DNA of 64,000 nucleotides from Ruegeria atlantica (GTDB lineage Bacteria; Pseudomonadota; Alphaproteobacteria; Rhodobacterales; Rhodobacteraceae), in the NCBI RefSeq assembly GCF_013033965.1, contig NZ_WQFE01000011.1:62001-126000 (forward strand), given 5' to 3'. The first letter of the stretch is position 1, and each line of letters starts with the position of its first letter. Both the position numbers and the translations under genes were made by a program. Below, one piece after another: positions 1 to 64,000 of this stretch. Under the pieces are notes generated by a model that worked only from the letters and a program-made list of their open reading frames with translations, did no database searches and had not been told where the DNA came from.

Positions 1-612
1 GGTTTCGACCACCCGGTATGCGTGGGGCTTGAAGTTGCGGGCGGAGGACAGGCGTTGCCCAAGGCCTCTGGCAAGCCCGATGAAATATTCGAAAACGACG
101 GCCAGATCACCAAACGTCCTGTGCGCGCGCTGACCTTGTCCGCTCTGGCCCCTAAACGTGGTGAGCATCTGTGGGATATCGGCGGCGGCACCGGCTCGAT
201 CAGTATCGAGTGGCTGATGTGCGACCCGACCCTGACCGCGACCACGATCGAACCCCGCGAAGATCGCGCCGAGCGTATTCGCCGCAACGCCGATGCGCTG
301 GGACAGGACCGGCTGAATGTGGTCCATGGTACCGCGCCGGATGCGCTGGACGGGTTGGCCCTGCCGGATGTCGTCTTCATCGGCGGGGGCCTCAGCTACA
401 CGTTGCTTGAATGGCTGTACGACATGCTGCCCACAACTACGCGATTGGTCGCCAACGCAGTGACTTTGGAAAGCGAAATCCTTCTCGCACAATGGCAAGA
501 GAAAATTGGCGGCGAACTTCTGCGGATCGAGCTGGCGCAAGCCGCTCCGCTGGGTCCTCGGCGCGGCTGGAAATCCGCCTACCCGGTCGTGCAATGGAGC
601 GTCATCCTATGA
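1..612 (+). CDS. cobL: Precorrin-6Y C5,15-methyltransferase (decarboxylating), 3' part
   Basis: This is the C-terminal part of CobL, cut by the left edge; the reading frame is open from base 1, so the GTG at 22 is not a real start. CobL methylates precorrin-6Y at C5 and C15 and decarboxylates the acetate side chain in aerobic cobalamin synthesis. The visible 203 residues hold the end of the CbiE-like domain and the whole CbiT-like SAM methyltransferase domain, with the SAM-binding loop DIGGGTGSISIEW near visible residues 59-71. The stop overlaps the next start as ATGA at 609-612, so it is translationally coupled to cobE. Confident. Confidence 0.93.
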   Translation, partial: GFDHPVCVGLEVAGGGQALPKASGKPDEIFENDGQITKRPVRALTLSALAPKRGEHLWDIGGGTGSISIEWLMCDPTLTATTIEPREDRAERIRRNADALGQDRLNVVHGTAPDALDGLALPDVVFIGGGLSYTLLEWLYDMLPTTTRLVANAVTLESEILLAQWQEKIGGELLRIELAQAAPLGPRRGWKSAYPVVQWSVIL

Positions 613-977
613 TCGTTGCGGGTTTGGGATTTTCATCGGCGGCCACAGTGGACAGCCTGCGTGCGGCCTTCGACCGGGCCAGCAACGGGCAGACCATCGA
701 CGCGCTGGCTACTGTCGCTGACAAAGAAGGCCACGCCGCACTGGCCCAATTCGCAGCATCCGCCGCCCTGCCCCTGCATTTCATCGCTGCCACTGATCTG
801 GCGGGACAGCGCACTCTCACCTGCTCGAACCGCAGCCGTGCCACATATGGCACCGGCAGCGTGGCCGAAGCATCCGCCCTTGCCGCCGCCGGATCTGGTG
901 CGCGGCTGACCTCACCCAGACACATCTCGGACGACCGGCTTGCCACTTGCGCCGTCGCCATCGGAGGACAAACATGA
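609..977 (+). CDS. cobE: Cobalamin biosynthesis protein CobE / CbiG C-terminal domain
   Basis: A 122-residue protein beginning [10 protein letters not shown], the usual opening of the CobE/CbiG C-terminal family. CobE belongs to the aerobic cobalamin pathway, but its exact biochemical step is poorly defined. The internal [15 protein letters not shown] segment matches the family's conserved GxxSVAEAAAL region. The start is fixed by the ATGA overlap with cobL. A longer in-frame extension to 411 exists but lies wholly inside cobL, so I reject it. It overlaps cobM by ATGA at 974-977. Confidence 0.85.
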
Positions 978-1768
978 CCGTTCATTTCATCGGTGCCGGA
1001 CCCGGCGCTGCCGACCTTCTGACCCTGCGGGGCCGTGATATCATCGCATCCTGTCCGGTGTGCTTGTACGCAGGTTCGCTGGTGCCCGAAGAAATCCTTG
1101 GCCACTGTCCCGAGGGCGCAAAGATCATCAACACCGCACCGATGGATCTGGACCAGATCATGGTCGAAATCGAGACCGCGCATAAGGCAGGTCAGGACGT
1201 CGCTCGGCTGCATTCCGGAGACCTGTCCGTCTGGTCGGCGATGGGCGAACAGATCCGGCGGCTGAAAGAAATGGGCATTCCCGTCAGTGTCACACCTGGC
1301 GTGCCGTCCTTTGCGGCCGCCGCGGCCTCGCTGGGAACGGAACTAACCCTGCCCGGACTTGCACAGTCTGTCGTTTTGACCCGGACGCCCGGCCGTGCCT
1401 CTTCCATGCCCGAGGGCGAAACGCTTGAGAACTTTGCCCGCACTGGTGCGACCTTGGCAATCCACCTATCGATTGGCAATCTGAATAAGGTGATCGCAGA
1501 CCTTACCCCGGCCTACGGTGCTGAGTGCCCGGTTGCAGTGGTGTATCGCGCCAGCTGGCCGGATGAACGGATCATTCGCGCCACATTGGCAACCCTGAAA
1601 GACGCGCTAGACGACAGCATCTCTCGCACCGCTTTGATCATGGTCGGTCCGGCCCTCGCGGGCAAAGGCTTTGATGAAAGTTGCCTGTATTCAAAAGATT
1701 ACGACCGCCGGTACCGCCCGCAAAGCGCGGACAGCCCGTGGTCGAGCTGGAGCCCCGAGAATGAATGA
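974..1768 (+). CDS. cobM: Precorrin-4 C11-methyltransferase
   Basis: A 264-residue tetrapyrrole methylase that transfers a methyl group from SAM to C11 of precorrin-4. It opens with [20 protein letters not shown], the glycine-rich SAM loop typical of CobM/CbiF, followed by the [14 protein letters not shown] motif and [13 protein letters not shown], all family signatures. Length is normal. The start at 974 is chosen because it couples to the cobE stop (ATGA) and gives the family N-terminus; the upstream candidate at 947 adds residues inside cobE. It overlaps cobB by 8 bases. Confidence 0.93.
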
Positions 1769-3089
1769 CGGGATGACTAACCCACCGGGACTGCTGATTT
1801 CCGCGCCGTCTTCCGGGACGGGCAAAACCACCGTCATGTTGGGCTTGTTGCGTGCCCTAGCCGAGGATGGCCTGACCGTACAGCCATTCAAGAGTGGCCC
1901 GGACTATATCGACCCCGCCTTTCACCGCGCCGCAGCCGGGCGCGCCTCGTTCAATCTGGACAGCTGGGCGATGGCCAATCCGCTGCTGAGCGCGATTTCT
2001 GCCCAGGCCAAGGGGGCAGATATCGTCGTGGCCGAGGGGTCGATGGGTCTGTTCGATGGTGTCGCCAAGCCCGGAGAGCTGGGTCATGGCTCTAGCGCGG
2101 AGACCGCGCAGCGTATGGGCTGGCCGGTCGTTCTGGTTCTGGACGTGGGCGGTCAGGCCCAGTCGGCGGCGGCAACAGCCTTGGGGTTTCGGATGTACAA
2201 CCCCGACCTGCCTTTTGCCGGTGTGATCCTGAACCGTTGCGCCAGCCCCCGTCACGAACGCCTGACCCGGTTGGGAATGGAGCGTGCAGGGCTGCCGGTT
2301 TTGGGCGTGCTGCCTCGACGCGGAGACCTGACTCTGCCCGAACGGCACCTTGGTCTGATCCAAGCCGTCGAACATCCCGATCTGGAAAACGCCATTGCCG
2401 GGTATGCTGCGTTCCTGCGCGAACATGTGGATCTTGAAGCAATCAAGGCTGCGGCCTCCTCAGGCCCCAATGGGCCATCGTCAGCCGCGCTGCCGCGGCC
2501 CCCGGCTCAGCGGATTGCCCTAGCTCGGGATGCGGCGTTTTCGTTCACCTATCCGCATTTGCTGAAAGGTTGGCGCGAAGCGGGTGCGGAAATCCTGCCG
2601 TTTTCACCGCTGGCCGATGAAGCACCTGCTGCGGATGCCGATCTGATCTGGTTGCCCGGTGGATACCCTGAGCTGCATGCTGGCACACTGGCTGCTGCCG
2701 ACACATTCCTGAGCGGTCTGCGCAAACACGCGGAGACCAAACCCGTTCACGGTGAGTGCGGTGGCTACATGGCGTTGGGCGAGGCCTTGATCGACAAGGG
2801 AGGGGTTCGGCATCAGATGGTGGGTCTGCTTGGGCTTGTGACCTCTTATGAGAAGCGCAAATTCAATCTTGGGTACCGCAAGGCGCAGTTGCTGGCCCCT
2901 ATGCCGGGATTCTCCACTGATGCGACGTTGCGGGGCCATGAGTTCCACTATTCTTCGATTTTGGAACAGCCCGACGCGCCATTGGCCCGGGTGTTCGATG
3001 CCGAAGGGGTTGAGGGCCCACAAACCGGATCGGTTCGCGGCAATGTAACAGGAACATTCTTTCATCTGATTGCAGAGGCACAAGCATGA
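1761..3089 (+). CDS. cobB: Hydrogenobyrinic/cobyrinic acid a,c-diamide synthase
   Basis: A 442-residue ATP- and glutamine-dependent amidotransferase that amidates the a and c side chains of the corrin ring. The N-terminal domain has a P-loop (SSGTGKTT, residues about 17-24) and the C-terminal class I glutaminase domain has the nucleophile Cys near residue 333 in [23 protein letters not shown] before it is also typical. Start ATG 1761 overlaps cobM by 8 bases; an ATG 12 bases later is an alternative. The stop overlaps cobA by ATGA (3086-3089). Confidence 0.93.
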
Positions 3090-3814
3090 GCGGTTTCGTT
3101 TCGTTCATTGGCTCCGGTCCCGGAGATCCGGAACTGCTGACCCTAAAGGCCGTGGACCGGCTGCAAAAAGCAGACGCAGTGCTGTTTGACGACCTCAGCA
3201 GTGGTCCGATCCTTGGCCATGCGCATCAGGATGCGGACCTTGTCGGGGTTGGCAAACGCGCAGGCCGCCCCTCGCCCAAGCAGGACCATGTCAGCCGTTT
3301 GTTGGTGGATTACGCCAAGACCGGTGCCCGCGTTGTGCGCTTGAAATCCGGCGATGGCGGTCTGTTTGGGCGTCTGGAGGAAGAACTGGTGGCGCTGCGT
3401 GAGGCCGGGATCGAATACGAGATCATCCCCGGCATCCCTTCGGCGGTTGCCGCTGCGGCGGCGGCTGGGATTCCCCTGACACGGCGGCTGACGGCGCGGC
3501 GCGTGCAGTTCGTCACCGGCCACGATGTCAGCGGCAAGTTGCCTGATGATCTCAATCTACCTGCCCTTGCCGATCCAGATGCCACCACCGTCGTTTTCAT
3601 GGGCAAACGTACATTTCCATTGCTGGTCAATGCATTGAACGAACATGGTTTGCCACTGGAAACACCGGCGCTGATGGCCGAATCTGTATCGACCCCGGAT
3701 CAGGTGTTGCATAGATCGACGGTTGGTGGTTTGGCAAAAAAGCTGTGTGCTGAGATTGGCACGGCTCCCGCTCTGATCCTGTATGGCCCACTGGCAGAGA
3801 CCGACGATGTTTGA
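3086..3814 (+). CDS. cobA: Uroporphyrinogen-III C-methyltransferase (SUMT)
   Basis: A 242-residue SAM-dependent methylase converting uroporphyrinogen III to precorrin-2, the branch point towards cobalamin and sirohaem. It starts with the SUMT loop SFIGSGPGDPELLTLKAV and has IPGIPSAVAAAAAAGIPLTRR. The central motif reads RLKSGDGGLFGRLEEE rather than the more common KGGDPFVFGRGGEE. It carries no CysG-type dehydrogenase/ferrochelatase domain, so it is a stand-alone methylase. It overlaps cobB by 4 bases and cobF by 8. Confidence 0.88.
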   Translation: MSGFVSFIGSGPGDPELLTLKAVDRLQKADAVLFDDLSSGPILGHAHQDADLVGVGKRAGRPSPKQDHVSRLLVDYAKTGARVVRLKSGDGGLFGRLEEELVALREAGIEYEIIPGIPSAVAAAAAAGIPLTRRLTARRVQFVTGHDVSGKLPDDLNLPALADPDATTVVFMGKRTFPLLVNALNEHGLPLETPALMAESVSTPDQVLHRSTVGGLAKKLCAEIGTAPALILYGPLAETDDV

Positions 3815-4550
3815 CCTGACCCTGATCGGAATTGGCACCGGCAACCCGGACCACCTGACGTTTCAGGGCGCGCAAGCCATTCAAGATGCGGACCTGATCC
3901 TGATCCCTCGCAAAGGCGAGAACAAGGCCGATCTGGCCGGGCTGCGAGAAGAGATAATCGCTCAGGTCTGCGATACGCCGCCACAAGTCGCATATTTCGA
4001 TATTCCCAAACGGCGCGCCGATGATGGGTATCTGCGCGGCGTGGACGAATGGCACGATGCAATTGCATTGCGGTGGCAAGAGGCGATCTCGGCGTATCCC
4101 AATGCAGAGCGGGTGGCGCTGCTGATATGGGGCGATCCGTCCCTATATGACAGTTCGCTGCGCATCGCCTCGCGGCTGAAGCCGCAACCGGAAACACGTG
4201 TGATCCCCGGCATCACTGCGTTACAGGCGCTGACGGCGGCGCATGCGATACCGATCAACGATCTGGGCGCGCCGTATATTGTGACCACAGGTCGGCGCAT
4301 TCGGGATGAAGGTTGGCCGCCAAACGCCTCAAAAGTGGCTGTTATGCTGGATGGCGAGTGCTCGTTCCAAAGCCTTGATATGGCGGGCTATGATATCTGG
4401 TGGGGCGCTTATGTGGGCATGAAAGAAGAAATTCTGATTAACGGTCCATTGGCGCAGGTCGCCCCGCAAATCGTCGAGACACGGGCAACGGCGCGGGCAG
4501 ATCATGGCTGGATCATGGATATATACCTGCTGAAAAAGCGCACGACCTGA
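3807..4550 (+). CDS. cobF: Precorrin-6A synthase (deacetylating)
   Basis: A 247-residue tetrapyrrole methylase that methylates C1 of precorrin-5 with loss of the C20-derived acetyl group, a step specific to the aerobic cobalamin route. The N-terminus MFDLTLIGIGTGNPDHLTFQ and the IWGDPSLYDSSLRIA and VIPGITALQALTAAH segments are characteristic. ATG 3807 is preferred over the ATG at 3783 because it gives the family N-terminus and the same 8-base overlap seen at the cobM/cobB junction. It is the last cob gene in the window; a 7-base T run follows at 4558-4564. Confidence 0.92.
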   Translation: MFDLTLIGIGTGNPDHLTFQGAQAIQDADLILIPRKGENKADLAGLREEIIAQVCDTPPQVAYFDIPKRRADDGYLRGVDEWHDAIALRWQEAISAYPNAERVALLIWGDPSLYDSSLRIASRLKPQPETRVIPGITALQALTAAHAIPINDLGAPYIVTTGRRIRDEGWPPNASKVAVMLDGECSFQSLDMAGYDIWWGAYVGMKEEILINGPLAQVAPQIVETRATARADHGWIMDIYLLKKRTT

Positions 4551-4656
4551 TCCAAGGTTTTTTTGACTGATGCGCGACACCACCCACGGGATTGTGACTG
4601 CGCGAAACACGAGTTTCTGGCATCAATCCAGCACCCGAATGCATGAGGACAGCACG

Positions 4657-5115
4657 ATGAAGGCTATTTCGACCGTACTGTGTTTTCTGGCACTTCCAGC
4701 GCTGGCGCAAGAAGCAATGCAGGGCTGGGCCGTGCATTCGACAGACAAAACCTATGATGCGCTGGTCGCAGATACGAAGGCCGCCGTCAAAGAACATGGT
4801 CTGATCGTTGTAACGCAGGCTGGTCCCACCAAGGCAGCGGCAGCCCGAGGGATCACCATTCCGGGTAATCTGGTGATCGGTGCGTTTAACAACGACTACG
4901 CCGTGCGGGTTCTGGAAACCTCAGTGAACGCTATGATCGAAGCGCCAATCCGCTTCTACGTGACCGAGAATACGGACGGCACGGCGTCATTGTCCTACAA
5001 AACCCCAAGCCATGTCTTTGCCCCTTATGCTCAGCAAGGCGGCGAACCACTGCAGGAAATTGCCCAAGAACTGGACGAAAAGTTTCAGGCCGTGGCGGAA
5101 ATCGCAGTCAAATAG
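4657..5115 (+). CDS. Exported DUF302 family protein
   Basis: A 152-residue protein with a short signal peptide (MKAISTVLCFLALPALA, cleavage before Q18 or so), hence periplasmic. The rest is a DUF302 domain (residues about 25-145), a small alpha/beta fold of unknown biochemical role found in many bacteria. PIRFYVTENTDGTASLSYKTPS is the conserved central part of this family. The ATG at 4657 is preferred over upstream in-frame starts because it opens the signal peptide and has GAGGAC about 10 bases ahead. It stands alone between cobF and the TPP enzyme gene. Confidence 0.8.
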   Translation: MKAISTVLCFLALPALAQEAMQGWAVHSTDKTYDALVADTKAAVKEHGLIVVTQAGPTKAAAARGITIPGNLVIGAFNNDYAVRVLETSVNAMIEAPIRFYVTENTDGTASLSYKTPSHVFAPYAQQGGEPLQEIAQELDEKFQAVAEIAVK

Positions 5116-5193
5116 TCACACTGCTGTGAACCAGCTTGCGTCCGGACGCGCCCTAAGCAATCTGCAATGACGTATTTTTTCGGAGCATAACTG

Positions 5194-6813
5194 ATGCAGG
5201 ACCTCTCGCCACGCGCTGCGGATCTTTTGGCCCAAAGGCTTTATGAGGCCGGATGCCGCCATGCCTTTGGCATGCCCGGTGGCGAGGTTCTGACGTTGGT
5301 GGATGCGCTGGAACAGGCGGGGATCACCTTTCACCTGACCAAGCACGAAAACGCCGCCGGTTTCATGGCCGAGGCCGTGCATCACCGCGACAGCGCACCT
5401 GCGATTCTGGTGGCGACGCTTGGCCCCGGTGCGATGAACGGGATCAACGTGGTCGCCAACGCCTTGCAGGACCGGGTGCCCATGATCGTGCTGACCGGTT
5501 GCGTCGATGCGGATGAAGCGCTGACTTATACCCATCAGGTTATGGATCACGCACAGGTCTATCGCTCGATCACCAAAGGAACCTTTAAACTGACGGCACA
5601 GGGCGCGGATATCGTGGCAGACAAGGCCGTATCGCTGGCCAACCAGCCGCGCCCCGGACCTGTGCATATCGACGTACCGATCTCGGTTGCGGATACGCGC
5701 GTATCCGGCGTCAAGACGCGGCGGCTTGTTAAGGCTGCAGCCGTTGCGCCCGAGGGAAATTGTCTTGAAAAAGCGCGCCGCTGGGTGGCTGACGCCGAAC
5801 GCCCTATCGCAATTGTCGGGCTGGACGTGTTGTATGACGGATCGCGCAATGTCGTGCAGGCCTTTCTGGAGCATTTCGGTATCCCCTTTGTCACGACTTA
5901 CAAGGCCAAGGGCGTTGTCCCCGAAGATAACCCTCTGTGCCTTGGCGGGGCCGGGTTGTCGCCGCTGGCCGACAAGCATCTTTTGCCGCTGGTTGAACAG
6001 GCCGATCTGGTCCTGTGCCTTGGCTATGACCCGATCGAGATGCGCCCCGGCTGGCGCGAGGTCTGGGACCCCGAAAAAAAGCGCGTCATCGACATCTCGG
6101 CCGTGGTCAACGACCACTACATGCATCAGGCCAGTCTGAATATGGTCGCCGACACCGGGGCTACGCTGGAGGCGATCGCAAAAGGCAATCCTGCCCGCGA
6201 GACTTGGCCGGCTGGCGAACCCACGCAAGTCAAAGCCGCGTTGGCACAGGCCTTCCCGACTGACGAGGCGTGGGGCCCCGCCGCCATTATAGCCGAAACT
6301 CGTGCCACCCTGCCCGCTGAAACATTAGCCACGGCTGACAGCGGCGCACATCGCATCCTGCTGAGCCAGATGTGGGAATGTTCCGAGGAACGCGGGCTGA
6401 TCCAATCCTCGGCGCTGTGTACCATGGGCTGCGCCGTGCCGATGGCGATAGGCCTGAAACTGGCCGAACCGAACCGCCCGGTCATCAGCTTTTCGGGCGA
6501 TGCCGGGTTCCTGATGGTTGCCGGAGAGTTGTCGACCGCCGCCGAGATGGGCGGAAACCCAATCTTTCTGGTCTTTGTCGATGCAAGCCTCGCGTTGATC
6601 GAGCTGAAACAGCGCCAGCGCCAGATGGGCAACAGAGGTGTGGATTTCGACCGCCACGACTTTGCAGCCATGGGCCACGCTTTTGGCGGCAACGGCCACA
6701 CCGTTCGCAACCGCGAGGAGCTACGCGCTGCTCTGAACGCGGCGATGAAAGCTAGCACGTTCACCGTGATTGCCGCCGAAATCGACCGTGGAGGCTATGA
6801 TGGCCGGATCTGA
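5194..6813 (+). CDS. Thiamine-diphosphate enzyme, acetolactate synthase family
   Basis: A 539-residue ThDP enzyme with the three-domain acetolactate synthase architecture. The catalytic Glu is E52 in KHENAAGFMAEA, and TLGPGAMNGINVVANA and PRPGPVHIDVPI are family signatures. The cofactor-binding motif near residues 434-465 reads SGDAGFLMVAGE...FVDASLALIELKQR, so the usual GDG is GDA and the closing NN is replaced. Substrate cannot be read from sequence: 2-oxoacid decarboxylation or carboligation are both possible. There is no small regulatory subunit (ilvN) nearby, which argues against housekeeping IlvB. Its 3' end overlaps a CoA-transferase gene, suggesting a joint pathway. Confidence 0.8.
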   Translation: MQDLSPRAADLLAQRLYEAGCRHAFGMPGGEVLTLVDALEQAGITFHLTKHENAAGFMAEAVHHRDSAPAILVATLGPGAMNGINVVANALQDRVPMIVLTGCVDADEALTYTHQVMDHAQVYRSITKGTFKLTAQGADIVADKAVSLANQPRPGPVHIDVPISVADTRVSGVKTRRLVKAAAVAPEGNCLEKARRWVADAERPIAIVGLDVLYDGSRNVVQAFLEHFGIPFVTTYKAKGVVPEDNPLCLGGAGLSPLADKHLLPLVEQADLVLCLGYDPIEMRPGWREVWDPEKKRVIDISAVVNDHYMHQASLNMVADTGATLEAIAKGNPARETWPAGEPTQVKAALAQAFPTDEAWGPAAIIAETRATLPAETLATADSGAHRILLSQMWECSEERGLIQSSALCTMGCAVPMAIGLKLAEPNRPVISFSGDAGFLMVAGELSTAAEMGGNPIFLVFVDASLALIELKQRQRQMGNRGVDFDRHDFAAMGHAFGGNGHTVRNREELRAALNAAMKASTFTVIAAEIDRGGYDGRI

Positions 6814-7984
6814 AGGACCGCTGAAGGGCGTCAAGGTATTGGACCTCAGCCGCATTTTGGCCGGACCTACCTGTACGCAATTGCTGGGTGATCTGGGCGC
6901 TAGCGTCATCAAGATCGAAAACCCCTCGACAGGTGGGGATGACACCCGTCAATGGGGTCCTCCATATGTTGAAGACGCGCAAGGCAACCGCTCTGATCTG
7001 AGCGCCTATTTCATGTCGGCCAATCGCAACAAGAAATCAGTCGCCATCGACATTACCACACCCCAAGGACAGTCTGAAATCAAACGGTTGGCGTCGCACG
7101 CCGATATTTTGATCGAAAACTTCAAACCCGGCGGGCTGGCGAAATATGGATTGGACTATGCAAGCCTGTCGCCAGAGTTTCCCAGCCTCGTCTATTGCTC
7201 GATCTCGGGTTACGGTCAGACCGGACCAAACGCGTCCAAGCCGGGCTATGACCTGATGGCGCAAGGGTACGGCGGGATCATGTCGTTGACCGGTGAGCCC
7301 GATGGTGCCCCGATGAAGGTGGGCGTGGGTATCGCCGATGTCATGTGCGGGATGTACGCAAGTGTCGGCATTCTGGCAGCCCTGCGCCACCGCGATCAGA
7401 CCGGCGAAGGCCAGCAGATTGATCTGGCGCTGGTGGATGCGCAAATCGCCTGGCTGATCAACGAAGGGGTGAACTATCTGACCTCAGGCAACGTGCCCCA
7501 ACGGCGCGGTAATGGGCATCCAAACATTGTACCCTATGACGTCTATGAGACTGCCGATGGCCATGTCATTCTGGCTGTTGGCAATGACAGCCAGTTCCGG
7601 CGCTTCTGCGAATTCATTAAGTGCCCCGATCTGGCGGATGACCCCCGTTTCGCCACCAATCCCGCCCGGCTTGATCACCGCGACGCGTTGAACGCCGTAC
7701 TGCGCCCAGCGGTGAAGACCTATTCGTCCGAGACCATCATTGCCCAACTCGAAGCGCGCAAGGTTCCGGTTGGTCCGGTTCAGACCTTGGATCAGGTTTT
7801 CGCCACCGATCAGGTCGAATCCCGTCAGATGCAGATCGCGATGCAGGCCGCACCGGGTGATGTGCAACTGATCGGGAATCCGCTGAAACTGTCGCGCACG
7901 CCTGTAACATATCGGGCCGCCCCGCCCGTCTGCGGCGCGGATACGCAGGCCGTTCTGAGCGCTGAAAACCCCTTTGACGATTGA
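6800..7984 (+). CDS. Class III CoA-transferase (CaiB/BaiF family)
   Basis: A 394-residue family III CoA-transferase, moving CoA between carboxylic acids through an aspartyl-CoA intermediate. The N-terminus LKGVKVLDLSRILAGPTCTQ, the NRNKKSVAIDI segment and the catalytic Asp (D151) in KPGYDLMAQGYGGIMSLTGE identify it. ATG 6800 has GGAGG at 6790-6794 with a 5-base spacer; ATG 6797 is an alternative with a spacer that is too short. It overlaps the TPP enzyme gene by 14 bases, so the two are co-translated. Substrates are unknown; formyl-CoA or succinyl-CoA type transferases are the nearest described relatives. Confidence 0.87.
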   Translation: MAGSEGPLKGVKVLDLSRILAGPTCTQLLGDLGASVIKIENPSTGGDDTRQWGPPYVEDAQGNRSDLSAYFMSANRNKKSVAIDITTPQGQSEIKRLASHADILIENFKPGGLAKYGLDYASLSPEFPSLVYCSISGYGQTGPNASKPGYDLMAQGYGGIMSLTGEPDGAPMKVGVGIADVMCGMYASVGILAALRHRDQTGEGQQIDLALVDAQIAWLINEGVNYLTSGNVPQRRGNGHPNIVPYDVYETADGHVILAVGNDSQFRRFCEFIKCPDLADDPRFATNPARLDHRDALNAVLRPAVKTYSSETIIAQLEARKVPVGPVQTLDQVFATDQVESRQMQIAMQAAPGDVQLIGNPLKLSRTPVTYRAAPPVCGADTQAVLSAENPFDD

Positions 7985-8004
7985 AACACTCTGCCTGTTT
8001 CGGC

Positions 8005-8025
8005 GGCATGTTGCTGAAACATGCC
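8005..8025 (+). terminator. Hairpin after the CoA-transferase gene
   Basis: GGCATGTT and AACATGCC form a perfect 8-bp stem around a 5-base loop, 20 bases after the stop codon. No T run follows directly (a T tract comes 13 bases later, 8039-8045), so it is a possible rather than canonical terminator. Confidence 0.4.
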
Positions 8026-8159
8026 CTTGAATCGGCGGTTTTTTTCAATTTTCGCCCACACGGCATTTCACCAATTCGAGAGCAGGGTCGATACTGATAC
8101 GACCCACCCAGAGTCTCTGCTACATCAGTTGTTGTAGAATTTCTCGATTGGATCGGAAC

Positions 8160-9536
8160 ATGAACATGAAGCAAGACGTTTTCGGACAGATGAACACCCT
8201 GAGCCACCCGGCAAGTGCCGAGGCGTGGGATGGTGTTCTGCTTGGGTTCATGGCCCATGCCGCCGTTACGCCACAGCATCTTGGCAAAGTTCTTGAGCTT
8301 GAGCCCGATTTTGCGCTGGGTCACGCGATCAAAGGCTTGTTCATGGTTCTGCTGGGCCGCCGCGAAATGATGCCGGTCGCCATCGAAGCCCTGGCCGCAG
8401 CCAACAGCGCCATGGAACGTCAGCCGGTCTCAGTGCGCGAACGGCTGTATGTCGAAGCGCTGGGTCTGTATCTGGCTGACCTGCCTACACAAGCCATCCA
8501 AAAGTTCGAAGAGATACTGCGCGCCCACCCGCAAGACACGCTTGCCATGAAGCTCAGCCATGCGACGCGATTTGTACTTGGCGACTCGGAAGGGATGCGC
8601 CGGTCGATCGAACGCGTTCTGCCTGCTTATGAACCCGATCATGCCGGTCGAGGTTACTTGCTGGGTTGTCATTCCTTTGCATTGGAAGAGACCGGTGCCT
8701 ACGAAAAGGCCGAAATCGCCGGACGGCAGGCGCTGTGGATGGTCTCGGACGATGCCTGGGGTCTACACGCGGTCGCGCACGTGCACGAAATGACTGGCAA
8801 CGCGCAGCTGGGCCTTGATTGGCTCGCGGGTCGCGAAGAGGCTTGGACCCACTGCAACAACTTCCGATATCACGTTTGGTGGCACAAGGCGCTGATGCAT
8901 CTGGATTTGGGTCAGGTCGATCACGTGATGGAGCTGTATGACAACTACATCCGTCAGGACAAAACCGACGACTACCGCGATATTTCGAACGCCACGTCCC
9001 TGCTGTCACGGCTGGAACTTGAAGGCGTCAACGTGGGCAACCGCTGGGAAGAACTGGCAGATCTCAGCGCGGCGCGGGCCGAAGATGGCTGTCTGATCTT
9101 TGCTGACCTTCATTACCTTCTGGCGCTGACCGGCGACAACCGCACAGAGGCGACCGGTAAGATGTTGCAGCGTATTCAGAAAGATGCGCAGCGCAATCAG
9201 GGGGACACCCCGATCCGCATGTCCGATCCGGGCATTGCGGCGGCCAAAGGGCTTGAGGCCTTTGGCGATGGCCTCTACGGCGACGCCTTCGACTTTTTGT
9301 CGAGCGCCCGAGCAGGTATGCAACTGGCAGGTGGAAGCCACGCCCAACGTGATGTTTTCGAGCGCATCACAATTGATTCCGGCCTGCGTGCCGGCCGTCT
9401 GGATGCCGTCGAGCGCATCCTGGATGACCGTCGCGCCAAAAGAGCCGGGGGCGAAGACAATTACGCTCTCGCGCGCCGCGCATTGATCGATGCGGCACGT
9501 GACAACGGAGACGCACAAAGCGTCCCGGCTGAATAA
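8160..9536 (+). CDS. TPR-repeat protein, TTC38-like
   Basis: A 458-residue soluble protein made of helical repeats; LEPDFALGHAIKGLFMVLLG, FEEILRAHPQDTLAMKLSH and YEKAEIAGRQALWMVSDDAWGLHA look like TPR-type units, and the HAVAHVHEMTG and NNFRYHVWWHKALMHLDLG stretches are typical of the TTC38 family (tetratricopeptide repeat protein 38). TPR proteins act as scaffolds and no catalytic role is known for this family. ATG 8160 is chosen over the TTG at 8148. It lies 32 bases before opgC on the same strand, so it may be part of that operon, but a functional link to periplasmic glucans is only inference. Confidence 0.75.
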   Translation: MNMKQDVFGQMNTLSHPASAEAWDGVLLGFMAHAAVTPQHLGKVLELEPDFALGHAIKGLFMVLLGRREMMPVAIEALAAANSAMERQPVSVRERLYVEALGLYLADLPTQAIQKFEEILRAHPQDTLAMKLSHATRFVLGDSEGMRRSIERVLPAYEPDHAGRGYLLGCHSFALEETGAYEKAEIAGRQALWMVSDDAWGLHAVAHVHEMTGNAQLGLDWLAGREEAWTHCNNFRYHVWWHKALMHLDLGQVDHVMELYDNYIRQDKTDDYRDISNATSLLSRLELEGVNVGNRWEELADLSAARAEDGCLIFADLHYLLALTGDNRTEATGKMLQRIQKDAQRNQGDTPIRMSDPGIAAAKGLEAFGDGLYGDAFDFLSSARAGMQLAGGSHAQRDVFERITIDSGLRAGRLDAVERILDDRRAKRAGGEDNYALARRALIDAARDNGDAQSVPAE

Positions 9537-9568
9537 CAAAAACAAAGACCAAGAAGGACAGAATTCGT

Positions 9569-10786
9569 ATGGCGACAGTTTCGCCCGCTTCTGATTTTGC
9601 GTCGGTGGCTGCTTCTGCGGCGGCCCCTGCCCGCACGCGCGATCCGCGCCTGGATTTCTATCGCGGCATCGCGATGTTCATCATCCTGATCGCCCACATC
9701 CCGAACGATCCCTGGGCCAAGTGGATCCCCGCCCGCTTTGGGTTCTCCGACGCGACTGAAATTTTTGTGTTCTGCTCGGGCATGGCGTCGGCGATCGCGT
9801 TCGGTGGAGCGTTCTTGCGCAAGGGGTGGTGGATGGGCACCGCCCGTGTGTCCTTCCGCATCTGGCAGGTCTACTGGGCGCATATCTGCCTGTTTTTCTT
9901 CGTAGCCATGACAATGGCCGCGCTGGACCAGTCAGGTTTGTTTGAGAAAACATATGTTTCCTCGCTGAACCTGCAGCATTTCTTCAACGATCCTGCGCCT
10001 CAGATCGTGGGGCTGTTCACACTGACCTATGTCCCGAACTATTTCGACATCCTGCCGATGTATTTGGTGGTTCTGGCGATGATGCCTCTGTTCATGGGCC
10101 TCTACCGGATCGGTTTCTGGGCTGTCGCCGCAACGTCGGTCGCGATTTGGCTGATCGCGCAATTCGATGTATTGGACCTGCCGGCAGAACCGTGGTCGGA
10201 ACGTCAGTGGTTTTTTAATCCGTTCGGCTGGCAGTTGCTGTTCTTCACCGGCTTTGCGTTTATGCGCGGCTGGATTCCCGCCCCTCCGGTATCGAAAACG
10301 CTGATCTGGGCGGCGGCGCTGTTCCTGATCTTTTCCATGCCGTTTGGGTCGTGGAAAGTGTTCACCTGGATCAACGCTGCAGCCCCCGATCTGGCGGATG
10401 AAATCCGCAAGGTCTGGCCGGTCACGAAAGAGTTCCGCGACAAGACTGATTTCGGTCTGTTCCGCTACCTGCACTTCCTTTCGCTGGCTTATCTGGGCTG
10501 GGTCGTGGCGGGTGAACACGGCCACCGCCTGATCGCAACCGGTCAGGGAGCAGCGGCCAAAGCCTGGCAGTTCCTGCTGACGGTCATCACCAAAGTCGGG
10601 CAGCAATCGCTGGCGGTTTTCGTATTTTCCATGGCAGCAGCAAGGCTTATCGGCGTTGGTCTGGACCTGAGTGGGCGGGATGTTGCCAGTGTTTTCATCG
10701 CCAACATGATTGGCTTTGCGATGATCATCGGCGTGGCATACATGGCCGCTTGGTTTAAGTCACAACCCTGGAAGTCTAAGAAATGA
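9569..10786 (+). CDS. opgC: OpgC-type membrane acyltransferase
   Basis: A 405-residue polytopic inner-membrane protein with about ten hydrophobic segments. The RDPRLDFYRGIAMFIILIAH opening after a 23-residue Ala-rich leader is the hallmark of the OpgC/acyltransferase 3-like family; OpgC adds succinyl groups to osmoregulated periplasmic glucans in related bacteria. AAGGAC lies 9 bases ahead of the ATG. It overlaps opgG by 4 bases (ATGA at 10783-10786), so opgC, opgG and opgH form one translational unit, which supports the assignment. Confidence 0.85.
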   Translation: MATVSPASDFASVAASAAAPARTRDPRLDFYRGIAMFIILIAHIPNDPWAKWIPARFGFSDATEIFVFCSGMASAIAFGGAFLRKGWWMGTARVSFRIWQVYWAHICLFFFVAMTMAALDQSGLFEKTYVSSLNLQHFFNDPAPQIVGLFTLTYVPNYFDILPMYLVVLAMMPLFMGLYRIGFWAVAATSVAIWLIAQFDVLDLPAEPWSERQWFFNPFGWQLLFFTGFAFMRGWIPAPPVSKTLIWAAALFLIFSMPFGSWKVFTWINAAAPDLADEIRKVWPVTKEFRDKTDFGLFRYLHFLSLAYLGWVVAGEHGHRLIATGQGAAAKAWQFLLTVITKVGQQSLAVFVFSMAAARLIGVGLDLSGRDVASVFIANMIGFAMIIGVAYMAAWFKSQPWKSKK

Positions 10787-12282
10787 ATTTCACACGTCGC
10801 GCATTTCTGGTTTCAACTTCGGCGCTTGCTTTTGCGCCTGCGACCTTCGCCACCGGCGGCGAGGTCCCATTTGACCGCAATCTCGTCATCGAGATGGCCC
10901 GCGATCTGGCCAGCCGTCCCTTTGCGGAACGCGAGATGGTGCCGCAGGAATGGGTGGATCTGACGTACCAGCAATACCGCTCGATCCGGTTTCGGCTGGA
11001 CCGTGCGCTGTGGTACGAAACCGAGACACCCTTCAACGTCGATTTCTTTACGCCCGGCCTCTACTTCCCGCGCACTGTTAAAGTCGAAACCGTCGAAAAT
11101 GGAATGGCCACTCCGGTCGCATTCGATCTTGATATGTTCGACAAGTCCGAGGATGTCCCGGAACTGCCGATCGACAACACTTTGGGCTTTTCCGGCCTGC
11201 GTCTGCGCACCGAAATGCACCGTCCCGGCAAGACTGATGAATTCTGCGTCTGGCAAGGCGCCAGCTATTTCCGCGCCATCGGTCTGCATGAGGTTTATGG
11301 CCTTTCGGCCCGTGGTTTGGCGCTGAAAACCGGCGACCCGGATGGAGAGGAATTCCCGGAGTTCATCCGCTTCTGGCTGGAGCGCCCAAAACCCGGCCAA
11401 CGCGATATGGTCGTCCACGCGCTGATGGACAGCCCCAGCGTAACGGGCGCTTACCGGTTCAATGTCACCGCTGGCGCGGATTGCGTGATGGATATCGAGG
11501 CCACGCTTTTCCCGCGTGAGGAACTAAGCCATGTGGGTATCGCCCCCGGCACGTCGATGTTCCTGTTTGATCAGACCAACCACAGCCGGTTCGACGACTT
11601 CCGCCCAGCCGTGCATGACAGCGATGGCCTGTTGGTCCGCAACGGTGCCGGAGAGGTCCTGTGGCGGCCATTGGCGAACCCGACCCGCCTGCAGATTTCG
11701 TCTTTCGTCGACACCAACCCGCGCGGGTTTGGCCTGTTGCAGCGCAAGCGCGAGTTCTCGGACTACGCGGATCTTGAGGCGAATTACCACAAACGCCCCA
11801 GCCTATGGGTCGAACCCGGTGCGGAGTGGGGCAAGGGCTCGGTCACGCTGGTCGAAATTCCGGCTGATCAGGAAATCTACGACAACATCGTTGCCTATTG
11901 GCGCCCAGCTGAACCTTATGCGGCAGGCAGCCAGGTCGATCTGTCCTATCGCCTGATCTGGGGCGAGGAACCCCAGCGCACCCCGATGGCGCGCGTGATC
12001 AACACCGCGATGGGCGACAACACCTTTGGTGAAGGGCGTCTGGCCGTCATCGACTTTGAAGAAAGCGAGCTGCTCGATGACCCTGAGGCGATGACGATCT
12101 TCGTGGATTCCCCGCACGCAGAAACGTCCGAAGGCGTGCTGCAGCGCAACCCTGACACGGGCGGCCTGCGTTTGGCGTTTTCGTTCGAGCCCGGCGACCG
12201 CGACCATGTCGAACTGCGCGCGCAGTTGCTGAAAGACAAACAGCCTGCCTCTGAGGTCTGGCTATACCGTTGGACCTCATGA
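10783..12282 (+). CDS. opgG: Periplasmic glucan biosynthesis protein OpgG
   Basis: A 499-residue exported protein of the MdoG/OpgG family, needed in the periplasm to build or branch the glucan backbone made by OpgH. The N-terminus has the twin-arginine motif TRRAFLVST followed by a hydrophobic stretch, so export is probably by Tat. Characteristic blocks include YQQYRSIRFRLDRALWY near residues 63-79, FSGLRLRTEMHRP and GASYFRAIG. The length matches the family. It overlaps both neighbours by ATGA and shares their operon. Confidence 0.93.
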   Translation: MNFTRRAFLVSTSALAFAPATFATGGEVPFDRNLVIEMARDLASRPFAEREMVPQEWVDLTYQQYRSIRFRLDRALWYETETPFNVDFFTPGLYFPRTVKVETVENGMATPVAFDLDMFDKSEDVPELPIDNTLGFSGLRLRTEMHRPGKTDEFCVWQGASYFRAIGLHEVYGLSARGLALKTGDPDGEEFPEFIRFWLERPKPGQRDMVVHALMDSPSVTGAYRFNVTAGADCVMDIEATLFPREELSHVGIAPGTSMFLFDQTNHSRFDDFRPAVHDSDGLLVRNGAGEVLWRPLANPTRLQISSFVDTNPRGFGLLQRKREFSDYADLEANYHKRPSLWVEPGAEWGKGSVTLVEIPADQEIYDNIVAYWRPAEPYAAGSQVDLSYRLIWGEEPQRTPMARVINTAMGDNTFGEGRLAVIDFEESELLDDPEAMTIFVDSPHAETSEGVLQRNPDTGGLRLAFSFEPGDRDHVELRAQLLKDKQPASEVWLYRWTS

Positions 12283-14147
12283 GCCGAGATCTTCATATCA
12301 TGCCCCCCGAGACGCCTCTGGCCATGCCCGCGCAGGACTTTAGCGCGGGGTTTCGGGATGCTCAGGTTCCTAATGCCAAGCGCCCCTCGGCCGGATTTTG
12401 GCGCGCGTTGGCGTTTTCGCCTGCAATGGCAGCAACGCTCGGCCTGTTCTGGGTGATGACCGACTGGTTCGACGCAGAAGGGATCAATCTGATCGAGGCC
12501 ATCCTTCTGGCGCTGATCTCGTTCAACTTTTTCTGGATTTCCTTCACAGTGTGCACCGTGCTGCTGGGCATGGTCTCCCTGTCCCGCCAGGAACGCCCAG
12601 TCCGACAAGGCCGCGCCCAACCGCTGCGCGTGGCTCTGTTGACGCCCGTCTATAACGAAGTGCCTTGGAACGTGCTGGGTAACGCCCGGACGATGCTTGA
12701 AGACTTGCAGGCGCGCGGTGGGCAGCATCACTATGCCATGTTCATCCTATCGGACACGCGCGACCCCGAGATCGCCGCACAAGAACAAGCCAGTGTCGAG
12801 GCGCTGCGCACCACTCTCGCCCCCGGGCTGGAGCTGTATTACCGCCGCCGCGAACTAAACACCGACCGCAAGGTTGGCAACATTGCTGATTGGGTCAGCC
12901 GCTGGGGTGCGGATTGGGATGCGATGCTAGTGTTGGACGCCGACAGCCTGATGACTGGTCGCGCCATCGCCCGTTTGACCGACGCGTTGGCGCGCGATCC
13001 GGGCGCGGGGTTGATCCAAAGCTACCCTCAGCTGATCGGCGCGCAATCGGTCTTTGCGCGGATGCAGCAGTTCGCCAATGGCGTCTATGGCATCGCTTTT
13101 GCCGAAGGGCTTGCACGCTGGTGCGGTCAAGAAGGCAACTATTGGGGGCATAACGCCATTATCCGCACGGCAGCATTTGCCAATTGCGCGGGGCTGCCGA
13201 AACTGCGGGCACTGAACGGTCAGGAAAAACTGATCATGAGCCACGACTTCGTCGAGGCTGGCCTGTTGCGCCGTGCCGGATGGGCCGTGCGGTTCCTGCC
13301 CCGTATTCGTGGGTCCTATGAAGAAACTCCGCCAACACTGATAGATCACGCCTTGCGCGACCGCCGTTGGTGTCAGGGAAATTTGCAGCACCTGAAGCTG
13401 TTGGGTTCGGCCGGGTTCCAGCCGGTGTCACGGTTCCACATGTTCCACGGTGCTGTCGGCTATCTGATGTCTCCGCTGTGGTTCGCATTGTTGCTGATGT
13501 GGGCGTTGATTGGACAGGGTGAGGAAGCCTCGGTTTTGCATTACTTCAGCCCTGACAATCCGCTGTTCCCGCAATGGCCCGAGATGACGGAAACCCGCCA
13601 TGTGCTGATCATTCTGGTCATGTACGCCATGCTTCTGGCACCCAAAGTGCTGGGCGTTCTGGCGCTGCCGCTCAGCGGAGTGCGCTATGCTGAATTCGGT
13701 GGCGGGCGCAAGTTCCTGACCTCGTTCATAGCCGAAGTTATCCTATCGATCCTCTACGCCCCTATTCTGATGGTGCAACAGATGATTGCTGTCATCCGAA
13801 CCACCTTTGGCATCCAGAAAGGCTGGTCCCCGCAGGCGCGGGACGGCGGCAGCTATGGTCTGCACACGCTGATCCTGTGCCATACGGTTGAAACGGTCAG
13901 CGGCGTGGCGCTTGGCGTCGGTATCCTGTCCGGGCTTGTGTCGGTCTGGCTGGCCCCGATTGCAATCAGCCTTGCCTTCGCAATCCCCTTGTCCGCACTC
14001 AGCGGTGTTTCAGCCGGTGCAGCGCGCCGTATGGTTGGCATGAAAGAGGATTTCAACGAGCCCGCAATCACACGCTCGGCCCGTCGCTACAGGGACGAGC
14101 TGAAGAACGTGATCGAGGGTAAAGGTGTGATGACCCCCGCCGAGTGA
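12279..14147 (+). CDS. opgH: Glucans biosynthesis glucosyltransferase OpgH
   Basis: A 622-residue inner-membrane GT2-family glucosyltransferase that polymerises UDP-glucose into periplasmic glucan and passes it through the membrane. Two hydrophobic segments precede a cytoplasmic catalytic domain with LLTPVYNEVPWNV, the DxD-type LDADSLMTG (about residue 220), HDFVEAGLLRRAGW (about 321) and the Q/RxxRW-type RDRRWCQGNLQH (about 360); several hydrophobic segments follow. ATG 12279 couples to the opgG stop and is preferred to TTG 12270. Its stop codon directly abuts the stop of the convergent esterase gene, with no intergenic bases. Confidence 0.93.
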   Translation: MSRDLHIMPPETPLAMPAQDFSAGFRDAQVPNAKRPSAGFWRALAFSPAMAATLGLFWVMTDWFDAEGINLIEAILLALISFNFFWISFTVCTVLLGMVSLSRQERPVRQGRAQPLRVALLTPVYNEVPWNVLGNARTMLEDLQARGGQHHYAMFILSDTRDPEIAAQEQASVEALRTTLAPGLELYYRRRELNTDRKVGNIADWVSRWGADWDAMLVLDADSLMTGRAIARLTDALARDPGAGLIQSYPQLIGAQSVFARMQQFANGVYGIAFAEGLARWCGQEGNYWGHNAIIRTAAFANCAGLPKLRALNGQEKLIMSHDFVEAGLLRRAGWAVRFLPRIRGSYEETPPTLIDHALRDRRWCQGNLQHLKLLGSAGFQPVSRFHMFHGAVGYLMSPLWFALLLMWALIGQGEEASVLHYFSPDNPLFPQWPEMTETRHVLIILVMYAMLLAPKVLGVLALPLSGVRYAEFGGGRKFLTSFIAEVILSILYAPILMVQQMIAVIRTTFGIQKGWSPQARDGGSYGLHTLILCHTVETVSGVALGVGILSGLVSVWLAPIAISLAFAIPLSALSGVSAGAARRMVGMKEDFNEPAITRSARRYRDELKNVIEGKGVMTPAE

Positions 14148-14963
14148 TCAGCCGCCCGGCAGGCCTTCGTACCAATCCAGCATCATATCCGCCCAGCCAT
14201 TGGGCACCGAATGACCACCGGGAAACAGTGCGAATTCCAGCGCACTACCTTCGTCACATCCGCTCCAGTACCGGCGCATGAACGGGCCGGTGGTCGAAAA
14301 CCCGCTTGGCTTGGTATCTACACACCCATTGGCGATGCGCCAGATCTCAAGTCCGGCAAAAATATCGCCCTGATGGAACCGGCCGCCACCCAGCAAGCGC
14401 CCCTCCAGAGGCACCACGTTATCTGTCCAGCCATGGGTGTGGAACAATCGCACAGGGCCTTCACAAGATTCAGGATCCGGACGCCAAAACCCGCCAGAGA
14501 CAGGCACATAGGCCGAGAATGTGTCGGGCGCAGCGCAGGCAAGGTAATAGACCATAAAGGCACCGGCCGAAAACCCGCCCAGAACAACCCGGTCCGTATC
14601 CACGCCAAACCGATCCGCGGCATCCTGAACGGCTTCGGTCAAAAAGGCAGTCTCATCGCGGCCTTCCCAACCCGGGAAGAAATTCCAGCTTTGCCGACCA
14701 TTCCGCTCCGACCCCTCGGGCGCCATCACCGCGTATCCGCGCGCCAGCAACGGGTCCACCATGCCACGGTTTTTCAACGTGCCGGTGGCAGTGCCACCAT
14801 AGCCATGCAGAAACACCACCAAAGGTGGGTTCTCATCCTCGGGCAGTTCGATGTGGTACCCGCCCGAGGCGGTTTCACACATGCCATCCTGATCGGCACA
14901 TGCGGCAAACCCCGATTGCCCGATCAGCGCCAAACCCGTGGCCAGCGTCATTTCCCGGATCAT
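14148..14963 (-). CDS. Exported LpqC / PHB-depolymerase-type esterase
   Basis: A 271-residue alpha/beta hydrolase with a signal peptide (hydrophobic residues 5-20, with AACADQ at 20-25). The catalytic triad can be read as S132 in GGFSAGAF, D181 in HGWTDNVV and H251 in PGGHSVPNGW; PLVVFLHGYGGTATG gives the oxyanion-hole region. The family includes feruloyl esterases and extracellular polyhydroxybutyrate depolymerases, and the substrate here is not evident. ATG 14963 has AGGAG upstream; the longer open frame to 15239 runs through the rhodanese gene and is rejected. Coupled to the upstream rhodanese by a 4-base overlap. Confidence 0.82.
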   Translation of the reverse strand: MIREMTLATGLALIGQSGFAACADQDGMCETASGGYHIELPEDENPPLVVFLHGYGGTATGTLKNRGMVDPLLARGYAVMAPEGSERNGRQSWNFFPGWEGRDETAFLTEAVQDAADRFGVDTDRVVLGGFSAGAFMVYYLACAAPDTFSAYVPVSGGFWRPDPESCEGPVRLFHTHGWTDNVVPLEGRLLGGGRFHQGDIFAGLEIWRIANGCVDTKPSGFSTTGPFMRRYWSGCDEGSALEFALFPGGHSVPNGWADMMLDWYEGLPGG

Positions 14964-15433
14964 ACTGCACTCCTGTCGTAGTCGCGGACCGGCAATCCGG
15001 CGCGTACCCATCCTGGCCCAGCGGCCGAACCCAACATACCTTCGGGTACGTCGATGATATTGGTAAATCCGGCCTCGGTCAGCCGGTTGCTCAGCCGCGC
15101 CGAGCGTACCCCCCGCGCGCAGATCAGCGCGATCGCCGCACCTTTGTCGCCCCTGGCCAGCTGCGTCAGCGCGGGAATGAAATCTTCGCGGCGCATGTCC
15201 AAATGTTGCGCGCCCTCTCCGATCCCTGTGGATTGCCATTCTTTCGGGGTGCGAATGTCCAGCAACAAAACATCTCCGGAAACGGCCTGCTCGTGCGCCT
15301 CTTGAACGCTCAGCTGCCGCCCCGCGTAGTCAGGAGGAATGAGCCGGTATTCGCGTATCGCAAATCCGCCCGCCACTGCGGCGCAGCCTCCGATCAAGAT
15401 CCACCTGCGGGATCGGTTTACGTTTCGGGCCAC
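14960..15433 (-). CDS. Membrane-anchored rhodanese-like sulfurtransferase
   Basis: A 157-residue protein with an N-terminal hydrophobic anchor (residues 10-26) and one rhodanese domain (about 40-145). The active-site loop is CARGVRS with the presumed persulfide Cys at 105; LLLDIRTPKEWQSTG is the usual rhodanese strand. The domain probably faces the periplasm because only one membrane segment is seen and it is N-terminal. First gene of a two-gene unit with the esterase downstream, which it overlaps by 4 bases. The substrate is unknown. Confidence 0.82.
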   Translation of the reverse strand: MARNVNRSRRWILIGGCAAVAGGFAIREYRLIPPDYAGRQLSVQEAHEQAVSGDVLLLDIRTPKEWQSTGIGEGAQHLDMRREDFIPALTQLARGDKGAAIALICARGVRSARLSNRLTEAGFTNIIDVPEGMLGSAAGPGWVRAGLPVRDYDRSAV

Positions 15434-15639
15434 GTCGCACCCTCCTGACCTGACACCGCGTTTCTACCACAGCGCAAGTTTGGAATCCGCGCCGAATTTT
15501 GCTGGGCAGTTCAAGTTCACGTCATTTTTGCCGTCAAACAGCGCAAGCTAACTGTGTTAGGGCGCGGCAAATAAACCGTAATAGCTGGACAGTAAGAAAA
15601 TTATCCGTACAAAATCAGTACCACTTGACCGCCAAGAAC

Positions 15640-15643
15640 GGAG
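15640..15643 (+). promoter_or_regulatory. Ribosome binding site fixing a TTG start for mrpA
   Basis: GGAG lies 8 bases before TTG 15652. The reading frame is open much further upstream, but without a comparable site or homologous-looking residues, so this site decides the start. Confidence 0.55.
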
Positions 15644-15651
15644 TATCGCAC

Positions 15652-18522
15652 TTGTCCCTATTCCTCATCGCGGCCCTTCCTTTTCTCGGCGCTGTTTTTC
15701 CAGCCCTTCTGATCAGGGCAGGACGAAATGCAGCGGCTTCCGCTGCCGGATTGACCACGTTTCTGGCGCTGATGGGTCTGTTGATCCACATCCCGTCGGT
15801 GATGCGCGGCGATGTTGTAACAGCCCAGTTCGAGTGGATACCCGCCCTTGGATTGAACGCGAATTTCATGCTGGATGGGCTGGGCTTTTTGTTTGCTCTG
15901 CTGATCCTCGGGATCGGTTTGCTGATCATCCTCTACGCGCGTTTTTACCTGTCGCGCGAGGATCCGATGGGGCAGTTTTATACCTATCTTCTGTTGTTTC
16001 AGGGCGCGATGGTTGGGATCGTTTTGTCTGACAACATACTGCTTTTGCTGATTTTCTGGGAACTCACCTCTCTCAGTTCGTTCCTGCTGATCGGATATTG
16101 GAAGCACTTACCCGACGGACGCCAAGGCGCGCGGATGGCGCTTGCGGTGACCGGGTCCGGCGGGTTGGCGATGATTGCCGGGATGCTGATCCTGGGCAAC
16201 ATTGTCGGGTCCTATGACCTGAGCGTCATCCTGCAGAACAAAGAGCTGATCCAATCTTCACCCTATTACCTGCCTGCACTGATCCTGATCCTTCTGGGGT
16301 GCTTCACCAAGTCAGCGCAGTTCCCGTTTCATTTCTGGCTGCCCCACGCAATGGCTGCTCCGACGCCCGTTTCGGCCTATCTGCACTCGGCAACTATGGT
16401 GAAGGCCGGATTGTTCCTGATGGCCCGGATGTGGCCCGTTTTGGCCGGTACAGACGCCTGGTTCTACATTGTTGCTACAACTGGACTTATCACCATGCTG
16501 ATCGGCGCGGTGATTGCTCTGTTCAAGGACGACCTGAAAGCCCTTCTGGCGTTTTCGACCGTGTCGCATCTGGGGCTGGTCACCATGCTGCTGGGCTTTG
16601 GCACAAAGATCGCCGCAGTCGCCGCTATCTTTCACATCATCAACCACGCCACATTCAAGGCAGCCCTGTTTATGACCGCTGGGATCGTGGATCACGAAAC
16701 CGGTACGCGCGACATCAAACGTCTGGGCGGGTTACGTCACCTGATGCCGATCACCTTTACGATCGGGACGATCGCCGCGCTTTCGATGGCCGGCATACCG
16801 CCCTTGAACGGGTTCCTGTCCAAGGAAATGATGCTGGAAGAGACCGTTCACACCACATGGCTGCACTCACATTATCTGGTCCCGGGCCTGGCGTTGCTGG
16901 CAGCGCTGTTTTCAGCGGCCTACTCCTTCCGCTTTGTCAGCCACGTGTTCTTGGGCAGCGAGCGGCATGACTATCCGGCGCATCCGCATGACCCGCCGGT
17001 TGGTTTGTGGCTCGCCCCTGCATTCCTCGTGGTGCTGGTGGTGCTGATCGGGCTTTATTCCAAGGCCATCGTCGGGCCATTGGTCGCGGTTGTCTCCAGC
17101 GCGGTCATCGGCGGCGAGAAACTGCCCTATTACTCGCTGAAACTGTGGCACGGCTTCACGCCTGCCCTTTACATGTCCGTCGTCGCGACGCTGGGTGGCC
17201 TGTTCCTGCTGAGCTTGCACAAACATGAAGAAAAACTGTGGAACGCCCTGCCGCGCCCCGAGGCCAAAGCGATCTTTGACGCGGTGATTGCAGTGCTGAC
17301 AAAAATCAGCCAGGTGGTCACCGACACGCTGCACAACGGCGTCCTCAGCCGCTATGCGATCATTATGATCGCCTTCACGGTCGGCCTTGGGTATTACGCC
17401 TATACAAGCGGCAGGATTGGTCCTGAAACACGTGAAGCGCTGCCAATACAGATCATTCCGCTGATCGGATGGATCTGCCTTGTCGGTGCAACGCTCGCCA
17501 TCATGTGGTTCCACCGCAATCGCCTGTTGTCGCTGGTACTGATCGGTGTTGTCGGCCTGATCGTTTCGATGGCCTTCAACTATCTCTCCGCTCCGGATCT
17601 GGCACTGACGCAGATCTCGGTCGAAGTGGTCACGATGATCCTGCTGCTGCTGTCGCTGAATTTCCTGCCCACGGATACCCCATGGGACAGCAGCGCTGCG
17701 CGGCGTTGGCGCGACGCGGCAATCTCGGTCGTGGCGGGTATCGGGTCCGGCGCCCTGATATATGCGCTGCTGCTGCGGGATTTTGCATTCCCGACGATCT
17801 CGGATTTCCATCTGGCGAATTCGTACAAGGGCGGTGGCGGCACCAACGTGGTCAACGTCATCCTCGTTGACTTCCGGGGTTTTGATACCTTTGGTGAAAT
17901 CATCGTTCTAGGCATCGCTGCGCTGATCATCTTTGCCCTGACCGAAGCGGTGCTGGGCACGAATGTGCGCAGCTACCTGCTGAACCGGAAACCGCATTGG
18001 CCGCAATCCGGAGACTCGCACCCGTTGATGATGGTGGTCGTGACCCGGATGATGATGCCGATCGCGCTAATGGTCGGGGCCTATATCTTCTTCCGTGGCC
18101 ACAACCAGCCGGGCGGCGGTTTCATCGCCGGTCTGGTCGTCGCAATCGCCTTCCTGATGCAATACATGGCCAGCGGCTATACCTGGGCCATCGAACGCCA
18201 AAGGTTCTATTACCACGGCTCGATCGGCTGGGGCGTTCTGATTGCTGCCGCTACAGGTCTAGGAGCCTGGTTCAACGACCGCCCGTTCCTGACCAGCGAT
18301 TTTGGCTATATCCACTGGCCGCCGCTGGAAGAGTTCGAATGGGCCACCGCCATCCTGTTTGACACCGGCGTGTTCCTGGCAGTCCTAGGGGCGGTGATGC
18401 TGGCGCTGGACAGCCTGTCACGCTTTGCGTGGCAGCCGGGCATGGCGCAGGAGTTCCCGATGGATATCAACCCATTGCGGGATAATCCGCCGCAAGAAGA
18501 AGAAAACAAGGAGCAGGCCTGA
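15652..18522 (+). CDS. mrpA: Mrp/Pha cation:proton antiporter subunit A, fused A-B type
   Basis: A 956-residue membrane protein that combines MrpA (NuoL/ND5-like antiporter subunit, about residues 1-770) with an MrpB-like domain at the C-terminus (about 797-930: TRMMMPIALMVGAYIFFRGH...QPGGGFIAGL). This fused arrangement is called PhaAB in rhizobia. The proton-path segment MAAPTPVSAYLHSATMVKAG lies near 240-260. The complex exports Na+ or K+ in exchange for protons. TTG 15652 is the likely start, supported by its GGAG site and the family N-terminus; the ORF is open upstream to 15499. The stop overlaps mrpC by one base. Confidence 0.9.
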   Translation: MSLFLIAALPFLGAVFPALLIRAGRNAAASAAGLTTFLALMGLLIHIPSVMRGDVVTAQFEWIPALGLNANFMLDGLGFLFALLILGIGLLIILYARFYLSREDPMGQFYTYLLLFQGAMVGIVLSDNILLLLIFWELTSLSSFLLIGYWKHLPDGRQGARMALAVTGSGGLAMIAGMLILGNIVGSYDLSVILQNKELIQSSPYYLPALILILLGCFTKSAQFPFHFWLPHAMAAPTPVSAYLHSATMVKAGLFLMARMWPVLAGTDAWFYIVATTGLITMLIGAVIALFKDDLKALLAFSTVSHLGLVTMLLGFGTKIAAVAAIFHIINHATFKAALFMTAGIVDHETGTRDIKRLGGLRHLMPITFTIGTIAALSMAGIPPLNGFLSKEMMLEETVHTTWLHSHYLVPGLALLAALFSAAYSFRFVSHVFLGSERHDYPAHPHDPPVGLWLAPAFLVVLVVLIGLYSKAIVGPLVAVVSSAVIGGEKLPYYSLKLWHGFTPALYMSVVATLGGLFLLSLHKHEEKLWNALPRPEAKAIFDAVIAVLTKISQVVTDTLHNGVLSRYAIIMIAFTVGLGYYAYTSGRIGPETREALPIQIIPLIGWICLVGATLAIMWFHRNRLLSLVLIGVVGLIVSMAFNYLSAPDLALTQISVEVVTMILLLLSLNFLPTDTPWDSSAARRWRDAAISVVAGIGSGALIYALLLRDFAFPTISDFHLANSYKGGGGTNVVNVILVDFRGFDTFGEIIVLGIAALIIFALTEAVLGTNVRSYLLNRKPHWPQSGDSHPLMMVVVTRMMMPIALMVGAYIFFRGHNQPGGGFIAGLVVAIAFLMQYMASGYTWAIERQRFYYHGSIGWGVLIAAATGLGAWFNDRPFLTSDFGYIHWPPLEEFEWATAILFDTGVFLAVLGAVMLALDSLSRFAWQPGMAQEFPMDINPLRDNPPQEEENKEQA

Positions 18523-18881
18523 TGGAAGCGCTCGTAGCCTCTGCCGTTGGCGTCATGACTGCTGCCGGGATATTCCTGATCCTGCGCCGCCGGACCTTTC
18601 CCGTCATTCTGGGCCTATCTTTGCTGACATACGCGGTGAACGTGTTTTTATTCGCCACCGGACGGTTGGCGCTGGACGCACCTGCAGTTCTGAACAAGTA
18701 CAAAGACGTACCCTACACCGACCCACTTCCGCAGGCGTTGGTGCTGACGGCCATCGTGATCTCATTCGGGATGACGGCGGTGATCGTGATGATTGCGCTC
18801 AGCGCCTATTTGTCGTCGAAAGATGACCATATCGACATGAGCGCCCATGACAGCGTCGACGCGCCGGGAGAAGACGCATGA
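18522..18881 (+). CDS. mrpC: Mrp/Pha antiporter subunit C (NuoK-like)
   Basis: A 119-residue protein with three hydrophobic segments, homologous to NuoK/ND4L. FLILRRRTFPVILGLSLLTYAVNVFLF and DPLPQALVLTAIVISFG are conserved in MrpC; the latter is the signature loop of the family. It is a structural subunit of the multisubunit antiporter in the inner membrane. It starts on the last base of mrpA and overlaps mrpD by ATGA (18878-18881). Confidence 0.93.
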   Translation: MEALVASAVGVMTAAGIFLILRRRTFPVILGLSLLTYAVNVFLFATGRLALDAPAVLNKYKDVPYTDPLPQALVLTAIVISFGMTAVIVMIALSAYLSSKDDHIDMSAHDSVDAPGEDA

Positions 18882-20422
18882 ACCACTGGATCGTTGCGCC
18901 GATCGTCCTGCCCGCGATTCTGGCTCCGTTCATCATCATGGTCCTACGGTATCATCTGGACTTGCAGCGCATCTTTTCGGTCGCCGGCGTAGTGGCGCTG
19001 CTGGGTATTGCCCTGACAATCACCGCCCAAGCCGCCGGAGGAGACATTCAGGTCTATGAACTGGGCAACTGGCCCGCGCCCTTTGGTATTGTTCTGGTGC
19101 TGGATCGATTGTCGGCAATGATGGTGCTGCTGACAGCGCTATTGGCCTTGCCCATCGTTCTTTATGCGATCGCATCCGGCTGGGACGACCGGGGTAAGCA
19201 CTTCCATGCCCTGTTCCACTTTCAGCTTATGGGTGTCTGCGGCGCATTCCTGACCGGCGATGCCTTCAACCTGTTCGTCTTCTTCGAAGTTCTACTGATC
19301 GCGTCCTATGGTCTTATGACGCATGGGGGCGGCGCGGTACGGCTGAAGGCCGGGGTTCAATACGTAGCCTATAACCTGCTTGGGTCGACCCTGTTCCTTT
19401 TTGCCTTAGGCACGCTTTATGCTGTGACCGGAACGTTGAATATGGCCGATTTGGCAGTGCGAGTGGCTGAGTTGCCTGCGGATGATACCGCACTGCTGCG
19501 GGTTGGTGCAGTTTTGCTGCTGCTGGTGTTCTGCATCAAGGCTGCTGTCCTGCCGCTACACTTCTGGCTGCCCGCGAGTTACGCTAGTGCCCCCCTGCCC
19601 GTAGCCGCCCTTTTTGCGATCATGACCAAAGTAGGCGCTTACTCGATCATACGGATGTACACGCTCGGCTTCGGCCCACAGGTTGAGGCAACCCAGGGGC
19701 TTGTTGGCGATTGGTTGCAACCCGCCGCTTTGGTGACGCTGGCAATCGGTGCAATCGGCATTCTGGGCGCGCAGCACATCGCGCGAATGGTGGCGTTCTG
19801 TGCCATCACCTCGATGGGAACATTGCTTATTGCGATCTCGCTGTTCACTGAGACCGCGACGGCGGCCGCGCTGTACTACGTCTATCATTCGACCCTCGCC
19901 ACGGCACTCATGTTCCTTGTTGCTGATCTGGTGATGGAGCGTCGCGGTGGGGCGATTGCCCCGACTGCGCCGATGCCGCAATCGGGTCTGATTTCATCGC
20001 TGTTCTTCGTGGGTGCAATTGCGCTCGCGGGCATGCCTCCGCTGTCGGGGTTCATCGGCAAGCTTCTGGTTCTGGATGCGGCACGCGACGCTCCGGATGC
20101 AAACGCCATCTGGGCCGTAATTCTGATCGGTTCCTTCGTTACAATCGTGGGCCTTGCCCGGGCGGGCTCATTGATCTTCTGGAAAAGCCATGATGCCCAG
20201 CACAACACGGAAACAGGTCCGAAAAACGAAGAGGAAGCCCAACCTGCACCTGCGCCCGAGCCGAACCCCGGCCTCGTCTTCACCGCCGTGTTTGCAATGG
20301 CGATGGGCCTCGTGCTGCTGACCCTGTTTGCCGGGCCTGCGCTGGAGTATACCAATAAGACGGCCGAACAGTTGTTCACCCCCGAGAACTACATCGCTGC
20401 CGTATTGGGAGGCGACACATGA
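18878..20422 (+). CDS. mrpD: Mrp/Pha antiporter subunit D (NuoN/M-like)
   Basis: A 514-residue polytopic protein of the NuoL/M/N family and the second large antiporter-like subunit. It shows AVLPLHFWLPASYASAPLPVAALFA with the conserved loop after the channel helix, the following KVGAYSIIR lysine segment, and ALAGMPPLSGFIGKLL. A charged, Pro/Glu-rich loop (about residues 445-465) separates the last membrane segments. It overlaps mrpC and mrpE by 4 bases each. Confidence 0.92.
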   Translation: MNHWIVAPIVLPAILAPFIIMVLRYHLDLQRIFSVAGVVALLGIALTITAQAAGGDIQVYELGNWPAPFGIVLVLDRLSAMMVLLTALLALPIVLYAIASGWDDRGKHFHALFHFQLMGVCGAFLTGDAFNLFVFFEVLLIASYGLMTHGGGAVRLKAGVQYVAYNLLGSTLFLFALGTLYAVTGTLNMADLAVRVAELPADDTALLRVGAVLLLLVFCIKAAVLPLHFWLPASYASAPLPVAALFAIMTKVGAYSIIRMYTLGFGPQVEATQGLVGDWLQPAALVTLAIGAIGILGAQHIARMVAFCAITSMGTLLIAISLFTETATAAALYYVYHSTLATALMFLVADLVMERRGGAIAPTAPMPQSGLISSLFFVGAIALAGMPPLSGFIGKLLVLDAARDAPDANAIWAVILIGSFVTIVGLARAGSLIFWKSHDAQHNTETGPKNEEEAQPAPAPEPNPGLVFTAVFAMAMGLVLLTLFAGPALEYTNKTAEQLFTPENYIAAVLGGDT

Positions 20423-20919
20423 TCAGACTTCTGCACCGGATTTTCCCTCACCCGCATCTGACACTCCTGTTGACTATCGTATGGGTCCTGCTGGCCAACA
20501 ACATGACCCTGAATTCACTGGTCTTTGGCCTGATCCTGGGCATCATCATCCCCTTCATCACACAGCCCTACTGGCCTGACCGCCCAAAACTGCGCAACTG
20601 GCCAATGGTCGTCGAGTACATTCTGGTCGTCCTATGGGATATCGTGGTGGCAAACGTCACTGTCGCCCGGGTCATCCTGTTCAAACGTGACGCGGATCGT
20701 CAGCCGGCCTGGATCTGTGTCCCGCTGGAATTGCGCACGCCCGAGGCGATCACCGTGCTGGCGGGCACGATCACGATGACCCCTGGCACCGTCAGCAGCG
20801 ATCTGTCCGCGCAGGGGCATAACCTGCTGGTGCATTGTCTGGATGCACCCGACCCGGACGCCGTGCGCGACCAGATCAAAAGCCGTTACGAACGTCGCCT
20901 TAAGGAGATTTTCGAATGA
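20419..20919 (+). CDS. mrpE: Mrp/Pha antiporter subunit E
   Basis: A 166-residue protein with two to three N-terminal hydrophobic segments and a cytoplasmic C-terminal domain. The block from about residues 97-125 (LRTPEAITVLAGTITMTPGT) is the MrpE signature. Required for assembly of the antiporter in studied systems. Coupled to mrpD and mrpF by ATGA overlaps. Confidence 0.92.
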   Translation: MIRLLHRIFPHPHLTLLLTIVWVLLANNMTLNSLVFGLILGIIIPFITQPYWPDRPKLRNWPMVVEYILVVLWDIVVANVTVARVILFKRDADRQPAWICVPLELRTPEAITVLAGTITMTPGTVSSDLSAQGHNLLVHCLDAPDPDAVRDQIKSRYERRLKEIFE

Positions 20920-21185
20920 TCTATTATGCGATCCTTTTTGCCTTTGCATGTTTCGGGGCGGCCATCATGATGTGCCTTTGGCGGATCATCACGGCAGACG
21001 GCGTGGGCACTCGCGTTCTGGCACTGGACACGATGGTCATCAACACCATCGCGCTGTTGATCCTCTATGGTCTGAATCTGGGAACCGAAGTCTTCTTCGA
21101 ATCCGCCATGATCATTGCTATGCTGGGCTTTGTCTCAACCGTTGCCTACGCGCGCTTCATGCTACGCGGCAATATTATCGAGTGA
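20916..21185 (+). CDS. mrpF: Mrp/Pha antiporter subunit F
   Basis: An 89-residue protein with three predicted membrane helices. WRIITADGVGTRVLALDTMV is the conserved MrpF region, which normally contains the RxxG...RxxAxD pattern seen here. Membrane subunit of the antiporter; overlaps mrpE by 4 bases and is 7 bases before mrpG. Confidence 0.9.
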   Translation: MIYYAILFAFACFGAAIMMCLWRIITADGVGTRVLALDTMVINTIALLILYGLNLGTEVFFESAMIIAMLGFVSTVAYARFMLRGNIIE

Positions 21186-21192
21186 GGGTGCA

Positions 21193-21579
21193 ATGGGTTT
21201 CATCATAGAACTTTTGATCGCCTTCTTCCTGATCGTCTCTGGCATCTTCGGCGTTGTCGGCTCGTACGGGATGATCAAACTGAAGGATCCGATGTCCCGC
21301 CTGCATGCGCCCACCAAAGCGACGACGCTAGGCGTGGGTGGCGTGTTGCTGGCATCGATCTGCCACTCGGTTCTGATAGAAGAACACTTGTCGCTGCACG
21401 AGCTTCTGATCACGCTGTTCCTGTTCCTGACGGCTCCGATCACGGCCCTGTTCATTGCCAAATGGCACATTCACCGTCATGAAAAGCCTAGCGATTTGCC
21501 AGACGCGGGCGAGGATGAACTTTGGGCCACGCATGCGGTTGAGCAGGTCGAAGACGTCCCTGATCACAGCAAGTCCTGA
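21193..21579 (+). CDS. mrpG: Mrp/Pha antiporter subunit G
   Basis: A 128-residue protein with three hydrophobic segments. GSYGMIKLKDPMSRLHAPTK is the diagnostic MrpG motif (residues about 26-45). The acidic C-terminal tail after residue 95 is cytoplasmic and variable. ATG 21193 with GAGGG ahead is chosen over an upstream start inside mrpF. Last gene of the operon; selD starts only 5 bases after its stop, so read-through is possible. Confidence 0.9.
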   Translation: MGFIIELLIAFFLIVSGIFGVVGSYGMIKLKDPMSRLHAPTKATTLGVGGVLLASICHSVLIEEHLSLHELLITLFLFLTAPITALFIAKWHIHRHEKPSDLPDAGEDELWATHAVEQVEDVPDHSKS

Positions 21580-21584
21580 GTTTG

Positions 21585-23744
21585 ATGCACCACCCACCGC
21601 TGCCCCTGACCCGCGATCTGGTTCTCATTGGCGGCGGCCACACCCATGCATTATTGCTGCGCAAGTGGGGGATGAATCCGCTGCCTGGCGCACGGGTGAC
21701 GGTGATCAACCCTGGCCCCACTGCGCCATATTCAGGGATGCTGCCGGGCTTTGTGGCCGGTCACTATGCCCGTCGGGAACTGGACATAGATCTTGTAAAA
21801 CTGGCCCGCTTTGCTGGAGCACGGGTTATCCTGGGCGCGGTTTCCGGCATCGACACCGACCGACGCGAGGTTCGCGTGCCAGGCCGTCCGCCGGTGGCGT
21901 TTGATGTGGCATCGGTGAATGTTGGTATTACATCGGACATGCCCGCCCTGCCCGGTTTCGCCCAGCATGCTGTTCCCGCCAAACCGTTAGGCCCGTTTGC
22001 TGCCAGATGGGCAGAGTATCTGGAGGGATCAGGTGCTGCCTCTGTCGCGGTGATTGGCGGGGGTGTGGCGGGGGCCGAGCTAATCATGGCAATGGCCTTT
22101 GCTTTGCGCACCAAGGGCCGTACCGCACAACTGACCCTGATTGACAATGCGCACGCTCTAACGGCGACTCTTCCCAAATCCGCATCGACAATTCGAAAGG
22201 CGATGGTTGGCCTAGGTATCGAGGTCATCGAACAGGTATCTGTTTCCCACATCGCGCAGGATCACGTCGCGCTTGATGATGGCCGCCAAATCGCAGCCAG
22301 CTTTGTGACCGGTGCAGCAGGTGCAAAACCTTATGACTGGATCGCAAACACAGGGCTGGATCTTCAGGACGGCTTCATCCGCGTTGATGCACAGTTGCAA
22401 TCCGGCGACCCCGCCGTTTTTGCGGCGGGCGACTGCGCACATCTGAACGAAAACCCTCGTCCCAAAGCCGGTGTTTATGCGGTGCGCGAGGCGCCTATCC
22501 TGTTCCAAAACCTAAGGGCCGCGTTAGGTTCAGGTGCCCCGCGTCGGTATGAGCCACAAAAAGATTACCTCAAACTGATTTCACTCGGCGGCAAATCCGC
22601 ATTGGGGGAGCGGCTGGGAACCTCATTCAGCGGGTCGCTGATGTGGAAATGGAAAAACCACATCGACCAGAGCTTTATGAATAAATTCCGCGACCTGCCA
22701 CAGATGAAACCACCGGCGTTGCCCCGCGAGCACGCGGCCGGTCTTACCGAAGCCTTAGGTGAAAAACCCATGTGCGGGGGCTGTGGTGCCAAGGTCGGGC
22801 GCGGCGCGCTGCAAACCGCGCTTGCCGATCTGCCCGCCCCCAATCGTGCAGATGTCACACCGCTGCCCGGCGATGATGCCGCCCTTTTGCAGACCGGAGG
22901 CGCGCGGCAGGTTATGACCTCGGACCATCTGCGCAGCTTCATCAACGATCCCGTTCTGATGACGCGTATTGCCGCTGTTCACGCCCTTGGGGACATCTGG
23001 GCCATGGGTGCCCGCCCGCAGGCCGCTACTGCAACGATCATCCTGCCTCGGATGTCGCCAAACCTCCAGCGTCGTACGATGGCCGAAATCATGGCTACGG
23101 CCAGCGACGTCATCCGCGATGCAGGGGCCGAGATTGTTGGCGGCCATAGTTCGATGGGTGACGAGATGACGGTGGGTTTCTCACTGACCGGCCTGTGTGA
23201 CACGGACCCGATCACACTGTCCGGAGCGAGGCCCGGCGATGCTCTGATCCTAACCAAACCACTGGGCGGCGGCGTTCTGATGGCGGCAGAGATGGCGGGC
23301 GCCGCCAGAGGCGAATGGGTCGCGGCGGCCCTTGAGCAGATGGTTCAGCCGCAAAGCAAAGCCTCTGAGTTGTTGGCAGGTGCGCATGCGATGACCGACG
23401 TCACGGGTTTTGGCCTGGCTGGGCACCTGCTGGGCATGACCGAGGCCTCGGGTTGTGGTGCATCTCTGGATCTTGAGGCGGTTCCAGTAATGGAGGGCGC
23501 GCTGGAACTGAGCGCACAAGGCATCCGGTCAACGCTGTTCGAAGACAATCGAACGATTGCGCCCGAGTTACCGACAGGCGGCAAAGCCGACCTGTTGTTC
23601 GATCCCCAGACCGCCGGAGGTTTATTGGCTGCGATACCAGCAAACCGGGGGCAGATAGTCTGCGATGCGTTGCGAAAGGCGGGATACCCAGCCGCAATCA
23701 TTGGCCACATGACCGACGCACCGGGGCTGTGCGTTCAAAGCTGA
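21585..23744 (+). CDS. selD: Selenide, water dikinase fused to an NAD(P)H-type flavin oxidoreductase
   Basis: A 719-residue two-domain protein. Residues 1-380 are a pyridine nucleotide-disulfide oxidoreductase/Ndh2-like flavoprotein: FAD loop DLVLIGGGHTHALLLRK, second nucleotide loop VAVIGGGVAGAEL and FAAGDCAHL. Residues about 395-719 are SelD, which makes selenophosphate from selenide and ATP; the catalytic pair reads CGGCGAK with C400 and K403, so Cys and not selenocysteine. PGDDAALL, ADLLFDPQTAGGLL and a GGHS motif follow. ATG 21585 preferred to TTG 21582. Convergent with mnmH, overlapping it by 10 bases. The fusion may couple reduction of a selenium species to its activation (inference). 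Confidence 0.92.
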   Translation: MHHPPLPLTRDLVLIGGGHTHALLLRKWGMNPLPGARVTVINPGPTAPYSGMLPGFVAGHYARRELDIDLVKLARFAGARVILGAVSGIDTDRREVRVPGRPPVAFDVASVNVGITSDMPALPGFAQHAVPAKPLGPFAARWAEYLEGSGAASVAVIGGGVAGAELIMAMAFALRTKGRTAQLTLIDNAHALTATLPKSASTIRKAMVGLGIEVIEQVSVSHIAQDHVALDDGRQIAASFVTGAAGAKPYDWIANTGLDLQDGFIRVDAQLQSGDPAVFAAGDCAHLNENPRPKAGVYAVREAPILFQNLRAALGSGAPRRYEPQKDYLKLISLGGKSALGERLGTSFSGSLMWKWKNHIDQSFMNKFRDLPQMKPPALPREHAAGLTEALGEKPMCGGCGAKVGRGALQTALADLPAPNRADVTPLPGDDAALLQTGGARQVMTSDHLRSFINDPVLMTRIAAVHALGDIWAMGARPQAATATIILPRMSPNLQRRTMAEIMATASDVIRDAGAEIVGGHSSMGDEMTVGFSLTGLCDTDPITLSGARPGDALILTKPLGGGVLMAAEMAGAARGEWVAAALEQMVQPQSKASELLAGAHAMTDVTGFGLAGHLLGMTEASGCGASLDLEAVPVMEGALELSAQGIRSTLFEDNRTIAPELPTGGKADLLFDPQTAGGLLAAIPANRGQIVCDALRKAGYPAAIIGHMTDAPGLCVQS

Positions 23745-24787
23745 TCCAAGGCGGCTTCGATCTTCGCTGCGGTGGCGGTCAGGCCCGCAGAATCCAGTGA
23801 GGGCGCGTGGATTTTCGCAATTACGTCCGCCCGGCGCACACGGCTGGACTTTGCATATGCAGGATCATAGTGCTGCTCGATCAAGGCTTGAGTCAGCGCT
23901 CGTTTATCGCCTGCGTCAATCAAATCCAGCCAACCGTCAACTACGTCATGCCCTCGGTGAAACCGCAGCGGCGATAAGCGGTCACGCAGGCGGTCATAGT
24001 CTGACAGAACGTCGTCATATGCGGACACCAAATAGTCCGAACGCGCCTGAACAGACGCTGTGATCTGAATACGCGGGGCTTGGCGCAAGGCGGCCCAAAG
24101 CGTGGGCGGCAAGATCAGAGATCCGATTTTGGACGACTCTGCCTCGACGACCACCGGGCGTGACGTGTCCAGACGGCAAAGCGCGGCGGCCAGTGCAGAC
24201 TCGAACGCTTTTTGGCCGGGTTGACCGCCGGGCATCTCACCCAGCAGGGACCCACGGTGGTTGGCCAGCCCTTCCAGATCCAGAACCTGAACACCGCGAG
24301 TCGTGAGATGGACCAACAGTTCCGTCTTGGCGGTACCGGTGTATCCGTCTAACGCGATCAGACGATGTGGCAACGAGTCATCATACAAATACCGGTTTAC
24401 CAATCGGCGGTAAGTGCGATAGCCACCCTCGACCACTTCGGCGCGCCAGCCGATCTGTTGCAGCATCCATGTAAACGATCCCGATCTTTGCCCACCGCGC
24501 CAGCAATAGACCAATGGTCGCCATCCACCTTCATGATGGGACAAGCTGTTTTCGATGTGGTTGGCCGCATTGCGAAACACCAACGCTGCCCCCAATTTGC
24601 GTGCCAGGAATGGGTTTTCCTGAACATAAATTGTGCCCACACGGGCGCGTTCTTCGTTGTTAAGAACCGGCAGGCTGATGGCGCCGGGAAGGTGGTCCTC
24701 GGCAAATTCCGCCGGGCTGCGCACGTCGATCACCGTGTCGAATTTATGGGCGTAAAGATCGGGCAGGCTTTCGAATTTCAGAACCAT
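23735..24787 (-). CDS. mnmH: tRNA 2-selenouridine synthase
   Basis: A 350-residue enzyme (SelU/YbbB) that replaces sulfur by selenium in 2-thiouridine at the wobble position of certain tRNAs, using selenophosphate. The N-terminal rhodanese domain (about 1-125) carries the active Cys95 in YCWRGGQRSG; the C-terminal domain has a P-loop, GYTGTAKTELL (about 148-158). Length is normal. It is the only selenophosphate user visible in the window, and it lies tail-to-tail with selD. I see no selA or selB here. Confidence 0.92.
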   Translation of the reverse strand: MVLKFESLPDLYAHKFDTVIDVRSPAEFAEDHLPGAISLPVLNNEERARVGTIYVQENPFLARKLGAALVFRNAANHIENSLSHHEGGWRPLVYCWRGGQRSGSFTWMLQQIGWRAEVVEGGYRTYRRLVNRYLYDDSLPHRLIALDGYTGTAKTELLVHLTTRGVQVLDLEGLANHRGSLLGEMPGGQPGQKAFESALAAALCRLDTSRPVVVEAESSKIGSLILPPTLWAALRQAPRIQITASVQARSDYLVSAYDDVLSDYDRLRDRLSPLRFHRGHDVVDGWLDLIDAGDKRALTQALIEQHYDPAYAKSSRVRRADVIAKIHAPSLDSAGLTATAAKIEAALDQL

Positions 24788-24829
24788 GTCAGAGGTCTAT
24801 CCCGCATAGCTGGGAATGAAAAGGCGAGG

Positions 24830-25495
24830 CTAGTCTTGGATCGGTTCTATTAATTCCGGTCCGCTGGCGCGGTTCGAATTCACGGTTGGGTCAACTCGAT
24901 GATAGCTGAGGACATCTTCGGGACCTGGTCGCATCAAACGCGCGGCCCCTTTTCCAGCCTCCCCCAGCCACAGCGACCAGTCATCGGGTTCCACAATCAA
25001 AGGCATACGGTGATGGATCGCGCTGAGATGCTTGTTAGCCGGTGTGGTCACGATGGCGCAAGTGCCCTGCCGCGCATCCTCAGGCCCCCAATCCTGCCAG
25101 ACACCGGCAAATGCGATCGGTGCCTTGTCCTGACGGAAAATGTACCACGGCAACCTGTCGCCCTGCTCTGTCCTGGTCCATTCATAAAACCCGGTGGCAG
25201 CGATAAGGCAGCGGCGCTCGCGGCAGGCGGCGCGAAAGGCGGGCTTTTCAGCAAGCGTTTCCGCCCGAGCATTGATCAGCAACGGCCCCGCGTTTTCCGC
25301 CTTGTACCAATGGGGCAGAAACCCCCAGCGCAACGGGTCGAGCGTGCGCCCGTTTTCCCCCGCGCGCACCACGTGCACCTGATTGGTGGGGCATACATTG
25401 AAATTCGGCACCGCGGGCAGAGTATTGGCTGGACGCGCCGCAAAAAGCTGCGCCATCGCATCGTTGGGAAGTGTAACGGCAAACCGTCCGCACAT
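24830..25495 (-). CDS. SRAP domain protein (YedK/HMCES-like abasic-site protein)
   Basis: A 221-residue protein of the SOS-response-associated peptidase family, which crosslinks to abasic sites in single-stranded DNA through Cys2. All key residues are visible: C2 in MCGRF, N75 in LLINARAET, E105 in GFYEW and a His at 161-162 in HHRMP. Methionine must be removed to expose Cys2, which fixes the start at 25495. Single gene between mnmH and the terminator at 25547. Confidence 0.92.
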   Translation of the reverse strand: MCGRFAVTLPNDAMAQLFAARPANTLPAVPNFNVCPTNQVHVVRAGENGRTLDPLRWGFLPHWYKAENAGPLLINARAETLAEKPAFRAACRERRCLIAATGFYEWTRTEQGDRLPWYIFRQDKAPIAFAGVWQDWGPEDARQGTCAIVTTPANKHLSAIHHRMPLIVEPDDWSLWLGEAGKGAARLMRPGPEDVLSYHRVDPTVNSNRASGPELIEPIQD

Positions 25496-25546
25496 GGGCC
25501 TTGTCCCTGTGTCCGAATATTCAAGCTGCTTCTGGACTTACTACAG

Positions 25547-25573
25547 AAAAGGCCGCGTCAAACGCGGCCTTTT
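25547..25573 (-). terminator. Rho-independent terminator of the 5'-nucleotidase gene
   Basis: A perfect 12-bp stem (AAAAGGCCGCGT / ACGCGGCCTTTT) around a 3-base loop, 21 bases after the 5'-nucleotidase stop. The A/T ends make it work as a terminator read from the minus strand. Confidence 0.85.
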
Positions 25574-25594
25574 GGATTGTTTGTCGAGGCAGAT

Positions 25595-27172
25595 TTACTT
25601 CTGCTTGATACGCCCATCCAGATAAGGCTTATACGGCGCGTTTTCGGCTAGGTATTCCGCCGTTACGTCTGCCAGATCGGGCCCAAAGTCATATGCGTTC
25701 TTGTCGTCGCCCGAGAACATCTTGTAGCCGTCACCACCATTGCGAACATAATTATTCGTCACGACCAGATAGGTGGCTGCCGGATCAATCGGAACAAATC
25801 CGTCACCTTCGGCAACCATAACCTCGGATACGCGGCCCTCGTTTGGTGCGACAGCCGGATCCCAGGTGAACGTCAGACCTGCAACCTGCGGGAAGCGGCC
25901 TTTGACCTCTTCCACCTGGCTAACACCGTTTTCCAGCGCATCGATGACGCCCTGGCCACTGATCTCAAAGGTCGACAGCGTGTTTTGGAACGGCAGTACG
26001 GTCAGCACTTCGCCCATAGTCACGTCACCCGGATCAATCGAGGCCCGCAGGCCGCCTGAGTTGGCAATCGCAATCTTGACGCCCTGATCCGCGACCCGAG
26101 CCAGCATGGCGTCGGCTACAAGGTTGCCCATCTGGCATTCCTGCACACGGCAAACAGCGCGGTCGCCTTCAATGGCATCGGCCGAGCTTGCAACCACCTT
26201 GTTGCGGATTTCATCCAACGGCATCGCCAGCTCGGCAATACGATCCAGAGCGGCCTGATCCTCGGTGACGGTATTGTCCATGATCAGCGGCTCACCGGCC
26301 GCTTCGACCACGTTGCCGTCATCGTCAAAGGTCACATTCAGCTCACCCAGGAATTTACCGTAGGCATAAGCCTGAACGATCTGAACACCATTGACGACGG
26401 TCGGGTACGGGCCAGCGGCCTTGTCCGAAGTGTTCGACAGATAGGTGTTCGAATGACCGCCTACGATCACATCAACCCCGGTGGTTTCCTGCGCAACACG
26501 CTGGTCCACGCCATAGCCCGAGTGGCTGAGAACGATGATCTTGTTGATGCCTTCTCCGGTCAGCTTGTCGACCTCGGCCTGAACTGCGGGAACCGGATCA
26601 GAGAACGAGATATTGGGACCGGGCGAGGCAAGCTCATCAGTGTCAATCGGTGTCAGGCCGATCAGGCCGATCTTTTCGCCACCCACTTCGATCACGGTGG
26701 ACTTCTTGATCTTGTCGGTCAACAGCTCTTCGTCCGCGATGTCCGCATTGGACATCAGAACCGGGAAATCGACCGAGTCGATAAAGCCGCGCAGAACCTC
26801 TGGGCCGTCGTCGAATTCGTGATTACCCACGGTCATCGCGTTATAGCCCAGTTTATTCATGAACTCGGCTGCGACCTTGCCCTTGTAGTAGGTATAGAAC
26901 AGCGATCCCTGGAACTGGTCTCCACCATCAACCAGAATCGAATTCTCAGCACGGGCGCGCGCATCGGTTACGGCCGTGATCAAACGCGCAGACCCACCGA
27001 AACACTTGCCTTCGGCATTATCTTCGTCGCCGCAACCGCTGTCATACTTGTTGATCGGCTCAAACCGCGAGTGGAAATCGTTGGTGTGCAGAATCGTCAG
27101 CTTGTACTCGGCAAACGCCATGCCTGCGGTCAGGCTGAGCGCGGCGGCTGATGTCAAAAGACGCGTGAGCAT
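25595..27172 (-). CDS. Exported bifunctional metallophosphatase / 5'-nucleotidase
   Basis: A 525-residue UshA-family enzyme that releases phosphate from nucleotides in the periplasm. It has a signal peptide (residues 1-21, ending AFA), a calcineurin-type metal site (LHTNDFHSRF, DGGDQFQGS, GNHEFDDG, VLSHSGYG, GGHSN) and the C-terminal 5'-nucleotidase domain with NSGGLRASIDPGDVTMGEV and NYVRNGGDGYKMF. A cysteine-containing insert (GCGDEDNAEGKCFGG, about residues 46-60) is seen in this subgroup. Transcribed alone and ended by the terminator at 25547-25573. Confidence 0.9.
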   Translation of the reverse strand: MLTRLLTSAAALSLTAGMAFAEYKLTILHTNDFHSRFEPINKYDSGCGDEDNAEGKCFGGSARLITAVTDARARAENSILVDGGDQFQGSLFYTYYKGKVAAEFMNKLGYNAMTVGNHEFDDGPEVLRGFIDSVDFPVLMSNADIADEELLTDKIKKSTVIEVGGEKIGLIGLTPIDTDELASPGPNISFSDPVPAVQAEVDKLTGEGINKIIVLSHSGYGVDQRVAQETTGVDVIVGGHSNTYLSNTSDKAAGPYPTVVNGVQIVQAYAYGKFLGELNVTFDDDGNVVEAAGEPLIMDNTVTEDQAALDRIAELAMPLDEIRNKVVASSADAIEGDRAVCRVQECQMGNLVADAMLARVADQGVKIAIANSGGLRASIDPGDVTMGEVLTVLPFQNTLSTFEISGQGVIDALENGVSQVEEVKGRFPQVAGLTFTWDPAVAPNEGRVSEVMVAEGDGFVPIDPAATYLVVTNNYVRNGGDGYKMFSGDDKNAYDFGPDLADVTAEYLAENAPYKPYLDGRIKQK

Positions 27173-27280
27173 AGTTTAACTCCCTATTGTTAATTGAGGC
27201 GATGTTGCGACGCACGACGCCGAGAGTCAAAGGGGGAAATCCAGCTTGATTCTACCCGTGGCCCGGTGCATCACGACGGC

Positions 27281-27619
27281 ATGCTGATTTACAAAATTTT
27301 TAGGGCCGACGAATGGGCCACGTTACAGGCGCAAGGTGCGTCGGATGGCGCGCCAATCGATGTCACTGACGGATATGTCCATTTCTCAACCGCCGAACAG
27401 GCCGCAGAAACAGCCGCCAAACACTTCGCCGGTGTTGAAGGGTTGACCCTGCTGGCCTGTGACGTTGATGCGATGGGTGACGACCTGAAATGGGAAGTCT
27501 CTCGCGGTGACGCGTTGTTCCCGCATCTCTACCGGCAGATCCGAATGACCGATGTTGTCTGGTCCCGTGCCCTGCCTTTCGACGGAACGGTTCACCAGTT
27601 TCCGCAGGATATGAAATGA
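27281..27619 (+). CDS. DUF952 domain protein
   Basis: A 112-residue protein matching the DUF952 family throughout: MLIYKIFRADEWATLQAQG at the start, GYVHFSTAEQ and FPHLYRQIRMTDV later. Its biochemical role is unknown. ATG 27281 gives the family N-terminus; the frame is open to 27194 but the added residues look random. First of four overlapping genes; the stop overlaps the DUF1330 start by ATGA (27616-27619). Confidence 0.82.
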   Translation: MLIYKIFRADEWATLQAQGASDGAPIDVTDGYVHFSTAEQAAETAAKHFAGVEGLTLLACDVDAMGDDLKWEVSRGDALFPHLYRQIRMTDVVWSRALPFDGTVHQFPQDMK

Positions 27620-28047
27620 CCAGCTTCATTGACCCGGAGCGCGCCCAGTTTGAGGCATTCAAAGACCTTGATCGGGATCACCCGATCGAAATGCTGAACC
27701 TGGTTAAGTTTCGTGACGATGCCGCGTATCCCGCGGGGCACAAACTTGCCGACGCCGGCCTGACCGGCGCGCAGGCCTATCGCAACTACGGTTCGGAAAC
27801 AGCGCCGATCATTGCCCGCCTTGGTGCCTCGATCCTATGGCGCGGCGAGTTTGAAACAACGCTGATCGGCCCGCAGGATGAAGACTGGGACGCAGTGTTC
27901 ATCGCCCGATATCCCACTGCGAACGCGTTCTTGGAAATGGTGACGGACCCTGCATATCAAAAAACCGTGGTGCACCGGCAAGCCGCAGTCCTAACCTCTC
28001 GGCTAATACGATGCGCCCCTGCCCGAGTCGGAGACGCATTCGGATGA
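27616..28047 (+). CDS. DUF1330 domain protein
   Basis: A 143-residue protein of the DUF1330 family, a small ferredoxin-like fold related to the dimeric alpha/beta barrel proteins. [26 protein letters not shown] and [22 protein letters not shown] are the conserved blocks. No function is established. Coupled by 4-base overlaps to DUF952 upstream and pyrD downstream. Confidence 0.82.
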
Positions 28048-29102
28048 AACTGACTGAAAAACTGGGGTTGGCAGCCCTGCACCGCTTGGACCCCGAGTCT
28101 GCGCACAGCCTGTCGATCAAGGCGCTAAAAGCCGGTTTGGCTCCTGCCCCGGGTCCTGTGACATCGTCTCGGCTGCGCACTCAAGTTGCGGGATTGGATT
28201 TGCCAAACCCCGTGGGACTGGCCGCTGGGTTTGATAAGAACGGCGAGGTTCTTGCGCCGCTGTCCCGCGCCGGGTTTGGGTTTATCGAGGTTGGCGCCGT
28301 GACACCGCGCCCACAGCCCGGTAATCCAAAACCCCGCCTGTTCCGCCTGACCGAAGACATGGCCGCCATCAACCGGTTCGGTTTCAACAACGAAGGCATG
28401 GAGGTCATGGCCCGCCGCTTGGCGGACCGTCCGAAGGACGCGGTGATCGGCCTGAACTTGGGTGCCAACAAGGACAGTGATGACCGCGCAGGTGATTTCG
28501 CAAGAGTTCTGGCTCATTGCGCCGCGCAATTGGATTTTGCCACGGTCAATGTCTCGTCCCCGAATACGGAAAAGCTGCGGGATCTGCAGGGCAAGGCGGC
28601 GCTTTCTGCCCTGTTAAGCGGCGTGATTGAAACCCGCGACGCTCTGCCCCGTCCGCTGCCGATCTTTCTAAAGATTGCCCCCGACCTGACCGATACCGAA
28701 TTGCAGGACATCGCCGAAGTGGCCCGCGAAACCGGCGTGGATGCGGTGGTTGCCACCAACACCACTCTGTCACGCGATGGTCTGCGCAGCGCCCATAAGG
28801 GTGAAGCGGGCGGCCTGTCCGGCGCGCCCCTGTTCGAGAAATCGACCCGTGTTCTGGCGCGCCTCAGCCAGTTGACCGACGGGCAAATCCCGTTGATTGG
28901 CGTTGGCGGTATCGGGACAGCAAAGCAGGCTTATGCCAAGATTTGCGCGGGGGCTTCGGCTGTGCAGTTTTACACCGCGATGGTCTATGGCGGCATTTCA
29001 CTGGCTGCAGACATAGCCCAAGGTCTGGACGATCTGTTGGCGCAAGACGGATTCACGTCGGTCGCAGAGGCCGTTGGCAGCAAAAGAGAGGACTGGCTGT
29101 GA
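28044..29102 (+). CDS. pyrD: Dihydroorotate dehydrogenase (quinone), class 2
   Basis: A 352-residue membrane-associated flavoprotein oxidising dihydroorotate to orotate in pyrimidine synthesis, passing electrons to quinone. The class 2 N-terminal helix region ([21 protein letters not shown]) is present, followed by [44 protein letters not shown] and the FMN-binding GVGGI and [15 protein letters not shown]. The active-site Ser is in [14 protein letters not shown]. Start fixed by ATGA overlap with DUF1330; stop overlaps the next gene as GTGA. Confidence 0.95.
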
Positions 29103-29440
29103 TTGAGTATTGGCATAACCCGCGCTGTTCAAAGTCCCGCGCCGGCCTTGCGTTGCTGGAAGACAATGGCGCGACCGTCGAGGTCCGGAGGTATCTGGAG
29201 GACGCGCCATCGACCGATGAGTTGCGCGCCGTGTTGTCCCAACTGGGAGTTCCCGCTATCGAGATCATGCGGACTGGCGAAAAGCGTTTCAAAGAACTGG
29301 GCCTCACCAAAACGACATCCGATGACGAACTGATCGGGGCAATGGCGGAAAATCCTATCCTGATCGAACGCCCTCTGGCCATTGCTGAGGACAAGGTCGC
29401 AATCGGTCGCCCGCCTGAAAACCTGCTATCGCTGCTTTAA
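29099..29440 (+). CDS. ArsC-family glutaredoxin-dependent arsenate reductase-like protein
   Basis: A 113-residue ArsC/Spx-superfamily protein. The thioredoxin-fold N-terminus has [13 protein letters not shown] with the single catalytic Cys10, followed by [17 protein letters not shown] and [10 protein letters not shown], as in glutaredoxin-dependent arsenate reductases. It starts with GTG 29099 overlapping the pyrD stop. No other ars genes are near, so a general thiol-redox role is as likely as arsenate reduction. Confidence 0.83.
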
Positions 29441-30753
29441 GTGATCTGCGCTTCCAGCTTGGGATAGCGCCACCCCAACGTGACGCCGCGCACGATGTTC
29501 AGGACCATCAGCGCGGCCCACAACCCGTGATTGCCAAATGTCGGCACCAGCAGGAACAGGGCCACCACATAGATCGCTACCGACTGGATCATCGCCTGCC
29601 GCATGGCGCGCGTCCAGGTCGCCCCAATGTAAATGCCGTCGAACATCCAACTGGCGACACCAATCACCGGCGCCAGCGCGGCCCAAAGCAGAAACTCTCG
29701 CGCTGCAACTCGCACTTCGGGCGATGTCGACATCACATCGATCAGGGCCGGTCCGACCAGAAAGAACACCAGGCCAAGCAAAAAGGCACCGCCGACGCCC
29801 CATTGTGACGCCATGATCGACGCACGCCGGACCTGAGCGCGGTCTCGCGCCCCGACCGCACTGCCCACCAGCGCCTCTGCGGAAAAGGCGAAACCATCCA
29901 AGGCAAACGCGGTGATCTCAAGGAATTGCAGCAGCACCTGATTGGCCGCCAGGTTGACGTCGCCCAAGTCGGACCCGACGAACAGGAAGGTGGTGAACGC
30001 CCCGGTCAGCAGAACCGAGCGGACCATAATATCGCCATTCACCTGCATCATTCTGCGCAGGCGTGTGGCGTCGAAAATCCTCGGCCAGTCGCGCCATTGA
30101 TTTCCGCTGAACGCGTCGCGACACAGCCAGAGACCAAGTGCTAATCCTGTCAATTCGGCGATTAGGGTGGCGATCGCCACGCCTTCTACGCCCCATCCCA
30201 GCCCCAACACGAACCAGAGGTCCAGCACGATGTTCAGGCCGTTCATCCAGATCTGAAGGATGAACACACCTTTGGTTCGCTCTACGGCGATCAGCCAACC
30301 CGTCACGGCGTACAGCGCAATCGTCGCCGGGGCACCCCAGATACGAATCTCCAGATAGGCGCGGGTCAGCGACTCGACCTCGGCGCTGGCTGGCGACAGG
30401 GCAAACGCGCCCCAGAACACCCAGACCTGTGTCACGATAAAGAACAAACCTGCCGCGCCGCCCAGCAATAGCCCGCGCATCAGCAAGGCTCCGGTTTCTG
30501 CCGTGTCCCCCGCGCCGCGTGCCTGAGCCGCCAGACCCGTTGTTCCCATACGTAGGAACCCAAACACCCAGTAGATGGTGGCCAGGATCACAGCACCCAT
30601 ACCGACAGCGCCGATTGGGGCCGCCTGCCCCAACTGCCCCACTACACCAGTGTCCACCGCCCCCAGAATTGGCACCGTCGCGTTGGATAACACGATCGGG
30701 GCCGCAATTCGGAGCACCCGCTTATGCGTAATGGGTGCCGAAGCGTCCTGCAT
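29437..30753 (-). CDS. MATE-family multidrug efflux protein
   Basis: A 438-residue inner-membrane protein with about twelve hydrophobic segments, in the DinF-like branch of the MATE family. RIAAPIVLSNATVPILGAVDTGVVGQLG at residues about 16-43 is the conserved first-helix region, and WRDWPRIF and GFAFSAEALVGSAVGARDR lie near the middle. It exports organic cations or drugs in exchange for protons or Na+; the substrate is unknown. It overlaps the convergent arsC-like gene by 4 bases and is 6 bases downstream of the thioesterase gene, so it belongs to that operon. Confidence 0.88.
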   Translation of the reverse strand: MQDASAPITHKRVLRIAAPIVLSNATVPILGAVDTGVVGQLGQAAPIGAVGMGAVILATIYWVFGFLRMGTTGLAAQARGAGDTAETGALLMRGLLLGGAAGLFFIVTQVWVFWGAFALSPASAEVESLTRAYLEIRIWGAPATIALYAVTGWLIAVERTKGVFILQIWMNGLNIVLDLWFVLGLGWGVEGVAIATLIAELTGLALGLWLCRDAFSGNQWRDWPRIFDATRLRRMMQVNGDIMVRSVLLTGAFTTFLFVGSDLGDVNLAANQVLLQFLEITAFALDGFAFSAEALVGSAVGARDRAQVRRASIMASQWGVGGAFLLGLVFFLVGPALIDVMSTSPEVRVAAREFLLWAALAPVIGVASWMFDGIYIGATWTRAMRQAMIQSVAIYVVALFLLVPTFGNHGLWAALMVLNIVRGVTLGWRYPKLEAQIT

Positions 30754-30759
30754 GGCGCT

Positions 30760-31278
30760 CTATTTTCCGTCGGTAGCGGGTTGCGGCATCAGGAAATGCC
30801 CCGAAGCCTGTGCAAAAAGCCGCGCGTGATTGTCCTGCCAGGCCTCAACCCGAACCGAGGCGTACCGACGTCCCGCCCGACTGATGAATGCACGCGCATA
30901 GGCATCGCGTGGCAGACCAGACCGCAGATAGTCGACGGTGAAATCGACCGTTTTCGGAAAGCGTACCTTTTCGTAGTCGGCGATATCACTGGCATCCAGT
31001 TCCCCGCTTTCGATCTTGGGCAGCAAGAACTCCCAACTCAGCGTGATGACGGCCGTGACCTCGAGGAACGCCGCAGTGACACCGCCGTGCAGCGCAGGCA
31101 GTAACGGGTTGCCGATCAGCTTTTGGTCGAAATTCAACACGCCAGTCAATTCGTCGCCACGACGATCAAATCCGATGTCTAGGAAGCGGATGTAAGGCAC
31201 ACCTTCGACTATAGCGTTAAGCGCTGCATCCCGGCGTTGTTTCACGACCTGGACAGGTTCGGGACGAGAACGCGCCAT
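30760..31278 (-). CDS. PaaI-type hotdog thioesterase (second of pair)
   Basis: A 172-residue hotdog-fold acyl-CoA thioesterase. The family core is LPALHGGVTAAFLEVTAV, matching the HGGxxxxxxD-type active-site helix, but with Glu in place of the usual acidic residue position. VDFTVDYLRSGLPRDAYARA is the following strand. ATG 31278 gives a one-base overlap with the stop of the upstream thioesterase; the longer frame to 31389 is inside that gene. It hydrolyses acyl-CoA, probably linked to the neighbouring acyl-CoA catabolic genes (inference). Confidence 0.83.
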   Translation of the reverse strand: MARSRPEPVQVVKQRRDAALNAIVEGVPYIRFLDIGFDRRGDELTGVLNFDQKLIGNPLLPALHGGVTAAFLEVTAVITLSWEFLLPKIESGELDASDIADYEKVRFPKTVDFTVDYLRSGLPRDAYARAFISRAGRRYASVRVEAWQDNHARLFAQASGHFLMPQPATDGK

Positions 31279-31697
31279 TACAGACCCTCCACCGTGAATG
31301 ATCCTGCTGCGGTCGCCACTGGAAGACCTTCGTCTTCGTCCATTGCCGTGGCGCGCACAAAGGCGACGTTCCGCGTGATGTGGTAACACGTTGCCTGGGT
31401 TGTAATCGTCTGTCCCGGTGTTGCCGCCCGCATGTAGTCGATCCTCAGGTCAATCGTTGCCGTGCCGCCAGGTGCAGACGGATGGCTCATAACAGCGGCA
31501 CCGCAACACGTATCCAAGGCAGCGAATACCGCCCCTCCATGAATCACCCCGGTGCGCGGATCGCCGACCAGTTCTTTGCTGTAGGGCATTGTTATCCCTG
31601 CTTCGCCATTTCCGATTGAGGTCAGTTTCAGACCCAATGCCCTTGCGTGCGGGATCGCCTCGATAAACTGGCGCGCAATTGCGGCTTTGTCGACCAT
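31278..31697 (-). CDS. PaaI-type hotdog thioesterase (first of pair)
   Basis: A 139-residue hotdog thioesterase with the canonical active-site helix RTGVIHGGAVFAALDTCCG (HGG followed by Asp) and TIDLRIDYMRAATPGQTI. It is a typical PaaI/YbdB-size protein acting on aromatic or short acyl-CoA in the cytoplasm. ATG 31697 is the start; the frame extends to 31790 without a better start. Divergent from merR-1, with 117 bases between start codons. Confidence 0.85.
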   Translation of the reverse strand: MVDKAAIARQFIEAIPHARALGLKLTSIGNGEAGITMPYSKELVGDPRTGVIHGGAVFAALDTCCGAAVMSHPSAPGGTATIDLRIDYMRAATPGQTITTQATCYHITRNVAFVRATAMDEDEGLPVATAAGSFTVEGL

Positions 31698-31814
31698 GTA
31701 CTTGAATCCGTTCTTTTGGTTTATCCCTTTATGAGCCCGTGTCCGCCAAAAGAGCAAGCCCGCCGGTTGCGCTTGCCGCTGACAAAACATAGTCTGCGCC
31801 AGAGGAGATCAGGA

Positions 31815-32183
31815 ATGTCCGACAACCGTTTGTCATTCAAAGAGATGTGCGCCGAGTTCGATGTGACTCCGCGTACCCTGCGCTACTATGAATACATCGA
31901 ATTGCTGCAACCTGACCGGGAAGGCAGGTCGCGATACTATGGTCCGCGAGAATGCGCACGCATGACTTTGATCCTGCGCGGCCGCAAATATGGGTTCTCG
32001 CTGGAAGATATCCGCCAGTGGCTGTTGATCTATGAAAACGAGGGCAACGAGGTTCAGATGCGTGCTTTTGTCGACGTCGCCGACAAGCAGATCGTCGAAC
32101 TGAACCAGCAAAAGCAGCAACTGGACGAGGCAATTGATGCCTTGACCCAGATGCGCGACCAGACGGCCAAATCACTCAAGTGA
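31815..32183 (+). CDS. MerR-family transcriptional regulator 1
   Basis: A 122-residue regulator with an N-terminal MerR winged helix (EMCAEFDVTPRTLRYYEYIE, RSRYYGPRECARM) and a C-terminal coiled coil (about 85-118). No cysteine-rich metal site or effector domain follows, which fits the short alphaproteobacterial MerR proteins that sit beside acyl-CoA degradation genes. Start ATG 31815 has AGGA just upstream. It is clearly paralogous to merR-2 at 32467 (identical VTPRTLR, LILRG and GFSLE segments). Confidence 0.87.
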   Translation: MSDNRLSFKEMCAEFDVTPRTLRYYEYIELLQPDREGRSRYYGPRECARMTLILRGRKYGFSLEDIRQWLLIYENEGNEVQMRAFVDVADKQIVELNQQKQQLDEAIDALTQMRDQTAKSLK

Positions 32184-32292
32184 TTCCGCGGGCGTGCCGT
32201 CGCACACCCAAAAAATGACGCGAGCTCCGCAATTTCCGGGCATGCCTTAGTGTGTGCCGAGCTGCACTTTGGAGTTTGACCCATCCAAATTC

Positions 32293-32390
32293 CGTTACGT
32301 TAAACGCTAAAAAGTCAGCAATCCGCGACTTGACGCGTGAGGAAGTTACGTAAACTTATTTTGTGACGCAGCGTTCACATTACGTGAACG
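32293..32390. promoter_or_regulatory. Cluster of TTACGT-centred inverted repeats in front of merR-2
   Basis: Three related imperfect palindromes: CGTTACGTTAAACG at 32293-32306, AAGTTACGTAAACTT at 32343-32357, and CGTTCACATTACGTGAACG at 32372-32390. Each contains an ACGT core with flanking complementary arms. The location, upstream of a MerR gene and an acyl-CoA dehydrogenase, suggests operator sites for one or both MerR proteins (inference). Confidence 0.55.
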
Positions 32391-32466
32391 TCATCTACGT
32401 GTTGTAACGTGCGCATCGACTGCGCAACTGACTTTCATTGACGCCAGTGACGAGAGTGCTGAAACC

Positions 32467-32868
32467 ATGACCGAAGATCTGATGACCATCCGCGAAATGT
32501 GCGAGACCTACGATGTCACGCCGCGCACTTTGCGGTTTTACGAGGCCAAAGAGCTTTTGTTTCCGATCCGTGAGGGCCAGAAACGGCTATTCACCAAAAG
32601 CGACCGGGCCCGCCTGAAACTGATCCTGCGCGGCAAGCGCTTTGGGTTCAGCCTTGAAGAAATCCGCCAGCTTCTGGACCTGTATCACGTGGGCGACCAG
32701 CAACTAACTCAGATTTCCCGCACCTACGAGATAGCGTGCGAGCGTCTGGAGGACATGGAAGCGCGCCGCGAAGAGCTGACGCAAGCAATCGACGACCTGA
32801 AAGAGCAGTTGCGCTGGGGCGAAAAAGTCATCGCCTCGATGAAACAAGACAAAAAGGCCGCCGAGTAA
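32467..32868 (+). CDS. MerR-family transcriptional regulator 2
   Basis: A 133-residue MerR protein. The DNA-binding domain (residues about 7-75) includes REMCETYDVTPRTLRFYEAKE and RLFTKSDRARLKLILRGKRF; a long coiled coil (about 88-128) would dimerise it. It precedes the acyl-CoA dehydrogenase gene by 49 bases on the same strand and has the repeat cluster 32293-32390 upstream, so autoregulation and control of the dehydrogenase are plausible. It is a paralogue of merR-1, presumably from a tandem duplication. Confidence 0.87.
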   Translation: MTEDLMTIREMCETYDVTPRTLRFYEAKELLFPIREGQKRLFTKSDRARLKLILRGKRFGFSLEEIRQLLDLYHVGDQQLTQISRTYEIACERLEDMEARREELTQAIDDLKEQLRWGEKVIASMKQDKKAAE

Positions 32869-32917
32869 ACTCCTCGCCTGCCTGCCACCCGGACATATGA
32901 ATTAAAGGGAGCTTCAC

Positions 32918-34699
32918 ATGCCCGTCTACAACGCGCCAACCAAAGACACGCAGTTCATTCTGCACAATGTTCTGAAAATCTCGGAGTCCGACGTTCCGGG
33001 CTATGACGAACTTGAGACCGAATTCACCGGTGCTGTTCTGGAAGAAGCAGGCAAGGTTGCCACTAACATTCTTTTGCCGCTGAACGTGGTTGGCGACACC
33101 GAGGGGTGCCGCCTCGAAAACGGCATCGTCTACACGCCAGCAGGCTTTAAAGACGCCTTCGAGCAGGTAAAAGAAGGCGGCTGGACCGGTCTGGACATGC
33201 CCGAAGAGTTTGGCGGCCAAAACATGCCTTACGTTCTGGGCACTGCCGTTGGCGAGATGTTCTCGGCCTCGAACACAGCGTTCACCATGTACCAGGGCCT
33301 GACACACGGCGCGGCCTCGGCCATTCTGGCACACGGTTCTGACGAGCAGAAAAACACCTATCTTCCGAAGATGGTCAGCTGTGAGTGGACAGGCACCATG
33401 AACCTGACCGAACCGCATTGCGGCACCGATCTGGGCCTGATGCGCACCAAGGCAGAGCCGCAGGGCGATGGCAGCTACAAAATCTCTGGTCAGAAGATTT
33501 TCATCTCGGCCGGTGATCACGACATGGCCGACAACATCATCCATCTGGTGCTGGCCAAGATCCCCGGTGGCCCTGACGGCATCAAAGGTGTTTCGCTGTT
33601 CATTGTGCCCAAATTCATGGTGAACGAGGACGGTTCGCTGGGCGAACGCAACGGCGTATCGGTCGGCAAGATCGAAGAGAAAATGGGCATCCACGGCAAC
33701 TCGACCTGCGTCATGAATTATGACGGCGCGACCGGTTATCTGATCGGCGAGGAAAACAAAGGCATGCGCGCCATGTTCACCATGATGAACGAAGCGCGTC
33801 TGGGTGTTGGGATGCAAGGTCTGTGCCAAGCCGAAATCGCCTATCAAAACGCTGTGGAATACGCCAAGGATCGTCTGCAGGGGCGCGCAGTGACTGGTGC
33901 TGAAAACCCCGAAGGACCGGCTGACCCGCTGATCGTGCACCCCGATATTCGCCGCAATCTGATGGACCAGAAAAGCTTCACCGAAGGTGCGCGCGCGTTC
34001 ATTCTGTGGGGCGCATCGCTGATTGACCGTGTTCACCGTTCTGGTGACAAGGACGCGGACGGCCTGATTTCTCTGCTTACACCGGTTATCAAGGGCTTCC
34101 TGACAGATCAGGGCTATGACATGACGGTGCAGGCTCAGCAGGTTTATGGTGGCCACGGCTACATCGAAGAATGGGGCATGTCGCAATACACCCGCGACGC
34201 CCGCATCGCGATGATCTACGAAGGCGCAAACGGCGTTCAGGCGCTGGACCTTGTCGGCCGTAAACTGGCACAGGATGGCGGCAAGCATGTCATGGCCTTC
34301 TTTGAAATGGTTAAAACCTTCTGTAAGGAAAACGGTGGCAAGGACGAAGCCTATGACAAAGCATTTGTCGAGCCACTGAAAGCTGCGTCCAAGGACCTGC
34401 AGTCCGCTGGCATGTACTTTATGCAGGCAGGCATGAAGAACCCGAACAACGCTCTGTCCGGTTCTTATGACTTCATGCACATGTTCGGCCATGTTTGCCT
34501 GGGCCTGATGTGGGCGCAGATGGCCAAGGCCGCGCAAGAAGCGCTGGACGGTGGTGCGTCGGACAAAGAGTTCTACGAGACCAAGATCAACACCGGTCGT
34601 TTCTACATGGCCCGCCGTTTGCCTGCCACAGGCATGCATTTGGCACGCATCCAGACGGGCGCGGACACGGTCATGGCACTGGACGCGGCAAACTTCTGA
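32918..34699 (+). CDS. Large acyl-CoA dehydrogenase (DmdC/FadE type)
   Basis: A 593-residue FAD-dependent acyl-CoA dehydrogenase, about 200 residues longer than short-chain enzymes because of a C-terminal extension (after about 460). Motifs: [23 protein letters not shown] for FAD and substrate binding, and [21 protein letters not shown] followed by [18 protein letters not shown], which contains the likely catalytic base E435. The family includes the 3-methylthiopropanoyl-CoA dehydrogenase DmdC of marine roseobacters and general fatty acyl-CoA dehydrogenases; sequence alone does not settle which. AAAGGGAG precedes the ATG. Sits upstream of fadA and fadJ. Confidence 0.88.
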
Positions 34700-34706
34700 A
34701 CTCAAT

Positions 34707-34736
34707 CTGGGTCCGGGTGATATTGCCCGGACCCAG
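34707..34736 (+). terminator. GC-rich hairpin after the acyl-CoA dehydrogenase gene
   Basis: A perfect 11-bp stem (CTGGGTCCGGG / CCCGGACCCAG) with an 8-base loop, starting 7 bases after the stop. There is no T tract. It may be an attenuator or an mRNA 3'-stabilising hairpin between this gene and the small gene at 34754. Confidence 0.55.
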
Positions 34737-34753
34737 CCTACCGGAGGAACCAC

Positions 34754-34966
34754 ATGCCGAAGCGATTTCGACTGACCCGCCGCTTCCCCGTCGCAATGAC
34801 CGAGGATGGGTATCGCAAGCTCAAGGCGTTCGCGCGCGAGGCTGGTTTGGACGAAGGAGAGGCACTGTCGTTTTTGTTCGAGAACTTCAACAGCGTGATC
34901 AACGAGGACAACCTGACCCACCGCCTGCGTATCTTCAATTCGGAGCTGGATGATCGCAAACGGTAA
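34754..34966 (+). CDS. Small RHH-like protein
   Basis: A 70-residue basic/acidic protein that I do not recognise by name. The N-terminal RFRLTRRFPVAMTEDGYRKL followed by two predicted helices resembles the strand-helix-helix of ribbon-helix-helix (Arc/CopG) DNA-binding proteins (inference). GGAGG at 34743-34747 with a 6-base spacer supports ATG 34754. It lies between the acyl-CoA dehydrogenase and GST genes on the same strand. Confidence 0.65.
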   Translation: MPKRFRLTRRFPVAMTEDGYRKLKAFAREAGLDEGEALSFLFENFNSVINEDNLTHRLRIFNSELDDRKR

Positions 34967-34975
34967 AAACATCAG

Positions 34976-34993
34976 CCACCTTCAATCAGGTGG
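34976..34993 (+). terminator. Short hairpin after the small RHH-like gene
   Basis: CCACCT / AGGTGG 6-bp stem with a 6-base loop, followed by GCGTGTTTTC. The stem is short and the T run is displaced, so this is a weak candidate. Confidence 0.3.
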
Positions 34994-35101
34994 GCGTGTT
35001 TTCAGAAAGACAAACCCCAATGGCGCTTAGCCTTATGGTTCGTCTTTCTCGAAATACGCGAAATTCGACTTCGCACCATGCGCCTTGGGAGGGGCGATTG
35101 C

Positions 35102-35740
35102 ATGACCATCAAACTTCATTGCTTTGGAGAAAGCGGAAACAGCTACAAGGCTGCCTTGGCCTTGGAAATGTCCGGACTGGAGTGGGAGCCGGTTTTTGTC
35201 GACTTCTTCAAAGGCGTGACACGTACTCCCGAATACCGCGCCGAAGTCAATGAAATGGGCGAAGCGCCTGTCTTGATCGACGGCGATTTCCGCACCAGTC
35301 AATCCGGTGCCATTCAGGCCTATGTGACTGAGAAATCGGGCAAGTTCGGCGGTAAGGACCGGGAAGAGAATTACGACATTCTGCGCTGGGTGCTGTGGGA
35401 CAATCACAAGCTCAGCTCGATGGCCGGCCTGACCCGTTTCCTGATCAATTTCCTCCCCGAACAGCACCGTAATCCCGATGTGATTGCCTTCAATCAAGGG
35501 CGGTTGAAGGCCGCTTACCAAGTGTTGAATGATCATCTGAACGGCCGCGACTGGATTGTTGGCGACGATGTCACGAACGCCGATCTCAGCTGCTGCAGCT
35601 ATCTGTATTACCCCGAACCATTCGGCTTTGACCGCGCCGACTGGCCCCATATCGACGCCTGGCTGTCTCGCTTGTCCGAACAGCCCGGCTGGAAACACCC
35701 CTATGACCTGATGCCCGGCAACCCGTCGGATCGAGCTTGA
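35102..35740 (+). CDS. Glutathione S-transferase family protein
   Basis: A 212-residue GST. The N-terminal thioredoxin-like domain reads KLHCFGESGNSYKAALALEMSG and ends at the glutathione-binding QSGAIQAYV (cis-Pro in EAPVLI); the all-helical C-terminal domain has the conserved VTNADLS motif. ATG 35102 with GGGAGG ahead is preferred to the ATG at 35078. Its position 11 bases before fadA suggests it is part of that operon and handles reactive acyl or enal products (inference). Confidence 0.88.
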   Translation: MTIKLHCFGESGNSYKAALALEMSGLEWEPVFVDFFKGVTRTPEYRAEVNEMGEAPVLIDGDFRTSQSGAIQAYVTEKSGKFGGKDREENYDILRWVLWDNHKLSSMAGLTRFLINFLPEQHRNPDVIAFNQGRLKAAYQVLNDHLNGRDWIVGDDVTNADLSCCSYLYYPEPFGFDRADWPHIDAWLSRLSEQPGWKHPYDLMPGNPSDRA

Positions 35741-35751
35741 GGAGAAGACCC

Positions 35752-36963
35752 ATGACCGAAGCATATATCTATGACGCTCTGCGCACCCCGCGCGGCAAGG
35801 GCCGCAAGGATGGCAGCCTGCACGAGGTAACCTCGGTGCGCCTGTCCGCCCTGACCCTGAACGCGATGAAAGAGCGTAACAACCTCGAAGGCCACGCCGT
35901 AGAAGACGTGATCTGGGGCAACGTCACGCAGGTGATGGAGCAAGGCGGCTGTCTTGCGCGCTCGGCTGTTCTGGCCTCTGATCTGGATCAGTCGATCCCC
36001 GGTCTGGCAATCAACCGTTTCTGCGCCTCCGGCATGGAAGCTGTGAACCTCGCGGCGAACCAGGTCAAAGGCGGCGCAGGTGAGGCTTACATCGCAGGTG
36101 GCGTCGAAATGATGGGCCGCGTGGCCATGGGCAGCGATGGCGCTGCGATTGCCGTTGACCCGTCGCTGGCAATGGATACCTATTTCGTTCCGCAGGGCAT
36201 CTCGGCCGACATCATTGCGACTGAGTACGGTTTCTCCCGTGATGACGCCGACGCGCTGGCGGTTGAATCGCAAAAGCGCGCCGCAGAAGCATGGGCAGAT
36301 AACCGGTTCGAAAAGTCGGTGATCACCGTCAAAGACCAGAACGGCCTGACCATTCTGGATCGCGACGAATATATGCGCCCCGGCACTGACATGCAGAGCC
36401 TTGGTGCGCTGAACCCGTCCTTCCAGATGATGGGCGAGCAGATGCCCGGCTTCGACAAGGTTGCGATGCTGAAATACCCGCATCTTGAGCGCGTGAACCA
36501 CATCCACCACGCGGGCAACAGCTCGGGCATCGTGGACGGTGCGGCGGCTGTTCTGATCGGCAACAAGGAATTCGGCGAGAAATACGGCCTCAAACCGCGC
36601 GCACGCATCAAGGCAACCGCCAAGATCGGTACTGACCCGACAATTATGCTGACCGGTCCGGTTCCTGTGACCGAGAAAATTCTGGCCGACAACGGCATGA
36701 AGATCAGCGATCTGGACCTGTTCGAAGTGAACGAAGCCTTCGCCTCGGTCGTGCTGCGCTTCCAGCAGGCGTTTGATGTGGATCCGGCGCTGGTCAACCC
36801 CAATGGTGGCTCGATCGCGATGGGCCACCCGCTGGGTGCAACCGGTGCGATGATCATCGGTACGCTGCTGGACGAGCTGGAGCGTCAGGACAAGGAAACC
36901 GGACTGGCCACGCTCTGCATCGCGTCCGGTATGGGTGCGGCAACCATTATCGAGCGGGTCTGA
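35752..36963 (+). CDS. fadA: Acetyl-CoA C-acyltransferase (3-ketoacyl-CoA thiolase)
   Basis: A 403-residue thiolase that cleaves 3-ketoacyl-CoA with CoA in the last step of beta-oxidation. Active residues are visible: C91 in NRFCASGMEAV, the His in GGSIAMGHPLGATGA (about 360) and the second Cys in LCIASGMGAA (about 389). EVNEAFA is also typical. ATG 35752 has GGAG 10 bases upstream; an earlier ATG-like start at 35737 is rejected. Its stop overlaps the cupin start by one base, and fadJ follows. Confidence 0.93.
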   Translation: MTEAYIYDALRTPRGKGRKDGSLHEVTSVRLSALTLNAMKERNNLEGHAVEDVIWGNVTQVMEQGGCLARSAVLASDLDQSIPGLAINRFCASGMEAVNLAANQVKGGAGEAYIAGGVEMMGRVAMGSDGAAIAVDPSLAMDTYFVPQGISADIIATEYGFSRDDADALAVESQKRAAEAWADNRFEKSVITVKDQNGLTILDRDEYMRPGTDMQSLGALNPSFQMMGEQMPGFDKVAMLKYPHLERVNHIHHAGNSSGIVDGAAAVLIGNKEFGEKYGLKPRARIKATAKIGTDPTIMLTGPVPVTEKILADNGMKISDLDLFEVNEAFASVVLRFQQAFDVDPALVNPNGGSIAMGHPLGATGAMIIGTLLDELERQDKETGLATLCIASGMGAATIIERV

Positions 36964-37451
36964 TGCCTAAGCTGGATCTCTCTCAGATCCCGTTTAAGGG
37001 TGGCTCGTCCTATCCCGGCAAGCTGGCGGAGGCGACCGCAGGTCGTTTCGTCCAGCGTGTCGGCGATGCGGGCGGGCTGTCCCAATACGGGGTCAACATA
37101 GTGCGGCTTGAGCCGCAAGGCATGTCTTCGCTGCGCCACTACCACATGGAGCAGGACGAATTTGCCATCATGCTCAGCGGCACCTGCGTGCTGATCGATG
37201 ACGATGGTGAGCATGAGATGCAGCCCGGCGACTGCGCCGCTTGGCCCGCAGGTGAGGCCAATGGCCACCACCTTGTGAACAAAACCGATGCGCCCGCGAC
37301 CTTTCTGGTGATGGGCACACGGACCCCGACCGAGACCGCGTATTACAGCGACATAGACATGATGGTGAAGGATGATGAAAACGGATTCTCCTTCACCCGC
37401 AAGGATGGCAGCCCGCTGACGGCTGACCAGATTGGAGATGACAATGACTGA
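36963..37451 (+). CDS. Single-domain cupin protein in the fad operon
   Basis: A 162-residue protein with one cupin_2 domain (about 40-120): SSLRHYHMEQDEFAIMLSG gives the HxH and Glu metal ligands, and GDCAAWPAGEANGHHLVN the last His. The function is unknown. It is inserted between fadA and fadJ, overlapping fadA by one base and fadJ by 8, so it is surely co-translated with both. Confidence 0.85.
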   Translation: MPKLDLSQIPFKGGSSYPGKLAEATAGRFVQRVGDAGGLSQYGVNIVRLEPQGMSSLRHYHMEQDEFAIMLSGTCVLIDDDGEHEMQPGDCAAWPAGEANGHHLVNKTDAPATFLVMGTRTPTETAYYSDIDMMVKDDENGFSFTRKDGSPLTADQIGDDND

Positions 37452-39645
37452 TTTCACTCTGAGCAAGGACGCAGACGGCGTCGCCATTATTACCTGGGAC
37501 GTTCCCGGCAAAACCATGAACGTGATGTCCTTTGACGGACTGGCGCAGCTAAGCGATCAGATCGATCAGGCGCTGGCTGATGACGAGGTCAAAGGCATCA
37601 TCATCACTTCGGGCAAAGAAGGGTCCTTCGCGGGCGGCATGGACCTGAACCTGTTGGCCGTTATGAAAGAACAGGCGGGTGACAACCCGGCAAAAGGCCT
37701 GTTCGAAGGCACGATGCAAATGCACGCCCTGCTGCGCAAGATTGAACTGGCGGGCATGGACCCTAAGACCAAGAAGGGCGGCAAGCCGATTGCTACCGTT
37801 TTGCCCGGCACCGCTGCGGGCATCGGTATGGAGCTGCCCCTATCCACGCACCGCATCTTTGCAGCAGAAAACCCCAAGGCGAAGTACGGCCTGCCCGAAA
37901 TCATGGTCGGCATTTTCCCCGGCGCGGGCGGTACCACCCGGATGGTCCGCAAGGTTGGCGCGATTGCCGCGGCTCCGCTGCTGTTGGAAGGCAAGATGCT
38001 GGACGTCAAAAAAGCCAAGGGCGCAGGCTATATCGACGAGATCGCAGCCGACCCGATGGCAGCAGCCAAGGAATGGGTGCTGAACGCCAAGGATGCCGAT
38101 CTGGTCAAACCGTGGGATGCGAAGGGCTACAAGATGCCCGGCGGTGCCCCCTACCATCCTGCAGGCTTCATGAACTTCGTTGGTGCGTCGGCGATGGTGA
38201 ACGGCAAGACTCAAGGCGCCTTCCCTGCGGCCAAAGCTCTGCTGAGCGCGGTCTACGAAGGTGCTCTGGTCGATTTCGACACTGCGCTGAAGATCGAGGC
38301 GCGCTGGTTCACCTCCGTGCTGATGAATCCATCCTCGGGCGCGATGATCCGGTCGCTGTTCTTGAACAAGGAAGCGCTGGAGAAAGGCGCTGTGCGTCCC
38401 GCAGGCGTTCCGGATCAGTCGGTCAAGAAGATCGGCGTTTTGGGTGCAGGCATGATGGGTGCCGGTATCGCGCTGGTATCCGCTCAAGCCGGTATGGAAG
38501 TGGTTCTTGTGGACCGCGATCAGGAAGCTGCAGACAAAGGCAAGGCTTACACCGAGAGCTATCTCGACAAGGGCATGAAGCGCGGCAAAGTCACGGCTGA
38601 GAAAAAAGAGGCCATGCTGGCCCGCATCACCGCGACCCCGGATTTGGACAACCTCAAAGGCTGCGATCTGATCATCGAAGCCGTCTTCGAAGACGTGGGC
38701 GTCAAGGCCGACATGACCAAGAAGGTCGAGGCGATCATCCCCGAGGACTGCATCTTTGCCTCGAACACCTCGACCCTGCCGATTACCGATCTGGCCAAGG
38801 CTTCGGTACGTCCGGATCAGTTCATCGGCATCCACTTCTTCTCGCCGGTCGAGAAGATGTTCCTGGTCGAGATCATCAAGGGTAAGGAAACTGGTGATCG
38901 CGCGGTGGCCAAGGCGCTGGACTATGTGCGCCAGATCCGCAAGACGCCAATCGTGGTCAACGATGCGCGTTTCTTCTACGCCAACCGTTGCATCATTCCC
39001 TACATCAACGAAGGTCTGCGCATGATCACCGAGGGCGTCAGCCCTGTGTTGATCGACAACGCCGCGCGTCAACTGGGCTTCCCGGTTGGTCCGATCCAGC
39101 TGAACGACGAGACCTCGATTGATCTGGGCGCCAAGATTGCGCGCGCGACCAAGGCGGCGATGGGCAATGCCTATCCGGAAAACCCGGGCGACGATCTGAT
39201 CTTCTGGATGGAAGAAGAGGGTCGTCTGGGCCGCAAAGCAAACGCGGGCTTCTTTGACTACGACGAAAAGGGCAAGCGCACCGAGTACTGGAAAGGTCTG
39301 CAGGAGAAATACCCACACGCCGAAAACCAGCCCGACCTGATCGAGGTGCAGGAGCGTCTGATGTTCGCTCAGGTTCTGGAAGCGGTCCGCGCCCTGGAAG
39401 AAGGTGTTCTGGAAGACATCCGCGAAGGCGATGTGGGCGCGATCCTTGGCTGGGGCTTTGCGCCTTGGTCGGGTGGCCCGCTAAGCTGGCTGGACATCAT
39501 CGGCACGCCTTATGCCGCCGAACGTTGCGACCAGTTGACGGCAAAGTATGGCGAGCGTTTCGCCTGTCCGCCGCTGCTGCGTGAGATGGCCAAGAAAGGC
39601 CAGAGCTTCTATGGTCGTTTCGATCCTGAAGCGAAGGCTGCTTAA
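37444..39645 (+). CDS. fadJ: Bifunctional enoyl-CoA hydratase / 3-hydroxyacyl-CoA dehydrogenase
   Basis: A 733-residue beta-oxidation multifunctional enzyme. Residues 1-190 are a crotonase domain (GGMDLNLL, YGLPEIMVGIFPGAGGTTRM with the catalytic Glu); from about 325 comes the NAD-binding domain GVLGAGMMGAGIAL, then FASNTSTLPIT, FIGIHFFSPVEKM and a C-terminal HAD domain ending with GWGFAPWSGGPLSWLD. Together with FadA it forms the trifunctional complex (known for the family). Start ATG 37444 overlaps the cupin by 8 bases with GGAGA ahead; earlier start 37432 is less likely. A terminator follows at 39653. Confidence 0.94.
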   Translation: MTDFTLSKDADGVAIITWDVPGKTMNVMSFDGLAQLSDQIDQALADDEVKGIIITSGKEGSFAGGMDLNLLAVMKEQAGDNPAKGLFEGTMQMHALLRKIELAGMDPKTKKGGKPIATVLPGTAAGIGMELPLSTHRIFAAENPKAKYGLPEIMVGIFPGAGGTTRMVRKVGAIAAAPLLLEGKMLDVKKAKGAGYIDEIAADPMAAAKEWVLNAKDADLVKPWDAKGYKMPGGAPYHPAGFMNFVGASAMVNGKTQGAFPAAKALLSAVYEGALVDFDTALKIEARWFTSVLMNPSSGAMIRSLFLNKEALEKGAVRPAGVPDQSVKKIGVLGAGMMGAGIALVSAQAGMEVVLVDRDQEAADKGKAYTESYLDKGMKRGKVTAEKKEAMLARITATPDLDNLKGCDLIIEAVFEDVGVKADMTKKVEAIIPEDCIFASNTSTLPITDLAKASVRPDQFIGIHFFSPVEKMFLVEIIKGKETGDRAVAKALDYVRQIRKTPIVVNDARFFYANRCIIPYINEGLRMITEGVSPVLIDNAARQLGFPVGPIQLNDETSIDLGAKIARATKAAMGNAYPENPGDDLIFWMEEEGRLGRKANAGFFDYDEKGKRTEYWKGLQEKYPHAENQPDLIEVQERLMFAQVLEAVRALEEGVLEDIREGDVGAILGWGFAPWSGGPLSWLDIIGTPYAAERCDQLTAKYGERFACPPLLREMAKKGQSFYGRFDPEAKAA

Positions 39646-39652
39646 AGCAATA

Positions 39653-39689
39653 GACGCTGGTGCGGGTTACCGCGCCAGCGTCATTCTTT
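39653..39689 (+). terminator. Terminator of the fadA-cupin-fadJ operon
   Basis: A 12-bp stem (GACGCTGGTGCG / CGCGCCAGCGTC, one G-T pair) with a 6-base loop at 39653-39682, then ATTCTTT. It starts 7 bases after the fadJ stop. Confidence 0.75.
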
Positions 39690-39708
39690 AACCAATAACT
39701 TTTTGAAA

Positions 39709-40476
39709 TTAGAATATCGGAGCAGGCCGTCCCGGCCGCCCAGGACGACGCGCGCCTTTTACAGGCCGCACCGGAAATATCGGGTTCTCCATGATCGGTG
39801 CCGGTACTGCGCCCAGTGAATTCGCCAGAACAGCAATGTCCCTGCTATGCGCTACCATATCGATCAGGTCCTCGGTCCGCTCGGCATCGACCACCTTGTA
39901 TGAGGCGTTCGCTGGCCGGCTGTTCGACCCAAAGCGTCCCGCAGGACAGAAGGCGCGCAGACCACCCTCGATATAAATCACTTCGTCTTGTTCAAAGAAC
40001 AGTGAACAAACCTCAAAGAGAAGTGACGGCGCGCTGGACGATAGCCGGAACGTACCGCTAAGAACCCGTGCAGGCACCACAGGCATGCTGATGGGCAGCG
40101 TGATTGGGCCGCGGTTGAATTTGGTATTGTCCAACGCCACGCCCTGCTCTGGCATTAACCAGACCGGGTCTCCGTTATATAAAGTGTTCGACGGCACCCG
40201 AACCGGCAGATTTTCAGGTTTGGTTTCACTGGCAGGGATTGCGATACAATCTGTCGAGACCCGAGAGACAGCCCTGAACCCATTGTCCAATGTGCGGATC
40301 AGATCGCCAGCTTGCAGCCCTTCAACGGGTTGCCACCCACGATCCGTCGAGATCTTTGTACCGTGAACAAATCCGCCTCGACGCGCATTCAGCGAAACTG
40401 CAGGGCTATCCTGCACTTCATGGCTCGGAACGTCTTCATAACTCAAAACACTCTGTACTTTTAACACGTGTCGCAC
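39709..40476 (-). CDS. Hint-domain-like protein without catalytic residues
   Basis: A protein of about 255 residues resembling the Hedgehog/intein (Hint) domain proteins common in Rhodobacteraceae: HGTKISTDRGWQPVEGLQAG then DLIRTLDNGFRAVSRV, PVRVPSNTLYNGDPVWLMPEQG. The position that normally holds the splicing Cys (CFTPGT) reads GFVHGT, and the usual block-B His (SPQHRV) reads MPEQGV, so autoprocessing looks impossible. A basic Pro/Arg-rich tail closes it. No ATG lies near the N-terminus; GTG 40476 (or GTG 40467, TTG 40491) is the probable start. Single gene, convergent with fadJ. Confidence 0.7.
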   Translation of the reverse strand: MRHVLKVQSVLSYEDVPSHEVQDSPAVSLNARRGGFVHGTKISTDRGWQPVEGLQAGDLIRTLDNGFRAVSRVSTDCIAIPASETKPENLPVRVPSNTLYNGDPVWLMPEQGVALDNTKFNRGPITLPISMPVVPARVLSGTFRLSSSAPSLLFEVCSLFFEQDEVIYIEGGLRAFCPAGRFGSNSRPANASYKVVDAERTEDLIDMVAHSRDIAVLANSLGAVPAPIMENPIFPVRPVKGARRPGRPGRPAPIF

Positions 40477-40788
40477 CCACTTCTGACACAAAACAACTAC
40501 TCATAACGATTAGCACAAGATGGACTCGGGCGACTTATTTTGGTCACATTATGGTCCAATTTGGGCTTCTAAAGCAGTGAAAAACAACAGTTCTTTGAAC
40601 AACACTGCGCTAATTAAGCAAATTGGCGGCTATTTGGAAACTATGATCGGCGTAGGTGGTCGTCCGAACTACCGAATCTGTTTGAGATTGCGACCGATTG
40701 CGATCGAGCCCTGTCCCGTCTGCTGCCCCTCGGACTTTGATGACCGGCGCTGGCCCATCCAAGACAGCGGGTAAGCCACAGGACAGGG
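40477..40788. other. Intergenic stretch between the Hint-like and EamA genes
   Basis: About 310 bases without a supportable gene. The left two-thirds is more AT-rich than its surroundings. It should contain the promoter of the Hint-like gene, but I see no clear -35/-10 pair. The right end holds a long-range 10-bp inverted repeat, listed separately. Short open frames here have no recognisable protein features. Confidence 0.5.
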
Positions 40789-40790
40789 CT
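40707..40790. repeat. Perfect 10-bp inverted repeat spaced by 64 bases
   Basis: AGCCCTGTCC at 40707-40716 and GGACAGGGCT at 40781-40790 are exact reverse complements. The right arm overlaps the stop of the EamA gene. Transcribed, the arms could close an 84-base structured element downstream of that gene. No T run follows on either strand. Confidence 0.5.
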
Positions 40791-41724
40791 AGGCCGGCTC
40801 GGGTCGGCCAACCTCGCGCCCAGCACGCCAGCCCAACAGGACGCCAGCGAGTGCAATCAAGCCAATCCCGGCAATCTGCATCGGCCCAATCGCCTGCCCA
40901 AAGGCCGCAAAAGCAAAGAGTGGGCCAAAGATCATGACCGAGTATTCAAAGACCGCGACATAGGATGGCTCGCCCACCTGATATGCTTTGATCAGCATGA
41001 AGACGGCAATCGTGGATCCAACTGCCTGTATTGCGATCCACGGCAATGCGGGTTGCATCTGCCAGACCCAGCCCCGCGTGGCAAAGCCATCGGGTCCATC
41101 CAGCGCGGCCACTGGAAATAGCTCGAGAACCAGAAGGCCGATCGCCCCCGCCGACCCCAGCGTGATGATCATCGCGGCCAACAGAGCGACAGTGCTTTCA
41201 TCCGAACAGTGGCTGCGCGTAATAACGGCACTCAGCGCATAAAACAGCCCCCCTGCCACGGGCAGAAGACTGCGGGTGTCAAAATCGTAGGGGTCAAGCT
41301 GCAGTACGCACAGGATTCCCGCAAATCCCAGCAGAACCGCAAAGATGCGCCACGGGCCAATCCGTTGCTTCATTGCAAGTGCTGAGATCAAGAGGACAAA
41401 GATCGGCGATGTGAACAACCCTGCCAGCGCCTGCGCAATGGGCATGACCGCAAGCGACGCAAAATAGAACAGCATGGCCAGTGTGATCAGCACGCTGCGC
41501 AGAATCACCGGGCCAATCCGCTTGGGCCGCATTTTACCCAATCCCAACAGCGACAGACCAAAGATCAGCGGCAACATCAGCAACGCGCGGCTCAGGTGGA
41601 ATTGCCACAGACCAACCGTTTCCGCCAGCAGGATCACAACATTGTCTATCACCCCGATGATCGCCATAGCCGAAATCATCAGCACCGATGCCAGTATGGG
41701 TGAGGTCCGAGTGTCCGCCTGCAT
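40789..41724 (-). CDS. EamA/DMT-family transporter
   Basis: A 311-residue inner-membrane protein with ten hydrophobic segments arranged as two five-helix EamA repeats (about 8-140 and 150-298). FHLSRALLMLPLIF in the first and AVFEYSVMIFGPLFAFAAFGQ in the second are typical of drug/metabolite transporters. The substrate is unknown; many members export amino acids or metabolites. ATG 41724 has GAGG 8 bases ahead. Divergent from the M48-like gene. Confidence 0.88.
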   Translation of the reverse strand: MQADTRTSPILASVLMISAMAIIGVIDNVVILLAETVGLWQFHLSRALLMLPLIFGLSLLGLGKMRPKRIGPVILRSVLITLAMLFYFASLAVMPIAQALAGLFTSPIFVLLISALAMKQRIGPWRIFAVLLGFAGILCVLQLDPYDFDTRSLLPVAGGLFYALSAVITRSHCSDESTVALLAAMIITLGSAGAIGLLVLELFPVAALDGPDGFATRGWVWQMQPALPWIAIQAVGSTIAVFMLIKAYQVGEPSYVAVFEYSVMIFGPLFAFAAFGQAIGPMQIAGIGLIALAGVLLGWRAGREVGRPEPA

Positions 41725-41877
41725 ATATTGCCTCGAAAAAACGGTGGAACACGGCAGGCCAATCCTCCGCGCGCCGTAGTATCCAGCACATTTTCCGCAG
41801 ATGGCGCAACTGGTTTGCGCCCTTTGAATTTACCATGCTAAGCTGAGACAAAATAATAACGAGCAAACCTCACCTTG

Positions 41878-42891
41878 ATGACGGCTCTGAAACAGTACCA
41901 GCGGATCGAAGCCACCGGTCTGTGGCGCCCCTCGCCCGACGTTCAGCGGCGCGAGGTTGTGGTGTCGATTGGCGAAGCGACGCTGACGATTTCGGATTTC
42001 AACGACCGGGCGCTGACCCATTGGTCGCTGGCTGCGCTGGAACGGCAGAACCCCGGTAGCTATCCTGCCATCTTCAACCCGGATGGTGACCCGGACGAAA
42101 CACTTGAGCTGGAAGAATCTGAAACCACGATGATCACGGCCATCGACCGGTTGCAAAAAGCGATTGATCGGTCGCGCCCGCATCCCGGGCGGTTGCGCTG
42201 GTTGAGTGTTGCGGGTGTGGTCGCAGCGGTTGTCGCACTGTTGCTGCTTTGGGTTCCCGCCGCGCTGCAGAGCCATGTCGTGTCCGTTGTGCCCGAGATC
42301 AAGCGATACGACATAGGAGATACGATCCTGCACCGCATCGAACGAGTTTCGGGGGCAGCCTGCACATCAGAAGATGCGCAGGCAGCGCTGGATCAACTTG
42401 CGACCCGTACCGGGGTGAGAGAGGTCGTGATTTTGCCTGCCGGAGCGCAAACAAGCCTCAGCCTGCCCGGTGGAATTATCTTGTTGAACCGGTCTTTGGT
42501 TGAAGATCACGAAGACCCATCCATCGCCGCCGGATACATCATCGCCGAACGTGCGCGGGCTGCCGTACAGGATCCATTGGATGAGTTGCTGGACCGAACC
42601 GGCCCGACCACAGCGTTCCGCCTGCTGACGACCGGAGAGCTGACGCCTGAAATCGTTGACGCCTATACCGAGCAGGTCTTGTCAGAACCGCGCCCGTCTT
42701 TATCCGATCAGGATTTACTTGAGGTTTTCGCCCAAGCGGCACTACCCTCGACGCCATATGCCTATGCGGTGGATGTTACAGGGGAAACCACGCTGGGCCT
42801 GATCGAGGCCGACCCGATGGCCGGGCGCCCCCTGCCGCAAGTGCTGCCGGACCGCGATTGGGTCCGGCTGCAGAATATCTGTGGCGAGTAA
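41878..42891 (+). CDS. Membrane protein resembling an inactive M48 peptidase
   Basis: A 337-residue protein with one transmembrane helix (about 106-127) after a soluble N-terminal part, and a C-terminal domain outside the cytoplasm. Residues 192-227 follow the M48 metallopeptidase pattern: TSLSLPGGIILLNRSLVE corresponds to the usual FALPGGYIxxxxGLL strand. At the place of the zinc motif HExxH the sequence reads AERAR (223-227), so it should not bind zinc. This assignment is by pattern and not by alignment. ATG 41878 preferred to TTG 41875. The gene ends 6 bases before the convergent upp. Confidence 0.6.
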   Translation: MTALKQYQRIEATGLWRPSPDVQRREVVVSIGEATLTISDFNDRALTHWSLAALERQNPGSYPAIFNPDGDPDETLELEESETTMITAIDRLQKAIDRSRPHPGRLRWLSVAGVVAAVVALLLLWVPAALQSHVVSVVPEIKRYDIGDTILHRIERVSGAACTSEDAQAALDQLATRTGVREVVILPAGAQTSLSLPGGIILLNRSLVEDHEDPSIAAGYIIAERARAAVQDPLDELLDRTGPTTAFRLLTTGELTPEIVDAYTEQVLSEPRPSLSDQDLLEVFAQAALPSTPYAYAVDVTGETTLGLIEADPMAGRPLPQVLPDRDWVRLQNICGE

Positions 42892-42897
42892 GCCCGG

Positions 42898-43530
42898 TTA
42901 CTTGGTGCCAAACATCCGGTCACCAGCATCGCCCAGCCCCGGCATGATATAGCCCTTCGAGTTCAGCTCGCGATCCAGCGACGCCGTGACGATGTTCACG
43001 TCGGGATGTGCCTCTTTCATGCGCTCAACGCCTTCGGGTGCGGCCAACAGGCAGAGAAAGCGGATATCGGTTGCCCCCGCCTCTTTCAGAAGATCAATCG
43101 CCGCAGCCGAGCTGTTGCCGGTGGCCAGCATCGGGTCAACGGCAATCACCAGACGGTCTTTCAGGCCTTCGGGAGCCTTGAAGTAGTACTGCACCGGCTT
43201 CAGCGTTTCTTCATCCCGGTAGAGGCCAACAAAGCCCACACGCGCCGATGGGACCAGTTCCAACACCCCGTCCAACATTCCGTTGCCCGCCCGCAGGATC
43301 GACACCAGCGCCAGCTTCTTGCCTGCAAGAATGGGGGCGTCCATCTCCTCCATCGGGGTTTCTATGTGGCGGGTAGTCAGCTTCAGCTCCCGCGTGACCT
43401 CATAGGCCAGCAGCAGCGTAATTTCGCGCAGCAGCTGACGGAAAACGGCGGTCGAAGTGCCCTTGTCCCGCATGAGCGTCAGTTTGTGCTGCACCAGCGG
43501 GTGATCAACGACAGTCAGGTGTTCGCTCAT
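42898..43530 (-). CDS. upp: Uracil phosphoribosyltransferase
   Basis: A 210-residue enzyme making UMP from uracil and PRPP. The PRPP-binding loop [21 protein letters not shown] (split here as [13 protein letters not shown], about residues 131-143) and the uracil-binding [17 protein letters not shown]-terminus are diagnostic. Length matches the family. Last gene of the cdd-deoA-deoB-add-upp salvage operon, overlapping add by ATGA. Confidence 0.95.
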
Positions 43531-44513
43531 GTTCTCTCCAGTCTTTTCTTGACCCGTTCACGGGTTTCATCATCGCAGAAAGCCGCGTTCAAGGCGGTGT
43601 CGTTCAGGGCCGCGAAATCTTCGGCGTCCCAGCCAAATGCCTCGTGCAACATCTCATATTCGCGCCGCATTGTGGTATGGAAAAACGGTGGATCATCGGT
43701 CGAGACTGTGACCTTCACACCGTGATCGCGCAACCGGGCAATCGGATGTGCCGCAAAATCCGGGAACAGGCCCAGAACCACGTTGGAACCGGGGCAGACC
43801 TCAAGCGTGACATCACGATCGATGAGTTCGCGGATCAGGTCGTCATCTTCAATTGCGCGAACGCCGTGGCCGACCCGTTCGACGCCGAGGTCCCGAACGG
43901 CATCGCGCACGCTATCGGGGCCTCCGAACTCTCCGGCATGGGTGGTCAGGCGCAACCCTGCTTCGCGGGCGCAATCAAAGGCCCATTTGTAATCGCCCTG
44001 CGTCCCGACGCCCTCGTTGCCGCCCATTCCAAATCCGGTGATCCAGTCACCCGCGGTCTCGGCGGCGCAATGCGCGCTTTGTTTTGCCTGTTCGGGTCCG
44101 AAGTGACGAACACAAGTGACAACCCCGCGCAGGGTGATATCAAATTTGCGTTCCGCTTCATCCGCCGCGTCCCGTATGGCGTTCAGATAGTCGCGCCACG
44201 CGTGTACGTCCCCTCCGCCACAGAAATCGGGGCTTAGGAAGGTTTCCGAATAGACCACCCCGTTCTGGGCGCTTTCTTCCAGAATGGCCAAGGTCAGACG
44301 ACGGAAATCCTCAGGCGATTTGAGCACTTCGCAAGCGGCCTCATACACGCTAAGGAAATGGGCGAAATCACGGAAGTCATAGCTTCCATCCGGTTTGAAG
44401 ATTCCACTCAGGTCAACGCGTTTTTCATGCGCAAGTTGGCGAATGAAAGCAGGCGGCGCTGCACCTTCATGGTGCAGGTGCAACTCGATTTTTGGTAGGT
44501 CTGCGACGGTCAT
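43527..44513 (-). CDS. add: Adenosine deaminase
   Basis: A 328-residue zinc enzyme converting adenosine to inosine. Metal ligands and catalytic residues are seen in ELHLHHEGA (HxH), [25 protein letters not shown] and [10 protein letters not shown]. It overlaps deoB and upp by 4 bases each, so it is co-translated in the nucleoside salvage operon. A few alphaproteobacterial relatives act on adenine (adenine deaminase type), but HAGE followed by GPDSV fits either, so substrate preference is not certain. Confidence 0.9.
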
Positions 44514-45721
44514 AGAAAACTCTTCCCCGGCCCTTGCGCCGGAACATTCAGGTGGTGCGCGATACTGGCGGCGACATCGGCAAAATCGACAGCTCCGATT
44601 TGCCCGGCACCCTGGCCTGCAATCAGAACAGGCACCTGCTCGCGCGTGTGGTCGGTGCCGATCCAGCTGGGGTCATTGCCATGATCGGCGGTCAGTAACA
44701 TCAGGTCGCCCGGACGCAACTTTTTCAGGATCGTCCCGATTTCACGGTCGAACCACTCCAGGGCGCGGGCATAGCCGCTGATATCCCGGCGGTGGCCATA
44801 AAGGCTGTCGAACTCAACAAAATTGACAAAGGTCAGACTGCCCTCTTCGGCCTGATCGACAAGATCGGACAAGTGGCCCATCAACTCGGCATCCGAGCCT
44901 TTGCGCAACGTGTCGATCCCCTGCATCGAGAAGATGTCGCCGATCTTGCCTACCGCATGGACCCGACGCCCCGCATCCTGCACCCAGTTGGTCAGCACGG
45001 GCGCAGGAGGCAGTATGGCGAAATCCTTGCGGTTGGTGGTGCGGGTAAAGCCCTGTTCGGCTGAACCAACAAAGGGCCGTGCAATAACGCGGCCCACTTT
45101 CATCTCATGCAAACGCGGGGCAAGCGTCTTGCACATGTCCAACAGTCGGTCGAGACCAAAGCTTTCCTCATGCGCGGCGATCTGGAAAACGCTATCGGCC
45201 GAGGTATAGCAGATCGGCCAGCCGGTCCTCATATGCTCGGCCCCCAAATCGGCAATGATTGTCGTGCCCGAGGCGTGACAATCGCCCAGAATTCCGTCCG
45301 TACCAGCAGCTTCGGCCGCAGCACGGCTCAGGTCGGCAGGGAAGGACGGCGGCGTAACCGGGAAGTAGTGCCAGTCCCACGGCACCGGCAGGCCAGCCAG
45401 TTCCCAATGACCCGAAGGCGTGTCCTTGCCCGGCGAGTGCTCTCTCGCGCACCCCCAGCGACCAGACGGGTCAGCCTCCAGCCCAGGTGTGTCGGCGTCG
45501 GACGCAAGCCGTGTTGCCGCCCCCAATCCCAGCGCATCTAGGTTTGGCAGGTACAGCGGGCCTGAACGCCCCTCTTCAGCCCGCCCTTCAGCGCAGGCCT
45601 GTGCAATATGGGCCAGCGTGTTTGCTCCGGTATCTGGCGTTTCGCCATTGAAAAACCGATCAGTATCCGGCGCGCCGCCGATACCGACCGAGTCCATTAC
45701 CACCAGAAATGCCCGGGTCAC
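44510..45721 (-). CDS. deoB: Phosphopentomutase
   Basis: A 403-residue Mn-dependent enzyme of the alkaline phosphatase superfamily, interconverting (deoxy)ribose 1- and 5-phosphates. It begins RAFLVVMDSVGIGGAPD (first metal-binding Asp), contains the phosphorylated-Thr motif GKDTPSGHWEL and ends with LTADHGNDPSWIGTDHTREQ, all family hallmarks. Its role is to channel sugar phosphates from deoA and phosphorylases into glycolysis. Overlaps deoA by 4 bases and add by 4. Confidence 0.95.
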   Translation of the reverse strand: MTRAFLVVMDSVGIGGAPDTDRFFNGETPDTGANTLAHIAQACAEGRAEEGRSGPLYLPNLDALGLGAATRLASDADTPGLEADPSGRWGCAREHSPGKDTPSGHWELAGLPVPWDWHYFPVTPPSFPADLSRAAAEAAGTDGILGDCHASGTTIIADLGAEHMRTGWPICYTSADSVFQIAAHEESFGLDRLLDMCKTLAPRLHEMKVGRVIARPFVGSAEQGFTRTTNRKDFAILPPAPVLTNWVQDAGRRVHAVGKIGDIFSMQGIDTLRKGSDAELMGHLSDLVDQAEEGSLTFVNFVEFDSLYGHRRDISGYARALEWFDREIGTILKKLRPGDLMLLTADHGNDPSWIGTDHTREQVPVLIAGQGAGQIGAVDFADVAASIAHHLNVPAQGPGKSFL

Positions 45722-47025
45722 GGCGTAATCCTTTCGTGGACCAGAGTGGGTTCCATCGGGGCGCCGTCACCGATCGTGATCGCCTTCAGAACAGCATCTG
45801 CGGCCTGTCGCGCAGCGTCCTCACGTGCCGCGTGGATCACCGCCAACGGCGCGCCCTTCTCGACCTTGTCGCCCAGCCGGGCAATGTCAGACAGACCGAC
45901 GGCGGGGTCGATAACGTCATCTTCAACCTGCCGTCCACCGCCCAGCGCAACAACCGCCAGGCCCAGCGCTTCGCCGTCTATCGCGGTGATGTGTCCGCTG
46001 GTCGGTGCCGGAACCTCAAGGATCACGCTGGCTTCGGGCAGGTAGCGAGACCAGTTTTCGACAAACTGCAAAGGTGCGCCCACAGCCGCCATCATGCGGC
46101 CAAAGCGTTCAGCCGCGCGACCATCGCGAATGACATCCGTGATCTTGTCGCGCCCTTCATCGGCGGTTGCGAACATCCCCGCATCCGCCAGCAGAACCCC
46201 GCCCAACTCGGCCGAGATTTCGGCCAGCGGGGCGTAAGGATCCTGGGTCATGACTTTCATCACCTCGGCCACTTCCAACGCATTCCCCAGTGCTGGGGCC
46301 AAAGGTTGGTGCATATCGGTAATGACAGCCGAGGTCCGGCAGCCCGCCGCATTCGCGGTTTCCGACAAGGCGCGCGCCAGTTTTCGCGCATCCTCCAACG
46401 TCTTCATAAACGCACCGCTACCGACCTTGACATCCAGCACTAAAGCCTCAGGGCTGGCAGCCAGTTTTTTGGACAGGATCGACGCAGTGATCAGGTCCAA
46501 GCTTTCAACCGTCGCCGTCACGTCTCGGATCGCATAGAGGCGTTTGTCTGCCGGGGCGATCTGCCCCGTCGCCCCAACAATAGCCGCGCCCGTTTCCTGC
46601 AGAATCTGCATCAGGCGATCCTGACTAATCTGGGTGCTGACGCCGGGAATGGCCTCAAGCTTGTCCAGCGTACCGCCGGTATGACCCAAGCCCCGCCCCG
46701 AGATCATGGGGACATAAGCCCCCAACTCGGCCAGCGCTGGGGCGAGCACGAGGCTCACGCTATCCCCAACGCCACCAGTCGAGTGTTTATCGAGGACCGG
46801 ACCGTCAAAGTCCCAGCTCAGCACATCGCCACTGTCGCGCATGGCTACCGTCAGGTCGGCGCGCCCTTGGGCACCCAGCCCGCCCATACAGACAGCCATG
46901 GCAAAAGCTCCCGCCTGCGCGTCGCTGACACCACCATCGGCCAAGCCTTGCGCGAACCAGCTCAATTCTTCACCGGTCGGAACCTCGTGCCGGCGCAGTT
47001 TTGCAATGATCGAACGGGCGTCCAT
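45718..47025 (-). CDS. deoA: Thymidine phosphorylase
   Basis: A 435-residue nucleoside phosphorylase that splits thymidine to thymine and deoxyribose 1-phosphate. KHSTGGVGDSVSL (phosphate binding), SGRGLGHTGGTLDKLEAIPG and LVLDVKVGSGAFM are the family motifs. ATG 47025 is used; the frame is open to 47094 but runs into cdd. GAGGAC within the end of cdd is the ribosome binding site. Second gene of the salvage operon. Confidence 0.95.
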   Translation of the reverse strand: MDARSIIAKLRRHEVPTGEELSWFAQGLADGGVSDAQAGAFAMAVCMGGLGAQGRADLTVAMRDSGDVLSWDFDGPVLDKHSTGGVGDSVSLVLAPALAELGAYVPMISGRGLGHTGGTLDKLEAIPGVSTQISQDRLMQILQETGAAIVGATGQIAPADKRLYAIRDVTATVESLDLITASILSKKLAASPEALVLDVKVGSGAFMKTLEDARKLARALSETANAAGCRTSAVITDMHQPLAPALGNALEVAEVMKVMTQDPYAPLAEISAELGGVLLADAGMFATADEGRDKITDVIRDGRAAERFGRMMAAVGAPLQFVENWSRYLPEASVILEVPAPTSGHITAIDGEALGLAVVALGGGRQVEDDVIDPAVGLSDIARLGDKVEKGAPLAVIHAAREDAARQAADAVLKAITIGDGAPMEPTLVHERITP

Positions 47026-47029
47026 GGGG

Positions 47030-47422
47030 TCACACGTCCTCCATGTGTGAGGCGTCGAATGCACCAGGCAAGAGTTGCCCGATTGTGGTTTCAAATTCGG
47101 CCCCGTCGACGGTTGCCAAAGTCACCTTAGCGTCCCGCTTTCCAAATTCGGCCAGCTTCTGCCTGCATCCTCCACAAGGCGGCACCGGTTGCGGGCTTGA
47201 GGCAACGACATACACCTCGGACAGTTCCTGTTCGCCAGCGGCGACCATCGCAGCGATTGCCCCAGCCTCAGCACAGGTACCTTCAGGGTAAGCCACGTTT
47301 TCCACGTTGCAGCCAGTATAGACTTCGCCGCTTGTCGAACGGATTGCAGCCCCAACTTTGAAGTTAGAATAAGGCGCATAGGCTTTTTCCCGGACAGACA
47401 GTGCTGCATCTTTCAAAGTCAT
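47030..47422 (-). CDS. cdd: Cytidine deaminase
   Basis: A 130-residue zinc enzyme deaminating cytidine and deoxycytidine. It is of the small tetrameric type: NVENVAYPEGTCAEAGAI holds the first Zn ligand Cys and the catalytic Glu, and PCGGCRQKL the other two Cys ligands. First gene of the salvage operon, 4 bases before deoA. Its promoter should lie in the 103-base gap before 47526. Confidence 0.94.
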   Translation of the reverse strand: MTLKDAALSVREKAYAPYSNFKVGAAIRSTSGEVYTGCNVENVAYPEGTCAEAGAIAAMVAAGEQELSEVYVVASSPQPVPPCGGCRQKLAEFGKRDAKVTLATVDGAEFETTIGQLLPGAFDASHMEDV

Positions 47423-47525
47423 GGCGATTCCCCGTTTTTGATCAACTGGTCAGAAAATCATACCCTAAAGGATAGAGGGCAAGGAGTTGAACCCCCGCGC
47501 GAAAGATTCCTAAGCTAAATTCCTC

Positions 47526-48629
47526 TTAGCCCAGCTTGGTATTGAAGACCCCCGGAAGGGTGACCTCAAGCAATTCGACATCATCCGAAGGGTCGGACAG
47601 TTTGGTGCGCATGCCGGGCGGGATCACAAAGGCATCCCCTTGTTCCAGACGGTAAGGATCGCGCCCTTCACCTTCCAGAGTAACCTCACCCGTCATGATA
47701 AAAGAAAAGTGGATATCCGTGTCATGCGACGCCCATTCCGGATCACCTTGACCTTTGCGAACGACCTGCACGCCGGCAACGCCTTTGGTATTCTCGGCAA
47801 TCGTCGTGTCGCGGCAGATATACCCCGGCAGTCGGAATTGCCCCCACTCAGCACCTTCAGCCTTGTTGTAAACGAAACGCTGCCCTTGCCATTCGCGGTC
47901 CGGGCGGAAGTGCGGCGTGGGCAACTGCATTTCGTGATCGATTTCGGTGACATGTTCAGCCGGAACACCGATTTCGATGACCTGAACATTATCTGATGCT
48001 TCAAGCACCCGGTGACGAATTTCTGGGGGTTGGATAAAGCAATCCCCGGCCGTCAGGCGCATTTTTTCGCCCTGGTCTTCGTAGACGACGTCGACCCAGC
48101 CATGAATGCAGAAAATCAACTGAAACCCGACCTTGTGGAAATGCACCATGTCGGGCACCGGGCCGCCGTCAGGAATACGGATATGGCTTGCAATAATCGA
48201 ACCACCCAGCCGATCCGGCACCAGATCGCGGTAATGCATCCCGGCCCGCCCAATGATCCAGGGTGCCTGATCCTTGAGCCGGCGCACCACGAAGGAATGC
48301 ACTGTTTCCGGCATCACCATTGGCGGGTTAAGCTCGCCAACCTCAACCCGTGTGCCGTTGGGCGCGACCAGAGTACGCTGCCCATTCGCAAATCCATCGG
48401 GATCGTCTGTCAGGATACGGATCGTGCCTGCCGCCTCGGGCGCATCTTTTTCGATCCGAAGGCGCAATCCATGGCCGGAAAAAACGGCAACACGCGGGTC
48501 GTCGGCGGGATAGATCATATCCATCCTCATGCCGAGGATCTTTGTGAAAAACGGGATATCGTCGCGCAGTTCGCTGGTGGATAGTCGGATTTCAGCGCGC
48601 GTCTGGCTGTTGTTCAAGGTCGAGGTCAT
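47526..48629 (-). CDS. VOC-like domain fused to a bicupin
   Basis: A 367-residue protein with three parts: an N-terminal vicinal-oxygen-chelate/glyoxalase-like segment (about 11-60, EIRLSTSELRDDIPFFTKIL), a first cupin (about 145-225) with metal ligands H163 and H165 in VHFHKVGFQLIF, and a second cupin (about 260-355) with DTDIHFSFIMTGEV and LEQGDAFVIPPGM. Bicupins include dioxygenases and isomerases; the substrate here is unknown. Its 5' end overlaps the upstream membrane-protein gene by 38 bases, so the two are probably coupled. Confidence 0.78.
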   Translation of the reverse strand: MTSTLNNSQTRAEIRLSTSELRDDIPFFTKILGMRMDMIYPADDPRVAVFSGHGLRLRIEKDAPEAAGTIRILTDDPDGFANGQRTLVAPNGTRVEVGELNPPMVMPETVHSFVVRRLKDQAPWIIGRAGMHYRDLVPDRLGGSIIASHIRIPDGGPVPDMVHFHKVGFQLIFCIHGWVDVVYEDQGEKMRLTAGDCFIQPPEIRHRVLEASDNVQVIEIGVPAEHVTEIDHEMQLPTPHFRPDREWQGQRFVYNKAEGAEWGQFRLPGYICRDTTIAENTKGVAGVQVVRKGQGDPEWASHDTDIHFSFIMTGEVTLEGEGRDPYRLEQGDAFVIPPGMRTKLSDPSDDVELLEVTLPGVFNTKLG

Positions 48630-49296
48630 TCAGCTTCTCTTCGGCATCGGATTTTGGCCATCCGATCAGAACAGAGGCCAAAATGCCAATCGAAAAGAAC
48701 ATCTCAAGCGTTTCTTCCAGAACAAAAAAACGCACTGTCATGATTGCCGAAAGATCTGCCTGGTAGATTCCGGACACTTCCTCAAGCAGTTGTGCGGTCA
48801 CCGCAAGCAATCCCGCCAGCACGAAAATCACAAAAAACGGTGCCCGTCGCTTTGCCGCCTGCCACGCGGTCGGTACGCCATGCCAAAGAACCCCGCCGAT
48901 TACGACAACAGCTAGGACAACCCGGACCAGCGTCATGTCGAGCAAACTGTCCAAACTGCTCAGAAGCCAGTATGGTAGGCTGTCCACCGAGTAGATTTCG
49001 GCCTCAAGCTCTCTTTCCGCCAACAGCAAACAGACCAGCGCAATGTACAGACGGGTTATTCCGGTATAACGCCGAAGCGCAGCCAGGCCCGCGGCAAACA
49101 GCGCTGCGGCCGAGATCGTTTCGAACAATCCCCCCTCTTCATTCAGAGCAAGGGCTTGAACCGGCCAGATACTGACGGCGACCAGGACAAGGACAGCGAT
49201 CACAAAAACAGGCACGTATACCGCGCGCACATGGCCAAGGCCAATCTGGCCCGCCGGGTAGGCGGCCCGTGCCTGAAATTCATCTTTATAGCTCAT
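48592..49296 (-). CDS. Polytopic membrane protein of unknown function
   Basis: A 234-residue protein that I do not recognise. It has about six hydrophobic segments (first at about 26-45, then pairs near 58-72, 80-95, 123-142, 153-170 and 192-212) and a short acidic C-terminal tail. There are no obvious catalytic residues. It lies upstream of, and overlaps, the VOC-bicupin gene by 38 bases. ATG 49296 is the only reasonable start. Confidence 0.72.
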   Translation of the reverse strand: MSYKDEFQARAAYPAGQIGLGHVRAVYVPVFVIAVLVLVAVSIWPVQALALNEEGGLFETISAAALFAAGLAALRRYTGITRLYIALVCLLLAERELEAEIYSVDSLPYWLLSSLDSLLDMTLVRVVLAVVVIGGVLWHGVPTAWQAAKRRAPFFVIFVLAGLLAVTAQLLEEVSGIYQADLSAIMTVRFFVLEETLEMFFSIGILASVLIGWPKSDAEEKLNDLDLEQQPDAR

Positions 49297-49481
49297 GTAT
49301 GGCTTTCAGTGCTCGACAGGTCTAGGTTGGTTCCAAAGTTGCCCGAATGTAAAAACAATGTGACGCTTTTCAACGGGTGGCCGGGGAAGTTTAGCGAAAC
49401 TGTTGCAAAATGACGTAGCGTAGCCAGAGCCGGGAAAATAGTTTAACACTAAATCAAATTTTTTGAGGAGTTGAGTCGCCG

Positions 49482-51755
49482 ATGTCGGATACACCCAGCC
49501 TGCGGCAGGCAGCGCTTGAATATCACGCCCACCCAAAGCCCGGTAAGCTAGAAATCAAAGCGACAAAACCAATGGCAAACGGCCGCGATCTCGCGCGGGC
49601 CTACTCTCCCGGAGTGGCCGAGGCCAGCCTCGAAATCAAAGCCGATCCTGCCAATGCCGAGCTTTATACCGCGCGCGGAAACCTCGTGGCAGTCGTCTCG
49701 AACGGCACAGCGGTTTTGGGGTTGGGAAACATCGGCGCGCTTGCCTCGAAGCCTGTGATGGAAGGCAAAGCCGTTCTGTTCAAGAAATTCGCCGGGATTG
49801 ATTGCTTTGACATCGAGGTCGATCAACCCGACCCCGAGAAACTGGCGGATATCGTTTGCGCGCTTGAACCGACCTTTGGCGCGATCAATCTCGAAGACAT
49901 CAAAGCGCCAGACTGTTTCGTTGTGGAAAAGCTATGCCGGGAACGGATGAACATTCCGGTTTTCCACGACGACCAGCACGGCACCGCGATCGTTGTGGGT
50001 GCCGCGGCCAAGAATGCGCTTCACGTTGCCGGCAAGAAATTCGAAGACGTTAAAGTGGTCTCAACCGGCGGCGGGGCAGCGGGAATTGCCTGTCTGATGA
50101 TGTTGGTCAAACTGGGCGTCAAGCGCGAGAACATCTGGCTATGTGACATTCACGGGCTTGTCTACGAAGGTCGCGAAGAGGATATGAACCCGCACAAGGA
50201 CCAATTCGCGCAAAAAACGGACCTGCGCACGTTGGACGACGTGATCGGAGATGCAGACCTGTTCCTTGGCCTCAGCGGGCCGAACGTCCTGAAACCCGAG
50301 ATGGTTGAGAAAATGGCAAAGCGCCCGATCATCTTCGCTCTGGCCAACCCGACGCCGGAAATCCTGCCGCAGGCCGCGCGCGAGGTTGCACCGGATGCAA
50401 TCATTGCTACCGGTCGCAGCGATTTTCCCAATCAGGTCAACAACGTACTGTGTTTTCCCTTTATCTTCCGGGGCGCTCTGGATGTGGGGGCGACCGAGAT
50501 CAATGACGAAATGCAGATCGCCTGCGTGGACGGTATCGCCGAGATGGCCCGCGCTACCACCAGCGCCGAGGCTGCAGCGGCGTACAAGGGTGAGCAACTG
50601 ACTTTTGGCCCAGATTACCTGATCCCCAAACCCTTTGACCCGCGCCTTGTTGGCGTGGTGTCCTCGGCCGTGGCCAAAGCTGCGATGGAAAGCGGCGTCG
50701 CCAAGCGCCCGATCGACGACATCGAGGCCTATAAAGAGAAGTTGAACCAAACCGTATTCAAGTCGGCCCTGCTTATGCGCCCGGTCTTTGAGGCGGCGGC
50801 AGTGGCTTCGCGCCGGATCGTGTTTGCCGAGGGTGAAGATGAGCGTGTTCTGCGTGCCGCACAGGCGATCCTTGAGGAAACCACCGAAACTCCGATCCTG
50901 ATTGGCCGCCCCGAAGTGATCAATGCCCGCTGCGAAAAGTTGGGTCTGACGGTGCGGCCGGGTAAGGATTTCCAGATCGTGAACCCACATGACGACCCAC
51001 GGTATTACGACTACTGGAATTCGTATCACGAGATCATGCAGCGCCGCGGTGTTACGCCGGATCTGGCCAAGGCAATCATGCGCACGAACAACACCGCCAT
51101 TGCTGCCATCATGGTGCAAAGGGGCGAGGCAGACAGCATGATCTGCGGCACTTTTGGCGAGTATCGTTGGCACCTGAACTACGTCGATCAGGTTCTGGGC
51201 GATGGCGATCTGCACCCGCATGGCGCGCTGTCGCTGATGATCCTGGAGGACGGACCGCTGTTCATCGCCGATACCCATGTTCGGCAGCTGCCAACCCCCG
51301 AAGAGCTGGCCGAGTCGACCATTGGCGCCGCGCGCCATGTTCGGCGGTTCGGAATCGAACCCAAAATCGCTTTCTGTTCTCAATCGCAATTTGGCAATCA
51401 ATCCGAAGGTTCGGGCAAGCGTTTACGGGCGGCAATAGATATCCTCGACTCTGAGCCGCGTGATTTCACATATGAGGGTGAAATGAACCTGGATCTTGCA
51501 CTGGACCCTGAGCTGCGTTCGCGGATCTTCCCGAATTCGCGCCTGACGGGGGCGGCCAACGTTCTGATTTTCGCCCATGCAGATGCGGCCAGCGGAGTGC
51601 GCAATATCCTCAAGATGAAAGCCGATGGTCTGGAGGTTGGCCCGATCCTGATGGGCATGGGCAACAAGGCGCATATCGTGACACCCTCGATCACGGCGCG
51701 CGGCTTGCTGAACATGGCAGCAATCGCGGGCACCCCGGTTGCGCATTACGGTTAG
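49482..51755 (+). CDS. maeB: NADP-dependent malic enzyme, MaeB type
   Basis: A 757-residue enzyme converting malate to pyruvate with CO2 and NADPH. The N-terminal 430 residues are the malic enzyme proper ([55 protein letters not shown](P) loop [10 protein letters not shown]); the C-terminal 320 residues are a phosphotransacetylase-like domain ([20 protein letters not shown]), regulatory in this family. The C-terminal domain lets acetyl-CoA modulate activity in studied homologues. ATG 49482 has GAGGAG 11 bases upstream. Ends at the terminator 51776-51802. Confidence 0.95.
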
Positions 51756-51775
51756 TTAACCAAAACACCTTAATC

Positions 51776-51802
51776 AGGGCGCCAACATCGGCGCCCTTTT
51801 TT
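51776..51802 (+). terminator. Rho-independent terminator of maeB
   Basis: GGGCGCC / GGCGCCC 7-bp stem (51777-51783 and 51790-51796), extended by an A-T pair, with a 6-base loop and a six-T tail. It lies 20 bases after the maeB stop and separates it from prpE. Confidence 0.9.
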
Positions 51803-51823
51803 GATTCAAAGCCGGGCGCGAAA

Positions 51824-51944
51824 TTTGCACGACAAAATATTCAACTTTGCAAAAACTCGAAAATAGTCGCAAAAAACCAGCAAAAAGACATGAATTTGCA
51901 AAAATTTGCAGGCTTTCTTACGGAATCTTGCAAATTTTTTGCGG
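51824..51944 (+). promoter_or_regulatory. Repeated TTTGCAAA half-sites upstream of prpE
   Basis: An AT-rich leader with TTTGCA at 51824, TTTGCAAA at 51846, a tandem TTTGCAAA/TTTGCAGG at 51895 and 51905, and CTTGCAAA/TTTTGCGG at 51927 and 51937. In the last two pairs the units start 10 bases apart. This resembles the site recognised by ScfR-family short-chain acyl-CoA regulators such as PccR of Rhodobacter sphaeroides (recalled, not checked). The -10/-35 elements are not clear. Confidence 0.6.
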
Positions 51945-51961
51945 TAAAGTGACGCTCCGTC

Positions 51962-51983
51962 ACACCGCTCGCTTGTGCGGTGT
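51962..51983 (+). other. Hairpin in the prpE leader
   Basis: ACACCGC / GCGGTGT 7-bp perfect stem with an 8-base loop, 50 bases ahead of the prpE start. It could be part of the 5' untranslated region; no T tail, so not a terminator. Confidence 0.4.
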
Positions 51984-52018
51984 CTCTCGGCCACATAACA
52001 CATTTCTCCAAGAGTTTT

Positions 52019-52027
52019 AGGAGGAGG
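52019..52027 (+). promoter_or_regulatory. Strong ribosome binding site before GTG start of prpE
   Basis: AGGAGGAGG sits 5 bases before GTG 52033. It supports the non-ATG start. Confidence 0.75.
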
Positions 52028-52032
52028 TCACT

Positions 52033-53922
52033 GTGGCTTATCAGGACGTTTACGAAGGTTGGAAATCAGACCCAGAGGCATTTTGGATGGATGCCGCAAA
52101 GGCGATCGACTGGGTTCAACCGCCGACCAAAGCCCTGTTTGACGAAAACGCCCCCCTGTATGAATGGTTCGGCGACGCCAAAGTGAACACCTGCTGGAAC
52201 GCGGTCGACCGGCATGTCGAAAAAGGACGGGGTGAGCAGACCGCCATCATCTATGACAGCCCAATCACACACACCAAGCGCGAGATTTCTTATGTCGAGC
52301 TGCGCAATCGCGTGGCCACGCTGGCCGGAGCACTGCGGGCCAAGGGTATCGAAAAGGGCGACCGTGTCATCATCTATATGCCGATGATCCCCGAAGCCTT
52401 GGAAGCCATGCTCGCCTGCGCCCGACTGGGTGCCGTACATTCGGTCGTGTTCGGCGGCTTTGCCAGCAACGAACTGGCCGTACGGATCGACGACGCCAGG
52501 CCTAAGGCGATCATCGCCGCCTCCTGCGGGATGGAGCCGGGGCGCGTCGTGCACTACAAGCCGCTGCTGGATGGGGCCATAGACATGGCCAGCCATAAAC
52601 CCGAATTCTGCGTGATCTTCCAGCGTGAACAGGAAGTGGCCCAGCTGATCGAGGGTCGCGACTATAACTGGCACGGCTTTCAATACGGCGTCGAACCGGC
52701 AGAATGCGTGCCGGTCGACGGCAATCACCCGGCGTATATCCTGTACACATCTGGCACGACCGGTGCTCCCAAGGGCGTTGTGCGCCCAACAGCAGGCCAT
52801 TTGGTCGCTCTGAACTGGACGATGAAGAACATTTATGATGTCGATCCGGGCGATGTCTTCTGGGCGGCCTCGGACGTGGGCTGGGTCGTGGGGCATTCCT
52901 ATATCTGCTACGCGCCATTGATCCACGGAAACACGACGATTGTGTTTGAAGGCAAGCCCGTCGGCACCCCCGATGCAGGTACTTTCTGGCGGGTGATTTC
53001 CGAACATAAGGTCAAAAGCTTCTTCACCGCCCCAACCGCCATCCGTGCCGTCAAACGCGAAGATCCCAAGGGCGAGATGTTGGCGAAGTACGACCTATCC
53101 TGCCTGCGCGCCTTGTATCTGGCAGGTGAGCGCGCCGACCCCGACACGATCGAATGGGCTCAGGACGCACTAAAGGTTCCGGTGATCGACCACTGGTGGC
53201 AGACCGAAACCGGCTGGACCATCGCAGGCAACCCTCTGGGAATTGAGGAACTGCCGATCAAGCTGGGCTCGCCCGCCAAACCGATGCCGGGCTATGATGT
53301 GCAGATTTTGGATGAAGGCGGTCATCCGATGAAACCCGGTGAGCTGGGTGCAATTGCGGTCAAGCTTCCCCTGCCCCCCGGTACTCTGCCGACGCTTTGG
53401 AATGCCGAGGAGCGGTTCAAAAGTTCCTACCTGAATCAGTTCCCCGGATTCTACGAAACCGGCGACGCAGGCATGATTGATGAAGATGGCTATCTCTACA
53501 TCATGGCGCGGACGGATGACGTGATCAACGTCGCGGGTCACCGTCTGTCGACCGGTGGGATGGAAGAGGTTCTGGCTGCTCACCCCGACGTCGCTGAATG
53601 TGCCGTGATCGGCGTGACAGACCAGTTAAAAGGTCAAATGCCGGTGGGCTTCCTCTGTCTGAACGCGGGCTGCGACCGCGACCATGGCGAAGTCGTTCAG
53701 GACGTGGTCAAACTGGTACGTGAAAAGATCGGACCAGTTGCCGCGTTCAAACTGGCCGTTGTGGTCGACCGCCTTCCCAAGACACGGTCAGGCAAGATCC
53801 TGCGTGGAACGATGGTGTCGATTGCAGACAGCAAGGAATACAAGATGCCAGCGACCATTGATGATCCCGCCATTCTGGACGAAATCACTGACGCGTTAAA
53901 ATCTATTGGCTACGCGCAATAA
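52033..53922 (+). CDS. prpE: Propionyl-CoA synthetase
   Basis: A 629-residue acyl-adenylate enzyme of the PrpE/acetyl-CoA synthetase group, activating propionate to propionyl-CoA with ATP and CoA. The N-terminal AYQDVYEGWKSDPEAFW is typical of PrpE. YTSGTTGAPKGVV (about 238) binds ATP, HWWQTETGW and TGDAGMIDEDGYLYI bind adenylate, and K588 in TRSGKILRGT is the C-terminal catalytic Lys. It starts with GTG and an excellent Shine-Dalgarno. It stands alone, with TTTGCAAA sites in its leader, fitting control by propionate. Confidence 0.92.
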   Translation: MAYQDVYEGWKSDPEAFWMDAAKAIDWVQPPTKALFDENAPLYEWFGDAKVNTCWNAVDRHVEKGRGEQTAIIYDSPITHTKREISYVELRNRVATLAGALRAKGIEKGDRVIIYMPMIPEALEAMLACARLGAVHSVVFGGFASNELAVRIDDARPKAIIAASCGMEPGRVVHYKPLLDGAIDMASHKPEFCVIFQREQEVAQLIEGRDYNWHGFQYGVEPAECVPVDGNHPAYILYTSGTTGAPKGVVRPTAGHLVALNWTMKNIYDVDPGDVFWAASDVGWVVGHSYICYAPLIHGNTTIVFEGKPVGTPDAGTFWRVISEHKVKSFFTAPTAIRAVKREDPKGEMLAKYDLSCLRALYLAGERADPDTIEWAQDALKVPVIDHWWQTETGWTIAGNPLGIEELPIKLGSPAKPMPGYDVQILDEGGHPMKPGELGAIAVKLPLPPGTLPTLWNAEERFKSSYLNQFPGFYETGDAGMIDEDGYLYIMARTDDVINVAGHRLSTGGMEEVLAAHPDVAECAVIGVTDQLKGQMPVGFLCLNAGCDRDHGEVVQDVVKLVREKIGPVAAFKLAVVVDRLPKTRSGKILRGTMVSIADSKEYKMPATIDDPAILDEITDALKSIGYAQ

Positions 53923-54016
53923 CAGATCAGCGGGCGACGATCCGTCGCCCGCCGCCTGTCTTTCTCTTGCAACCTGAAACAAGCCCCCTACTGTCGTCCC
54001 AAGACAGCGAGGGCCC

Positions 54017-55450
54017 ATGACACAAACCGATATCTGGCGTTTGAACGCCACCGACCTGACCGCCTTGACCCGCAGCGGTGAGTTGAGCGCGCTGGAGGTC
54101 ACTCAGAATGCAGTCGACCGAATGCATCAGGCCAACACAGACCTGAACGCGGTGGTCGAAGACCTGAGCACCGAGGCGCTGGAACGTGCGCGGGAACTGG
54201 ATACGGCCGTGGCGGGCGGTGCACCTGCAAGGCCGTTGCATGGCGTTCCCGTCACTATCAAGATCAACGTCGACCAAAAGGGGCATGCGACCTCGAACGG
54301 TGTTGTTGCCCTGAAGGATGTGATCGCACCCGACGACGCGCCGGTTGTGCGCAATCTGCAGAATGCCGGGGCCATCGTGATCGGGCGGACCAACACGCCC
54401 GAATTCTCATTCCGTGCCGATACTGACAACCCGCTGCATGGCCGGACACACAACCCTTGGGGCCGACATATCTCTCCCGGCGGGTCTTCGGGCGGGGCCG
54501 GTGCAGGAGTAATGGCCGGGATCGGCGCGCTGGCGCATGGCAACGACATCGGCGGCAGCCTGCGGTTTCCAGCGGCCGCCAATGGCGCGGTCACGGTCAA
54601 ACCTGGATTGGGGCGTGTCCCCGCGTGGAACCCCAGCCAGCAAGCCGAGCGCGGAATTCTGGCCCAATCCATGTCAGTGCAGGGGCTGATCACCCGCTCG
54701 GCTGCGGATTTGCATCTGTCTATGCCCAGCATGATCGCACCTGACCCGCGCGATCCGTTTCACGTTTCAATGCCGTGGCGTGGGGAAGCCATGGACGGCC
54801 CGATCAAAGTGGCCTTCACCAAGAACACTTTTGGCTATGCGCTGCACCCTGAGGTCGAAAAGGCGCTGGACACGGCCCGCAATGCGCTGACCGACGCGGG
54901 TTATCTCGTGGAAGAGATCGACCCGCCGGATGTCTTTGAATGCGGCCGGTCAGGCTATCGCGCCTTGATGGGCGAAGTCCTGACCCTGATGCAAAGCGAC
55001 ATCAAGGCGGCAGGATCTGAAACCATCCGCGAGATATTTGACGTTTATTTTCAGGAGTTCCCGCCCATTGTGGAAACCGACCTGATCCGAATGTTAGCCA
55101 AGCGCAGCCACTTCGCCCGGGAATGGTCATTATTTATGGAAGACTATGCACTAGTCCTGTCACCCTTTCTGCCGCAACCGTTTTTCAAACCGGATCGGGA
55201 CACCGAAGGCGCCGAAGGGGTGCATGAAGTACTTGGCTGTGCCGTTTATTCCTATGCGATGAACTTCCTTGGCCTGCCCGCCGCTTGCGTTCCTGCTCGG
55301 CTTTCAGATCTGCCCGATGGACCGCAACCGATCAACGTCCAGATCGCCGCCCGTCGCTGGCGCGAAGATATGGCCGTAGACGCTGCCGCCGAGATTGAAA
55401 CACGGGTCGGACAAATGTGCCTGCCGCTTTGGGATAAGATGAGCGCGTAG
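54017..55450 (+). CDS. Amidase signature family enzyme
   Basis: A 477-residue amidase with the Ser-cisSer-Lys triad readable as K82 (VTIKINV), S157 or S158 (SPGGSSGGAGAG) and nucleophile S181 (GNDIGGSLRFPA). The family hydrolyses amides such as those of indole acetamide, aryl amides or Glu-tRNA-linked Gln (GatA), but there is no gatB or gatC here and the C-terminal half is unlike GatA. Substrate unknown. It follows prpE by 94 bases and ends before a hairpin at 55471. Confidence 0.85.
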   Translation: MTQTDIWRLNATDLTALTRSGELSALEVTQNAVDRMHQANTDLNAVVEDLSTEALERARELDTAVAGGAPARPLHGVPVTIKINVDQKGHATSNGVVALKDVIAPDDAPVVRNLQNAGAIVIGRTNTPEFSFRADTDNPLHGRTHNPWGRHISPGGSSGGAGAGVMAGIGALAHGNDIGGSLRFPAAANGAVTVKPGLGRVPAWNPSQQAERGILAQSMSVQGLITRSAADLHLSMPSMIAPDPRDPFHVSMPWRGEAMDGPIKVAFTKNTFGYALHPEVEKALDTARNALTDAGYLVEEIDPPDVFECGRSGYRALMGEVLTLMQSDIKAAGSETIREIFDVYFQEFPPIVETDLIRMLAKRSHFAREWSLFMEDYALVLSPFLPQPFFKPDRDTEGAEGVHEVLGCAVYSYAMNFLGLPAACVPARLSDLPDGPQPINVQIAARRWREDMAVDAAAEIETRVGQMCLPLWDKMSA

Positions 55451-55470
55451 TGCACCAGAGAACGAAAATA

Positions 55471-55496
55471 GACCCCGGGTTATTGTGCCCGGGGTC
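55471..55496 (+). terminator. GC-rich hairpin after the amidase gene
   Basis: GACCCCGGG / CCCGGGGTC perfect 9-bp stem with an 8-base loop, 20 bases after the stop. No T tail follows. It resembles the hairpin at 34707-34736 in stem composition, loop size and TG-ending loop. Confidence 0.5.
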
Positions 55497-55708
55497 CGCT
55501 TGCTAAAATATGCCCGGATATCATTAACGAGCGTAGCACCACCTACCCTCGCCAGCGCTGAAACTGCGCACTCGTTCGAAAACGTCGTTTGGTGGCCACT
55601 CACTCCCACCGAGACGTGTTCTCCGGGCAAGATCAGGTTAGCGGAAAGTTAATGAAGCTCATGTGAACTGCTTCACACAAGTTCTAAAAATTTCGTAAAC
55701 CCCGGATT

Positions 55709-56470
55709 TTAGGTGAATTGTTCAGAGATTAGACGCTCTTCCAACCCATGACCGGGGTCGAACAGAATGCGGTGTTGGATTGAGGGTTCGGAACGAATCT
55801 CAACCCAGTCGATATCAGGAAATGACACCGAATCCGCGTCCGCCATGACCGGGCGCTTGTCTGCATCCAGAACATCAAAACGCACCTTTGCGATTTTGGG
55901 TAACAGCGCCCCACGCCACCGGCGAGGCCTGAACGCGGCAATTGCCGTCAGGGCCAGTACGTCCGATCCGATCGGCAGGATCGGGCCATGGGCCGAGTAG
56001 TTATATGCGGTCGATCCTGCAGGCGTAGACAGCAACGCGCCATCACAGACCAGCTCATCCATCCGAACCCTGCCATCGACGCTTATCTTGAGACGCGCAG
56101 CCTGCGGTCCGGCCCGCAGCAGCGACACCTCGTTGATCGCCAATGCCTCGTGCATCTTGCCGGACTGATCCATCGCGCGCATGGCCAATGGGTTGATGAC
56201 TTCTTCCTCGGCTTCATCGAGACGCGCCATCAAATCCCTTTCGTGGAACTCGTTCATAAGAAAACCGATCGTTCCACGATTCATTCCATAAACCGGCGTG
56301 TCCAGGTGCTGCATGTTGTGCAGCGTATGAAGCATGAACCCGTCACCGCCCAATGCCACCACCACATCCGCATCCCGCGGGGCGGCATTGCCATAACGTT
56401 TTACCAGTGCGTCTCGGGCTGTCTGGGCCACTTTGACGTCACTGGCGAGAAAAGCGATTCTCTGGATCAT
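55709..56470 (-). CDS. nadK: NAD kinase
   Basis: A 253-residue enzyme phosphorylating NAD to NADP. VVVALGGDGFMLHTLH (GGDG, about 40-43), GMNRGTIGFLMNEF and STPAGSTAYNYSAHGPILP are the diagnostic motifs. ATG 56470 gives the usual N-terminus IQRIAFLASD; ATG 56515 has a better GGAAAGG site and would add 15 residues, so the start is open. Divergent from glyA with a shared 170-base region. Confidence 0.93.
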   Translation of the reverse strand: MIQRIAFLASDVKVAQTARDALVKRYGNAAPRDADVVVALGGDGFMLHTLHNMQHLDTPVYGMNRGTIGFLMNEFHERDLMARLDEAEEEVINPLAMRAMDQSGKMHEALAINEVSLLRAGPQAARLKISVDGRVRMDELVCDGALLSTPAGSTAYNYSAHGPILPIGSDVLALTAIAAFRPRRWRGALLPKIAKVRFDVLDADKRPVMADADSVSFPDIDWVEIRSEPSIQHRILFDPGHGLEERLISEQFT

Positions 56471-56638
56471 TTGATGCGGTTTCCGGTCTTGCACATTTGG
56501 TTCCGAAACAACCATACCTTTCCCCGATAGGCCAGACTTGACGCCACAGCGGGCCAAATCGTCGCTTTAAAGCTTTTGCGCATGTGCCGTTTCCGATAGG
56601 AAATCCGCAAGATTCTTACCCAGCCATGTGGAGCCCCC

Positions 56639-57934
56639 ATGAACGCTAATCTTCGTGATACCGGATTTTTCACCCAGCCTTTGTCTGACCGCGATCCTGA
56701 GCTTTTTGGCTCGATCACATCCGAGCTGGGTCGTCAGCGCGACGAGATCGAACTGATCGCGTCCGAGAACATCGTCTCTGCCGCCGTGATGGAGGCACAG
56801 GGTTCGGTAATGACCAACAAATACGCCGAAGGCTATCCCGGCCGTCGTTACTATGGCGGTTGTCAATACGTGGACATCGCCGAGAATCTGGCCATCGACC
56901 GGGCCAAGCAGCTGTTCGGTTGTGAGTTCGCCAACGTACAGCCTAACTCGGGCAGCCAAGCCAACCAGGGTGTTTTCCAGGCGCTGATCCAGCCGGGCGA
57001 CACCATTCTGGGCATGAGCCTGGATGCCGGCGGTCACCTGACCCACGGTGCCCGTCCGAACCAGTCGGGCAAGTGGTTCAACGCGGTGCAGTATGGCGTC
57101 CGTAAAGAAGACAACATGCTGGACTATGATCAGGTCGAGGCGCTGGCAAAAGAGCACCAGCCCAAGCTGATCATCGCCGGTGGCTCGGCCATCCCGCGCC
57201 AGATCGACTTTGCCCGCATGCGCGAGATCGCCGATATGGTCGGTGCCTACCTGCACGTGGACATGGCGCATTTCGCTGGTCTGGTGGCAGCGGGTGAGCA
57301 CCCCAGCCCCTTCCCGCATGCGCATGTGGCAACGACCACCACGCACAAGACCCTGCGCGGTCCGCGTGGCGGCATGATCCTGACCAATGATGAAGACATC
57401 GCCAAGAAAGTAAACTCGGCCATCTTCCCCGGCATTCAGGGCGGCCCGTTGATGCATGTGATCGCAGGCAAAGCTGTGGCCTTTGGCGAGGCGCTGCGTC
57501 CCGAGTTCAAAAGCTACATCCAGCAGGTTGTGACCAACGCGCAGGCGCTGTCGGATCAGCTGATCAAGGGTGGTCTGGACACGGTGACCCACGGCACCGA
57601 CACCCATGTGGTGCTGGTTGATCTGCGCCCCAAAGGCGTCAAAGGCAACGCGACCGAAAAGGCACTGGGCCGCGCGCATATCACCTGCAACAAGAACGGC
57701 GTTCCGTTTGACCCGGAGAAACCGACGATCACATCGGGCATCCGTCTGGGCAGCCCTGCCGGAACTACGCGCGGCTTTGGCGAGATCGAATTCCGCCAGA
57801 TCGCCGACTGGATCATCGAGGTTGTCGACGGTCTGGCCGCCAATGGCGAAGACGGCAATGGTGCGGTTGAAGCCAAGGTCAAAGCCGAGGTCGCAGACCT
57901 TTGCGCGAAATTCCCGATCTATCCGAACCTGTAA
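56639..57934 (+). CDS. glyA: Serine hydroxymethyltransferase
   Basis: A 431-residue PLP enzyme interconverting serine and glycine with tetrahydrofolate. [35 protein letters not shown] and [14 protein letters not shown] are conserved, and PLP binds K237 in [15 protein letters not shown]. Length is normal. I see no glycine riboswitch in the 168 bases upstream. A strong terminator follows the stop. Confidence 0.97.
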
Positions 57935-57955
57935 GCGAGATAGGGATCAATCATC

Positions 57956-57985
57956 AAAACGGCGTCCATGGGGCGCCGTTTTTTT
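57956..57985 (+). terminator. Rho-independent terminator of glyA
   Basis: AAAACGGCG / CGCCGTTTT 9-bp stem with a 9-base loop and three further Ts, 21 bases after the glyA stop. The A/T-flanked stem is bidirectional and may also end the convergent 57994 gene. Confidence 0.85.
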
Positions 57986-57993
57986 GAATCCAG

Positions 57994-58368
57994 TCAGATG
58001 TATCCGCGCCAGCGCAAGACAAACACCGCCAAAGCTGCCAACACCAGAAAACCCAGAGCCAGCGATCCCAGGAAGCTCAGGAACCAGCCCCAACGGCGAT
58101 CTGCCAGGTTGATGCCGCTCAGATGGGTCTGAACCTCTTCCGATGCCTTGGCCAGTTTCGGAGTGTCCAGCATCAGCCGCAATTTGGGGTGCGAGGCCAT
58201 CTGCTCGGCCCCCGCCAGCAGCATCGCCTGCTTGTAGATGCGACGCGGCAACCGACGTTTGGCCTTTCGGACCGAGGCCGTCAGTGTTTTGTCCTTCACA
58301 CCCAGCTTTTGACGCAGCAATTGCACCGTCTGCGCGATCTGGGTTTGGATATCCGAAGTTTCCGACAT
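57994..58368 (-). CDS. Small tail-anchored protein of unknown function
   Basis: A 124-residue protein I cannot name. The N-terminal 90 residues are basic and helical (Lys/Arg-rich RKAKRRLPRRIYKQ) and the C-terminus is one hydrophobic segment (about 96-118), so it is probably anchored in the membrane by its tail with the basic domain in the cytoplasm. ATG 58368 has GGCGGG upstream. Divergent from the hydrolase gene by 91 bases. Confidence 0.72.
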   Translation of the reverse strand: MSETSDIQTQIAQTVQLLRQKLGVKDKTLTASVRKAKRRLPRRIYKQAMLLAGAEQMASHPKLRLMLDTPKLAKASEEVQTHLSGINLADRRWGWFLSFLGSLALGFLVLAALAVFVLRWRGYI

Positions 58369-58459
58369 GACCCGCCTCCTGCCTGCGCAATCTAACCTCA
58401 GCCCGCGGGGGCGACAATGGGGGCTGGTCGTTTGAAACGCGCGCAGGTATCACAGCACC

Positions 58460-59218
58460 ATGCTGAACACGATCATTCACGGCGAACCGACGTCGAACCC
58501 TCCTTTGTTGATTGCCCATGGGCTGTACGGGTCCGCTCGGAATTGGGGGGTGATTGCGCGTCGGTTATCTGATGAAAGGCAAGTAGTTGCGGTGGATATG
58601 CGCAATCACGCCTACAGCGAATGGACAGACCAGCATGGCTATCCCGATCTGGCTGAGGATCTGGCCGAGGTGATCTGGCAACTTGGCGGCAAGGCAGATG
58701 TTGTCGGTCATTCGATGGGTGGAAAAGCCGCCATGATGCTGGCGCTGACCCACGGCGAATTGGTGCGCAAGCTGGTTGTGGCGGACATCGCGCCCGTTAC
58801 CTATGCTCACAGCCAAATTCAGTTCATCGAAGCCATGCGCGCCGTAGATTTTTCAACGATCGAAAGGCGCTCGGACGCCGAGGGGCAGTTGGCCGCGCAG
58901 GGCGTCGAAAAAGCGTTGCAGAGCTTTTTCACGCAATCACTGGACATCAAGGGCAAACGTTGGCTTTTGAACCTAGACACTTTGGCCGACGAAATGCCCA
59001 AAATCATGGGTTTTCCGGAAACTCATGAGTCCTGGGCTGGCCCGGCCCTGTTTTTGTCCGGCGGCAATTCCGATTACGTCCTGCCCGAACATCGCAACAC
59101 CATCCGCGCCCTCTTCCCGGCCGCGCGATTTGCGAAGATTCCCGGCGCGGGCCATTGGCTGCACGCCGAGAAACCTCGTGAATTTGAAGCCGCAGTCAGA
59201 ACCTTTCTGAACGCCTGA
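58460..59218 (+). CDS. Alpha/beta hydrolase, YbfF-like esterase
   Basis: A 252-residue alpha/beta hydrolase. The nucleophile elbow is GHSMGGKAA with S85, LLIAHGLYGSARNW gives the oxyanion hole, and the catalytic His is in GAGHWLHAEKP (about 231). VDMRNHAYSEW is typical of the YbfF subfamily, whose members are esterases with broad short-chain activity. Transcribed alone; it abuts the convergent 59219 gene. Confidence 0.85.
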   Translation: MLNTIIHGEPTSNPPLLIAHGLYGSARNWGVIARRLSDERQVVAVDMRNHAYSEWTDQHGYPDLAEDLAEVIWQLGGKADVVGHSMGGKAAMMLALTHGELVRKLVVADIAPVTYAHSQIQFIEAMRAVDFSTIERRSDAEGQLAAQGVEKALQSFFTQSLDIKGKRWLLNLDTLADEMPKIMGFPETHESWAGPALFLSGGNSDYVLPEHRNTIRALFPAARFAKIPGAGHWLHAEKPREFEAAVRTFLNA

Positions 59219-59407
59219 TCAGGCCGCCTTCTGGTACAATTTCTTCGCAATCAACCAAGACGCCGGCAAGGCCACCACACAACCAGCCGCAGCTGCTGAA
59301 ACGATTGCAACCGTAGACACCAATCCCGCGGACAGTACGGCAATAACGCCTGAACCGGCCAAGGCAGTTGCAATCAAAGTATACAGAATAGAGGCAAGGC
59401 GTAGCAT
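59219..59407 (-). CDS. Small two-helix membrane protein
   Basis: A 62-residue protein with two hydrophobic segments separated by a short Ser/Thr-containing turn, then a basic C-terminus (KKLYQK). ATG 59407 with AAAGGAC upstream is preferred to the TTG at 59452. No family recognised. It lies immediately next to the stop of the convergent hydrolase. Confidence 0.5.
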   Translation of the reverse strand: MLRLASILYTLIATALAGSGVIAVLSAGLVSTVAIVSAAAAGCVVALPASWLIAKKLYQKAA

Positions 59408-59507
59408 CGTCAGTTGTCCTTTTGTCAGAAGCCCGACCATCGCTTTAGACAACTGACATGCTATACGCCTTGATCTGCGTCAGATTTCATCGGGCAGAGG
59501 TCAGTAA

Positions 59508-59879
59508 TCAGGTTACTTCCCCGCCACCGTTGACCCAGTCCGGTAAACCGCCGATGTTGTAAACCTTTTCATACCCCATATCTTTCAGCAGCTTGCCCGC
59601 CAGCGCCGCCCGACCACCAGCCGCACAGTACAGCACGATTGCGCGGTCCTTGCGCAGCTCGGGGTCATGGGATTTCAGCGCGTCGTCGGCGCGGAATTCA
59701 AGCATACCGCGCGGGATATGATGCGCGTCTTGTGCGCGGCCTGTTTGCTGCAGCTCAATCGCGTCCCGCACATCCAGCAACAAAGCACCCTGCCCCATCA
59801 ATTCCTTTGCTTTATTCGTGTCTACCCGTTCGACGGCAGCGTTCGCCGCCTCCATCATCTGGCCTACGGTCAATGGCAT
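59508..59879 (-). CDS. Rhodanese-like domain protein
   Basis: A 123-residue single-domain sulfurtransferase. ALLLDVRDAIELQQTG is the first strand and CAAGGRAAL the active-site loop with C85. No signal peptide is seen, so it is cytoplasmic. Substrate unknown. ATG 59879 is used; the frame is open to 59918. It is 72 bases from the secretion genes, on the same strand. Confidence 0.86.
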   Translation of the reverse strand: MPLTVGQMMEAANAAVERVDTNKAKELMGQGALLLDVRDAIELQQTGRAQDAHHIPRGMLEFRADDALKSHDPELRKDRAIVLYCAAGGRAALAGKLLKDMGYEKVYNIGGLPDWVNGGGEVT

Positions 59880-59951
59880 GAAACGTCCCCTCTGGTGAAT
59901 CTCACCAGAGGCTAACACGGTAAACCGGGAAAGAGCAGGCCTGTAGAGTGA

Positions 59952-61304
59952 TCAGTGCTCGCGGAAGGCGCGGGACATACTGTCTGTCACAGGCTTTGCA
60001 ATATAGGCCGCAAAGGTGCGTTCTTCGGTCTGGATCATGATCTCAGCCGGCATGCCGGGTGTGGGAACAAACCCACGTACGCGGTCCATCTCATCGGGTT
60101 CCAGCGAGATGCGCGCCAGATAAACCTCTTGGATGACACCAGCCGAATCTTCGACCAGCGCGTCCGCCGAGACATAGAAAACCTCGCCACTGAGTACAGG
60201 AGTGGTACGTTGGTTCAACGCGACCAGTCGAACCGTCGCCTGCTGACCGGTCACGACACTGTCGATTTCGGTCCGGGGAATCTGCGCCTCAATAATCAAG
60301 GGCGCATCCTTTGGCAGGATTTCCGCGATAGGTTCACCGGTTTCAATCACACCACCCGCCGTGTGGTAGTGCAATCGCACCACAGTGCCCGTGACCGGAG
60401 CGCGCACAACCGCACGGTCCAAAACGCTGCGGGCCTGCCGGGATTTTTCGCGGACGCTTTCCAGATCAGCTGCTATCACACCCAATTCGTCCAGCGCAGC
60501 TTCGCGATAGGCGGAACGTGTTCGGGAAATCTGTTCTTCGTATTTCAGAATCATCTGGTTGATTTCAGCCGTTTCAGCCGTCAACCGCGCCTGCTGGCCC
60601 TCGGCCTCGGCCTGCACACGGCGGATCGTGTTGATATCGCCCTTACGCACCAGCCCCTTTTCGAACAGGGCCTGCTTGGTATCGTACTCTTCCTGCAGGA
60701 TTTCCGCGCGCCGGACCATGCTTTCCAACTGCGCCTCAAACCCACTTGAGCGAATTTTCAGGGCTTCCATGTTACGTTGCAGCAAAGCGATATCGTTCAG
60801 CAGTGTCTTGCGGGATACTTCAAAGCTGATCTTTTGTCCGTCGAGGATCGCCATCACTTCGACATCATCTGACGCTTCAATCAGCTCAGGAGAAAACTCA
60901 AGCCGGTCGCGCTCATTGTTTTCAGCCGACAAGCGTTCTGACATGGCTTGCAGGCGGATTTTGCGGATGAACAGTTCGCGTTCATTTGACTCGGCCGAGG
61001 TCTGATCAAGGGTCATAAGAACCTGTCCCTTGATGACGGATTGACCTTCGATAACCTTGATATCGTCGATAATCCCACCCTCAAGGTGCTGTACGATCTT
61101 GTTCTGCCCTGTCGCGACGAAACTGCCTTGCGCGATCACCGCCGCAGCCAGCGGCGCGCGAAAGGACCAGACGCCAAACCCGCCAAAGCAGACGACCAGC
61201 AAGATGATACCAACGACAACAAAGCGGTGGATCGTACGCGGAACCTCGGCATACCAAACAGCTGGGTCCTTGGGATCATTGTTTACGGGTACAAGTTCGT
61301 TCAT
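59952..61304 (-). CDS. Type I secretion membrane fusion protein (HlyD family)
   Basis: A 450-residue periplasmic adaptor that links the inner-membrane ABC transporter to TolC. The N-terminal cytoplasmic tail (1-27) is followed by a membrane anchor (about 28-50) and the biotinyl-lipoyl-like segment beginning QHLEGGIIDDIKVIEGQSV. A long coiled coil (about 105-285) precedes the beta-barrel, with PRTEIDSVVTGQQATVRL and GMPAEIMIQTEERTF typical of PrtE/HlyD adaptors. It overlaps the ABC gene by 4 bases. Confidence 0.92.
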   Translation of the reverse strand: MNELVPVNNDPKDPAVWYAEVPRTIHRFVVVGIILLVVCFGGFGVWSFRAPLAAAVIAQGSFVATGQNKIVQHLEGGIIDDIKVIEGQSVIKGQVLMTLDQTSAESNERELFIRKIRLQAMSERLSAENNERDRLEFSPELIEASDDVEVMAILDGQKISFEVSRKTLLNDIALLQRNMEALKIRSSGFEAQLESMVRRAEILQEEYDTKQALFEKGLVRKGDINTIRRVQAEAEGQQARLTAETAEINQMILKYEEQISRTRSAYREAALDELGVIAADLESVREKSRQARSVLDRAVVRAPVTGTVVRLHYHTAGGVIETGEPIAEILPKDAPLIIEAQIPRTEIDSVVTGQQATVRLVALNQRTTPVLSGEVFYVSADALVEDSAGVIQEVYLARISLEPDEMDRVRGFVPTPGMPAEIMIQTEERTFAAYIAKPVTDSMSRAFREH

Positions 61305-63556
61305 GCCGGGCCCCCTTGCTGCGACTGAATGCCGGGTCGGTTCCCGCGCGAGGCGTTCAACTGTTGCAACACCTGTTCACGGTGACCAAACAGCGCCACG
61401 CGACCATCCGTCAGCAGCATGATCTTGTCGACAACGCTCAACAGCGTCGGTTTCTGAGTGATGACCACAACCGTGATCTTGTTTTCTTTGGCCTGTGCAA
61501 TCGCCCGGGACAGCGCCTGATCACCGGCCACGTCCAAGTTCGAGTTCGGCTCGTCCAGGACAACCATGCGCGGATTGCCAAAGAATGCGCGCGCCAGTGC
61601 GATACGCTGTTTTTGCCCACCCGAAAGTGGTGAGCCATCCGCCGCAACCACGGTTTCATACCCTTGCGGCAAAGTGGCGATCATGTTGTGCACATCGGCC
61701 AGAACGGCGGCATCATGGATTTGCTCATCCGTCGCATCGGCACGCATACGACCGATATTGTCTTTGATCGTACCCGGGAACAACTGAACGTCCTGCGGCA
61801 GATAACCGATGCTTTCTCCGAACTGACGCGGATCCCAGTTGCGGATGTCCATCAGGTCCAGACGAACGCTTCCGGATGTCGGCAGGATCGAACCAACCAG
61901 AGTTTTACCCAACGTGGTTTTTCCAGCCCCGGAATTTCCAATAACGGCCAGTGTTTCACCAGGATTGAGCGAAAAGCTAATCCCGTTCAGGACAACACGT
62001 TTGGTGCCGCCTGGGACGTAAAGCAAGCGTTCGACATCCATACGCCCCTCGGGACGCGGCAGGCGCAGCTTTTCAAACTGCAGGGCCGAATTGGACAGAA
62101 GGTTTTTGATCCGCCCAAAAGCGGCGCGCGTCAGCAGGAATGAGTTCCAGCCTTCAATCGATCCTTCGATCGGCGCAAAAGCGCGCCCGGCGATAATCGA
62201 AGCTGCGATGACCATACCACCGGTGATCTCACCCTGCAGCGCCAGATAGGCGCCCCAGCCCAGAATGGCAATTTGTGTCAACAAACGCACAGCACGAGAG
62301 ATGGCCGCGAAGATCACGTTCCGGTCCTGCGCCCGAACTTGCCATGTCAAAGATTGAGCCGTGTCGCGCCCCCAGATACGCACCGCCTCGGGGATCATTG
62401 CCAAGGCGTTGATGATCTGGCTGTTGCGCGCCATCGAGTCGAGGTGCAAGTTTGCCATAGACTGGGATTTGTTCGCCTCGGCAAAGGGCTTGGCGGTCAT
62501 TTTCTGGTTCACCAGCGCGATAATCATCAGCAACAGCGCAGTTACGATAACGATTGATCCAAGCTGGGGATGGACCAGGAAGATCATCAGAATGAACAGC
62601 GGCGCAAAAGGTACATCAAGGAACGAGATCAACGTTCCTGATACGAGGAAGCCGCGCACCTGCTGAAGATCACCCAGCGTCTGGTATTCGCGTCCATTGC
62701 CGTGCAGCGACGCATGTGCCGCCGCACTGAGAACAGGCGCGCCCAATCGCGCGGCCACCTCGACCGCAGTCCGCATAAGAATAAAGCGACGCACCGCATC
62801 AAAGGCCGCCTGAAAGATCACGGCTCCGGCAACGATGGTGGTCAGCATGATCAGCGTATCCAAAGACCGGCTGGTCAGTACCCGGTCGCTGATTTGAAAC
62901 AGGTAAATTGGGATCGCCAGTATCAAAATGTTGGTTGCGCAGGTCAGAACCAATACAAATGCCAGATTGCGCCAGATCGCCCGAAGGGAGACGCGCAGCG
63001 TGTTTTGGAAATCCTCCGGCGGTGTGCGCTTATGGAATGTCTGGGGTGGCCCGTTGCCGTCACCTCCGCCCGTTTTTCGGAGTTGCATCGGCTCGTTCGC
63101 CTTAGCCTCGATAGTGGCACCTATGCGTTCACCGCCCTTCGAGCGCGTTTGGGGGGTCACCCGCGCTGTCGTTTCTGTAGCGGTGGTAGGATCGGGGCTT
63201 TGGGCTTCTTCGGCCACCCCAGCGTCGCGGCCCTGGGCATTCTGATCTTTAGCGGGCTGCGACTGTTCGTGCCGGGGGGAAGCTGCGGCACGAATTGGTG
63301 GTTCCGACCTGGGTTTGGTCGCCGGCTTATTGGGCTTAACAGCTTTTGCGGCAACCGTATCATCCTTTTTCGCAGTCATCTTGGGACTGTCCTTTGGATC
63401 TGGCACACGCATTTCTTGGTTCAGACGCAAACTTGGCGTCTCAGCTGTTCTTGGTTGGGAACCATCGCTACCATTTGGCTGCGCAGGTGTACCAACGCCC
63501 TCAATATCAAGCGGGCTGGCATCAGAAGAACGACGCGACGAAAAAACAATCGACAT
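61301..63556 (-). CDS. Type I secretion ABC transporter with long N-terminal extension
   Basis: A 751-residue PrtD/HlyB-class exporter. Residues 1-180 are a charged, Pro/Ala/Lys-rich region with no peptidase C39 signature and look disordered. Six membrane helices follow (about 190-460), then the nucleotide-binding domain with Walker A GNSGAGKTTLGK (about 540), LSGGQKQR (about 645) and Walker B MVVLDEPNSNLD (about 665). It uses ATP to move an unfolded substrate directly from cytoplasm to outside. Start ATG 63556. Confidence 0.9.
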   Translation of the reverse strand: MSIVFSSRRSSDASPLDIEGVGTPAQPNGSDGSQPRTAETPSLRLNQEMRVPDPKDSPKMTAKKDDTVAAKAVKPNKPATKPRSEPPIRAAASPRHEQSQPAKDQNAQGRDAGVAEEAQSPDPTTATETTARVTPQTRSKGGERIGATIEAKANEPMQLRKTGGGDGNGPPQTFHKRTPPEDFQNTLRVSLRAIWRNLAFVLVLTCATNILILAIPIYLFQISDRVLTSRSLDTLIMLTTIVAGAVIFQAAFDAVRRFILMRTAVEVAARLGAPVLSAAAHASLHGNGREYQTLGDLQQVRGFLVSGTLISFLDVPFAPLFILMIFLVHPQLGSIVIVTALLLMIIALVNQKMTAKPFAEANKSQSMANLHLDSMARNSQIINALAMIPEAVRIWGRDTAQSLTWQVRAQDRNVIFAAISRAVRLLTQIAILGWGAYLALQGEITGGMVIAASIIAGRAFAPIEGSIEGWNSFLLTRAAFGRIKNLLSNSALQFEKLRLPRPEGRMDVERLLYVPGGTKRVVLNGISFSLNPGETLAVIGNSGAGKTTLGKTLVGSILPTSGSVRLDLMDIRNWDPRQFGESIGYLPQDVQLFPGTIKDNIGRMRADATDEQIHDAAVLADVHNMIATLPQGYETVVAADGSPLSGGQKQRIALARAFFGNPRMVVLDEPNSNLDVAGDQALSRAIAQAKENKITVVVITQKPTLLSVVDKIMLLTDGRVALFGHREQVLQQLNASRGNRPGIQSQQGGPA

Positions 63557-63630
63557 TTTAAAACTTTCGGAGCACTCGCAACAAATACAGTCTTTACGCT
63601 AACACGGTTTGACCGAAACAGGTAGAAAAT

Positions 63631-64000
63631 TCACGCCAGCATGGATTGCATCGCATCATCGGTGCTTGCAATCTCAGAGGGCGTCAGGTCCGATTGAGCC
63701 TGTGCAGCAGCGTTTTCACCGGCCGCAGCCGTCTCTTCCATAAGTATGGCAATGGCTTCATTGGCCAACTCTGACGCGTCTGGCGCATCGGGGATGTCAA
63801 GCAATTCAGCCTGGTGTAACAGCAGTTCTGAATACTCGCCGCCCGCCGCCATTACGGTTGAGTCGACACCGACTTTGGTAATGTTGGCTGCATTCAACAA
63901 CGCGTTTCCGGCACCGTTGACCGCCGCATCAACAGCTGCGGCACCTTCAACCGAAAGATCGTCCTGATCCTGGAGCAACGTGATCTGTTCCACCGAATTG
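63631..64000 (-). CDS. Acidic Ala-rich protein, 3' part (cut by window edge)
   Basis: The frame is open through the right edge, so only the C-terminal part (about 122 residues) is visible; the GTG at 63993 need not be a start. The sequence is acidic and rich in Ala, with few aromatic residues, and ends SMLA. It lies 74 bases upstream of the type I secretion ABC gene in the same direction. It might be a substrate or partner of that exporter, but no RTX repeats are seen in the visible part. Confidence 0.6.
   Translation of the reverse strand, partial: NSVEQITLLQDQDDLSVEGAAAVDAAVNGAGNALLNAANITKVGVDSTVMAAGGEYSELLLHQAELLDIPDAPDASELANEAIAILMEETAAAGENAAAQAQSDLTPSEIASTDDAMQSMLA

Follow-up and report, generated by a model that had tools for sequence, protein, structure and literature searches.

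A conserved array of TTTGCAAA-type boxes in front of prpE in Ruegeria atlantica, a predicted target of a PccR-like regulator

Introduction

The closest described counterparts of the locus reported here are regulators of the ScfR family and their target genes. PccR is an activator in Rhodobacter (Cereibacter) sphaeroides, where it acts at pccB (PMC10370305, PMC12632250). Deletion of pccR in R. capsulatus impairs growth on propionate, and deletion of the PccR-like Pden_4472 in Paracoccus denitrificans left growth, as well as the ccr and icl reporters, unchanged under the conditions tested (PMC10370305). RamB of P. denitrificans (class 2) is an ScfR-family activator that needs two upstream boxes (PMC10370305). 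In Mycobacterium tuberculosis, the sites of PrpR are paired TTTGCAAA palindromes, one perfect and one imperfect, with 1 bp between them and a footprint of 25 bp (PMC3420887). PrpR is a tetramer, its residue Phe155 selects the acyl-CoA, and a Trp occupies this propionyl-CoA-sensing position in R. sphaeroides PccR (PMC6765138).

In the titles, abstract openings and passages of the literature that were available, prpE was not found named as a target of PccR, and an earlier prediction is possible. The available parts of PMC6023979 and PMC11891233 carry PccR in the reference list only, and PMC7083601 proved to be a false lead as a source on PccR, the name there being that of promoters. This study describes a conserved array of TTTGCAAA-type boxes in the prpE leader of Ruegeria atlantica, together with the regulator that is predicted to act on it.

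Results

The window, which is the whole 64-kb stretch of DNA that was analysed, contains the following features around the prpE leader. Counts given for the genus refer to the 30 best-matching leaders of 54 genomes, that of the window included; prpE was present in all 54 of the genus genomes searched.

49482-51755, plus strand: maeB, the upstream gene, an NADP-dependent malic enzyme-phosphotransacetylase fusion (best match NF009501)
51776-51797, plus strand: terminator-like hairpin with a T run, lying after maeB and before the array
51824-51831, plus strand: weak outlying half-site, TTTGCACG, 22 bp upstream of site A
51846-51853, no strand assigned: site A, TTTGCAAA, within one mismatch in 30/30 best genus leaders
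51895-51902, no strand assigned: site B, again TTTGCAAA, 49 bp downstream of A, exact in 30/30 best genus leaders
51905-51912, plus strand: site B', TTTGCAGG, starting 10 bp after B
51927-51934 with 51938-51945, no strand assigned: site C, CTTGCAAA, 32 bp after B, with its partner TTTGCGGT 11 bp on
51950-51962, no strand assigned: TGACGCTCCGTCA dyad, downstream of site C and upstream of the promoter, with TGACGC in 30/30 and the dyad itself in 21/30 best genus leaders
51962-51983, plus strand: 7-bp hairpin ACACCGC-N8-GCGGTGT, not conserved
51972-51999, plus strand: likely prpE promoter, CTTGTG, 16 bp, CATAAC
52033-53922, plus strand: prpE, propionate--CoA ligase, 629 aa, GTG start (best NCBIfam matches are two propionate--CoA ligase models)

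As read directly from the sequence, the whole array lies between the terminator-like hairpin of maeB and the start of prpE. This hairpin is weak on its own, since one was found against 0.7 expected in shuffles. The maeB product reached 1019 bits against NF009501, below the curated cut-off of 1178. The best matches of the prpE product, NF007815 (732 bits, cut-off 955) and TIGR02316 propion_prpE (695 bits, cut-off 827), were also below their cut-offs; a preliminary description of this DNA had placed a propionyl-CoA synthetase after the array. The closest named prpE shares 96% identity with that of the window. The GTG start of the window's prpE is found in 18 of the 30 best genus leaders in all (own included), with ATG in most others. 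Of 31 Rhodobacterales loci drawn from the best 80 prpE loci, 24 have a relative of maeB no more than 3 kb ahead of prpE.

The same description had counted at least four TTTGCAAA-type units before prpE, and direct reading confirmed these as A, B, B', and C with its partner. It had also seen two pairs with a 10-base step, which is correct for B and B' (10 bp) but not for the second pair (11 bp). Exact copies of TTTGCAAA in the whole 64-kb window number only two, at 51846 and 51895, and copies with at most one mismatch are not enriched across the window (26 against 29.65 expected). Within the 260-bp leader, 5000 dinucleotide shuffles gave p values of 0.043 for three copies within one mismatch, 0.0034 for two exact octamers, and 0.0004 for five TTTGC half-sites. 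The array is real, its conservation being the decisive evidence.

Throughout the 30 best genus leaders, A and B stand at fixed positions, while site C is present within one mismatch in 24, and TTTGCACA occupies the position of the outlying half-site in two. At the level of the family, the A-B pair pattern occurred in 89 of 295 genomes and a reversed control pattern in one. Thirty of the family pair loci were examined; prpE lay 173-216 nt downstream in 23, and the remaining seven gave no match to prpE, pccA, pccB, PccR or maeB. An A-B-like pair was also seen at L181 1501-1556, before an ORF that resembles an acyl-CoA ligase by eye and that gave no prpE match at 1e-8. Among 67 distinct leaders selected for the A-B pair, a selection in which the +10 and +32/+33 positions played no part, TTTGC was found 10 bp after B in 51, site C (TGCAAA) at +32 or +33 from B in 58, and a second unit 8 bp upstream of site A in 26.

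For the wider comparison, a prpE search of genome contigs was carried out and the best 80 loci among the matches listed were used. These provided 32 Rhodobacterales leaders, consisting of the window's own, 30 loci with genomes, and L022 (L061, which has no leader, was left out). Exact octamers were found in 19 of the 32, against a mean of 0.82 and a maximum of 4 in 200 shuffles; the mean number of exact copies in shuffles was 0.83. At least two octamers within one mismatch were present in 20, usually at about -187, -138 and -106 relative to the start codon, and the array was missing in the other 12. No exact octamer was found in the leaders of the 48 non-Rhodobacterales loci among the best 80 (350 bases each where present, and only 48 bases in L063). 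The octamers are still there in leaders of high GC content, 0.65-0.70 (G022, G027). That prpE has a conserved operator array is well supported.

Downstream of the array, CTTG ... TAACA is the likely promoter of prpE, as these elements are kept in leader alignments read by eye; a consensus promoter scanner made no call at prpE. The 7-bp hairpin, which overlaps the likely -35 box, is present in the window as the preliminary description had it, but conservation speaks against it: a stem of at least 7 bp was found in the tested stretch of only two of the 30 best genus leaders, the window's own and, with a different stem, L222. As it is not conserved, it was dropped as a functional element and is probably incidental. 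The TGACGCTCCGTCA dyad is rare outside the genus set (1/32 and 0/23 of wider leader sets), and may belong to another regulator.

The genome (4.67 Mb, 99.97% complete) encodes two ScfR-domain proteins, one of them full-length, with PF09856 at 235.6 bits plus HTH_3 and Peptidase_M78 domains; a second full-length ScfR regulator was not found in it. The ScfR-family gene that had been suggested as something to look for in this genome is present, full-length, and one gene from pccB. The intervening gene encodes an MFS transporter, and a biotin carboxylase gene (pccA) lies beyond pccB. We take the names pccA, pccB and PccR in this genome from gene order. The pccB product reached 785 of 999 bits against TIGR01117, which fits a carboxyltransferase, the model not naming pccB, and the pccA product matched biotin carboxylase models, none of which names pccA. 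The sole NCBIfam match of the PccR-like protein at 1e-30 or better was the RamB model NF038139 (435 bits; cut-off, 700), and no PccR model was among its NCBIfam matches, so the name PccR is based on the neighbourhood and on a Trp residue and not on a curated model. The protein aligns to structures of M. tuberculosis PrpR (about 1e-89, residues 73-470) and has W in PWEEVRDFF where PrpR has F (PFEEVRDFF). We infer from a construct ending at 486 that this Trp aligns with the Phe155 position of PrpR. The full-length ScfR protein is very probably the regulator of the prpE array.

Related boxes were found in front of the genes of this putative regulon. The pccB leader of the genome contains TTGGCAATAGTTTGCAAATTTGCC, whose exact octamer stands 84 bases ahead of the start, and the pccR leader contains TTTGCAAAG, between a CTTG box and the start. 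Exact octamers were present in 25 of 30 pccB leaders and in 26 of 30 pccR leaders (own included in both), where shuffles gave means of 0.63 and 0.26 exact copies, respectively. A comparison of the sites before pccB and prpE, as the preliminary description had advised, thus revealed the same octamer at pccB, pccR and prpE in many relatives. Its view of prpE as a further predicted target of an ScfR/PccR regulon is supported by these shared octamers and by the ScfR gene lying one gene from pccB.

The distances between boxes varied with the gene. Common values were mostly 8, 32 and 40 bp at pccB, mostly 20-22 bp and also 30 bp at pccR, and 8, 10, 32-33 and 48-50 bp at prpE, with the 32-bp step being common to prpE (B-C, 32-33 bp) and pccB. 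The sites of PccR reportedly have the spacing TTTGCAAA-X4-TTTGCAAA (12 bp), as against 10 and 11 bp for the prpE pairs, but this spacing is unusable as a criterion here, because the distances in the pccB leaders of 30 genomes are mostly the 8, 32 and 40 bp just given. The 10-base phasing proposed for prpE applies at B, where it recurs in the 51 of 67 A-B leaders, but not at the second pair, and no single spacing marks prpE; the idea of a departure from a single fixed spacing for PccR was abandoned, since the pccB and pccR leaders vary too. In the window's genome, with promoters read by eye, the boxes at both pccB and prpE stand upstream of the likely -35, the last octamer preceding CTTTG by 22 bp at pccB and CTTG by 45 bp at prpE, as counted by eye; this upstream position fits activation.

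At pccR, 18 of 30 leaders have the octamer between the CTTG and the TA box (own: L013 8917-8960). An octamer inside the pccR core promoter suggests that PccR may repress its own promoter.

A search of the genome for TTTGCAAA-N0-30-TTTGC gave 15 matches, four of them at pccB or prpE, while a control pattern gave eight. The other matches inspected were inside ORFs or near seemingly unrelated genes (by eye, from translations) and, given also the yield of the control, no further propionyl-CoA target is claimed. An 18-bp pattern with up to three mismatches recovered strong dyads before a seeming sugar ABC transporter and repeated ones on contig C46, and these were set aside as LacI-type operators. 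The former, at L014 about 9599-9670 (G000:C1:671098-671169), are two 18-bp dyads of type TTTGCATACGTWTGCAAA, separated by 54 bp and close to a sugar ABC transporter operon, as it seems by eye, and dyads of this type resemble LacI-family operators. The latter are repeated dyads close to TTTGCAACCGGTTGCAAA (G000 contig C46, near 34945, 38336, 49086 and 50139), apparently another operator family.

Array and regulator tend to occur together. With a threshold of E at most 1e-160, a PccR ortholog was detected in 238 of the 295 family genomes; 87 had both the A-B pair and PccR, two the pair only, 151 PccR only, and 55 neither (Fisher p 9e-8, with genomes counted as independent despite their kinship). 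The two genomes with the pair only were G091, whose examined pair has no prpE next to it, and G310, which is 73% complete. Of the 12 array-less Rhodobacterales genomes from the best 80 prpE loci, 11 still encode a PccR-like protein (63-81% identity). Control of prpE by PccR is therefore not universal, as 12 of 32 leaders are without the array and all but one of these come from genomes with a PccR-like protein.

Discussion

The stretch 51824-51945 is, with a probability that we put at roughly 0.8, the operator of prpE, where PccR together with propionyl-CoA would bind the TTTGCAAA-type boxes and activate prpE, and PccR would also limit its own synthesis. The sites, their conserved spacing, one full-length candidate regulator, and the same boxes at pccB and pccR are observed. 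Provided that the candidate is a true PccR, it would bind clusters A, B/B' and C, upstream of the CTTG ... TAACA promoter, and with propionyl-CoA as its ligand it would activate rather than repress prpE, by analogy with PccR at pccB in R. sphaeroides. The octamer in the pccR core promoter would be the element through which PccR limits its own synthesis. In R. pomeroyi, prpE varied between 0.54-fold (a flagged entry) and 1.97-fold in one table row of PMC9769926, which does not address propionate and is neutral on control by PccR.

The sign of control might be the opposite, with PccR binding the array and repressing prpE, or with the ligand releasing PccR. In M. tuberculosis, the related RamB acts as a repressor of icl1 (PMC6765138), and the octamer between the CTTG and TA box of the 18 pccR leaders occupies a repressor-like position, so a member of this family need not always activate. 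Repression at prpE is nevertheless unlikely: the three clusters are upstream of the likely -35 (the last site ends at 51945, CTTG is at 51972), like those of pccB in the same genome, and in R. sphaeroides PccR has been described as activating that pathway (PMC10370305).

It is less probable still that the sites belong not to PccR but to the second ScfR-domain protein of the genome:

L015 16402-17697 (around G000:C3:142416), minus strand: divergent 431-aa protein of the ScfR-domain type, with an HTH and a partial ScfR domain and without an M78-like domain

This protein is encoded on the same contig, and a comparable weak second ScfR match is found in many relatives. However, it scores 44 bits on PF09856 against 236 for the full-length protein, its neighbours seem by eye to be a response regulator and a sensor kinase of the transporter-linked kind, and the octamer is present at pccR itself and at the nearby pccB. 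Another reading is that the octamers arose by chance in AT-rich upstream DNA serving as a UP element or as an RNA device built on a hairpin. The leader's GC content of 0.45 and the 7-bp hairpin could be cited for it, yet it is highly improbable, because octamers occur far above dinucleotide shuffles and at fixed distances, also in the high-GC leaders, and the hairpin is not conserved.

If PccR does act at prpE, a small regulon would extend from propionyl-CoA use (pcc) to the activation of propionate and acrylate (prpE), and the gene making propionyl-CoA would share a sensor with the genes consuming it. The PrpE of Ruegeria converts acrylate from DMSP cleavage to acryloyl-CoA (PMC7157515; acrylate activation also in PMC5651017), so PccR at prpE would couple acrylate handling to the propionyl-CoA sensor, and would bear on how marine bacteria deal with a toxic by-product of the DMS pathway.

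A more elaborate and distinctly tentative proposal is that PccR runs a feed-forward loop in the marine members of the Rhodobacteraceae. In this loop, propionyl-CoA, also when it comes from DMSP-derived acrylate via PrpE and AcuI, would switch on prpE through a three-cluster array. One PccR tetramer would span boxes that are 32 bp, or three helical turns, from each other, as in the pccB module but about two turns further from the promoter, and PccR would shut off its own promoter. The bridging is speculative and borrowed from PrpR: as that protein is a tetramer, one PccR tetramer could likewise span boxes three turns apart. Through such a loop, what becomes of the acrylate released by DMSP cleavage would be linked to the propionyl-CoA sensor. 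Genera that have all retained a PccR-like gene but differ in having the array lend themselves to natural comparisons.

The locus can be set against three known systems. In the case of P. denitrificans RamB, the boxes are 18 bp apart and the described target belongs to the glyoxylate cycle (PMC10370305), and, unlike there, a second full-length ScfR was not found in the present genome. M. tuberculosis PrpR, the activator of the methylcitrate cycle, is a member of the same regulator family and also uses paired TTTGCAAA, but its units are spaced by 9 bp, as opposed to 10 and 11 bp at prpE here, and the targets given in the available part of PMC3420887 are prpDC and icl1, not prpE. As in the PccR-pccB system of R. 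sphaeroides, a PccR-like regulator gene is found near pccB, and TTTGCAAA-type boxes lie upstream of a propionyl-CoA gene; the B-C distance at prpE is moreover the 32 bp seen in many of the pccB leaders compared here. The differences from that system are that prpE makes propionyl-CoA, which pccB uses, and that prpE has three clusters with 10-bp and 11-bp pairs. As a predicted target prpE is new, while the regulator family is a known one and the system is not of a new kind.
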